A stretch of DNA of 39,675 nt from NCBI GenBank assembly GCA_016871575.1, contig VHCW01000039.1, forward strand, positions 1 through 39,675. The letters run 5' to 3'. Positions within the stretch are counted from its first letter, which is position 1; every line of letters begins with the position of its first letter. Positions 1-39,675 of this stretch are shown here, piece by piece. The translations under genes were made by a program, and so were the position numbers. This DNA comes from Verrucomicrobiota bacterium (GTDB taxonomy: Bacteria > Verrucomicrobiota > Verrucomicrobiia > Palsa-1439). The notes beneath the pieces are model-generated. The model was not told the origin of the DNA. It worked only from the letters and a program-made list of their open reading frames with translations, and did no database searches.

Positions 1-73
1 CGTCCTCAGCGTGGAGTAATCCAGCGAGGAGAGCGCAAACAGCAGTGAACTTGATTGCGTTATGAGTTTTCAT
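1..73 (-). CDS. Start of a secreted protein (partial, runs off left edge)
   Basis: Only the first 24 codons are inside the window. Translation from the ATG at 73 gives a short polar start with a lysine (MKTHNAIKF) followed by a hydrophobic core (TAVCALLAGLLHAED), which is a Sec-type signal peptide with a likely cleavage after HA. The ATG lies 4 bases after the stop of the Gfo/Idh gene upstream, so it is very probably the last visible member of the same minus-strand operon. No clear Shine-Dalgarno sequence is visible, which suggests translational coupling. The mature protein is outside the window, so no function can be given. Confidence 0.7.
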   Translation of the reverse strand, partial: MKTHNAIKFTAVCALLAGLLHAED

Positions 74-77
74 TAGA

Positions 78-1265
78 TCACGCTTTCAGGCCGGTGAGTT
101 TCGGGTCGAGGCGCTTGGTGCATTTGCTGATTTCGTCCCACGTCACGAGCCGGCGCTCGTAGGCGGCGGTGCGGCCCATGATGGTGAGGATATTGCTCTG
201 GACGCTCGGCGCAACGGTCGGGTTCGAGTAATCACCGGCGGTGATCATCTTGTGGAACGTGGCGATGTTGTTGACGACACCGGCTTGGAAGATGTCGCCG
301 GTCTGGCCGGAGATGTATTCCTTGTCCTTGCCCAGCATGATGACGTTGCCGCCATACTTGGTGCTGATGCGGCCTTGCGTGCCGAAGATGTCCACGATGA
401 TGCCGTAGTCGGAAGCGCCGTCGTTGTATTGCTTCGAGGTGAAAACGACCGCCACGTCGTCGGGATACTGGTAGAGCAACGAGAAATGGTCCCAGCAATC
501 ACCCAGCATCCGGACCTTGCGTCCGCCGGAGCCGATGACGTGCAACGGCGGGCGTTGCATGATCCAGTTCATCACGTCAATCGTGTGGACGTTCTGCTCG
601 GTGATGATGTCGCCGGAGAGCACCTTGTCGAAGTTCCACTGGCGGAGGCGACGTTCGGATTCGTTTCCTGATTCCCCTTGGCGCGAGGGAGTCTGGCCGC
701 AATGATAGCGCGCTTCGCCAAACGTGATCTTGCCGATGGCGCCTTCGTGGACGCGCTTGACGGCCTTTTGGTAGAACTCGTTGGAGCGGGTCTGGAAATC
801 CACGAGGAACACCCGCTTCTTGGCGGTGGCTTGTTTGCCGCTCTCGGCGATGGACTGGCAGCCCGGCACATCCACCGCAACCGGCTTGGCGACATAAACG
901 TGTTTGCCCGCCGCGACGGCATCGGCGGCGTGCATCGGGTGAAAATAGGGTGGGGACTCGATGACGATGGCGTCCACCTTGCCATCGAGCATCTTCTTGT
1001 AGCCCGACAAACCGATGTGGCGACGCTCGGCGGGAATGGCGAACTTCTCGCCGAAAGCGTCCACGCGATCCTGAAAATAATCGTAGCAGGCGACGATGTC
1101 GTAGTTGCCGTTTTTCTTGAACAGGTTGGCGATCCACTGGCCGCGTTTGCCGCAGCCGATGAGGCCGAGTGTGATTTTGTCGGCGGACTGGGCGCGGAGC
1201 GAGCCTGCGAACAACGCAGCAGTGGCACCGACTACGAATTGCCGGCGATTGAGAGATGTGTTCAT
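78..1265 (-). CDS. Tat-secreted Gfo/Idh/MocA-family oxidoreductase
   Basis: 395 residues. The protein opens with a twin-arginine signal (SLNRRQFVVGATAALFAG, residues 4-21), then a Rossmann NAD(P)-binding motif GCGKRG (37-42). The usual EKP motif appears as AKP (126-128), which keeps the lysine expected at the active site. The C-terminal half is the alpha/beta dimerisation and substrate domain. The family oxidises or isomerises sugars and sugar derivatives, and Tat-exported members with bound cofactor are common in Verrucomicrobiota and Planctomycetota. I start at the ATG at 1265, because the reading frame upstream of it has no signal-peptide character and runs into the preceding gene. It follows the SGNH esterase gene by 22 bases in an operon, which suggests action on a sugar released outside the cytoplasm. 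The substrate cannot be told from sequence. Confidence 0.9.
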   Translation of the reverse strand: MNTSLNRRQFVVGATAALFAGSLRAQSADKITLGLIGCGKRGQWIANLFKKNGNYDIVACYDYFQDRVDAFGEKFAIPAERRHIGLSGYKKMLDGKVDAIVIESPPYFHPMHAADAVAAGKHVYVAKPVAVDVPGCQSIAESGKQATAKKRVFLVDFQTRSNEFYQKAVKRVHEGAIGKITFGEARYHCGQTPSRQGESGNESERRLRQWNFDKVLSGDIITEQNVHTIDVMNWIMQRPPLHVIGSGGRKVRMLGDCWDHFSLLYQYPDDVAVVFTSKQYNDGASDYGIIVDIFGTQGRISTKYGGNVIMLGKDKEYISGQTGDIFQAGVVNNIATFHKMITAGDYSNPTVAPSVQSNILTIMGRTAAYERRLVTWDEISKCTKRLDPKLTGLKA

Positions 1266-1287
1266 GGTGTTGGTGGTCCTTTCCGTG

Positions 1288-2376
1288 TCAGCGTAGTGCC
1301 TTCCGCAAAACCGGCTCGAAGGCTGCGGCTTGCCGCCAGAAACCGAGATCGCTCGGATGCGAGGCATCGGTTGCGCCTTCGCTGTCATCGCCGAGCAACG
1401 CGTCGCCGGGGAGGTAATACAGTCGCCGCACGCCTTCCCGCTGCAACGCGGTGTAAGCCGCGCGCAGTGCCGCATGGTTGTCGGTGTGGAACTTGTCCTT
1501 TTCCGGCCGCAGCCACGCGTTCGTGAATCGGCGGTCCTCGACGAGCACAATCGGCGTCTGCGGGCGCGCTTCGCGGAGCATCTTCACCAGCGGCCCGCAT
1601 TTCTCGGTCACGGCGGCAGGTTGCATGTTCGGCAGGCAGTCAATCACGAACACCGCCGCGTCAATCTTGCAGAGCAACTCGCCGACCGCCGTGTCCATCC
1701 GGCCGTTGCCGGAGAAGCCGATGTTGATCACCGGCCGGTCGAATCGCCGGCCAAGGATGGCGGTGTGGACCATGCCGGGACGCGACGCGCACGCGCCGTG
1801 GGTGATGGAGGTTCCGTAGAAGACGATCGGTTTTGCGGTGCGTGGCGGCAAGCCCTCGAACTTCGCGCCGGGCGGCACGCCGATTTCGAGGGACTCAACG
1901 CCGTTGTAGAGTGGCAGGTAAGCAGCGTACTCTCGGAAGCCGGGCGCGAGGTCGGTGGCGAGAGCTTGGCAGACTTCCTTCTTGTCGGGCCTGGTGACAT
2001 AGATCCATTTCCACTGGCCGCGCGCGTCGCGGGCGTAGAGGTCCACGCCGCTGACGCCCGTGGCCGGCATGTGCGGCAGGGCCAGTTTGTCGGAGCGCAA
2101 CGTGTAACGCGTCCAGATGACCGTCGCGTCAGTCTTGAAACGGACCATCATCCCGGCGCTGTCGCGGCTCAGGTTCCACACAGCGTCGGTCACCTTGCCC
2201 TCGGCGATGCCCGGCAGCCGGTCGAACCAGCGTTTCCGTTCCAAGTCCGGCCATCCGCGCCCCTCGACGCCCCACGTGGTCACGTCATGCCAAGTTAATT
2301 TAGGTGGTGAGGTGGCGGCATTGGCGGCAAGCAAGGCAAGCCAAACGTTGAGCAGTAGTGTGATGATGGTCTTCAT
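1288..2376 (-). CDS. SGNH/GDSL esterase with N-terminal GxDLY domain
   Basis: 362 residues with a Sec signal peptide (residues 1-20). The N-terminal beta-rich domain carries the GVDLY signature (110-114) of the domain that precedes some SGNH hydrolases. The hydrolase domain shows block I GTSITHG (Ser190 nucleophile), block II GFSGN (220-224), a block III-like DCLPN (246-250) and block V DASHP (Asp337, His340). These would form the Ser-His-Asp triad and oxyanion hole. Members of this two-domain family are carbohydrate or lipid esterases, and in this context removal of acetyl or other acyl groups from a polysaccharide is the likely role (inference). The gene sits 36 bases after the BNR-repeat gene and 22 bases before the Gfo/Idh gene, in the minus-strand operon. 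Confidence 0.88.
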   Translation of the reverse strand: MKTIITLLLNVWLALLAANAATSPPKLTWHDVTTWGVEGRGWPDLERKRWFDRLPGIAEGKVTDAVWNLSRDSAGMMVRFKTDATVIWTRYTLRSDKLALPHMPATGVSGVDLYARDARGQWKWIYVTRPDKKEVCQALATDLAPGFREYAAYLPLYNGVESLEIGVPPGAKFEGLPPRTAKPIVFYGTSITHGACASRPGMVHTAILGRRFDRPVINIGFSGNGRMDTAVGELLCKIDAAVFVIDCLPNMQPAAVTEKCGPLVKMLREARPQTPIVLVEDRRFTNAWLRPEKDKFHTDNHAALRAAYTALQREGVRRLYYLPGDALLGDDSEGATDASHPSDLGFWRQAAAFEPVLRKALR

Positions 2377-2412
2377 GTTGATGGGGTTCCTTTCACAAAA
2401 GAAGCAGGGTTC

Positions 2413-3597
2413 TCATTTCACTTCGTCCCAATCATATTCCATCCGGACAATATCCGGCGAGCGATTGGCGATTCGTTTGTAGGTCACGAGATTGAAATAC
2501 GTTTTACCGGCGCGAGTCTGCCACCACGGCACGGCGTAGTAGCCGTCAACGACATTATGGTTCTCGGCGTTGTCGAGAATGACACGCTTGGTCACGGCGA
2601 GTGTTTCGGGATCGAAGCGCAAGAGGCTGAGTTTCATCCGATTCGACGTGCTAACCTTGATGGAGTCAGGCCGGCCAAGCGGAGGCGGCGCGTGACCGGG
2701 TTTGTAGGTGTTTCGCCCAAGGATGTAGTGATGGCCGTCTTTTTCGAAGACGCGCGGTCGCCCCAAGACTTGTCCGACGAAGGGATACTGCGCGATCAAG
2801 TCCACCTGCCGCACCGCATTGAATTGGCCGTCCGTGACAACCACCGGCTGTTGCGTCGTGTACGGGCGGCAGACAAAGATGAAGCCATCGCGATGGCGGA
2901 CAAACGCGCTTTCATTCAGCGGGAGCTTGAACTCGGCGCTCAGGTTCTTCACGCACTGCCAACTCTTGCCGGAATCATCACTGCGCAGCACAGCCACCCA
3001 ACCCTTTGTGTTCTTTGGTGTAAGGGGCTTGGCGCCGGGCAGGTTCGTGAAGGTCATCGCGAGCATCCACGTCGTCTTGCCTTCGGTGATGAAGTCGAAG
3101 ACGTAACCGTACTCGACGCCGTCCGCGAGCCCCATCTTTCCCATGTCCTTGAATGTGCGTCCGCCATCGGTGGAGCGAAACTCGACCAAGCCGAGCCGAG
3201 TGGAACGTCCCGACTGCTGCGCGTCAATGTAACAGGCGATGTCACCGTTGCCGAAGCGGACGAATTCGCCGTTTTGGAGATTCACGTTGTCGCGGTGTAA
3301 CGATGCCCGTTGCGGGTTCAGCCGTTCCGTGGCGGGATTGAAACGGATCAAGTCGAAGTCCGCCTCTTTGTCGTGGGCGTGGCTGTAACCGCGCTTGTAA
3401 CCGATGAGCAATTCCTCCGGACCGAGCCGCGTCACGATGGGGAAGGCGAGGTAATGCTGCGCGTCCATGTCCTGCCCGGCCACGAGCGTCTGAACGTAAT
3501 GATGATACGGCACCAGTTCGGGCACCGCAGGCGCAGAAGCTCCAATGACAGTTCCCAAGAGAGCGAAGGTAAGGATGACAAACAGTGTTGGGTTCAT
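2413..3597 (-). CDS. Secreted sialidase-fold (BNR/Asp-box) protein
   Basis: 394 residues with a signal peptide (residues 1-20). Two Asp boxes, STDGGRTF (142-149) and SDDSGKSW (206-213), mark a six-bladed beta-propeller of the sialidase/neuraminidase superfamily. The full catalytic set of a true sialidase (arginine triad, Tyr/Glu pair) cannot be confirmed by eye, so a sialidase activity is not claimed; the fold also occurs in other exo-acting glycosidases and lyases. The start codon overlaps the stop of the upstream gene in an ATGA (3594-3597), so translation is probably coupled. It belongs to the GH3-led operon. Confidence 0.8.
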   Translation of the reverse strand: MNPTLFVILTFALLGTVIGASAPAVPELVPYHHYVQTLVAGQDMDAQHYLAFPIVTRLGPEELLIGYKRGYSHAHDKEADFDLIRFNPATERLNPQRASLHRDNVNLQNGEFVRFGNGDIACYIDAQQSGRSTRLGLVEFRSTDGGRTFKDMGKMGLADGVEYGYVFDFITEGKTTWMLAMTFTNLPGAKPLTPKNTKGWVAVLRSDDSGKSWQCVKNLSAEFKLPLNESAFVRHRDGFIFVCRPYTTQQPVVVTDGQFNAVRQVDLIAQYPFVGQVLGRPRVFEKDGHHYILGRNTYKPGHAPPPLGRPDSIKVSTSNRMKLSLLRFDPETLAVTKRVILDNAENHNVVDGYYAVPWWQTRAGKTYFNLVTYKRIANRSPDIVRMEYDWDEVK

Positions 3598-5735
3598 TGT
3601 GGCCTCACGAGAAATGCGCGCGCGCCGGGGCGATCAAACTGCACCTTAAACGAGGAAGCGCGCGCCACCTCGACGCCGGTTGCCAAATCGACCACGCGTC
3701 CGGATCTCGTGACAGGCAGCGTCACGGTCACCGGCGCACCGCGCGTCTTGGCGTGGTAGTCAGCGACCAGCAAGAACATCGCATCAACCTTGCGCACGCC
3801 GGAGACGCGCACAGCCGGCTCGGTCTTGACGTCCTCCAGCGGTTCGCCGTCCATGATGATGTCCTCGACGGGCGCGACGATTCGCACGGCGTCGGCGTAG
3901 GCGGCCAGCGTCTCGGTGTCCCAGACGCGGCTGCTCCAGAACAACAACCCGCGCGCGCCGTTGGCGAAACATTCCAGCAGCGTGTCGCGAAACGACCAGC
4001 CCGGAAACACGCCCGCATCGCCGGGCGACACCCACGGAATCACGTCGTTGCGCTTCAACAACCGCCGGTCCTTGCGGACTTCGTCGCCAACGAGCGCGAT
4101 GTGATGCGGCTCCAGCGCGCTGTAGGTGCTGACCTCGCTGCCGTGCATCCAGTCGGGGTAAAGCCGGTCAACCGACCAGAAGAACTGATACGGTTTACCG
4201 GGTTGGAAATCGTAGCCGCCGCACTCAGCCTGCGAAGCCTTGCGGACAGCACCCGCGATCTCCTTCCAAATCTCGCAACCTTTGGCGATCTGCCACTCTT
4301 CCAAATTCTTCAAGCCGCTCTTGGCGAAGTCAGCTTGGCAACGAGAACATTTCGCGGCGTCCACCGGGCCGCGCCAACCCCAAAGCTCGATGTCCGCGGT
4401 GTAAAGATTCGGGCGCGCCTTCACTGCCTCGCTGGCGATGCGCTCGATCTCCGCACGATACGCCGGGCCGCGATACGACGGGCAGAGTCTTTGTCCGGGG
4501 CCGCTGGGCAACTGGCAGCGAATCTCCGTATTCCGTTTGTTGCGGTCCTCCATCACGTGAAGCGGCGAGTCCACACTGACGACTTTGAAACCCCGACCAC
4601 GAAACTCTTCCAGCAGTTTCCACTGCGCCTCCTCCTTGACGTGCCGCGCGAAGAGCGGCACGTAGGAAAAACCCAGCGTCTGAAAGGCGCGCACCGCGTC
4701 GGGCCAGCGAGCCGTGTCGCTCAAGCTCCACCAGCCGAGTCCCGTGAGCAGACGCTTCGGTTGCGGCGCCTCCGCAATCCGCACCGCGCGGATGCGCTGC
4801 CGGCCCGGCGGCGCTTGGCCGCCGGTCCACGACACTTGGTAGCGGAGTTCGCCTTCTTGGCCGTCTCGCCAGTTGCCCGACAAGTAAAGCCGCTGCCACG
4901 ATTTCGTGGAAGCGACACTATTGGTCGAGAATGTGTACCGCGACCAACCGTCGGCGAGTGCTTGCGGCGTTTGCGTGTTGAGCAGTCGCACGCCGGGCGG
5001 CAGATCAAGTCGGACAGTGACGTCTGTCTTGCGCGGCAGCGCACTGAGGAAACCAACCGGGTTCGGCGTCGCAATGTTCGTCGAGAACCAGACGACCGGC
5101 TTGTGAAAATAGATTTGCGCGCCCTCCGGACAAAACGGAACAGCTTGCGTCGCCTCTTCGCGCAACGGTGGCGCGTTGTCGGCTCCGCGCAACACCCACA
5201 TCTCGTCGGTGACGTTCAGTCCCGTGCCATAGAACGACAGCCCCACGTAACGCGCCCGCACGCGCAGATTGCGAAACGCGAGCCGATGCACCCACGCCTT
5301 GCCTTCCTCCGCCGGCACGCCGAACCGTTCGCGGTCGCCGGGATTCCATCGCGAGAACGACGCGAGCCGGTAGAATTGTTTGCCGTCGCGGCTCGCCACG
5401 AGGTCCACCCAGACCGGAAACGAAGTGCCCGCCGACGGCGAGCCGCCCTGCAATCGGATGGCCACTTCACCGATGGATTGTTCCGCGCCGAGGTCGAGCG
5501 ACAATTGCTGTAACCCCGGATAGCTGAACCCGACGCATTTGTGGTCAAACCACAGATGGTTGTTTGTGCGCGAAGTAAACACGCCATCAGTCAGGTCGGT
5601 CGCGTCCGTGCCGCCCTTCGCGGTCAACGCGTAATCCGGTTCCGGCAGAAACTGCACCCGTTTACCAGCGGCGAGGTTTTCCGGTTCGGCGGCGTGCGCG
5701 CAGCACGCCGACAGCAAAAGAAGTGTGATTCTCAT
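3594..5735 (-). CDS. Secreted discoidin-like/TIM-barrel-like protein of unknown family, copy A
   Basis: 713 residues from the ATG at 5735, which begins a signal peptide (MRITLLLLSACCAHAAEP). The first about 185 residues look like an F5/8-type C (discoidin) beta-sandwich: LTDGVF, a buried Trp, LDLG and an SIGEVAIRLQGG strand. A linker beta region follows (about 190-340), then an alpha/beta part (about 345-640) that resembles a glycoside-hydrolase-like barrel with conserved DIELWGWRGP and a CSRC cysteine pair, and a short C-terminal beta domain. I do not recognise the family and name no activity. A second copy, with about 19 differences in the first 170 aligned residues, lies at 19862-22063 in opposite orientation. 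The gene starts 2 bases after the GH3 stop and overlaps the next gene by 4 bases. Confidence 0.85.
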   Translation of the reverse strand: MRITLLLLSACCAHAAEPENLAAGKRVQFLPEPDYALTAKGGTDATDLTDGVFTSRTNNHLWFDHKCVGFSYPGLQQLSLDLGAEQSIGEVAIRLQGGSPSAGTSFPVWVDLVASRDGKQFYRLASFSRWNPGDRERFGVPAEEGKAWVHRLAFRNLRVRARYVGLSFYGTGLNVTDEMWVLRGADNAPPLREEATQAVPFCPEGAQIYFHKPVVWFSTNIATPNPVGFLSALPRKTDVTVRLDLPPGVRLLNTQTPQALADGWSRYTFSTNSVASTKSWQRLYLSGNWRDGQEGELRYQVSWTGGQAPPGRQRIRAVRIAEAPQPKRLLTGLGWWSLSDTARWPDAVRAFQTLGFSYVPLFARHVKEEAQWKLLEEFRGRGFKVVSVDSPLHVMEDRNKRNTEIRCQLPSGPGQRLCPSYRGPAYRAEIERIASEAVKARPNLYTADIELWGWRGPVDAAKCSRCQADFAKSGLKNLEEWQIAKGCEIWKEIAGAVRKASQAECGGYDFQPGKPYQFFWSVDRLYPDWMHGSEVSTYSALEPHHIALVGDEVRKDRRLLKRNDVIPWVSPGDAGVFPGWSFRDTLLECFANGARGLLFWSSRVWDTETLAAYADAVRIVAPVEDIIMDGEPLEDVKTEPAVRVSGVRKVDAMFLLVADYHAKTRGAPVTVTLPVTRSGRVVDLATGVEVARASSFKVQFDRPGARAFLVRPQ

Positions 5736-5737
5736 GT

Positions 5738-7897
5738 TCAGTAACGCTCGACTAGGCGGTCGGCAGCCAGCGTTGTCTTGCCGCGAAGCCGGATGTCGCG
5801 GCTGGAGCAACCGACTTGGATTTCGTATTCGCCGGCTTCTGCTTTCCATTTCTGCGCGGCCACGTCGAAGAAGGCGAACGCGCTGGGACGCAACACAATC
5901 TCCACCCGCTTGCTTTCACCGGGGCGAAGCGCAATTTTGGCGAAACCCTTGAGTTCTTTTGGCGGACGCGGCAGGGACGATTTCGGCGGCGCGATATAGA
6001 CTTGCACCACTTCGGCCCCGGCACGTTTGCCGGTGTTCTTCACGACGCACGAGACGCGTCGCGCATCAGCTTTCAGCCCGCTCAACTCGAATGTCGTGTA
6101 GCTCAGGCCGTGACCGAACGGGAAGTGCGGCTCGATCTTCTTCTCGTCGAACCACCGGTAACCGACGAACACGCCTTCCTTGTACTCGGTGTCGAACGCG
6201 CGAGTCGCTTTGCGTTCTTCGGGCTTCATGCCGGGATTGACCGGGTCCTTGTCGAGCACCAGCTTCGCCGGCCACTCACCGAGTGCGTGGCACGGATAAT
6301 CGTCGAGCCGCCTCGCGAACGTGTAGCTCAATTTGCCGGCAGGATTGATCTTGCCGGTGAGCACGTCCGCAAGCGCCTCGCCGGTAGCTTGACCGGCGTA
6401 GTGCGCGGCGAGAAGCGCGGGGACGTTGGCGAGCCACGGATCGAGCGTGACCGCGCCGTTGGCAACGAGCACGACCACGGTCTTCGGGTTCGCTTTCGCA
6501 AGCGCAGCGATGGCTTCGGCCTGACCGCCGGGCAGTTCCATGTCCAGCAAGTCGCGTCCTTCGCTGGCCATGACGCCGGCGGCGACGAAGATCACCGCGT
6601 CGGAGGTTTGCGCTGACTTCGTCAATGTCGCGATGTCCGTGACGACGTTGGTTCTTGTGATGCCGCCTCGCGCTGCCTGCTCCCATTCGATACTGCCTTT
6701 GTTCATTCGCGGTTGAAGCGGAATGTTGAAGGGCAGATGTGTCACGGCGAAGACACTCTGCAATCCTTGCGCCGGCGTAACCTGCACGGCAGACGGAACA
6801 TTTCCGGAACCTCCACCTTGCAACACGATGTCCGCCGCGGGGCCGGTGACGAGGACGTTGCGAACCTTGGCTGGATCAAGCGGGAGCAGGTTGTTTTGGT
6901 TCTTCAACAGGACGATGCCCTGTGCGCCGAGGCGTCGGGCTGCTTCGCGATGTTTCGGGGAATCGAGTTCACCTTTGCCTCGCGACCTCGGATCGAGGAC
7001 ACCGCAACGGATGTAGAGACGGAGGATGCGCCGAACTTTGTCGTCGAGCACGCTCATCGGCACTTTGCCGGATTTCACGGCTGCGAGCAGGTGGCCGTTC
7101 CCGAACACGTACTTGCAGACGCCGGTCGTCATGTCGGTGCCGGCGAGTGCCGCCGGCACAGTGTCGTAGGCGGCGCGCCAATCAGTGATCATCACGCCGT
7201 CGAACCCGATATGGTCTTTCACGATCTCCTGCAAGAGACGGCGATTGTGCGCGCAGTGGATGCCGTTGAGCAGATTGTTTCCCGACATCATCGTCCAGAC
7301 GCCGGCGTCGCGGAACGACAACTCAGTCGGCAACAGGTGCGTCTCGCGCAAGGTGCGTTCGTCCATGTTCGAGCTGGTGAAATGCCGGCGATGCTCGCAG
7401 TCATTGGCAACGACGAGACAGGAGCACGCGCCGACCTTCTTCGATTGCACACCGCGCACGTAAGCGGCGGTGATCTTGGCGGCGAGGAACGGGTCTTCGG
7501 AGAAGTTCTCGAAGTTGCGGCCTGCGAGTGGCGAGCGGATGAGATTGATCATCGGCGCCAGGAGCACGTGTTGGTTGAGCGCGAGCATTTCCTCGGCGAG
7601 CACCCGGCCAAACTCCTCCGCTGCCTTTTCATCCCATGAGCAGGCGAGCGTGAGTGTGCAAGGCAACAGGGTGGTCTTTGTGCCTTTGAGTTCCCCGAGC
7701 GGACGGACTCCCTGCCGGCCATCGAGCATGGCGAGTTGCGGGATGCCGAGGCGCGGCACGCCGCCGGAGAGAAACGCGCCGTGGCAGAGGTCGGCCTTTT
7801 CTTCGAGCGTGAGTTTGCCGAGCAACTCCTCGACACGTTCTGAATAGCCACAAAGAGGCGCAAGGAACACAAAGAGGACGGCGAGAAGCGTTTTCAT
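5738..7897 (-). CDS. Glycoside hydrolase family 3 beta-glycosidase
   Basis: 719 residues with a signal peptide (1-18). The N-terminal TIM barrel carries the substrate Asp in MLDGRQG (Asp59) and the nucleophile in GVMITDW (Asp239). The alpha/beta sandwich carries SEGRDLLDMELPGGQ, with Glu446 the likely acid/base. A fibronectin-III-like domain ends the protein (about 600-719), and no PA14 insert is present. This is the usual layout of beta-glucosidase/xylosidase-type GH3 enzymes. The substrate-binding Lys-His pair, normally in a KHF-type motif before AN.xE, reads CLV here (see findings). It is the promoter-proximal gene of the minus-strand operon. A candidate promoter, TTGAAG (7931-7936), 18 bases, TAGAAT (7907-7912), would start transcription almost at the ATG. 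Confidence 0.92.
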   Translation of the reverse strand: MKTLLAVLFVFLAPLCGYSERVEELLGKLTLEEKADLCHGAFLSGGVPRLGIPQLAMLDGRQGVRPLGELKGTKTTLLPCTLTLACSWDEKAAEEFGRVLAEEMLALNQHVLLAPMINLIRSPLAGRNFENFSEDPFLAAKITAAYVRGVQSKKVGACSCLVVANDCEHRRHFTSSNMDERTLRETHLLPTELSFRDAGVWTMMSGNNLLNGIHCAHNRRLLQEIVKDHIGFDGVMITDWRAAYDTVPAALAGTDMTTGVCKYVFGNGHLLAAVKSGKVPMSVLDDKVRRILRLYIRCGVLDPRSRGKGELDSPKHREAARRLGAQGIVLLKNQNNLLPLDPAKVRNVLVTGPAADIVLQGGGSGNVPSAVQVTPAQGLQSVFAVTHLPFNIPLQPRMNKGSIEWEQAARGGITRTNVVTDIATLTKSAQTSDAVIFVAAGVMASEGRDLLDMELPGGQAEAIAALAKANPKTVVVLVANGAVTLDPWLANVPALLAAHYAGQATGEALADVLTGKINPAGKLSYTFARRLDDYPCHALGEWPAKLVLDKDPVNPGMKPEERKATRAFDTEYKEGVFVGYRWFDEKKIEPHFPFGHGLSYTTFELSGLKADARRVSCVVKNTGKRAGAEVVQVYIAPPKSSLPRPPKELKGFAKIALRPGESKRVEIVLRPSAFAFFDVAAQKWKAEAGEYEIQVGCSSRDIRLRGKTTLAADRLVERY

Positions 7898-7906
7898 CGT
7901 TGCGTC

Positions 7907-7936
7907 ATTCTACGGCGCAACGCAGGCGGACTTCAA
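7907..7936 (-). promoter_or_regulatory. Candidate sigma70-type promoter of the GH3 operon
   Basis: Read on the minus strand, TTGAAG (7931-7936) and TAGAAT (7907-7912) are separated by 18 bases. A start site 6-8 bases downstream would fall about 3 bases before the GH3 ATG at 7897, giving a nearly leaderless mRNA. This agrees with the lack of a Shine-Dalgarno sequence there. The match is moderate and unproven. Confidence 0.3.
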
Positions 7937-7957
7937 GTTGGTAATCCTAGCCACGAA

Positions 7958-8009
7958 GCCGCCGGGACGGCGGCTGCTACATCGGTGTAGCGGCGTCCGT
8001 CTCGGACGC
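7958..8009. repeat. Three back-to-back hairpins, probable dispersed repeat
   Basis: Three perfect small palindromes follow one another: 7958-7974 (7-bp stem GCCGCCG, loop GGA), 7976-7991 (6-bp stem GCTACA, loop TCGG) and 7993-8009 (7-bp stem GCGTCCG, loop TCT). They fill most of the gap between the GH3 promoter region and the stop codon of the Ig-like gene. The regular triple layout suggests a REP-like dispersed element. It could also end transcription or stabilise the 3' end of the mRNA of the minus-strand gene at 8021-8422, although no U-run is seen. Confidence 0.6.
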
Positions 8010-8020
8010 TTTGTTGTCGT

Positions 8021-8422
8021 TTACTTCTTCGTCTGGAACACCAGCAGATACGGCACGGCGGGAGTGTTGTTCGTGTCGCGGAAGGAATTGAACTGGGCGC
8101 GATTGAACCAGAGCACGTAGGTTTTGCCAGGCTGGAGTTTCACGGGAAACACGCACGTCCGTTTGTCGGGCAGGTAATGAATCTGGCCGTTGCCTTTTTC
8201 GGGGAACGTCTCCTTCGAGATCTGGCAGATGGCCCACATCTTGTCAGTCAGCATCTCCTTGCTGAATGTGACACTGATTTCCTTCAACGCCGGGTCAACA
8301 GCCATGTCGCCGGACTGCGGCACAGTCTTCACCACCGATGGCGGCATGGACTGAACTGTTGCTGGTTTGTCTTCGGCAGCCAGTGCTGTTGCTGCCAGTA
8401 GAACTACAATCAGAATCTTCAT
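8021..8422 (-). CDS. Small secreted protein with bacterial Ig-like domain
   Basis: 133 residues: a signal peptide (MKILIVVLLAATALAAED) followed by about 100 residues that begin PPSVVKTVPQSGDMAVDPAL and continue ISVTFSKEM. This is the start pattern of the SbsA/Big_5 Ig-like domain, which is often found on cell-surface proteins. The start at 8422 is set by a good Shine-Dalgarno sequence (AAAGGAG, ending about 8 bases upstream) that is unlikely to serve the in-frame ATG seven codons earlier. No catalytic residues are apparent. A structural or binding role at the cell surface is likely. It stands alone between repeats, not clearly in an operon. Confidence 0.78.
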   Translation of the reverse strand: MKILIVVLLAATALAAEDKPATVQSMPPSVVKTVPQSGDMAVDPALKEISVTFSKEMLTDKMWAICQISKETFPEKGNGQIHYLPDKRTCVFPVKLQPGKTYVLWFNRAQFNSFRDTNNTPAVPYLLVFQTKK

Positions 8423-8464
8423 GGCTGTTTCTCCTTTCATGGTCGGCGGAGTTGTTCGGCAACC

Positions 8465-8517
8465 GCCAAGATGCGAAGACGCCAAGGACGAATCGCTTCG
8501 CGCCTTCGCGCCTTTGC
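8465..8517. repeat. Imperfect inverted repeat of GCCAAG/GCGAAG type
   Basis: The left arm (8465-8486) and right arm (8496-8517) can pair at 17 of 22 positions with a short loop between. The arms are themselves made of short GCGAAG/GCCAAG units, a pattern typical of dispersed intergenic repeats. It lies in the 172-base gap between the Ig-like gene and the isomerase-like gene, and may act as a transcript-ending or stabilising hairpin. Confidence 0.5.
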
Positions 8518-8571
8518 TGTTTATCCCTTCTGTTAGTCTGTGCGGACGGTGACCCTCGCACAACCCATGAC

Positions 8572-8597
8572 CCTCACGCGGAGCGTGAGGAGTACTA
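8572..8597. repeat. Palindromic element, half copy (19-bp hairpin plus AGTACTA end)
   Basis: Bases 8572-8590 form a perfect 8-bp stem with a 3-base loop (cctcacgcggagcgtgagg). The following AGTACTA end is the same as the right half of the elements at 25434-25499 and 29916-29978. The left arm is not recognisable here. The TAG stop of the isomerase-like gene (8595-8597, minus strand) is formed by the last bases of the element. Confidence 0.75.
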
Positions 8598-9635
8598 TTT
8601 CCCCATCAAATGGCTGATGATGTAACGCTCCATGCCTTCGTAGTCGCGCGCGGCGATGAAGGCGGCTTCCTTCTTGCGGTTGAGCGTGCGGACTTTCTCA
8701 ACGAGCGCGAGGAAAAACTCGCGGCTATTGGCAAGATGCTTGGTCGCGTCCACCGGCTTGGTGGCGCGCATCGCTTTCACGTCGAGGCCGATAAACTCCC
8801 CCTTCTGTCCGTAGCCGGCTTCTTCGAGGACGCGGACTTGATTGAATGCGCGACGCAGGTCAACGGCGCCGAACGATTTGTCCTCGTCGAACTTCAGGCC
8901 GTTCTGGTCGTTGAGGTGGACGCTCCAGAGTTTGCCGTGGAGAAGGGCGTAGGCCATTTCGTCGGACGGATCGAGACCGGCAAGAATGGCGTGGGCGCTC
9001 TCGATGAGTCCACCGACGCGCGACGGGTCGTCGGTGCGGTAGGCGAGCGCGAGGGCGTGGCCGATGGTCGGGATGTAGGCGTGGTCCATCGGCTCGTTCG
9101 GTTTCGGCTCAATAGCGATGCGGATGCCGGGGTCGTAGGCGAGCATCTTGTTGATGGCGTCGAGGAGCCAGCCCATGGCGACGCGGGCGTTCTTGGCTTC
9201 GCGGATGTAGGTGCCTTCGCGGGCGAGCCAGAGAACCATCAAGTCGGTGCCGAGTCCGCGCATGATGTCAATCGTGCGGAAGCCGCGGTCGAGGGCGTAC
9301 TGGCGGTCAGCGGCGGAGTTCGAGGTGAAGCCGCCGTCAACGGTGCGTGCGCTGAACCAGAGCCGCGGCGCGACGAACTCGGCGACGAGACCGTGGTCGT
9401 CGAGCATACGCTTGAAGGCGCGCGCCTTGGAGATGATCTGCGCGGGCGTCATCGCGTCCATGCCGGGCACGGCGTCGTCGTCGTGGAACTGGACGCCGTC
9501 GAAGCCGAGTTTCTTGTAAAGGGGAAGCTTCTTGGCGAACGAGATTGGTTTGCGGGTTTCGGGGCCGAACGGGTCAGCGCCTTCGCTGATGTTCCAAGGG
9601 CCGAATGAGAAACGATATTGAGTGGGCTTGCTCAT
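8595..9635 (-). CDS. Xylose-isomerase-like sugar isomerase
   Basis: 346 residues, somewhat shorter than class I xylose isomerases (about 390). The N-terminus FSFGPWNISEGADPFGPETR and FHDDD (His51, Asp54) match the xylose isomerase active site. So do EPKPNEP (Glu176, Lys178), ESAH (Glu212, His215), FDED (Asp250, Asp252) and GLD (Asp285). The metal ligand corresponding to Asp245 of the Actinobacterial enzymes reads His240, so the true substrate may differ. There is no signal peptide, so it is cytoplasmic. A Shine-Dalgarno-like AAGGA lies 7 bases before the ATG. Upstream is the 77-base regulatory block shared with the Gfo/Idh gene at 15785-17149. The stop codon lies in a repeat element. Confidence 0.82.
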   Translation of the reverse strand: MSKPTQYRFSFGPWNISEGADPFGPETRKPISFAKKLPLYKKLGFDGVQFHDDDAVPGMDAMTPAQIISKARAFKRMLDDHGLVAEFVAPRLWFSARTVDGGFTSNSAADRQYALDRGFRTIDIMRGLGTDLMVLWLAREGTYIREAKNARVAMGWLLDAINKMLAYDPGIRIAIEPKPNEPMDHAYIPTIGHALALAYRTDDPSRVGGLIESAHAILAGLDPSDEMAYALLHGKLWSVHLNDQNGLKFDEDKSFGAVDLRRAFNQVRVLEEAGYGQKGEFIGLDVKAMRATKPVDATKHLANSREFFLALVEKVRTLNRKKEAAFIAARDYEGMERYIISHLMGK

Positions 9636-9653
9636 GTTATTCCTTTTCTTGAA

Positions 9654-9730
9654 TTGTTGGCGCGAACTATAGCAAAAGGCACTCGTTGTGGCTACTCCTC
9701 AATGCTCAAACACTGACACTATCGTCTCAC
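9654..9730 (-). promoter_or_regulatory. Conserved promoter/operator block, copy 1 (three iterons)
   Basis: This block aligns with 17168-17245 with one indel; over the last 46 bases 37 are identical. Both blocks begin at the same distance from the ATG they precede. Three iterons related to TTGGCACTATC start at 9657, 9686 and 9713 (spacing 29 and 27). Between the second and third lies the invariant core AATGCTCAA. On the minus strand TATAGT (9666-9671) is a good -10 placed 31 bases from the ATG, but no good -35 is present, as expected for an activator-dependent promoter. The AraC-family regulator at 17273-18193 is the obvious candidate to bind it (inference). Confidence 0.65.
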
Positions 9731-9960
9731 GATTTGGGGTAGGCCGATACTGCGTGTCGGCGCAGCCGGTCGGGGAGAGCAACCGCCACCTCACCGAGAC
9801 GTCTTACAACAGCGGGGGGGGATTCGCCATGTGGGGTTTGCGGAGAACCGCGTCTCGTCGGACTCGGCTCATGGCCTACACCGGCACCTCTGAAATCCAG
9901 TTGTAGGCCGCGTGACCGCACGCGGCGGTTGGAATTCGCCACGTGGGGTCACTCGGGCTA
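9731..9960. other. Palindrome-rich non-coding DNA
   Basis: I find no credible gene. Structures seen: a perfect 7-bp stem with 4-base loop (9908-9925, CCGCGTG/CACGCGG); an 8-bp stem GGCCTACA/TGTAGGCC (9873-9880 with 9902-9909); and two near-identical direct repeats of ATTCGCCACGTGGGGT type, near 9828 and 9934. On the minus strand 9845-9870 reads like a shortened group II intron domain V (GAGCCG ... CGGTTC pairing with a small internal hairpin). This may be intron or exon debris next to the intron fragment that begins at 9961, but the reading is weak. Confidence 0.4.
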
Positions 9961-10360
9961 GTGTGCGCGGTAGGTGCAGGTTCTCACGGGCTGAAAGGTG
10001 CCCGTCGGAGGTGATGAGACCAACCGTAGCCAAACTGTTAGGCCGAGGCCGTAAGGCGCAGGCTGAAAGAACGGAAGGCAAAGGCGCGGGCGTAGGAACA
10101 CGAACAAGCAGCGAGGCCAGGTGTCGCGGGCGAGCAGGCTAGGACGCGCGAAGCCCAAGAATCATCGAACGGCATCGGGTAGAGCTTGACGCCGTGCGCC
10201 GACAGAACCGGCACTGACCCGCGGAGACCCTGTCGTTGAGAGACGAGAGGGAGTCAGCAGAGGCCATAGTAGCGAGGACGCTGCGCGAAAGCGGAGCCGA
10301 GCGAAGGGCCGAAGGACAAGAAGCAGAGCTACGAAGGAAATGGAACATCAAGACATAGAG
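9961..10360 (+). mobile_element. Probable group II intron remnant (5' ribozyme part)
   Basis: The segment begins with GTGTGCGCGGTAGGTGCAGG, which fits the 5' GUGYG boundary and the early domain I of bacterial group II introns. The stem ACGGGC/GCCCGT around a GAAAGG loop follows (about 9987-10009), then a purine-rich region with the texture of the rest of domain I and domains II-III. The end, rich in GAAGG and GAAGGAC (about 10300-10345), resembles the sequence just before or at the start of an intron reverse transcriptase gene. No reverse transcriptase follows: the sequence passes within a few bases into the membrane/TPR gene. The element is therefore truncated and probably inactive. The exact right border is uncertain. 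Confidence 0.55.
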
Positions 10361-10373
10361 TCGTCAGAGGTTG

Positions 10374-12290
10374 ATGGGGTTGGGGTCGCTGGAGCCGGTG
10401 GCGCTGTTTCTGGGCGGCATCGCCCTGTTCAGCGCGTCTGCGGCAAACCCGCGGCGGCGGCTGGCGTGGTTGGTGGTGGCGAGTGGGGCAGTGACGCTGT
10501 CGTTTTCGTGCCTGACCCGGCCGGATGTGCGGCTGTTGCTGGCATGGATGCCATTGGTGAGTTGCGTGGCGGCATCACAACTGGTGACGTGGGTGGAAAA
10601 TAACGTCAACAGTTTCAAGACGGAAGATCAACGGTTTCGGTTGAGTGGACGGGGCATGCGGAGCGTGACATACGCCGGGGTGGTGGTTTTGGTCGCGTTG
10701 CCCGTGGCGCTGCAACTCGGTCGCAGTTCCACTTCGGCGCGGGCGGACACGCCCGCTGCCGCCGTGATGCTCAAAGAGCGGTTGCCGGAGGATGGCCTGT
10801 TGATGACCGATACGCCCGCCTTCGTGGCGTGGCACTTGAATCGCCCGTCGTTGCTGCTCTGCCAGCGGGAAACGGACCTACCGAAGTTGGAGAAGCAAGT
10901 CGGACCGATTGCGGGTGTGTATCTGAGTCCGGGACTCGGCGCGATGTCGCCGCGGGAAGTCGGGGATTGGTGGATGTGGGTGGCCAGCACGCGCGGGGTC
11001 TATCGCGGCTTGAGCGTGGCCGTGAATAATCCGTCATTGGGATTGTTGCGGCTGCCGCAGACGCCTTCCGCAACTGCTGAATCCGAACAGAAATGGCTGG
11101 GTAGTTTGCGGGAGATTGTCCGCGAGAACCCGCAGTCGGCGGAAGCGCACGCGCAGTTGGCGTTTGCGTATTTCACGTTGGGGCGATTGCGCGAGGCGCA
11201 ACAGGAATTCCACGAGGCTGCGCATCTGGACGAATACAACATCGAGGCGCTGATTGGTTTGTGGCAGACGATGGCGCAACTGAGTCACTCGGATGGTTCG
11301 CTTCGCTTGTCGCAACTGGTCAGCCAAACGCCTCAGCACGACCCGCGTTCGAAGGCGTTGCTGGAACAGGCGGCAGCGCATTTCGAGCAATTGACGACAC
11401 AGCAGCCAGAAGACCCGTGGTTGGCGTTGAACCTGATTCTCTGCCGGTCACGGCTCGACCAGTGGAAGGAAGTGGAGGCGAGTTACCAGCGTCTGGCCAA
11501 GGCGTTGCCGAAGGCATTTCCGCCGCGTTTGGTGATGGGCAATCTCTGGCTGCAACGGGGAGAGCCGGAAAAGGCCGCCGCAGAATGCGAACAGTTGTTG
11601 CAGGACCATCCCGACATGCCGACGGCCCATTATCTGGCCGGACGAGTAGCGCTGGCACAAAACCGGTTGGAAGAGGCGCTGAAGGAGTTTCTCGCGACGG
11701 TGCGATTGCGTCCGAACTGGATCACCGGGCACGTCCAGGCCGGTCAGGTTTGCCAGCGGTTGAAACGCTACGGAGAAGCGGTCAAACATTTTGAGGCGGC
11801 GCTCGCGTTGTCGCCGCATCTTGCGAACCTCAAGGTTGGTCTTGCCGATGCCTACGGTGGACAAGGAAAAACGGGCGAAGCTGTCCGGTTTTACCGCGAG
11901 GTGCTTGCGGCTGATCCCAAGCATCTATCTGCGCTCAACAATCTCGCGCGGTTGTTGGTCAAGACCGGAAAACCAAAGGAGGCGCTCTCCTTCACTCGCC
12001 AAGCCGTCAGTCTGTACCCGGACAACCCGTACGTTCACGACACGGCCGGCTGGGTGGCGTTTCAGGCCGGCGATACGAAGAAAGCGGTTCAGCATCTCCG
12101 CGAAGCCGTCCGGCTCGCGCCGAAACAGGGGTTGTTGCACTACCACTTGGCCAAGGCGCTCCTTGCGGAGAAACGCTCGGACGAAGCCAGAAAATGTCTG
12201 CGTCGCGCTGTTAAATGTGGTCTGTCCCCTGCGGAAAAGCTCGACGCTGAAATGGCCCTGACCGGCACCAGCAAATCCCCCGTGCAGTAA
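10374..12290 (+). CDS. Membrane-anchored TPR protein, apparently 5'-truncated
   Basis: About 638 residues from the ATG at 10374; the frame is closed by a TAG at 10356. The first about 75 residues hold two to three membrane segments (VALFLGGIALFSA, LAWLVVASGAVTLSF, LLLAWMPLVSCVAA), and another follows at about 100-115. They look like the last helices of a polytopic protein, for example a GT39/ArnT-like glycosyltransferase; this likeness is an inference. From about residue 230 to the end are tandem TPR motifs (A..LAFAYFTLGRLREAQQEF, LADAYGGQGKTGEAVRFYREVL, and others), which usually mediate protein contacts. The missing N-terminal part, the lack of a Shine-Dalgarno sequence and the intron fragment directly upstream suggest the gene lost its 5' end. 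It may be a pseudogene. Its last 24 codons have a decayed copy at 34254-34325. Confidence 0.6.
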   Translation: MGLGSLEPVALFLGGIALFSASAANPRRRLAWLVVASGAVTLSFSCLTRPDVRLLLAWMPLVSCVAASQLVTWVENNVNSFKTEDQRFRLSGRGMRSVTYAGVVVLVALPVALQLGRSSTSARADTPAAAVMLKERLPEDGLLMTDTPAFVAWHLNRPSLLLCQRETDLPKLEKQVGPIAGVYLSPGLGAMSPREVGDWWMWVASTRGVYRGLSVAVNNPSLGLLRLPQTPSATAESEQKWLGSLREIVRENPQSAEAHAQLAFAYFTLGRLREAQQEFHEAAHLDEYNIEALIGLWQTMAQLSHSDGSLRLSQLVSQTPQHDPRSKALLEQAAAHFEQLTTQQPEDPWLALNLILCRSRLDQWKEVEASYQRLAKALPKAFPPRLVMGNLWLQRGEPEKAAAECEQLLQDHPDMPTAHYLAGRVALAQNRLEEALKEFLATVRLRPNWITGHVQAGQVCQRLKRYGEAVKHFEAALALSPHLANLKVGLADAYGGQGKTGEAVRFYREVLAADPKHLSALNNLARLLVKTGKPKEALSFTRQAVSLYPDNPYVHDTAGWVAFQAGDTKKAVQHLREAVRLAPKQGLLHYHLAKALLAEKRSDEARKCLRRAVKCGLSPAEKLDAEMALTGTSKSPVQ

Positions 12291-12301
12291 CTGATGCTCC
12301 C

Positions 12302-12369
12302 TCAGAACGGATCGTTGGGAAACTTTTCATGCAATGGGTCGTCGTCGGCTTTCATCACGTCGAGCAAGC
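12302..12369 (-). pseudogene. 3' remnant of a sulfatase gene
   Basis: Read on the minus strand, this translates as LLDVMKADDDPLHEKFPNDPF followed by TGA. It matches the C-terminus of the sulfatase at 18180-19691 (LLDVMKADGDPVREKFPEDPF) with five differences in 21. Nothing of the rest of a sulfatase lies next to it: the sequence beyond 12370 is unrelated. It is an orphan gene end left after a deletion or recombination. Confidence 0.75.
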
Positions 12370-12404
12370 AACGAGGTCGTCAATCTTCAACATCTTCTCG
12401 AATT

Positions 12405-15400
12405 TCACTTGCTTCTTTGATTCGGCGATTGCCGGCTGAGATGAATGAAGATGCCTTTCTTGTTCGCAACGATGACATCAGGGCGGCCATCGCCGTTGAG
12501 GTCGGTGGCGGTAACTTGTGTGCCGACGCCGCTGTCATCGTCAATCAGGTGCGGCACGAACGTCGCGCCGCCTTTGCCATCGCGGCGCAGTTCCAGCCAG
12601 AACACGAGGGCGGGCGCGTCGGGTTCCTTGTCGCCGGACGGGCCGTGCGCCCAGAAGCGTTTGCCGGTGAGGATGTCCTTCAAACCGTCGCCGTTCATGT
12701 CCACGAGTTCGAGCGCGTGCATCTGGCTGACCCGGAAGTCGGACGAGTTCAAATCTGGCGCAGGCGGAAGGATGACGTGTTGCTGCCAAGTGATCGCGCC
12801 GTTGCCGTCTTTGATTTGCTTCCACCACACCAAACCGTAAAGGTGACAGTGCCACGCGGTGATGACGTCGGCGAGACCATCGCCGTCAATGTCGGTGACG
12901 AGCATCTGCGCGCCGGCTTGCGCGAACTGTTGCGGATGAAACGTCCACGGCTGTTCCCACCAACCGACGGCCTCGACCGCGTCCACACGCCCGTCGCCGT
13001 TGATGTCGCCGAAGCCGACGCCGTGCGTGAACTTGTGGTATCGCTTGTCCTTCGTCGAGATGGCGTGGAACGCCCACGGTTCGTCCGGCTTGGCCGGCGC
13101 CGGCGTCGCGTAGCCGAGGTAGCCGTCGTTGCAGAAGATTAACTCCGGCCGGCCATCGCCGGTGATGTCGCCCCAGACCGGCGATTCGTTGCCGACGTTG
13201 GGATACGCGAGATGTTGCTTCCACGGCGCGGCTTTGCCGGCGGGATTCGCATACCAGTAAGTTTCCTTGCCGGGGAAGCCGACACACAAAATGTCGGTCC
13301 AGCCGTCGCCGTTGAAGTCGCCGGTGAACGTCAGGAAGTTGTCCGAGTAACCTTTCGGGTCGAACGTCTTTCCAGCCCGATACTCGTGGCGTTTCTGAAA
13401 GTCCGGCCCCTCGAACCAGAACGGTCCCGCCACGACATCCATTTTACCGTCGCGGTTGAAGTCGCCGTAGTAAGCGCCCTCGGCGTAGAACTTGTCGGAG
13501 AGACGAAGCTTCTTGAATGCATCACGCTTCGGCAGCACCGACGGTTTCGGCGGCGCGGCATCGGCGCGCGCGATTCGGGCACAAACCTGCCAGCCGCCTC
13601 CGCCCTGCGTGACCTTCAGCATCAGGACGTTCTTGCCCTTCTTCAACTTGACCGGCGCCTTGTCTTGGTCCGGCACGCAGCCGCGGTCAATGTTATTGCT
13701 GTGCACCACGACGCCGTTCAACCACGCTTTCACGCCGTCGTCGCTGCCGAGCAACAGCGTCGCGTCGCAATCCTGCGGCGAGACGATCTCCGTCTTCAGA
13801 TACGCCACGCAATCCGTCTTGCCGGGGAACATCGCCGTGAGGTTCACGATGTCGGCTTTCGGCGTGGGTTTCCAGTCCACCTTCTCGCCGGGTTTCTCCG
13901 GCGCGAACGCAATCTCAAACACCTTGAGCGCGCCCGTGACACCGGGCTGGCTGTAGGGACCGCACGCGACCCAATCGCGGATGAACGTTCCGCTGCCTGT
14001 CGGCTTGGGAGCGGCAGGTTCAACCTTCTGACGAATCTGTGCGGCCGCCATCGCGGCTTCCTTGCCGAGAACCGGATCGTTCGCGTAAGCCTGCGCCGCT
14101 TGCAACGCCTCGCGCGTGTGAATCTTCCCGATCTCGCCCAGCGCCTGCCGTTTTTCCTCCGGCCGTTTCGCCGTGGCGAACGCCTGTTGCAAGAGCGCCA
14201 AACGTTTCCCGTTGTCAGCCTCCAACGGCGCGAGGCTGATGCAACCGCGCAACGCGAGCACATGCTGGCGCGCGTCCGTCCGCGCGCGCGCCAGTTCGAG
14301 CAAATGCGGCGCGGCACCCGCGGTCGGCCACTGCGACAACACGCGGATGGCCTCGGTCGCGAGGTCCGCGTTGGCGTCCTCGGTCGCGGCGCGAGCGGCG
14401 GCCAACGCCGCGCTCGTGCCGAGACGGCTGAGCGCGGGCAACAGGGAAAGTTTCTGGGCCGCGTCGCCGCGGTTCATGGCGGCGATGACCGGGCCGGCGC
14501 ATTTCTCCTTGTCGCGAGACTTCGCGCAGATCGCGACGACGGTCTGCATGATCGCTGCGCCGTCTTCGCCCGATGCGAGATTCAGAAGCGGAACCAGCGT
14601 GTCCGGGGCGGCGAGCTTCGCCAACGCCCGCAACGCCGCCGAGCGGACCGGTTCTTTTTCCTTGCCGGCGATTTGCAGCACGGTGGCCGCCGCTTCCGGC
14701 TCGCCGCGTTCGCCGAGCGCGCGCAGCAATTCAACCGTGGCCGCCGGCTCCGCCTTGCGCAGGTGATCGAGCAGCGCCTTCCGCGCTTCCGAACCGTGCA
14801 GCCGTGTCAACGCATCCACCGCGGCTTCGTCGCCGCCCGCCGCAGCGTCGGCGAGCAACGGCACCGCCGAGATGTCATTCATCTCGCCAAGCGATTGTAT
14901 CGCCGCAAGCCGCACGGCGGGCTGACGGCTTTTCATGGCGACGCTGAATGCGGACAACGCCGGGCGGCCGCGTTTCGCCAGCGCGTCCATGACGGCAATC
15001 TGGCCTTCGGGCGGGAGCGACGCCATCGTCTTCGCGCAAGCGTCCAGCGTCTTGGAGTCGTCGAGTTCGCGAAGGACTTTCAGCGCGGCCAGTGTCGCCG
15101 CGCGATCCTTGCCCAACAACGCGGCGCGCATCAGGTCGGCGCGGTTGCGCGCGTCCGAGAGCAACAGCCCGCGATACGCCGCGGTCCGGAATTGTTCCGG
15201 CGCTTTCGATTCATACACGCTGCGATAAATCGAGATGGCCGACGGTGCGTGTTCGGCGCACTTCAGGAGAGCTTCGAGCGCAGCCGGCACGTTGTCGCGC
15301 GCAGCGGAAAGGGCTGCCAGCGCATCCTTCCCGCCAATCCTTCCCAGCGCGGAGGCGGCAGCAGCCGCGATGTTGGCGTCGGCGTCGGCGAGAAGCGGCG

Positions 15401-15767
15401 TGAGCAGCGGAACCGACTCCGGTTCGCGCCGCCAGCCAAGCGAATCCGCCACGCCGGCTTTGAGGAGGCCGGAAGTTTTCCCCAGCGCGTCGCGCAACGC
15501 GGCCCCCGCTTCCGGGTAGGGCATCGGTTCCAGCGCGTAACGCGCGGCTTGCGAGGTTCGCTCGTCGCCCAGCAACGCCGCGAGCGCCGGCACGGAGCGG
15601 GCGGTGCCGACGAGGCGGAGTTTCTGGCAGGCGGCGCATTTCTCCGTCGCGCCGGCGGCGGACTGCAAGATGGCGATGAGTTCCTGCTCGTCGGCGGCGC
15701 GGACATCCATTGTGGCGAGCGCGAAGAGGCAGGCGAGCAACAAGTGAGTGAGATGATTTGGTTTCAT
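12405..15767 (-). CDS. Secreted HEAT-repeat/FG-GAP beta-propeller protein
   Basis: 1120 residues. A signal peptide (MKPNHLTHLLLACLFALATMDVRA) sets the start at 15767, with AAGGT 8 bases upstream. Residues about 30-620 are alpha-helical HEAT-like repeats (VPALAALLGD, VPLLTPLLADADANIAAAAASALGRIGG and many more). Residues about 635-790 form a beta-sandwich-like domain (GSGTFIRDWVACGPY ... LLLGSDDGVKAWLNG). Residues about 800-1115 hold seven Ca-binding FG-GAP/VCBS signatures of the form D-x-N-x-D-G (DFNRDG, DFNGDG, DITGDG, DINGDG, DIDGDG, DMNGDG, DLNGDG), which is right for a seven-bladed propeller. It probably binds glycan or partner proteins outside the cell; no enzymatic centre is seen. It starts 17 bases after the Gfo/Idh gene stop, so the two are co-transcribed. 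Confidence 0.85.
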   Translation of the reverse strand: MKPNHLTHLLLACLFALATMDVRAADEQELIAILQSAAGATEKCAACQKLRLVGTARSVPALAALLGDERTSQAARYALEPMPYPEAGAALRDALGKTSGLLKAGVADSLGWRREPESVPLLTPLLADADANIAAAAASALGRIGGKDALAALSAARDNVPAALEALLKCAEHAPSAISIYRSVYESKAPEQFRTAAYRGLLLSDARNRADLMRAALLGKDRAATLAALKVLRELDDSKTLDACAKTMASLPPEGQIAVMDALAKRGRPALSAFSVAMKSRQPAVRLAAIQSLGEMNDISAVPLLADAAAGGDEAAVDALTRLHGSEARKALLDHLRKAEPAATVELLRALGERGEPEAAATVLQIAGKEKEPVRSAALRALAKLAAPDTLVPLLNLASGEDGAAIMQTVVAICAKSRDKEKCAGPVIAAMNRGDAAQKLSLLPALSRLGTSAALAAARAATEDANADLATEAIRVLSQWPTAGAAPHLLELARARTDARQHVLALRGCISLAPLEADNGKRLALLQQAFATAKRPEEKRQALGEIGKIHTREALQAAQAYANDPVLGKEAAMAAAQIRQKVEPAAPKPTGSGTFIRDWVACGPYSQPGVTGALKVFEIAFAPEKPGEKVDWKPTPKADIVNLTAMFPGKTDCVAYLKTEIVSPQDCDATLLLGSDDGVKAWLNGVVVHSNNIDRGCVPDQDKAPVKLKKGKNVLMLKVTQGGGGWQVCARIARADAAPPKPSVLPKRDAFKKLRLSDKFYAEGAYYGDFNRDGKMDVVAGPFWFEGPDFQKRHEYRAGKTFDPKGYSDNFLTFTGDFNGDGWTDILCVGFPGKETYWYANPAGKAAPWKQHLAYPNVGNESPVWGDITGDGRPELIFCNDGYLGYATPAPAKPDEPWAFHAISTKDKRYHKFTHGVGFGDINGDGRVDAVEAVGWWEQPWTFHPQQFAQAGAQMLVTDIDGDGLADVITAWHCHLYGLVWWKQIKDGNGAITWQQHVILPPAPDLNSSDFRVSQMHALELVDMNGDGLKDILTGKRFWAHGPSGDKEPDAPALVFWLELRRDGKGGATFVPHLIDDDSGVGTQVTATDLNGDGRPDVIVANKKGIFIHLSRQSPNQRSK

Positions 15768-15784
15768 CGAAGTACCTTGAGCGA

Positions 15785-17149
15785 TCACAGGTGCCACGGC
15801 GCACGGGGCGTGTAGGACAGCAGACGATTCGCCTGATCGTCGCCGGGAAACTCCTCCTTCACCGGGTCCCATTTGACGCTGCGTTGCAGGGCAATGGCGA
15901 TGCCGCCCACGAGAATGCTGTTCATGCTGCGCACGGCAGTCTCCGGCTCGCTGATGGTCGGTCGCCGCGTGCGGATGCATTCGAGGAAGTTACCAGAATG
16001 ACTGGTCGTGCGGTAAACGCGCGCGTCGCCCGGACGCAACGGTTCCTTGAGGATGCTGGCCGGATAGGAAACGATGTTGTCACGGTCAACCGCGATTCGT
16101 CCCTCGGTGCCGACGAAACAACCGCCGCCGACGCCGCCGACTCGTTCATCGGGGTACGGAGTGGAGTGGACGACGACGCCATTGGAATAATGATAATGCA
16201 CCTGGCCGTCGCGAGGATTGCCGGCAGCGCCCGCTGGATGCTGACCGTCGCCGGCGGGAGACTTGGCGGCTTTCTCGAAGCTCACCCCGACAGGAGCCTT
16301 CGGGTCGGGGTTCACGATCCAGTTGACAATGTCGTAGTGATGCGGCGACCAGTTCACATCGCCGACAAAACATCCGGGCATCGCGTGGCCCGCATGGCCG
16401 CCGTACGGACGCCACGGCAACGGCCCAAGCCACATGTCCCAATCGAGGCCTTCCGGCAGCGGCTTCGATTCGTCCGATGTCCACGTCGTCGGATAGAACG
16501 CGCCCGGCTGCCGCCACGCATAGACCTCCTTGAGCCGGCCGATGCGCCCGTTGCGCACCAGTTCGCAGGCGATCCGGAACTTGCTGCCGTATTCCGACCG
16601 CTGCTGGGTGCCCGCCTGGTAGATGCGACCAAACCGTTTGCACGTCTCGGCCATGGCGCGCCCCTCGCGCACGGTGATGGCAGTGGGTTTCTCGCAGTAA
16701 ACATCCTTGCCCGCCCGCATGGCCATGATCGCCATCGGCGCGTGCCAGTGATACGGCAACGCCAGCAACACCGCGTCAATGCCCGGTTGCGCGAGGACTT
16801 CCCGGAAATCATTGTGCGCGCTGACGCCGTTGTACCCGGCCTGGCCGAGTTTCTCGGCGTAAATCGCGTTGCAACGTTTCTGCGCGGGGTCGCGGCGTTC
16901 CTTGCGCACGTCGCACACCGCGAGCACCTGCACATCGTCGCGCGCGATGTAACCACCCGGCACATAAGTCCACGCGCCGCCGAGCAGATGACCCGATCCT
17001 TGGCCGCCGAGACCGATGAACCCCATGCCGATCCGCTCGCTGGGCGGCGCAACTCCGCCGCGCCCGAGCACCGACGCGGGAATAATGAGTGGCGCAGCGA
17101 GCGCGACCGAAGCGCGCTGTAAAAATTGGCGACGAGAGATTCTGCTCAT
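15785..17149 (-). CDS. Tat-secreted Gfo/Idh/MocA-family oxidoreductase
   Basis: 454 residues. A clear twin-arginine signal (MSRISRRQFLQRASVALAAPLIIPA) places the start at 17149 rather than at the in-frame ATG ten codons upstream. The Rossmann motif is GLGGQG (46-51) and the EKP motif (153-155) carries the expected catalytic lysine. It has the long form of the family, with inserts rich in Trp and Pro (residues about 225-290), common in PVC bacteria. It likely oxidises a sugar or glycoside in the periplasm. It is the first gene of a two-gene operon with the HEAT/FG-GAP protein. The regulatory block upstream (17168-17245) is shared with the isomerase-like gene, so the two are probably controlled together. 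Confidence 0.9.
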   Translation of the reverse strand: MSRISRRQFLQRASVALAAPLIIPASVLGRGGVAPPSERIGMGFIGLGGQGSGHLLGGAWTYVPGGYIARDDVQVLAVCDVRKERRDPAQKRCNAIYAEKLGQAGYNGVSAHNDFREVLAQPGIDAVLLALPYHWHAPMAIMAMRAGKDVYCEKPTAITVREGRAMAETCKRFGRIYQAGTQQRSEYGSKFRIACELVRNGRIGRLKEVYAWRQPGAFYPTTWTSDESKPLPEGLDWDMWLGPLPWRPYGGHAGHAMPGCFVGDVNWSPHHYDIVNWIVNPDPKAPVGVSFEKAAKSPAGDGQHPAGAAGNPRDGQVHYHYSNGVVVHSTPYPDERVGGVGGGCFVGTEGRIAVDRDNIVSYPASILKEPLRPGDARVYRTTSHSGNFLECIRTRRPTISEPETAVRSMNSILVGGIAIALQRSVKWDPVKEEFPGDDQANRLLSYTPRAPWHL

Positions 17150-17167
17150 ATCCGTTTCATTCTTGAG

Positions 17168-17245
17168 ATGTTGGCACATACTGTATCAGATGAGAATTTG
17201 TTGTCACTACGCCTGAATGCTCAATCGTTGGCACTATCATCTCAC
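17168..17245 (-). promoter_or_regulatory. Conserved promoter/operator block, copy 2 (three iterons)
   Basis: This is the partner of the block at 9654-9730. The iterons TTGGCACATACTGTATCA (17171), TTGTCACTACGCCTGA (17201) and TTGGCACTATCATCTCA (17228) are spaced 30 and 27 bases, with AATGCTCAA before the third. The first iteron starts 22 bases from the Gfo/Idh ATG, exactly as at the other site. TACAGT (17180-17185, minus strand) sits where TATAGT is in copy 1. The block lies in the gap shared with the divergent AraC-family gene, so it could also serve autoregulation. Confidence 0.7.
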
Positions 17246-17272
17246 TCCTGCCATTGCCTTTATCTGTTGGTG

Positions 17273-18193
17273 ATGCTAATCATGCCTGCCATGCAACAGC
17301 GACGCGAAGACATCCGCCTGGGAACGGGCCAGACATTTCGCTTGTTGCGTTGGGGGCGCAGCGTCAACCGCGTGGAAGTTGTGCTCGCTCCCGACAAGAC
17401 TGTCCCATTGCAAGGGTACGGCGACCACTGGCATTACCATCGCGAAACCGAACTGGCGCTTTTTCAGCGCGGGTCCGGCACGCGCTTTGTGGCCGACCGC
17501 ATCGAACTGTTCGATCACGGCGACCTCGTGCTCATTGGCGCAAACGTTCCCCATTACTGGCATCTGCGCGGCAACTCGGCGGGACTGGCGCTTCAATGGG
17601 ACTTCCCGCTGGAACACGGCATTTGGAGTTTCAACGAAGCCGCTTCGTTGCGTGTGCTTGCTGAATCAGCCCGTCGCGGTTTGTATCTGCACGGCGCGAC
17701 CGCCGACAGCAGCCGTCGCCTCATGGAACAACTCGCGGCACTCACCGGCCTGCCGCGTCTGGCGGCTTTCTTGAAACTCCTCGCCGTGCTGGCTGAGGCG
17801 CCTGCACGGGATGTTCGCCGGCTGGCTGTGCGTCCGTTCTCACTTTCCGGCACCGACGAACAACAGGAAGCAGTGCGCCGGGCCGTCAGCTACATCATCG
17901 CCAATTATCGCGAGCCGGTGCGATTGCCGGAACTGCTGCAACTGAGCGGCATGAGTCGCGCGACCTTCGCGCGTCAATTTCACCGGCACGCGGGCAAATC
18001 TTTTTCGACCTTCCTCAATCAGGTCCGACTGCAAGCCGTCTGCCGCGCCCTCCGCGACACGACAGAACCGATCAGCAGCATCGCGCTGAGCAATGGCTTC
18101 AACCAATTGTCGTTCTTCAACCGTCTTTTCCGCCGCGAATTCGGTATCAGCCCGTCTGACTACCGGGTGAGAAAACGCGTCAAGACTGCTTGA
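17273..18193 (+). CDS. AraC-family transcriptional regulator
   Basis: 306 residues from the ATG at 17273; ATGs at 17282 and 17291 in the same frame are equally possible, as no strong Shine-Dalgarno sequence decides. The N-terminal cupin sensor (about 20-110) has GDHWHYHRETELALFQRGSGTRF and DHGDLVLIGANVPHYW, typical of AraC-type sugar-binding domains. The C-terminal DNA-binding domain (about 195-300) has two helix-turn-helix motifs: LPELLQLSGMSRATFARQF and ISSIALSNGFNQLSFFNRLF, ending REFGISPSDYR. It is divergent from the Gfo/Idh operon. Its frame could be extended upstream to 17126, but that would place its first codons inside the neighbouring gene. It overlaps the sulfatase gene tail-to-tail by 14 bases. 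Confidence 0.9.
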   Translation: MLIMPAMQQRREDIRLGTGQTFRLLRWGRSVNRVEVVLAPDKTVPLQGYGDHWHYHRETELALFQRGSGTRFVADRIELFDHGDLVLIGANVPHYWHLRGNSAGLALQWDFPLEHGIWSFNEAASLRVLAESARRGLYLHGATADSSRRLMEQLAALTGLPRLAAFLKLLAVLAEAPARDVRRLAVRPFSLSGTDEQQEAVRRAVSYIIANYREPVRLPELLQLSGMSRATFARQFHRHAGKSFSTFLNQVRLQAVCRALRDTTEPISSIALSNGFNQLSFFNRLFRREFGISPSDYRVRKRVKTA

Positions 18194-19691
18194 ACGGATC
18201 TTCGGGGAACTTCTCCCGCACTGGGTCGCCGTCTGCCTTCATCACGTCGAGCAGGTGGCGGTGCATCTGGCGCACGAGGTCGGCATGCTGCGGCAAGTCA
18301 GCGAGATTGTTATTTTCCTCGGGGTCGGCGTGGAGATCGTAGAGCGCGACGATGCTCGGTTTCAAGCCGAAGACGTATTTGTAGCGGTCGGTGCGGATCA
18401 TGCGCAGGTGGTCGGCGCGCTGGCAGAAGGCGTAATCGCGCCACGGCACGTCGCGTCCTTCAATCAATGGACGCAACGACCGTCCGTGGATCCGCTCAGG
18501 GACAGGCTGGCCGACGTAATCGAGGATGGTCGGCATCAGGTCAATCTGGCTGACCGGCTGGCGCACGACCGTTCCCGGCTTGATGACGCCGGGCAACCGC
18601 ATCAGGAACGGAATCCGCACGAGGTCATCGTAGAAACCGCCAATGGACTTGCCGATGCAACCGTGCGCGCCGACCATGTCGCCGTGGTCGGTCGTGAAAA
18701 TCACGAGCGTCTTGTCCGCAAGGCCAAGTTCATCGAGCTTCTTCAGGATCCGTCCGACTTGGTCGTCCATGTATTTCACCATGCCATGATAGATGGCGGC
18801 GTATTCGCGAAGCCCCTCGTCACCGGCGAGGTCGCCGAGACGTTTGCTGGGGCCGCGTGCGTCCCATTCGGGCAACGTGCGCGTGCCGGGCAGTTGAATC
18901 TTCTTGCGATCCACCATGCTGTAATACGGTTCCGGCATGACCCAGAGATCGTGCGGCGGACTCCACGAGACGGTAATCATGAACCGCTCGCGCGCGTGCT
19001 TCTCGATCAACTGAACTGCCTCATCCGTGATCCGTGTTTCCGGCAACAGCTCCGGCGGAATGACGCTGCGCCCGATGATGGAGATGTAGGAGATCCGGTT
19101 GTTCGGTTCCGCCGTGAACGCGCGATACGCTTTCTCAATGGCAGGAATCATCTCCACCGGACGGTTCAGGTATTTGCCCGGGCTGGGATGGTTCGCGAAC
19201 CTGGCCGCCGGCAGGCGCTCTTCGAGAAACCGTCCGTACTCCTGATTGGTCTTGCCGTGATAGGCTCGCGAGTCGTAGCAATCGAACTTGCCCGTATCGC
19301 CCAGGTGCCATTTCCCGCGATGCGCCGTGGCGTACCCGGCCCGGTGAAGGATCGTCTCGGTGTTGGGGAAAGCGTTTTGTTTGAGTGGCTCCTGCCGCTT
19401 GCCGTCCACGTTCACGAGGATGCGGTGCCGGTGCGGATAAACTCCCGTGATGAACGACGCGCGCGACGGCGAGCAGTAAGGCGTCACGCACGTCGCGTTC
19501 AGAAACAGCGCGCCTTCCTTGCCGATGCGATCCATGTTGGGCGTCGTGATGTACGGGTTGCCCGTCAACGACAGCGAGCGGTAGTGCTGTTCATCGGTCA
19601 TCAGGAACAGGACGTTGAATTTGTTATCGGCAGCCTGCGCCTGCAAGAGGCATTCAGCCAGGAGCATCACAGATAGAGCAGCAAGTTTCAT
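18180..19691 (-). CDS. S1-family sulfatase
   Basis: 503 residues with a signal peptide (MKLAALSVMLLAECLLQAQA). The sulfatase signature CSPSRASFITG holds Cys73, expected to become formylglycine. The metal site begins NVLFLMTDEQH (Asp33, Glu34). A second metal motif, TTDHGDMVGAHG, and a late GRSLRPLI segment complete the alkaline-phosphatase-like fold. Sulfatases of this type cut sulfate esters from polysaccharides or small molecules; the exact subfamily is not assigned. The start at 19691 is chosen because the frame upstream has no signal-peptide features and would read through the promoter region. Its last 21 residues have an orphan copy at 12302-12369. Confidence 0.92.
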   Translation of the reverse strand: MKLAALSVMLLAECLLQAQAADNKFNVLFLMTDEQHYRSLSLTGNPYITTPNMDRIGKEGALFLNATCVTPYCSPSRASFITGVYPHRHRILVNVDGKRQEPLKQNAFPNTETILHRAGYATAHRGKWHLGDTGKFDCYDSRAYHGKTNQEYGRFLEERLPAARFANHPSPGKYLNRPVEMIPAIEKAYRAFTAEPNNRISYISIIGRSVIPPELLPETRITDEAVQLIEKHARERFMITVSWSPPHDLWVMPEPYYSMVDRKKIQLPGTRTLPEWDARGPSKRLGDLAGDEGLREYAAIYHGMVKYMDDQVGRILKKLDELGLADKTLVIFTTDHGDMVGAHGCIGKSIGGFYDDLVRIPFLMRLPGVIKPGTVVRQPVSQIDLMPTILDYVGQPVPERIHGRSLRPLIEGRDVPWRDYAFCQRADHLRMIRTDRYKYVFGLKPSIVALYDLHADPEENNNLADLPQHADLVRQMHRHLLDVMKADGDPVREKFPEDPFKQS

Positions 19692-19700
19692 CAGGATGCG

Positions 19701-19729
19701 AGTATAGCCGCCTCTTTTGCGTGCGGCAA
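19701..19729 (-). promoter_or_regulatory. Candidate sigma70-type promoter of the minus-strand sulfatase
   Basis: On the minus strand, TTGCCG (19724-19729), a 17-base spacer and TATACT (19701-19706) form a good match to the sigma70 consensus. The -10 ends about 9 bases before the ATG at 19691, so the transcript would be nearly leaderless. The rest of the divergent gap (19730-19861) holds a short CCGTGTTTTT tandem repeat and no clear plus-strand promoter. Confidence 0.4.
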
Positions 19730-19861
19730 CGATTCCGTGTTTTTCCGTGTTTTTCGTGAATGCGCCCGACTGGAACAGGTATCCGTCCCCAATTGCTTTG
19801 AAGCTTTGATGGACTTGATCGGTCGGATAGAATTGGCAGCACAACAACAACGGATGACACC

Positions 19862-22063
19862 ATGAGACTGACCATGAACCGATACACTACGTTGGCGGCA
19901 ATTATTTGTCTTTCGATGGCGGGCGTTGAGGGCGCGGAGACGGACAACCTCGCCGCCGGCAAGCCGGTGCGGTTCCTGCCGGAGCCGGATTATGCGCTGA
20001 CTGCCAAGGGCGGCACGGATGCGACCGACCTGACCGACGGCGTGTTCACCTCGCGCAAGGACGACAAGCTCTGGTTTGACAGCAAATGCGTCGGGTTCAG
20101 CTACCCCGGTCTGCAACAATTATGGCTCGACCTCGGCGCAGAAAAATCCGTCGGCGAGTTTGCCATCCGATTGCAGGGCGGCTCGCCATCGGCAGGCTCG
20201 TCCTTTCCGGTCTGGGTGGATCTCGTAGCCAGCCGCGACGGGAAACAGTTCTACCGGGTCGCATCATTTTCGCGATGGAACCCCGGCGACCGTGAACGGT
20301 TCGGCATTCCGCCCGAGGAAGGCAAGGCGTGGGTGCATCGGCTGGCGTTCCGCAACCTGCGGATGCGGGCGCGTTACGTGGGGCTTTCATTTTACGGCAC
20401 GGGACTGAATGTCACCGACGAATTGTGGGTCTTGCGCGGACCGGACAACGCTCCGCCGTTGCGCGAAGACCCGGCGCATGCCGTTCCGTTCTGTGCCGAT
20501 GGCGCACAGATTCATTTTCACAAGCCGGTTGTCTGGTTTTCGACAAACATCCCGACGCCAAATCCCGTGGGGATATTGACGACGTTGTCGCGCAAAGCGC
20601 CCGTGACGTTGCAACTCGATCTGCCGCCCGGCGTGCAACTGCTCGATACGCGAATCAAGTTCGAACAGCAGACTCTCGCGGACGGCTGGTCGCGGCACAC
20701 GCTCACGACCAACAACGTCACATCCACCAAGATATGGCAGCGGCTTTATCTCTCGGCCAACTGGCCCGATGGACAGGAGGGCGAACTCCGCTACCAGGTG
20801 TCGTGGAAGGGCGGCCAGGCGCCGCCGGGCCGGCAACGCATCCGGGCGGTTCGCATCAATCCAGCGCCGCAGCCGAAACGGTTGCTCACGGGGCTTGGTT
20901 GGTGGGACTTGCGCGCGACGGCCCGCTGGCCCGATGCGATGCGCGTTTTTCAAGCACTCGGGTTCTCGTACGTGCCGTTGTTTGCGCGGCACGTCAAAGA
21001 CGAGGCCGAATGGAAGTTGCTGGACGAATTTCGCGCGAAGGGGTTCAAGGTCGTCAACGTTGACTCGCCGCTTCATGTGATGGAGGATCGAAACAAACGC
21101 AATCCGGAGATTCGTTGCCAGTTGCCCGGCGGTCCCGGACAAAAGCTTTGTCCCTCCTATCGCGGCCCGGCGTATCGCGCCGAAATCGAACGGCTCGCCA
21201 GCGAGGCGGCCAAGGCGCGACCGGACCTCTTCACCGGTGACATCGAACTCTGGGGCTGGCGTGGTCCGCTGGATGCCGCCAAGTGCTCCCGCTGCAAGGC
21301 CGACTTCGCGCAGAGCGGACTGAAAGATTTGCAGGAGTGGCAAATCGCAAAGGGCTGCGAGATGTGGAAGGAGATTGCCGCCGCCGTGCGCAAGGCGTCG
21401 CAAGCCGCCGGTGGACCGGCGACCGAGTGCGGCGGATACGACTTCCGGCCCGGCAAAGCGTACCAGTTTCTATGGTCGGTGGACCGCCTGTATCCCGATT
21501 GGATGCACGGCAGCGAGGTCAGCACCTACACGGCGTTGGAACCGCATCATATCGCCCTGGTCGGCGACGAAGTGCGCAAAGACCGGCAGTTGTTGAAGCG
21601 CAGCGACGTGATCCCGTGGATATCGCCGGGCGACGCGGGCGTGTTTCCGGGCTGGGCGTTTCGCGACGCGCTGCTGGAGTGTTTCGCCAACGGCGCGCGC
21701 GGGATGTTGTTCTGGAGCAGCCGGGTCTGGGACACCGAGACACTGTCCGCTTACGCCGACGCCGTGCGGATTGTCGCGCCGGTCGAGGACGTGATCATGG
21801 GCGGCGAATTGCTCACCGGCGTCAAGACCGAGCCGGCGGTGCGTGTCTCTGGGGTGCGCAAGGGCGACGCGATGTTTTTGCTGGTCGCCGATTACCACGG
21901 CAAAACGCGCGGCGCGCCGGTGACTGTGACACTGCCGGTCACGCGCCCTGCGCGGGTGGTGGATTTGGCGACCGGCGTCGAGGTGGCGCGACTGAAACCG
22001 GGCGCATCCTCGTTCAAGGCACCATTGGCTTGCCCCGGCGCGCGCGCTTTTGCCATTCGTTAG
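19862..22063 (+). CDS. Secreted discoidin-like/TIM-barrel-like protein of unknown family, copy B
   Basis: 733 residues (or 729 from the ATG at 19874), starting with a signal peptide (NRYTTLAAIICLSMAGVEGAE). The layout is the same as copy A at 3594-5735: discoidin-like domain, linker, barrel-like domain with DIELWGWRGP and CSRC, and a short beta domain. Differences include a longer VTLQLD/DTRIKFEQQ loop, an AGGPAT insertion before ECGGYDF and a longer C-terminal strand. The protein sequences are close while many third codon positions differ, which points to an older duplication kept by selection. It heads the plus-strand sulfatase cluster; the next gene starts 9 bases after its stop. Function is unknown. 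Confidence 0.87.
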   Translation: MRLTMNRYTTLAAIICLSMAGVEGAETDNLAAGKPVRFLPEPDYALTAKGGTDATDLTDGVFTSRKDDKLWFDSKCVGFSYPGLQQLWLDLGAEKSVGEFAIRLQGGSPSAGSSFPVWVDLVASRDGKQFYRVASFSRWNPGDRERFGIPPEEGKAWVHRLAFRNLRMRARYVGLSFYGTGLNVTDELWVLRGPDNAPPLREDPAHAVPFCADGAQIHFHKPVVWFSTNIPTPNPVGILTTLSRKAPVTLQLDLPPGVQLLDTRIKFEQQTLADGWSRHTLTTNNVTSTKIWQRLYLSANWPDGQEGELRYQVSWKGGQAPPGRQRIRAVRINPAPQPKRLLTGLGWWDLRATARWPDAMRVFQALGFSYVPLFARHVKDEAEWKLLDEFRAKGFKVVNVDSPLHVMEDRNKRNPEIRCQLPGGPGQKLCPSYRGPAYRAEIERLASEAAKARPDLFTGDIELWGWRGPLDAAKCSRCKADFAQSGLKDLQEWQIAKGCEMWKEIAAAVRKASQAAGGPATECGGYDFRPGKAYQFLWSVDRLYPDWMHGSEVSTYTALEPHHIALVGDEVRKDRQLLKRSDVIPWISPGDAGVFPGWAFRDALLECFANGARGMLFWSSRVWDTETLSAYADAVRIVAPVEDVIMGGELLTGVKTEPAVRVSGVRKGDAMFLLVADYHGKTRGAPVTVTLPVTRPARVVDLATGVEVARLKPGASSFKAPLACPGARAFAIR

Positions 22064-22072
22064 CCGCAATCC

Positions 22073-23491
22073 ATGAAACATCTTCTCACGCTCATCGTCG
22101 CGTTGCTGGCGATTCAAGCCGCAGCCGCATCGAAACCCAATATCCTGTTCATCCTCACCGAGGATCAGGGCGCGCACATGGGGGCGCTCGGCACGCCTGA
22201 ATTGAAGACGCCGCACATGGACGCGCTGGCGCGTTCCGGCGCGCTCTTTCGCAACGCGTTCGTCGCCTACCCGGTCTGCTCGGCCTCGAAGGCCGCCATC
22301 TACACCAGCCTTCACAACCACACCAATGGCCTGCTCAACAACACCGTCAATTATCACAAGCCCGCCGCCGCGCTGACCCCGGCAGAACGAAAATTCCCGC
22401 TCTATGTCCGCAACCGCATCCGCAGCGAGTGGCCGACGCTCATCGAGCGGTTGCGCGATGCCGGTTATTATCAAGGCGTCACCCACAAACTCCACGTCGC
22501 GCCGGTCGGGAAATTTCCGTACGACGAGTTTCTCGCGCACAACGACCGCGCGACCGTTGCGGCTTTCATCGGGCGGGCCGCCAAGGCCGGCCAACCGTGG
22601 CATTTGTTCTACAACATCCCCGATTCGCACCGGCCGTTTCCCAACAGCGACAAGGTGAACATCCGCCCGAATCCCGCCGCCGTGAAACTGCCCGCGTTCC
22701 TGCCTGATACGCCCGTGGCGCGGAAAGACTGGGCCGAATACCTTGCGGCCATCGAGGAAACCGACCGCATCGCCGGCGAAGCGCTCGCCGCCTTGCGCGC
22801 TTCGGGGCAGGAATCGAACACCATCGTCATCTTCCTCGGCGACCACGGCCCCTGTTTTGCGCACGGCAAAATGACGCTGCACGACCTCGGTCTGCGCGTC
22901 CCGTTGGTCATCCGCGCGCCCGGCATGAAACCGGGCATTGTCAGCGAGGCGCTCGCCAGCACGCTCGACCTCACGCCGACGTTGCTCGATTTGCTCGGGC
23001 TTGCGCCGCTGGCGAAATCGCACGGCGTTTCGCTCCGTTCCGTGCTCGAAGGACGGGCCGATGCGAAAGGGCGGGAGTTTGTGTTCGCAGAAATCTCGGT
23101 GCGCGGCCCGTTGCCGAACGACGGGATGCAGGAGCGCAGCGTCTGCGATGGACGTTGGCATTTGATCTATCGCGAGAAGGTTGAGACCCACTGGCGACAA
23201 GTGCAGGCCGACAGCAAGGAATGGCCGAAATGGGGCAACCGCACCTACGCCGAGACGGTGCGCGTGAAAGACAAGTTTCCCGACGCGTTTCGCATCCTCG
23301 CCGAGATGGACCCGCAAAGTCTCGGCGGCCAGGTTCCTGCGCTCGAACTCTACGATTTGCAAACGGACCCCGACGAACTGCGCAACCTTGCCAGCAACGC
23401 AGAAGCGCGCCCGCATCGTGACCGTCTTTACACGGCGTTGCGACAGTGGGTGCGCGACACCGCCGACCCGGCTGTCCAGCCGCCACCATAA
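22073..23491 (+). CDS. S1-family sulfatase, sulfamidase-like, with CSASK signature
   Basis: 472 residues with a signal peptide (1-19). The metal motif is [11 protein letters not shown] (Glu30, Asp31). The active-site signature reads [18 protein letters not shown]: Cys69 is present, but the Pro and Arg of C-x-P-x-R are Ala71 and Lys73. The HNHTNG tail and [15 protein letters not shown] resemble heparan N-sulfatase-like members of the family. The Cys should still be a formylglycine candidate, but the Arg normally helps both enzyme recognition and catalysis, so activity is less certain. It follows copy B of the unknown family by 9 bases and precedes the DUF1080 lipoprotein by 57 bases on the same strand. 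Confidence 0.9.
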
Positions 23492-23548
23492 GCTTGATTG
23501 TTGGGACGATTGGAGTAGAACCTTGGCAACCGAAAGGAAACCGTGACC

Positions 23549-24241
23549 ATGACCAGACACCTCAGCATCGTCCTCGCGTTCGCACTTTGCCTCGCTTCTT
23601 GTGCGACCACCTCCACCACCGAAGAAGGTTTCGTCCCGATCTTCAACGGCAAGGATCTCACCGGCTGGCAGGGCATCGGCGGCGACACCACCAGCTACTA
23701 CGTCGAGGACGGCCAACTCATCTGCAAGGAGACCGGCAAAGTCCACATCTTCACCACGAAGGAATACGCCAACTTCATCTTGCGCCTCCAGATCAAGATG
23801 GATCCGGGCGGCAACAACGGCGTCGGCATCCGCACCAAGGTCACCAAGCAACCGCACATCGAAGGCACCGAGGTTCAGGTGCTCGATGATCCATTCTATG
23901 CCCGCGGCATCCCGCGTCCGGGCAAACCCCCGGAAGAATGGCCCGCGCTCAAGGATTACCAGCATCACGGCTCGCTCTACGGCGTTGTGCCTGCGAAGCC
24001 CGGTCATCTCAAGCCCGCCGGTCAATGGAACGACGAGGAGATCATCTGCAACGGACGCCGCGTGACGGTCAAGCTCAACGGCGTCGTGATTGTGGATGCC
24101 GACCTCGACAAAGTGAAACCGATTGATGAAAAAGAGCATCCCGGTTTGTTCTACGAAAAAGGTTTCATCGGCCTGCACGCCCACGGCGGCTACGGCGCCA
24201 AAGTCTATTTCCGCAACCTCCGCGTCAAGGAGTTGAAGTAG
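23549..24241 (+). CDS. DUF1080-family lipoprotein (3-keto-disaccharide hydrolase fold)
   Basis: 230 residues. The N-terminus is a lipoprotein signal with a lipobox LASC (Cys18). The mature part begins FVPIFNGKDLTGWQGIGG and continues with RLQIKMDPGGNNGVGIRT and EVQVLDD, the marks of the DUF1080/PF06439 family, a concanavalin-like beta-sandwich. Members are annotated as 3-keto-disaccharide hydrolases, acting after C3 oxidation of a glycoside; the Gfo/Idh proteins in this window could supply such oxidation (inference). An AAAGGA lies 11 bases before this ATG; a GTG two codons earlier is an alternative start. It is anchored in a membrane and lies 7 bases before the next sulfatase gene, so probably in the same operon. 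Confidence 0.88.
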   Translation: MTRHLSIVLAFALCLASCATTSTTEEGFVPIFNGKDLTGWQGIGGDTTSYYVEDGQLICKETGKVHIFTTKEYANFILRLQIKMDPGGNNGVGIRTKVTKQPHIEGTEVQVLDDPFYARGIPRPGKPPEEWPALKDYQHHGSLYGVVPAKPGHLKPAGQWNDEEIICNGRRVTVKLNGVVIVDADLDKVKPIDEKEHPGLFYEKGFIGLHAHGGYGAKVYFRNLRVKELK

Positions 24242-24248
24242 GCGAAAC

Positions 24249-26282
24249 ATGAAACCACTACTCGCTCTGCTCATTTCTTCCTTCTTCCTTCTTCCTTCTT
24301 CTTTCGCTGCTCCGCAGCGTCCGAACGTCGTCCTGTTCCTCGTGGACGACATGGGATGGATGGATTGCGGCGCGTACGGCTCGCAGTACTACGAGACGCC
24401 GCGCATTGACGCCTTCGCGAAACAAGCGATGCGCTTCACCGACGCCTACGCGCAACCGCTTTGTTCGCCGACGCGCGCCAGTCTGCTCACCGGCAAATAC
24501 ACCGCACGCCACGGCATCACCAGCGCCAGCGGACATCAGCCGCCGCAACCGGCGGGACACAAGTTCCGGCCCGACACCGCGCCGCCGAACCAACCGATGC
24601 TCATGCCGCAAAGCAAGAACTACATGGATCCGTCCGAATACACGCTCGCCGAGGCGTTGCGCGACGCCGGCTATCGCACCGCGCACATCGGCAAATGGCA
24701 CCTCGGCCTCACGCGACCACATTGGCCGGAGCAACAAGGTTTCGACGTCGCGTGGCATTGTCATCCCGATCCCGGCCCGCCGGGCGAATACTTCTCGCCC
24801 TATGGGGTGAAGCCCGATGGCGAGCCGCGCGGTCAAAACAAGGTTGGCAACATCACCGACGGTCCAAAGGGCGAATACATCGTGGACCGCCAGGCCGCCG
24901 AGGCCGTCAAGTTCATCCAAGCCAGCAAAGACCGCCCGTTCTTCCTCAACCTCTGGTGCTACGGCGTCCACGGGCCGTGGGGACACAAGGTCGAATACAC
25001 AAAATACTTCGCCAAGAAAAAAGACCCGCGCGGTTTCCAAGGCAATCCCATCATGGCCTCGATGCTCAAGAGCGTGGACGACTGTTTCGGGCGCATCCTC
25101 GACGAACTCGACAGGCAGGGTTTGACTGACAACACGATCATTATTTTCTACTCCGACAACGGCGGCAACGTCCACAGCAACGTGCCCGATAGCGCAAAGA
25201 CAGCCAAAGCAGAGAAAAGCAAGAGCGCATTCCTCGCCGACTGGCGCAAATGGGCCGGCGACCGTCCCCCCACCGACAACACGCCGTTGCGCGACGGCAA
25301 AGCCACGCTCTACGAAGGCGGCACGCGCGTCCCGCTGATGTGGAAGTGGCCCGGCCACATTGAGCCAGGCACCACCAGCGACGCCGTCGTCGGACACATT
25401 GACCTCTACCCGACCGTGCTCGACCTCATCGAAAGTACTCATCACGCTCCGCGTGATGCTTCTTCCGGGCCGAGCCTCACGCGGAGCGTGAGGACTACTA
25501 TGGACGGCGTCAGCTACGCCGCCGTGTTGCTCGGCACCGGCAAACTTCAACGCAAAGCGTTCTTCAACTACTTCCCGCACGGACGCAGCCCCGGCCGCTG
25601 CGGCGGCGTCTGGGTGCGTTGCGGCGACTGGAAACTCTTCCGCTGGTTCGGCGCGCCGGCGACCTACGAGCTTTACAACCTCCGCGATGACCTCAGCGAA
25701 ACGAAAGACCTCGCCGCCGCCCAACCCGCGCGCGTGAAAGAACTCGACGCGCTCATTGACGCCTTCCTCGCCGACACCGGCGCGCTCTACCCGATACCGA
25801 ACCCGGCTTACAAGCCGCGTCCCGACGCTCCTGCAGGGGCCACTCCGACCGGCGACCCGACGACAGGTCTCGTCGCAAAGTCCTGCAAGCTCAAGTTGGT
25901 CGCAGGCGCATTGCGAATGGAAGCCGATGGCCGCGCGCCGTTCCTCGGCACCGCGCAACTCGGCAAACTCACCGGCCCATTCACGTTGAAACTCCGTGCC
26001 CGCAGCGCCGCCGGCGGCACCGGCAAAGTCCAATGGAAACTCTCCACACAAGACGAATTCCCCGCAACCGGCCAGACCGTCGAGTTCAAGCTGCCCGCCG
26101 GCGCCGACTGGCAAGACGTGACCGTGGCATTGCCAATTCAAGGACAACCGTCCCCGCTTCGCCTCTACCTGCCCGCCGACAAATCGCCGGTCGAAATCGA
26201 ATCCATCAAATACTTCAGCGCCGACGCCACCAAGCCCGTCCGCGTCTGGAACTTCGCCGTCGTCAAGAAGGACGGAACATGA
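24249..26282 (+). CDS. S1-family sulfatase with C-terminal beta domain and in-frame palindromic insert
   Basis: 677 residues, long for the family (about 450-520). The signal peptide MKPLLALLISSFFLLPSSFA is coded by a TTCTTCC heptamer tract. The sulfatase core has NVVLFLVDDMGW (Asp33, Asp34) and CSPTRASLLTG (Cys72, formylglycine site), then IGKWHLG and FYSDNGGN. Residues about 396-417 (STHHAPRD ... SVRTT) are coded by a palindromic repeat element just before MDGVSYAAVL. The C-terminal about 130 residues (TLKLRARSAAGGTGKVQWKL ... VRVWNFAVVKKDGT) form an added beta-sandwich-like domain shared with the sulfatase at 28884-30752. It probably removes sulfate from a polysaccharide outside the cytoplasm. 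A copy of its extreme 3' end lies at 27018-27071. Confidence 0.92.
   Translation: MKPLLALLISSFFLLPSSFAAPQRPNVVLFLVDDMGWMDCGAYGSQYYETPRIDAFAKQAMRFTDAYAQPLCSPTRASLLTGKYTARHGITSASGHQPPQPAGHKFRPDTAPPNQPMLMPQSKNYMDPSEYTLAEALRDAGYRTAHIGKWHLGLTRPHWPEQQGFDVAWHCHPDPGPPGEYFSPYGVKPDGEPRGQNKVGNITDGPKGEYIVDRQAAEAVKFIQASKDRPFFLNLWCYGVHGPWGHKVEYTKYFAKKKDPRGFQGNPIMASMLKSVDDCFGRILDELDRQGLTDNTIIIFYSDNGGNVHSNVPDSAKTAKAEKSKSAFLADWRKWAGDRPPTDNTPLRDGKATLYEGGTRVPLMWKWPGHIEPGTTSDAVVGHIDLYPTVLDLIESTHHAPRDASSGPSLTRSVRTTMDGVSYAAVLLGTGKLQRKAFFNYFPHGRSPGRCGGVWVRCGDWKLFRWFGAPATYELYNLRDDLSETKDLAAAQPARVKELDALIDAFLADTGALYPIPNPAYKPRPDAPAGATPTGDPTTGLVAKSCKLKLVAGALRMEADGRAPFLGTAQLGKLTGPFTLKLRARSAAGGTGKVQWKLSTQDEFPATGQTVEFKLPAGADWQDVTVALPIQGQPSPLRLYLPADKSPVEIESIKYFSADATKPVRVWNFAVVKKDGT
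25434..25499 (+). repeat. Palindromic element inserted in frame in a sulfatase gene
   Basis: 66 bases, 22 codons. Left hairpin catcacgctccgcgtgatg (25440-25458) and right hairpin cctcacgcggagcgtgagg (25475-25493) each have a perfect 8-bp stem and a 3-base loop. The two halves, with their AGTACTC and GACTACT ends, are also inverted repeats of each other. It codes for a Ser/Thr/Arg-rich loop without breaking the gene. Related copies lie at 29916-29978 (also in a sulfatase) and 8572-8597. Confidence 0.85.
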
Positions 26283-26339
26283 GGCGCGCTTGTCGAAGGC
26301 ACTTGGTTCCTCTACACTGCACAGCAAACAAAGACCAAG

Positions 26340-26801
26340 ATGAAGCTGTACATTGAGACTACGATCCCGAACATGCTGTTCGCTGAGGATGCACCCGAGA
26401 AGCGACGCGCCACGGAAGTGTTCTTTGCGTGGATGAGGATTTGTCGGGACGACCTGTATGTATCGGCATTGGTGGAAAGCGAACTGGCGCTTGCCCCCGA
26501 ACCGAAACGCGAACGGATGGCGCGGGCGCTGCGTCAGTTGCCATTGCAGGTCTTGCCCGTGACGGCACAAGCCGAAGCTTTGGCGAACAGTTACTTAGCG
26601 GCGGGAATCTGGACGCCCCGATCAAAGGATGATGCCGTCCATGTTGCCACTGCGGTTTGTCATGAACTGGATGTTGTCGTAAGCTGGAACATGAGAGATT
26701 TGGCCAATGTGCGGCGGGTGGCGCGGATCAATGAGTTCAATACGCGTCGCGGACTGGGCGCGATACGAATCGCCACCCCGGAGGAGGTCATGGACACATG
26801 A
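26340..26801 (+). CDS. PIN-domain protein, probable VapC-like toxin
   Basis: 153 residues. MKLYIETTIPNMLF at the start, a central ALVESEL, and SKDDAVHVATAVCHELDVVVSWNMRDLANV near residue 110-135 are the acidic motifs and folding pattern of PIN-domain ribonucleases. The first motif has Glu rather than Asp in the YIETT position, as in several PIN subfamilies. Such proteins are usually toxins that cut RNA, paired with an antitoxin. The stop overlaps the start of a 63-residue gene (ATGA at 26798-26801), so the pair is coupled, with the putative toxin first. This is the reverse of the usual vapBC order. The module sits inside the sulfatase cluster, between a sulfatase and a copy of that sulfatase's 3' end. 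Confidence 0.78.
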   Translation: MKLYIETTIPNMLFAEDAPEKRRATEVFFAWMRICRDDLYVSALVESELALAPEPKRERMARALRQLPLQVLPVTAQAEALANSYLAAGIWTPRSKDDAVHVATAVCHELDVVVSWNMRDLANVRRVARINEFNTRRGLGAIRIATPEEVMDT

Positions 26802-26989
26802 AAAAGTTGACGATGCCGGAATCGAAGGCGGTGAGAGAAGTGCGCGCTTGGCGGCGCAAAGTGCAGCGACGCGCGGAACAGGTTGGTTGGGAGAAATTCC
26901 TTGAAGAAGCCAACCGCAAAGCCGGTTGGTTGCTTGGCGCAGCGCCGCGTGTCGTGCGCGAGAAGCCCTCGAAACGCTACGGCCCATGA
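26798..26989 (+). CDS. Small basic partner of the PIN protein, possible antitoxin
   Basis: 63 residues, rich in Lys, Arg, Glu and Trp, predicted largely helical (ESKAVREVRAWRRKVQRRAEQVGWEKFLEEANRKAGWLL). A strong Shine-Dalgarno sequence, GGAGGAGGT (26780-26788), lies 9 bases before the ATG and inside the end of the PIN gene. The overlap and strong ribosome site favour a tightly linked pair in which the partner is made in excess, as expected for an antitoxin. No known DNA-binding fold (AbrB, RHH, Phd) is recognisable, so the assignment rests on context only. Confidence 0.6.
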   Translation: MKKLTMPESKAVREVRAWRRKVQRRAEQVGWEKFLEEANRKAGWLLGAAPRVVREKPSKRYGP

Positions 26990-27017
26990 TGACGGTGTGA
27001 GTCGCCAGAGATCCGAT

Positions 27018-27071
27018 CAGAAACCCGTCCGCATCTGGAACTTTCCCAACGCAAAGAAAGCCGGAACATAA
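27018..27071 (+). pseudogene. 3' remnant of a sulfatase gene
   Basis: It translates as QKPVRIWNFPNAKKAGT plus TAA and matches the end of the sulfatase at 24249-26282 (KPVRVWNFAVVKKDGT plus TGA). No other part of a sulfatase precedes it. The PIN module therefore lies between two versions of the same gene end. A further ACCGGAACATGA directly after the TAA repeats the last bases once more. Confidence 0.72.
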
Positions 27072-27150
27072 CCGGAACATGACGTCAGACTTGTCTGCTG
27101 TAGCTTGAACGAAGGTGAATCTGTGGTGTAAACTGTCCTGCACAGGGGAG

Positions 27151-27561
27151 ATGAACGCGTTTCTGCACAACATTCGTGAACGGATCAAGAGCCGGCTTGA
27201 AGGCCGCACCCGCACCGTGTACGAGGTTAGCACAGACGACACCGGAGTTCGCATTAAGTGGCTGACAATAGAGAACACAACCGGCGAGGCTGGATTCCGA
27301 TGGGATGCAGTTACGACAGTTCGGGCCTTCAAGCGAGATTACTTCCCTGTTGATTGCATTTGTCTTGCCTTTGAGACGCCAAACGGTTGGTTTGAAGTGA
27401 ATGAAGATATGAAGCCTTTCGGCCCTTTTCTGGATGCTGTTGAACGCTATCTACCCGGGTTCCCTCCCCAGAAGGACTGGTGGCGTCAGGTCATGCACCC
27501 AGCCTTTGCGCCCAACGAACGAGAACTCTGGAAGAGAGAAAAGAACCCATTTCCGGCTTGA
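27151..27561 (+). CDS. Small protein of unknown function
   Basis: 136 residues from the ATG at 27151, which directly follows an AGGGGAG; an in-frame GTG twelve codons upstream is less likely. The protein is cytoplasmic, with no signal or membrane segment. Visible pattern: TVYEVSTDDTGVRIKW, WDAVTTVRAFKRDYFPVDCICLAFE, GWFEVNEDM, then LPGFPPQKDWWRQVMHPAFAPNERELWKR, rich in aromatic residues. I recall similar short hypothetical proteins in other bacteria but can assign no role. It does not look like a polysaccharide gene and, with the PIN pair, forms a small foreign-looking block (26283-27594) inside the sulfatase cluster. Confidence 0.65.
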   Translation: MNAFLHNIRERIKSRLEGRTRTVYEVSTDDTGVRIKWLTIENTTGEAGFRWDAVTTVRAFKRDYFPVDCICLAFETPNGWFEVNEDMKPFGPFLDAVERYLPGFPPQKDWWRQVMHPAFAPNERELWKREKNPFPA

Positions 27562-27594
27562 ACTTTGACGGGAATAGCCCTCCAATCTCGCTCC

Positions 27595-28881
<1,287 letters not shown>

Positions 28882-28883
28882 CG

Positions 28884-30752
28884 ATGAAACCGTTCCTCCC
28901 CATCCTCATTTCTTCCTTCTTCCTTCTTAATTCTTCTTTTTCTGCGCAGCGTCCGAATGTTCTCCTCATCTTCACCGACGACCACGGTTGGGCCGATCTC
29001 GGCGCGCAGGGCGTGGACAAGGACATCCGCACGCCCCACACCGATCAACTTGCCCGCGACGGAGTGCGTTTCACGCGCGGGTACGTGACCGGTCCCCAAT
29101 GCGTCCCATCACGCGCCGGCGTTCTCACCGGCATTCACCAGAACCGTTTCGGCGTGGATGACAACCATAAAGGACCGTTGCCGCTCAGCATTCCCACGCT
29201 GGCGACGCGCCTCAAGGCGTTCGGCTACATCAGCGGCATGAGCGGCAAATGGCATTTGGATGTTGCAGGCCCGAAAGGAGGCGCGCAGACGACGCGGATG
29301 AGTCCTGCCCACCTACCGCACGCGCATGGCTTTGATGAATACTGGTGCGGTTCCATGCGCCAGTATCACGCCTCCCACGCGCTCGACGGCACGCCATTTT
29401 CCGACGCGCCGCGTCTTGTCACCGACAACCGGTTTCGCATCACCGTCCAAACGGAAGCCGCGCTCGGATTTCTCGAACGACGGGCCAAGACACCCGATCA
29501 ACCTTGGTTCCTGTACCTGCCGTGGTTCGCGCCGCACGTGCCGCTGGAATCGCCAGAACCGTGGTTCTCGAAAACACCGGCCCACTTGCCGAAAGAACGA
29601 CGGCAGGCGTTGGCCATGATCGCGGCCATGGATGACGGCCTCGGACGAATCCGCGCCAAACTCAAAGCGATGGGACAAGAACAACGCACCCTGATCTTTT
29701 ACATCAGCGACAACGGCGCGCCGCTCAAACCCGGCGCGTGGGACGGCTCGTTGAACGCGCCGCTGATTGGCGAGAAAGGAATGCTCACCGACGGCGGTGT
29801 GCGTGTGCCATTCGTGGCCGCGTGGCCCGGCGCGTTGCCTGCCGGCAAGGTGTATGAGCATCCCGTCAGTTCGCTCGACGTGGCGGCCACGGCGGTCGCG
29901 CTGGCCGGGCTGGATAGTAGTCATCTCGCTCCGCGTGATGGATCAGCGGGGGACCTCACGCGGAGCGTGAGGAGTACATTGGACGGCGTCAACCTCATGC
30001 CGTTCCTTACCGGCGAGAAAAAGGGCGTGCCACATGATGCGCTCTACTGGCGATGGCGTTCGCAGGCCGCCGTGCTCGCGTTCCCGTGGAAACTCATCCA
30101 TCTCGGCGCCGACGAAAGTTACCTCTTCAACGTCACCGAGCCGCAAGGCGAGACGATCAATCTCATCAAAGACCACCCCGACATCGCCGCCCGGCTCGAC
30201 GCCAAGCTCAAAGCGTGGATGGCCGGTCTTCATCGTCCCGGCCCGCAAGAAAGTCTGAATCCGCAGGACAAGTATTTCTTCGACACGCACGTGGTCAAAA
30301 TCGAAGTTCCAAGCCGGTCAAAACCGGCGTCCGAAGGGACAATCCAGGGCTGGCTTTGCCGCAACGGCACGTTCGCCGTCAACAACGGCGCGCTCGTCAT
30401 TACCCCGGAGGCCAAGGGGCGTCCCTTCATCACGAATGCCGCGCTCGACCTGCCCGGCCCTCTCACTGCGGTTGTGCGCCTCCGCGCGAAACGGGCGGGA
30501 CAAGGAAGCTTCGCGTGGCGCACCAAGGAACAGAAGGATTTCATGTCCGGCAACACCGTTTCCTTCCAGTGGACTGCCTCCTCCGAGTTTCAAGAGATCA
30601 CAACACAGCTACCGGCCCAAGGCCGCGTCATTCATCTGCGGATTCATCCGTCAAAAGACAACAGCGTAGAAATCCAATCCATTGAACTGCGCGGCCAAAG
30701 ACGGAAAACCCAATCGTGGCAATTCAACGGCACACGAAAAGACGGGCCGTAA
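28884..30752 (+). CDS. S1-family sulfatase with C-terminal beta domain and in-frame palindromic insert
   Basis: 622 residues. The signal peptide MKPFLPILISSFFLLNSSFS is coded by a decayed heptamer tract. The core shows NVLLIFTDDHGW (Asp32, Asp33) and CVPSRAGVLTG (Cys73, formylglycine site), MSGKWHLD and FYISDNGAP. The loop SSHLAPRD ... TRSVRST (about residues 345-365) is coded by the palindromic element at 29916-29978 and stands directly before LDGVNLMPFL, the same place as in the sulfatase at 24249-26282. A C-terminal beta domain (about 500-622; VVRLRAKRAGQGSFAWRT ... SWQFNGTRKDGP) is related to that of the same paralogue. It follows the double aldolase gene by 2 bases. Its sulfated substrate is unknown. 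Confidence 0.92.
   Translation: MKPFLPILISSFFLLNSSFSAQRPNVLLIFTDDHGWADLGAQGVDKDIRTPHTDQLARDGVRFTRGYVTGPQCVPSRAGVLTGIHQNRFGVDDNHKGPLPLSIPTLATRLKAFGYISGMSGKWHLDVAGPKGGAQTTRMSPAHLPHAHGFDEYWCGSMRQYHASHALDGTPFSDAPRLVTDNRFRITVQTEAALGFLERRAKTPDQPWFLYLPWFAPHVPLESPEPWFSKTPAHLPKERRQALAMIAAMDDGLGRIRAKLKAMGQEQRTLIFYISDNGAPLKPGAWDGSLNAPLIGEKGMLTDGGVRVPFVAAWPGALPAGKVYEHPVSSLDVAATAVALAGLDSSHLAPRDGSAGDLTRSVRSTLDGVNLMPFLTGEKKGVPHDALYWRWRSQAAVLAFPWKLIHLGADESYLFNVTEPQGETINLIKDHPDIAARLDAKLKAWMAGLHRPGPQESLNPQDKYFFDTHVVKIEVPSRSKPASEGTIQGWLCRNGTFAVNNGALVITPEAKGRPFITNAALDLPGPLTAVVRLRAKRAGQGSFAWRTKEQKDFMSGNTVSFQWTASSEFQEITTQLPAQGRVIHLRIHPSKDNSVEIQSIELRGQRRKTQSWQFNGTRKDGP
29916..29978 (+). repeat. Palindromic element inserted in frame in a second sulfatase gene
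   Basis: 63 bases, 21 codons. The left hairpin catctcgctccgcgtgatg (29922-29940) has one stem mismatch; the right hairpin cctcacgcggagcgtgagg (29954-29972) is perfect and identical to those at 25475-25493 and 8572-8590. Ends AGTAGTC and GAGTACA. It occupies the same codon position relative to the DGV motif as the copy at 25434-25499 and is read in the same frame. Confidence 0.85.
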
Positions 30753-30822
30753 AAGGTCGCATCTTGCCGCAGAGCGACTTCCGGTGCTTTGCCCCGGTGT
30801 TGGATTTTGGTACAACTCAGTC

Positions 30823-31353
30823 ATGAAAGCATCGAGGATTGCAGTGTTCGGTTTGTTGTTGGTCGCTGCCGGTTGTGGCGACGCCGGTTGGCAGGCGAAA
30901 TTACGGAGCCAATTGCCGTTGCTCGGCCACCGCAACTGGATTGTCGTTGCCGACTCCGCCTATCCGCTTCAGACAGCGCCCGGCATCGAGACGATCCACG
31001 TCAACGCCGACCAACTCAGCGTGGTCAAGACCGTGCTCGCCGAACTGGCCAGGACCCGGCACGTTGCGCCGATGATTTACACGGATGCCGAGTTGAAACA
31101 CGTTCCGGACAAGAGCGCGCCCGGTGTGGCGGCGTACCGCGATGGCCTGGCGAAACTGCTGGCGGGAAAAGAGACGCAGACGTTGCCGCACGAACAGATC
31201 ATCGCCAAGCTCGACGAGGCCGGCAAGGCGTTCAAGGTGCTGCTGATCAAAACGCCGTTGACATTGCCGTACACGTCGGTTTTCTTCCAGTTGGAGTGCG
31301 GCTACTGGAACGCCGCGTCCGAAAAAGAACTCCGTGAAACAATGCGCCCATGA
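30823..31353 (+). CDS. RbsD/FucU-like lipoprotein (sugar mutarotase family)
   Basis: 176 residues. The N-terminus MKASRIAVFGLLLVAAGCGD is a lipoprotein signal with lipobox VAAGC (Cys19). The mature part, LPLLGHRNWIVVADSAYPLQTAPGIETIHVNADQLSVVKTVL and later VLLIKTPLTLPYTSVFFQLECGYW, follows the RbsD/FucU pattern: a His and an Asp in GHxxxIVVADxxxP, then IxVNADxLxVV. That family interconverts sugar anomers, for example fucose or ribose. A membrane-anchored, exported version is unusual compared with the cytoplasmic enzymes of Escherichia coli. The stop overlaps the next sulfatase start in ATGA (31350-31353), so the two are translated together. Confidence 0.68.
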   Translation: MKASRIAVFGLLLVAAGCGDAGWQAKLRSQLPLLGHRNWIVVADSAYPLQTAPGIETIHVNADQLSVVKTVLAELARTRHVAPMIYTDAELKHVPDKSAPGVAAYRDGLAKLLAGKETQTLPHEQIIAKLDEAGKAFKVLLIKTPLTLPYTSVFFQLECGYWNAASEKELRETMRP

Positions 31354-32801
31354 TTTCCTCCATGAAACAACTCCTCTTTGTCCTTGCGTCATTGTGCGTT
31401 ATTTGCGCCCACGCGCTCGCCAACCGGACGCCGGACATCGTCGTTTTCCTCACCGATGACCAGAGTGTGCTCGATTGCACGCCCTATGGGGGCATGGGCA
31501 TTCGCACGCCGAACATGCAACGGCTCGCCGATGAAGGAATGACGTTTACCCGCGCGTACGTGGCCTCGCCGAGTTGCGCTCCCAGCCGCGCCGCCTTGCT
31601 CACCGGCTTGATGCCCGCGCGCAACGGCGCAGAGTCCAATCACAGCAAACCGCGCCCCGAAATCAAGAAGTGGCCCGCCTACTTTCAGGAACTCGGCTAT
31701 GAAGTCGTCGCATTCGGCAAGGTCGCGCACTACCGGCACACCGCGGACTACGGCTTCGATTATTTCGCGCACGACACATTTTTCGATCACACGGCGATTC
31801 CCGCCGCCGTCGAGTGGTTGAAGAACCGCAAGCGCGACAACGCCAAGCCGCTTTGCCTCATGGTCGGCAGCAACTGGCCGCACGTTCCGTGGCCGGAGCA
31901 GCCGACTGACTACGATCCTGCCCGGTTGATGTTGCCCGCCGGCAGCATTGATACGACGGCGACGCGCCAATGGCGCGCCCGCTACGCCGCCGCCGTCACC
32001 AAGGGCGATGACGACCTCGGAGTGATTCTCAACGCCGTGCGTGACTGTTTGCCGAAGGACACCTTGTTGTTGTTCAGCGCCGACCACGGCGCGCAATGGC
32101 CGTTTGGCAAGTGGAACCTTTACGAGTCCGGCGTCTGTGTGCCGCTCATTGTCGTCTGGCCCGGTGTCGTGCAACCCAACACGCGCACCACGGCGATGGT
32201 GCAATGGATTGATTTCCTGCCCACGTTGCACGAAGCCGCCGGCGGGAAACCGCCGTCGGCCATTGACGGGCGTTCTTTTTTGCCGGTGCTGCGGGGAAAA
32301 ACACAAACGCATCGCGACCGCGTCTTCACCACGCACAGCAACGACAACCGCTACAACGTCTATCCCAGCCGCGCCGTGCGCGACGAACGCTGGAAATACA
32401 TCCGCAATCTCCACCCGGAATTTGCGTTCACGAGCCACATTGACCTCGTGTCGGGGTATCTCGGCCAGCGCGCGTTCTTCTCCACGTGGGAATCCGCTGC
32501 TAAAACCGACCCGCAAGCTGCCGCGATTCTCAAACGCTATCACGCCCGGCCCGGCGAAGAGCTTTATGATCTCGCCAATGACCCGCACGAGCAGCATAAC
32601 CTTGCCAATAATCCCAAGCACGCCAAACAATTGGCCGCGTTGCACGCCGAACTCGATGCGTGGATGAAGGCGCAAGGCGACCAACAACAGGTGCCCGTTG
32701 AACCTCGATTGCTGAGCGATCCGACCAGCTACGGGCCGAAAGCGGAAATCGTTGCCAAGCCGCCGCCAAAAGGAAAAATGAAAGGAAAAGCCAAAAAATG
32801 A
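31350..32801 (+). CDS. S1-family sulfatase
   Basis: 483 residues (479 if the ATG at 31362 is used; both lead into the signal peptide KQLLFVLASLCVICAHALA). Metal motif DIVVFLTDDQS (Asp36, Asp37) and signature CAPSRAALLTG (Cys76, formylglycine site). The middle has VAFGKVAHY and SNWPHVPW, and FSADHGAQWPFGKWNLYESG gives the late metal site and a Lys. This pattern resembles the heparan-sulfatase-like branch. The C-terminal end is basic (PPPKGKMKGKAKK). Start and stop both overlap neighbouring genes by 4 bases (ATGA at 31350 and at 32798), so three genes are translated as a coupled unit. Confidence 0.92.
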   Translation: MISSMKQLLFVLASLCVICAHALANRTPDIVVFLTDDQSVLDCTPYGGMGIRTPNMQRLADEGMTFTRAYVASPSCAPSRAALLTGLMPARNGAESNHSKPRPEIKKWPAYFQELGYEVVAFGKVAHYRHTADYGFDYFAHDTFFDHTAIPAAVEWLKNRKRDNAKPLCLMVGSNWPHVPWPEQPTDYDPARLMLPAGSIDTTATRQWRARYAAAVTKGDDDLGVILNAVRDCLPKDTLLLFSADHGAQWPFGKWNLYESGVCVPLIVVWPGVVQPNTRTTAMVQWIDFLPTLHEAAGGKPPSAIDGRSFLPVLRGKTQTHRDRVFTTHSNDNRYNVYPSRAVRDERWKYIRNLHPEFAFTSHIDLVSGYLGQRAFFSTWESAAKTDPQAAAILKRYHARPGEELYDLANDPHEQHNLANNPKHAKQLAALHAELDAWMKAQGDQQQVPVEPRLLSDPTSYGPKAEIVAKPPPKGKMKGKAKK

Positions 32802-34144
32802 AACCGTTCCTCGCCATTCTGTTTTCTTCCTTCTTCCTTCTTCCTTCTTCCTTCGCTGCCCCGCAGCGTCCGAACATCGTGTTCATTATCGCCGACGACC
32901 TTGGCTGGGCGGACGTGGCGTTCCACGGCGGCAACGCGCCGACGCCGCACCTCGACCGCCTTGCGCGCGAAGGACTCGAACTCGCCCAGCATTATGTCGC
33001 GCCCGTGTGCAGCCCGACGCGCACCGGGTTGATGACGGGCCGGTACTGGAGCCGGTTCGGCGTGACGAGTCCGCAAAATGAACGCGCGTTGCCGTGGGAC
33101 ACCGTCACGCTCCCGCGCGCGCTCAAGAGCGCCGGTTACGACACCTGTCTCACCGGCAAATGGCATCTCGGCTCGTTGCCGGAACAGGGGCCGAATCATT
33201 TCGGGTTTGATCATTCCTACGGCTCGCTCGCCGGCGGCGTCACGCCCTACAGTCTCCGCTACAAACAGGGGCCGTACAGCCACACGTGGCACCGCAACGA
33301 AAAACTCATCGAGGAGCAAGGCCACGTGACCGACCTGATCACTGCCGAAGCCGTCCGCTGGATCGAGTCGCGCGGGAACCGTCCGTTCTTCCTCTACGTG
33401 CCGTTCACCGCCGTGCATCTGCCCATCCGTGAACCCGACGAATGGCTGGCGCGTGTTCCCGCCAACATCACCGGTGACGTGCCGCGTCACTATGCCGCCT
33501 GCATCATGCACCTCGACGATGCCGTGGGCAAAATCCTCGCCGCGTTGGACAAGAAGGGAGTGCGCGAAAACACGATTGTCGTGTTCACCAGCGACAACGG
33601 CGGCAGCACTGCCGAGAACAACGACCGGAAATATCCCGACGACAACTGTCCGAACGGCAGACTCACCGGCAACAACCTGCCGTTGCGCGGCAAGAAGGGC
33701 GACTTGTACGAGGGCGGCGTCCGTGTTCCAACGATTGCCTCATGGCCGGGGAAATTGAAGCACGGCATGTTCAACGGCGTGGCGCATATCTGCGATTGGA
33801 TGCCGACGTTCTGCGCCCTGGCCGGCTACCAGCCGTCGCACGACCTGAAATGGGACGGCCAAAACCTCTGGCCGCAACTCACCGGCGCCGAGTCAGCGAG
33901 GCCGCGCGCCATCTACGGCGCTGCGCCGGGGTTCCGCGCCCGCATGGTGCGCGACGGCGATTGGAAACTCATCGTCAAGCAGGACAGCGCCGAGTTGTTC
34001 GACCTTGCTCGCGACCCGAACGAAACGACGGATCTCTCCGCGAAGGAGCCGGGCAAAGTGGCCGCGTTGCGCGCCAAGCTCGCAGAGCTTTCCCGCGCTG
34101 ACAAGGACGCGCTCGCCGAGCCGCGTGTGAGCAAATCCAGGTAG
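32798..34144 (+). CDS. S1-family sulfatase, arylsulfatase B-like
   Basis: 448 residues. The signal peptide MKPFLAILFSSFFLLPSSFA is coded by four perfect TTCTTCC heptamers. Metal motif NIVFIIADDLGW (Asp33, Asp34), signature CSPTRTGLMTG (Cys71), TGKWHLG, TSDNGGS, and GKKGDLYEGGVRVPTIASWPG. This layout resembles N-acetylgalactosamine-4-sulfatase (arylsulfatase B) and its bacterial relatives; the substrate link is an inference. It has no C-terminal extra domain. The start overlaps the stop of the previous sulfatase in ATGA. It is the last intact plus-strand gene of the cluster. Confidence 0.92.
   Translation: MKPFLAILFSSFFLLPSSFAAPQRPNIVFIIADDLGWADVAFHGGNAPTPHLDRLAREGLELAQHYVAPVCSPTRTGLMTGRYWSRFGVTSPQNERALPWDTVTLPRALKSAGYDTCLTGKWHLGSLPEQGPNHFGFDHSYGSLAGGVTPYSLRYKQGPYSHTWHRNEKLIEEQGHVTDLITAEAVRWIESRGNRPFFLYVPFTAVHLPIREPDEWLARVPANITGDVPRHYAACIMHLDDAVGKILAALDKKGVRENTIVVFTSDNGGSTAENNDRKYPDDNCPNGRLTGNNLPLRGKKGDLYEGGVRVPTIASWPGKLKHGMFNGVAHICDWMPTFCALAGYQPSHDLKWDGQNLWPQLTGAESARPRAIYGAAPGFRARMVRDGDWKLIVKQDSAELFDLARDPNETTDLSAKEPGKVAALRAKLAELSRADKDALAEPRVSKSR
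32822..32854 (+). repeat. TTCTTCC heptamer tract in a signal-peptide coding region
   Basis: Four perfect tandem copies of TTCTTCC plus partial ends. It codes for part of the signal-peptide core with a seven-residue period (SSFFLLP). The same tract, three perfect copies, is at 24274-24305, and a decayed version is near 28910-28942. Since 7 is not a multiple of 3, gain or loss of one unit would shift the frame. Confidence 0.8.
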
Positions 34145-34253
34145 CCAGGGCGCGCTGCAAGTTTTGGGTGGCGCAAGCTGCAGCACGAACGAGCGGGACA
34201 CCCGTTCCGAAATGCTCCACCTTCGCGGAGCGGTGCCGTTTGCGCTCGAATAA

Positions 34254-34325
34254 GGACTGTCCTCCCCGGAAAAACTCGATGCCGAAATGGCGCTTGCCGC
34301 CGCCGACAAACCATCAAACCCGTAA
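34254..34325 (+). pseudogene. 3' remnant of a TPR-protein gene
   Basis: It translates as GLSSPEKLDAEMALAAADKPSNP plus TAA. The end of the TPR gene at 10374-12290 reads GLSPAEKLDAEMALTGTSKSPVQ plus TAA. The nucleotide match extends about 10 bases further upstream (to about 34242) with a small indel, then stops. The last 12 bases overlap the stop end of the GH3 gene on the other strand. The rest of the gap 34145-34253 holds no gene that I can see. Confidence 0.7.
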
Positions 34326-35987
34326 GCCAAAGCCGAAAGGATACGCGTCCGAGATGCGAACGGGCAGCAAGCCCTTGGGTTTCAGTTCGCCAAAGAGCGC
34401 GTCCACGGCGGCGTCAATGGACGCCACGGCATCGCTGAATGTGCAGAGCGCGACGGAAGCTTTCGGCAGATCGGCCACGATGTAGGGATTGCCGAAGTTC
34501 AACAGCGCAAGCGTCCGTCCCGCCACACGCGCGATCAGTTCGCGGTAGGCAACAGGCAGGCGAATCGCATCCTCAGCGTAGGAGCGGACACGTGTGAACA
34601 AGCCGAACACGACGAGATCCGCGCCCTGTGCGGCGGCAAAGGCACGCTCGATTTCTTCCGGCTTCATCGCGGTGGAAAGCACAACGGTTTGCACGCTGGC
34701 AATGCGCTTTCGGAATTGTTCGTTGAGGCGGTGATTTGCAGGCGAGTGTTTGACGGCGGTGTCCTCATCCACGGTGACCGAACTGCCATTGCTGATGACG
34801 ACGATCTTGGCCGACCTTGAAACGGGCAGACCTCGCTTCTCCAACAGCGTCACGCTCTCGCGCGCGATGCGGACAGCAACTTCCTTGCTCGCCGCTGTCG
34901 CGAAGACTTCGGGGATGCGCTTGATGTCCACCAAACGATTCTTGAACAGTCCCAGTTCGCGCTTCAGCTTGATGACACGCTTGACCGATTGCTCGACCTG
35001 CGCGAGTGGGATGCGCCCCTTGCGCACGGCGCGGACGAGCGCATCAATCGTGATGCGTGGGTCGGAGTGATAGTCCTGAAGAATCATATCGTGCCCGGCG
35101 GCCACGGTTTCGATGGCGGCATCTTCGATGCCGTAGTTGTCCTTGATCGCGCGCATCGTCAGGCTGTCGGACATGATGACGCCGTCGAACTTCAGTTTCT
35201 CCCGCAACAGACCCGTGATGATCTTTCGTGACAACGTCGCGGGGATTTCGCGTTGCGGTTCGAATGCCGGGTAGTGGCAGTGGTTGGTGCAGACGATCCG
35301 CGACAGCCCGCGCTTGATGACTTCGGCAAACGGTTTCAGGTCCACCGACTCCAACTCCGCGAGGCTCCGATTGATGACGGGAATGGCGACGTGCGAATCG
35401 CTGCTGGAACCGCCGTGACCGGGGAAGTGCATCAGGATCGGCGCCGCGCCGCCTTCGAGCGTGCCGCGGCACACTTCGCTTCCCAACTCTGTGACGAGTG
35501 AAACGTCGTCGCCGAAACTGCGGAGGTTGATGATTGGGTTGGCCGGGTTGGTGTTGACATCGAGGTTCGGAACGCCGGCGATGTGATAGCCGAGAGCACG
35601 CGCTTCGATAGCTTCAATCTTCGCCGCGAGCCGGCAGAGTTCGGCGGAGCGGGTTGCCGCGAGCCGCATCGCTTGGCCAAGGCGCAGTTCCGTGCCGCCG
35701 CTGTAGCTGACGCCGCCCCAGCCGAACAGAAGCGGATACTTCGAGAGTTTCTGAAAACGATTGGTGAATTCGGCGACTTCCTGCTGTGAGAGTTTTGTCA
35801 GCGAAGGCGTCATGCCGCCGATGATGCCTTGCTTGGCGTATTTCTCCATCAACGCCCAGTCCGGAAAACGCGCGACGACCAACTGGCCGACTTTCTCCTC
35901 CAATGACATCTCTGTTTCGGCGCGGCTGCGAGGGAGCAACGCCAACGCGGCGCATTGTCCTAAAAATGTTCGTCGTGATGTTCTCAT
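34314..35987 (-). CDS. NagZ-like glycoside hydrolase family 3 enzyme
   Basis: 557 residues. A twin-arginine-type signal (RTSRRTFLGQCAALALLP) indicates export. The barrel domain has MHFPGHGGSSSDSH, with the Asp197/His199 pair that acts as acid/base in NagZ-type enzymes, and GVIMSDSLTM with Asp274 as nucleophile. The normally conserved Lys before HFPGHG is Met186. A C-terminal alpha/beta sandwich domain (about 370-557) follows, as in the long beta-N-acetylhexosaminidases of this branch. Likely activity is removal of a terminal amino sugar or related sugar. The stop of the large upstream gene lies 3 bases before its start codon, so they form an operon. Its 3' end overlaps a TPR gene remnant on the opposite strand. 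Confidence 0.88.
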   Translation of the reverse strand: MRTSRRTFLGQCAALALLPRSRAETEMSLEEKVGQLVVARFPDWALMEKYAKQGIIGGMTPSLTKLSQQEVAEFTNRFQKLSKYPLLFGWGGVSYSGGTELRLGQAMRLAATRSAELCRLAAKIEAIEARALGYHIAGVPNLDVNTNPANPIINLRSFGDDVSLVTELGSEVCRGTLEGGAAPILMHFPGHGGSSSDSHVAIPVINRSLAELESVDLKPFAEVIKRGLSRIVCTNHCHYPAFEPQREIPATLSRKIITGLLREKLKFDGVIMSDSLTMRAIKDNYGIEDAAIETVAAGHDMILQDYHSDPRITIDALVRAVRKGRIPLAQVEQSVKRVIKLKRELGLFKNRLVDIKRIPEVFATAASKEVAVRIARESVTLLEKRGLPVSRSAKIVVISNGSSVTVDEDTAVKHSPANHRLNEQFRKRIASVQTVVLSTAMKPEEIERAFAAAQGADLVVFGLFTRVRSYAEDAIRLPVAYRELIARVAGRTLALLNFGNPYIVADLPKASVALCTFSDAVASIDAAVDALFGELKPKGLLPVRISDAYPFGFGLRV

Positions 35988-35990
35988 GGT

Positions 35991-38900
35991 TTAGTCCTCC
36001 AGTACTGGTTGTACTTCGACGAAATTGCAGATGATTTCCTGCCCGACGGGGCCGGCAGGCGTGATGGAGAGTTTTGCGGTTGGACCTGTGGCGCGGAAAC
36101 GCAGCCAGTGATACGTCATCCAGAACGGTGTCTTGGCTGTGAACTGCTTCACTTCGCGGCCACTGCGAAATGGATGGCTGAAACCGCCGGGCAAAATCTC
36201 CGCGCCATCAAGTGCGATCGAAACGGCCTGCGTGGTCTTGCGTGATTTACCGGCGAGAAGGTCGGCGTAGTCGGCGCTGATCAACTTCAGCGAGTAGAGC
36301 CGGCCCGGTTTCAGTCGCTGCAACTGCTGGCTGACGACGTTCGAACGTTTCACGCGCACGAAGGTATCACCAATAGGCCCGGTTGGGTAGCGTCCTTGCA
36401 GGTTACCGTAGCCGGTGAACTGCCCGGCGCTGACCGCGCCGGCAACCTGCCAGTGGGTTGTGCCCTTCTCGAAATCGGGATCAGTCACGTGCCGCAGTTC
36501 GTAGGGATCGTTGAGCATCCGCGCGGTCTTGCCCTCGATGCAATAGTGGCGCAATAACATGCCCATGCAATTCAGAATCTCTTCGTCCGTGTTGTGCGAG
36601 CGGTAGGCCTCCACGCCCCAGAGCCCGAAGTACGCCGGATCCGTGGCGAGTGCCTGCATTTGCATGTCAAGGTGAACACGGAAGTCCGCCTGCGGGTATC
36701 GGTTGGCGCTCATGGTGCCTAGTCCCGAGTACGAAAGGACGAAGATCATACGTCGCACCGATTCAGGGCTCGCCGCCTCGTACTTGCTCGCGACTTTCGA
36801 AAGCCCATTGCGTATGGCTGCCAGATCCTCGGTCTCAGTGGGCATTTCGCTCAGGTACACCTCTTCTTTGAACGGCCAGCCGTTGCCAAGGACCGTTTTG
36901 AGGAAGGGGCGGTCTTCAGCGTTCGCCCCCCGCGTGCTGGCGAACCAGGGCACCCAGGACTTGCCCGCGTAGGACGGGTGGTCTGCCAGGTCGGCGATCG
37001 ACGAAATGGTCATCCGTACGATCTCGGCGGAGGGGCCGCTTCCCGCGTACTCATCCACGCTGATGCCGGTGAACTTGTCCAAGGTGAAGCTCGGTCGCGC
37101 GGGCCAGCCCGTGGGCTTGCCGGGGTTGAGCCACACCGCCCGCATCTTTTCGACGGTCCATTCCTGCTTGTCGATCAGGCCGGGAGCCTGGACGTGGGGC
37201 GTCCAATGCTTGCCCTGCGCCAGCCATGCCTTGTGTTCAGGCGTGTCCACCACGACGCTTTCGATCGTGTTGACGTTCGGCAGCATGTGCTTGCTCAGAC
37301 GTTTCCAGGTATGCCGGCCGAAGGGCTCGATCCTCTGGCCACCGGGGGCGTCGGGCCAGTAGATGTTGTAGACCAGCGCGGGAATCGCCCGCACGTTCAG
37401 CTCGGATGGCTGCCCCGTCACCTCCAGGACATGCTTGCCCGCGGGCAGGAGGCGCATGGCTTCGGCGGCAGGCTTGTCGGCCTCGGACGTGAGCAGGGAG
37501 GCGTCGTTCATCTTCAACGCGCAGGCTCCGGCGGCCCTGAACCAGACCCAGCCATCGCGTGGATTCATGAACTCGATGCGGGTCTGGCCAAGCAACCCTC
37601 GACTCTGGGCGTCCATGAGCTCGCTGACCAGGTTGTTGAGCACCCGCACTTGCTGCTTACCGCCGGGCAGGATGGTCGCCAGACGCTTGGTGCTGACCAT
37701 GGGGCGTCCTCCTGCCTCGAGCAGGCTTACGTGCAGGTCATAAGCGCCCCACGGGAGATGGCGCACGTCGAGTTCGAGCTTCGTGACGGCAGCCGGGCCG
37801 CGCACCTCGTGCCGCAGTGCTTCCTTGCCGGTCTCGCGTGAAACCAGCCGTGCCTGCATCGTGCTGGCGAGCAGATGCTCCCTCGGCAGCGCGAATCTGA
37901 CTTCGGCTTTCACGCGCTCGGAGCGGCCGGAAGGCATTTTGGCCTGCCAAGGGTCTTGAACCGCTACCTGTAACGGCTCGATGCACAGGTTTGACCAGGC
38001 ACGGGTGACCGACTGGACATCGATTATTTCTCCGTCTATGGTCTTGGCCGTGAACTTGCCGGCGTCCGACGCATCGTCACGCACATACATGTCGGTGCGA
38101 TTCCGCCAGATCGGCTTCAGCGGGATGCCCACCTCGACGGTCGTCTCGGCGCCTGGCGGTAATTCGACGATCGGCGGAACCGACTGCAAGCCGGCGAGCT
38201 CGACGCGCTTAGGCTCGTTGCTCGCATTGCTCACCCTGACGGTGGCAAGCCCGCGCGGGGCTCCGTTCGTCAGGTCGCAGACGACGGAGCCCGGACGGAC
38301 CGTGACCCCTTGCAGCACCTCTTCGACTTTGACTTGATCCAGCCAGAGCTCCCCTGCGCCGTTTTCGACGAAGATAGCGAGGGAGTATCTCTTTTCTTCC
38401 CGTTTCCAGTCTACCTTGATGGTTTTCTCCACGAGCTGCCAATCCGACGTACCCTTGAACTCCGTAAGCACGATGCCGAATTGGGTCGGCCAGCCGTACG
38501 GGACAATCACCAAATATCCACGTTTACAGGAGAAATCCTTGGTCTTGACATGGGCAGACACCTTGTAGGTGCTACCGGAAAACACCGGGATTTCCTGCTG
38601 CAACAAGAACTTCTTTGTATCCGCAACCTTGACGCAGCGCCGCCCGGCTTTGCCCCCTCCCGGCACGCATTTCAAAGCGTCGGCGCCGGCATCTATGTAC
38701 CAGCCTTCCGGGACAATGTCGCCCGATTCGAAACTCGAGTTCTCGACGAGGTTGGCGCCGCGCATGACGTGGACGGGTTTGTCGAGGTCAACCGAGACGG
38801 AGACGGTGCGCTTGCCTGTCAACGGCTCTGCATCGGCAGCGTGCAGCTTCTCGTTCCCGTGTTTCTTGATCCACTGCTGGGAGAACTCCGCGCTGGGCAT

Positions 38901-39675
38901 GCCGACGTCGAGCACGGTGTTGGCGAGGAAGATCATGTCGCTGATGCGGCCTTCCTTCAGCCACTTCAGGCCCAGGTCGCACTGATGCTTCATCAGATCC
39001 AACGGCACGGGCTTCTTGTTGTGGAAATCCCAGATGTAGAGGCCGAGGGCGATGCGGGCATTCTTCGGCGCGATTTTCTCCAGCGCGACGAGGTTCTCCT
39101 CCAGCTCGCGCAACTCATCCGAGTTCCACGTCCAGAGGGTCAGCACGTCGAACTGGTCGAGGAACGATGCCAACGGCGGCACGCAGCCGCGATAGGTTGG
39201 CGCCGCGGTCTTGCGCGACTCGTTGATCTCGTGGGTGTAGAGCGTCACCCAGACTTCAATCGGCCGGCCAACGGCTTTCATCTGCTCGCGCGCCCGCTTC
39301 AGTTCGTCCGGCAGGAGAACCGGGCGGCCCGCCACGCGGCCGTCGGGTTGTTTCTTCGCGTCTATGATGAAATCGTCCAGATAGATGCCGGTGAAGTTGG
39401 GGAATTTCTTGGCCAGCGGGAGCACGTAAGGCAGTTCCTTCATGCCGCCTTCACCGCTGCTGCCGACAACGGACCAAACCACGCGATCCAGCGGCTGAAA
39501 CGAGATGGCGTATTGCTCGAAGGCCGTCTTGGCGCGCCAGCTTTCGAGCGGGCCGGGCAGGGGCGGGATGTTGTAGGCACGGATGAAGAGCATGTTCGGC
39601 ACGCCGAGCCAGAACGCGCCTTCGGCGGGCGTCATGCGCGAGCCGCCGCGCACGTTGCCCAATTCGAGATGGCTG
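35991..39675 (-). CDS. Very large secreted multi-domain protein (partial, 5' end outside window)
   Basis: About 1227 residues are visible and the frame is open to the right edge, so the true start and any signal peptide lie outside. The N-terminal part (to about residue 285) looks like a TIM-barrel-like domain (FTGIYLDDFI, IEVWVTLYTHEI, FDVLTLWTWNSDEL, ARIALGLYIWDF). Next is a CBM4/9-like beta-sandwich (about 305-460: NLVENSSFESGDIVPEGWY ... YLVIVPYGWPTQFG ... AGELWLDQVKVEE), several beta domains, then a second barrel-like part (about 840-1070: GISVDEYAGSG, VPWFAST, MIFVLSYSGLG, YFGLWGVEAYRS). Another CBM-like domain ends it. I recognise no named family; a polysaccharide-binding or hydrolysing role is likely. 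It is followed 3 bases later by the NagZ-like gene. Confidence 0.75.
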   Translation of the reverse strand, partial: SHLELGNVRGGSRMTPAEGAFWLGVPNMLFIRAYNIPPLPGPLESWRAKTAFEQYAISFQPLDRVVWSVVGSSGEGGMKELPYVLPLAKKFPNFTGIYLDDFIIDAKKQPDGRVAGRPVLLPDELKRAREQMKAVGRPIEVWVTLYTHEINESRKTAAPTYRGCVPPLASFLDQFDVLTLWTWNSDELRELEENLVALEKIAPKNARIALGLYIWDFHNKKPVPLDLMKHQCDLGLKWLKEGRISDMIFLANTVLDVGMPSAEFSQQWIKKHGNEKLHAADAEPLTGKRTVSVSVDLDKPVHVMRGANLVENSSFESGDIVPEGWYIDAGADALKCVPGGGKAGRRCVKVADTKKFLLQQEIPVFSGSTYKVSAHVKTKDFSCKRGYLVIVPYGWPTQFGIVLTEFKGTSDWQLVEKTIKVDWKREEKRYSLAIFVENGAGELWLDQVKVEEVLQGVTVRPGSVVCDLTNGAPRGLATVRVSNASNEPKRVELAGLQSVPPIVELPPGAETTVEVGIPLKPIWRNRTDMYVRDDASDAGKFTAKTIDGEIIDVQSVTRAWSNLCIEPLQVAVQDPWQAKMPSGRSERVKAEVRFALPREHLLASTMQARLVSRETGKEALRHEVRGPAAVTKLELDVRHLPWGAYDLHVSLLEAGGRPMVSTKRLATILPGGKQQVRVLNNLVSELMDAQSRGLLGQTRIEFMNPRDGWVWFRAAGACALKMNDASLLTSEADKPAAEAMRLLPAGKHVLEVTGQPSELNVRAIPALVYNIYWPDAPGGQRIEPFGRHTWKRLSKHMLPNVNTIESVVVDTPEHKAWLAQGKHWTPHVQAPGLIDKQEWTVEKMRAVWLNPGKPTGWPARPSFTLDKFTGISVDEYAGSGPSAEIVRMTISSIADLADHPSYAGKSWVPWFASTRGANAEDRPFLKTVLGNGWPFKEEVYLSEMPTETEDLAAIRNGLSKVASKYEAASPESVRRMIFVLSYSGLGTMSANRYPQADFRVHLDMQMQALATDPAYFGLWGVEAYRSHNTDEEILNCMGMLLRHYCIEGKTARMLNDPYELRHVTDPDFEKGTTHWQVAGAVSAGQFTGYGNLQGRYPTGPIGDTFVRVKRSNVVSQQLQRLKPGRLYSLKLISADYADLLAGKSRKTTQAVSIALDGAEILPGGFSHPFRSGREVKQFTAKTPFWMTYHWLRFRATGPTAKLSITPAGPVGQEIICNFVEVQPVLED

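Follow-up and report, generated by a model that had tools for sequence, protein, structure and literature searches.

In-frame REP doublets carrying GTAG tags were described in coding genes in 2013, and the genome richest in them was that of Opitutus terrae, a verrucomicrobium (Di Nocera et al., PMC3733652). The same study found two recB genes hit at about one site and TAG stop codons supplied by the tags, and described the occurrence of REP families as patchy (PMC3733652). The term REPIN was introduced by Bertels and Rainey in 2011 (PMC3116915). We use it for two head-to-head REP units that would form a non-autonomous miniature element, moved in trans by a RAYT (an HUH single-strand transposase). 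Since in-frame REP doublets have been known since PMC3733652, the case reported here is a further example of a known phenomenon, and the novelty for this group of bacteria implied by a preliminary description of the locus is not supported.

The window, i.e. the whole stretch of 39,675 nucleotides analysed here, comes from a Verrucomicrobiota bacterium and contains these features:

8572-8598, minus strand: single REP unit at the 3' end of ORF 8595-9635, the TAG stop codon (8597-8595) of which is supplied by the tag of the unit
24249-26282, plus strand: host gene 1, a sulfatase (PF00884, PF16347) with a C-terminal beta-rich extension, in which the element forms residues 396-417
25434-25499, plus strand: REP head-to-head doublet (REPIN), 66 bp, 22 codons, in frame in the sulfatase
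25434-25458, plus strand: left REP unit, tag AGTACT (GTAC form) and hairpin CATCACGC-TCC-GCGTGATG (25440-25458)
25459-25474, plus strand: doublet spacer of 16 nt, variable among copies
25475-25499, minus strand: right REP unit, tag AGTAGT (GTAG form) and hairpin CCTCACGC-TCC-GCGTGAGG (25475-25493)
28884-30752, plus strand: host gene 2, a sulfatase (PF00884) with a doublet immediately before LDGVNLMPFL
29916-29978, plus strand: second in-frame REP doublet, 63 bp, 21 codons SSHLAPRDGSAGDLTRSVRST, with one left-stem mismatch

The sequence at 25434-25499 is a dispersed hairpin repeat of the REP/REPIN type carried in frame by a sulfatase. It reads, in order, AGTACT, an 8-3-8 hairpin, the 16-nt spacer, a second 8-3-8 hairpin and ACTACT. 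Both hairpins are perfect (8-bp stem, 3-nt loop), the right one (25475-25493) being CCTCACGC-GGA-GCGTGAGG on the window strand. Because the two halves are mutually inverted and differ at a single stem pair (A-T vs C-G), the whole also forms one long hairpin, with an RNA minimum free energy of -38.8 kcal/mol (z = -6.3; as stable in none of 200 shuffles) and a z of -6.9 in DNA folding. Only one of its three sense frames is open, the one read in the sulfatase, and the resulting 22 residues, STHHAPRDASSGPSLTRSVRTT, occupy positions 396-417 of the 677-aa product of ORF 24249-26282, immediately N-terminal to MDGVSYAAVL; the peptide of the element-bearing sulfatase includes APRDASSGPSLTR. The coordinates, the two perfect hairpins, their mutual inversion and the 22-residue in-frame reading given in the preliminary description are thus all confirmed.

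The element belongs to a family present in many copies. With up to 2 mismatches, a 15-mer of the element matched 6 times in the window (0.35 expected), and the 15-mer core pattern was found at 61 sites per strand in the source genome, the reversed control giving 0. A covariance model built on the 27-nt unit, together with BLAST, gave 72 units at E <= 1e-4, spread over dozens of contigs of the 5.19-Mb genome. From the model and BLAST matches and the stretches fetched around them we resolved 43 elements, of which 32 are head-to-head doublets and the other 11 single units, so that a search proposed in the preliminary description yielded about 40 further copies. With these copies, and with the orthologues compared below lacking the element, neither of the two refuting outcomes named in that description came about. 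The unit consensus is AWAGTAST-CMTCACGC-TCC-GCGTGAKG. Its second stem pair (10-26) is A-U in 12 units, C-G in 11, G-C in 2 and unpaired in none; this consistent pairing in three forms indicates compensatory change. Of 49 units, 44 preserve GTA in the tag, and the fourth base is C in 30 of the 49 and G in 14; in the window copy the left unit has the GTAC form and the right unit the GTAG form. The canonical REP tag is GTAG, and the prevalence of GTAC counts against the REPIN reading. Spacers differ among doublets. The family displays several features of REPs: a palindrome of 20-40 bp dispersed in many copies, a predominance of inverted doublets (32/43) and a covarying stem. One contig (L055, C109:2300-8300) holds a local cluster of 3 doublets in about 3 kb.

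The first of the two host genes encodes a sulfatase with a PF00884 match at E 3e-54 and an SGSH_C match, in which CSPTR and the other orthologue-invariant residues are intact. An AlphaFold2 model built with 33 sequences has a mean pLDDT of 84 and the fold of S1 sulfatases (Z 44.1 to 6ust over 422 residues). Modelling of the loop, also proposed beforehand, placed residues 396-417 C-terminal to helix 383-395, in a stretch that is unstructured and has a block confidence of 58-81, lower than the rest, and the loop that holds the element is probably solvent-exposed. The statement in the preliminary description that the sulfatases of the window without the element have a short loop there was incomplete, as ORF 28884-30752 also carries a doublet (29916-29978) at the homologous site. 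The source genome has a very high sulfatase load, with about 145 PF00884 matches (some of them fragments) in 5.2 Mb, perhaps some 4% of the genome by our estimate. Immediately downstream of the first sulfatase, at 26340-26801, lies a gene for a small PIN-domain protein that may act as toxin in a toxin-antitoxin pair.

Comparison with orthologues indicates what these sites look like when empty. The sulfatase-1 orthologues compared, from Verrucomicrobiota, Planctomycetota, Lentisphaerota and Kiritimatiellota (50-72% identity), lack the 22 residues, a point that an alignment suggested in the preliminary description was meant to test, and show about 10 loop residues, e.g. LGLPRPAQQK, before (L/M)DG. 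At this loop the source protein has IE followed by the 22 residues, which means that about 8 native residues are gone. Similarly, sulfatase 2 differs from orthologues 56-60% identical to it by the change of AGL-PHDSK-LDG into AGLD-[21 residues]-LDG, and an FG-GAP protein with an element has lost about 11 residues relative to a 71% identical orthologue. In GH106 rhamnosidases, the linker from VVF to GPWEV plus the next residue mostly measures 30-37 residues, with or without an element. Loss of the native loop beside the element thus appears to be a consistent pattern, with the reservation that loops vary anyway at these identities, and this loss would have followed REPIN insertion. The alignments also bear on the reading that the loop is native and palindromic by chance or through codon choice: an open frame, and nothing else, speaks for it, and it is excluded, to the point of being vanishingly improbable, by the 43 dispersed elements, intergenic ones included, and by the element-free orthologues compared.

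In the source genome, 9 of the 43 elements are intragenic and in frame, and most of their hosts are predicted extracellular or polysaccharide-degrading enzymes. Sulfatases hold four of the nine, all in one loop: two are doublets, and the other two are a right and a left half. A further three lie in one interdomain linker of GH106 rhamnosidases. The concentration of four elements in a single sulfatase loop suggests that the loop is tolerant, that it is a preferred target or that conversion took place between paralogues. We consider it rather unlikely that gene conversion or duplication between paralogues, instead of independent REPIN insertions, accounts for the recurrence as a whole. For one pair of rhamnosidases, L007 and L010 (source contigs C90 and C135), conversion is nevertheless suggested, since at about 55% protein identity their doublets are identical in the spacer, which usually varies between copies, and nearly so over about 35 nt of right flank. 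The half element of sulfatase 4, identical in kind in the source and in the orthologue from genome G013, also counts in favour of spread; the two copies of this half element (L065 2534-2560, minus strand; L138 2545-2569) lie in orthologues from two different taxonomic families. Against conversion as a general explanation, the elements of the four sulfatases are unlike one another in spacer, length and half retained, and sulfatases 1 and 2 are only about 31% identical, with element-free orthologues for both. Furthermore, the loop is also occupied in a sulfatase of genome G028 (L198; contig C16, about 953957-954097), where a doublet of a different GTAG-type REP (AGTAGCCGCGTCACTCCGTGACGCG...ACTACT) precedes LDGVDLLPF. 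G013 and G044 have GH106 genes with TCTCGC-type doublets or with peptides resembling their products, and the GH106 tree requires 7 changes of REP label, of which well-supported branches force at least 2.

Intragenic doublets also stand apart in length and frame. Of the 7, 6 have a length divisible by 3, vs 7 of the 25 other doublets (Fisher p = 0.010): these six measure 63 or 66 bp and the seventh 64, whereas the others are mostly of 64 or 70-71 bp. All seven read the left arm in one common frame, S-[STN]-[HR]-[HL]-A-P-R-D, and the other open frame of this arm is hydrophobic by GRAVY (VLITLRV). For elements without homology evidence, coding or non-coding status was called with a simple codon score, and the ambiguous ones (L019, L051, L055 at 2576 and L056 at 2559) are left out of the intragenic count. 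These data fit selection for a tolerated frame.

The distribution of the family is uneven. At E <= 0.01 we found no match in the sole sampled genome of the same genus nor in 7 of 9 other genomes of the same family, the remaining two (G003 and G005) having one weak match apiece; in another family (f4) we counted 9 to 66 units per genome in five genomes. Across the class, 13 of the 384 genomes had a match at E <= 1e-6. In one genome of family f4, a 3.5-kb contig (G044:C117) contains a gene for a 235-aa RAYT-like protein with a doublet of the source REP family on each side, i.e. a RAYT bordered by the matching REP family, the flanking copies having GTAG tags. The protein has the HUH-type motif MPNHVHL and matches NCBIfam REP_Tyr_transpos at E 1e-16, below the curated cut-off, and Y1_Tnp just below its cut-off. 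The source genome has 9 Y1_Tnp matches, and a flank scan of this 95% complete assembly found doublets of the window family beside none of them, which rules out a local cognate RAYT among these genes. Among the source proteins, the one closest to the G044 RAYT (39% identity) has a different REP family at its borders. Four of the nine matches are RAYT-type genes (L046, L047, L048 and L049 on contigs C57, C49, C33 and C68), each bordered by its own, different doublets with GTAG or GTGG tags, so that the genome contains at least five REP families. The source genome thus appears to be without a cognate transposase of the window family. With a cognate in G044 and none found in the source assembly, we infer that the family moved by RAYT-driven transposition, probably mobilised in trans by a RAYT absent from the source genome or unassembled there. 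Recent transposition in the source genome is less supported, because no RAYT found in this assembly has copies of the window family beside it.

Taken together, the element at 25434-25499 is very probably a RAYT-mobilised REPIN that settled in frame in a tolerant sulfatase loop and replaced the native one. The landing site would be the solvent-exposed loop between the helix that follows the 'DLYPTxLDL' motif and the '(L/M)DG' motif. A length that is a multiple of three, a stop-free frame and a loop that tolerates changes of length would together explain why the REPIN persists. The peptide encoded in the frame used, S-[ST]-[HR]-[HL]-A-P-R-D-x(4-6)-L-T-R-S-V-R-[ST]-T, is hydrophilic and probably flexible, and native residues upstream of the element may have been lost during or after insertion, leaving the REP peptide in place of the native loop. 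Its effect on the sulfatase is most likely neutral to slight.

It is also conceivable that the REP peptide is adaptive, as a linker or a surface patch acting e.g. in glycan binding or secretion, or that the hairpin is regulatory as DNA or RNA, but we regard this as very unlikely. The RNA hairpin is indeed very stable, the in-frame hosts are mostly of the extracellular or polysaccharide-degrading kind, and the 25-bp half element of sulfatase 4 is identical between source and G013 at 25 of 25 positions, against 78.5% identity in the DNA around it (P about 0.002). Conservation at one site in one genome pair is, however, thin evidence, and only four of the roughly 145 sulfatase matches in the source were found decorated. 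A class-wide search with the REP peptide, which misses half elements, matched 3 of 384 genomes, 2 of them (the source and G028) in the sulfatase loop, and the peptide is simply the translation of REP DNA in its open hydrophilic frame. Settlement in a tolerant loop remains our preferred reading. A tentative extension of it, which we hold to be possible rather than probable, is that in these Verrucomicrobiota REPINs serve as recurrent linker-replacement modules, different GTAG-type families repeatedly substituting, instead of just lengthening, one loop of paralogous sulfatases and one interdomain linker of GH106 rhamnosidases in the hydrophilic frame, with mobile DNA supplying a standard flexible linker.

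These genes form a natural insertion set, with one hairpin in one loop of several paralogues, beside about 140 other sulfatases and element-free orthologues. With this set one can ask whether a mobile repeat in a coding gene is no more than tolerated or provides a usable linker, and also whether RAYT-driven REPIN insertion removes target DNA.

Among the known systems, the Rickettsia palindromic elements (RPEs) put forward in the preliminary description are a reasonable parallel in so far as palindromic repeats are read in frame within genes whose proteins are likely functional (nine cases in the source genome). Membership is excluded by the tag, which is CGTC in small RPEs and GTA(C/G) here; in addition, RPEs have an alphaproteobacterial host and no known transposase (PMC3733652). 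The REP/REPIN system with its RAYT is closer, given the GTA(G/C) tag and the RAYT-flanking copies in G044. As described by Bertels and Rainey (PMC3116915) and by Nunvar et al. in 2010 (PMC2817692), REPINs share with our element the inverted doublet unit, a spacer less conserved than the ends, a long single-strand hairpin and copies that flank a RAYT; they are described there as extragenic, whereas here 9 of 43 elements lie in coding frames, in a source genome without a visible cognate RAYT. For REP-derived protein linkers, the literature searched held nothing closer than PMC3733652, and the seemingly unusual part of our case, the loop-replacing recurrence in predicted secreted hydrolase families, was not found described in it. 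The REPs of O. terrae (PMC3733652) resemble the present family in their short hairpins, unpaired tag, head-to-head doublets, 20-30 residues in frame and verrucomicrobial host, and likewise in being mostly intergenic and in supplying TAG stops from tags, as at 8597-8595 here. Unlike the O. terrae REP, which we compared by its description, the family reported here has mostly GTAC tags, and it has hit sulfatases and rhamnosidases repeatedly at a homologous site, with the native loop lost.
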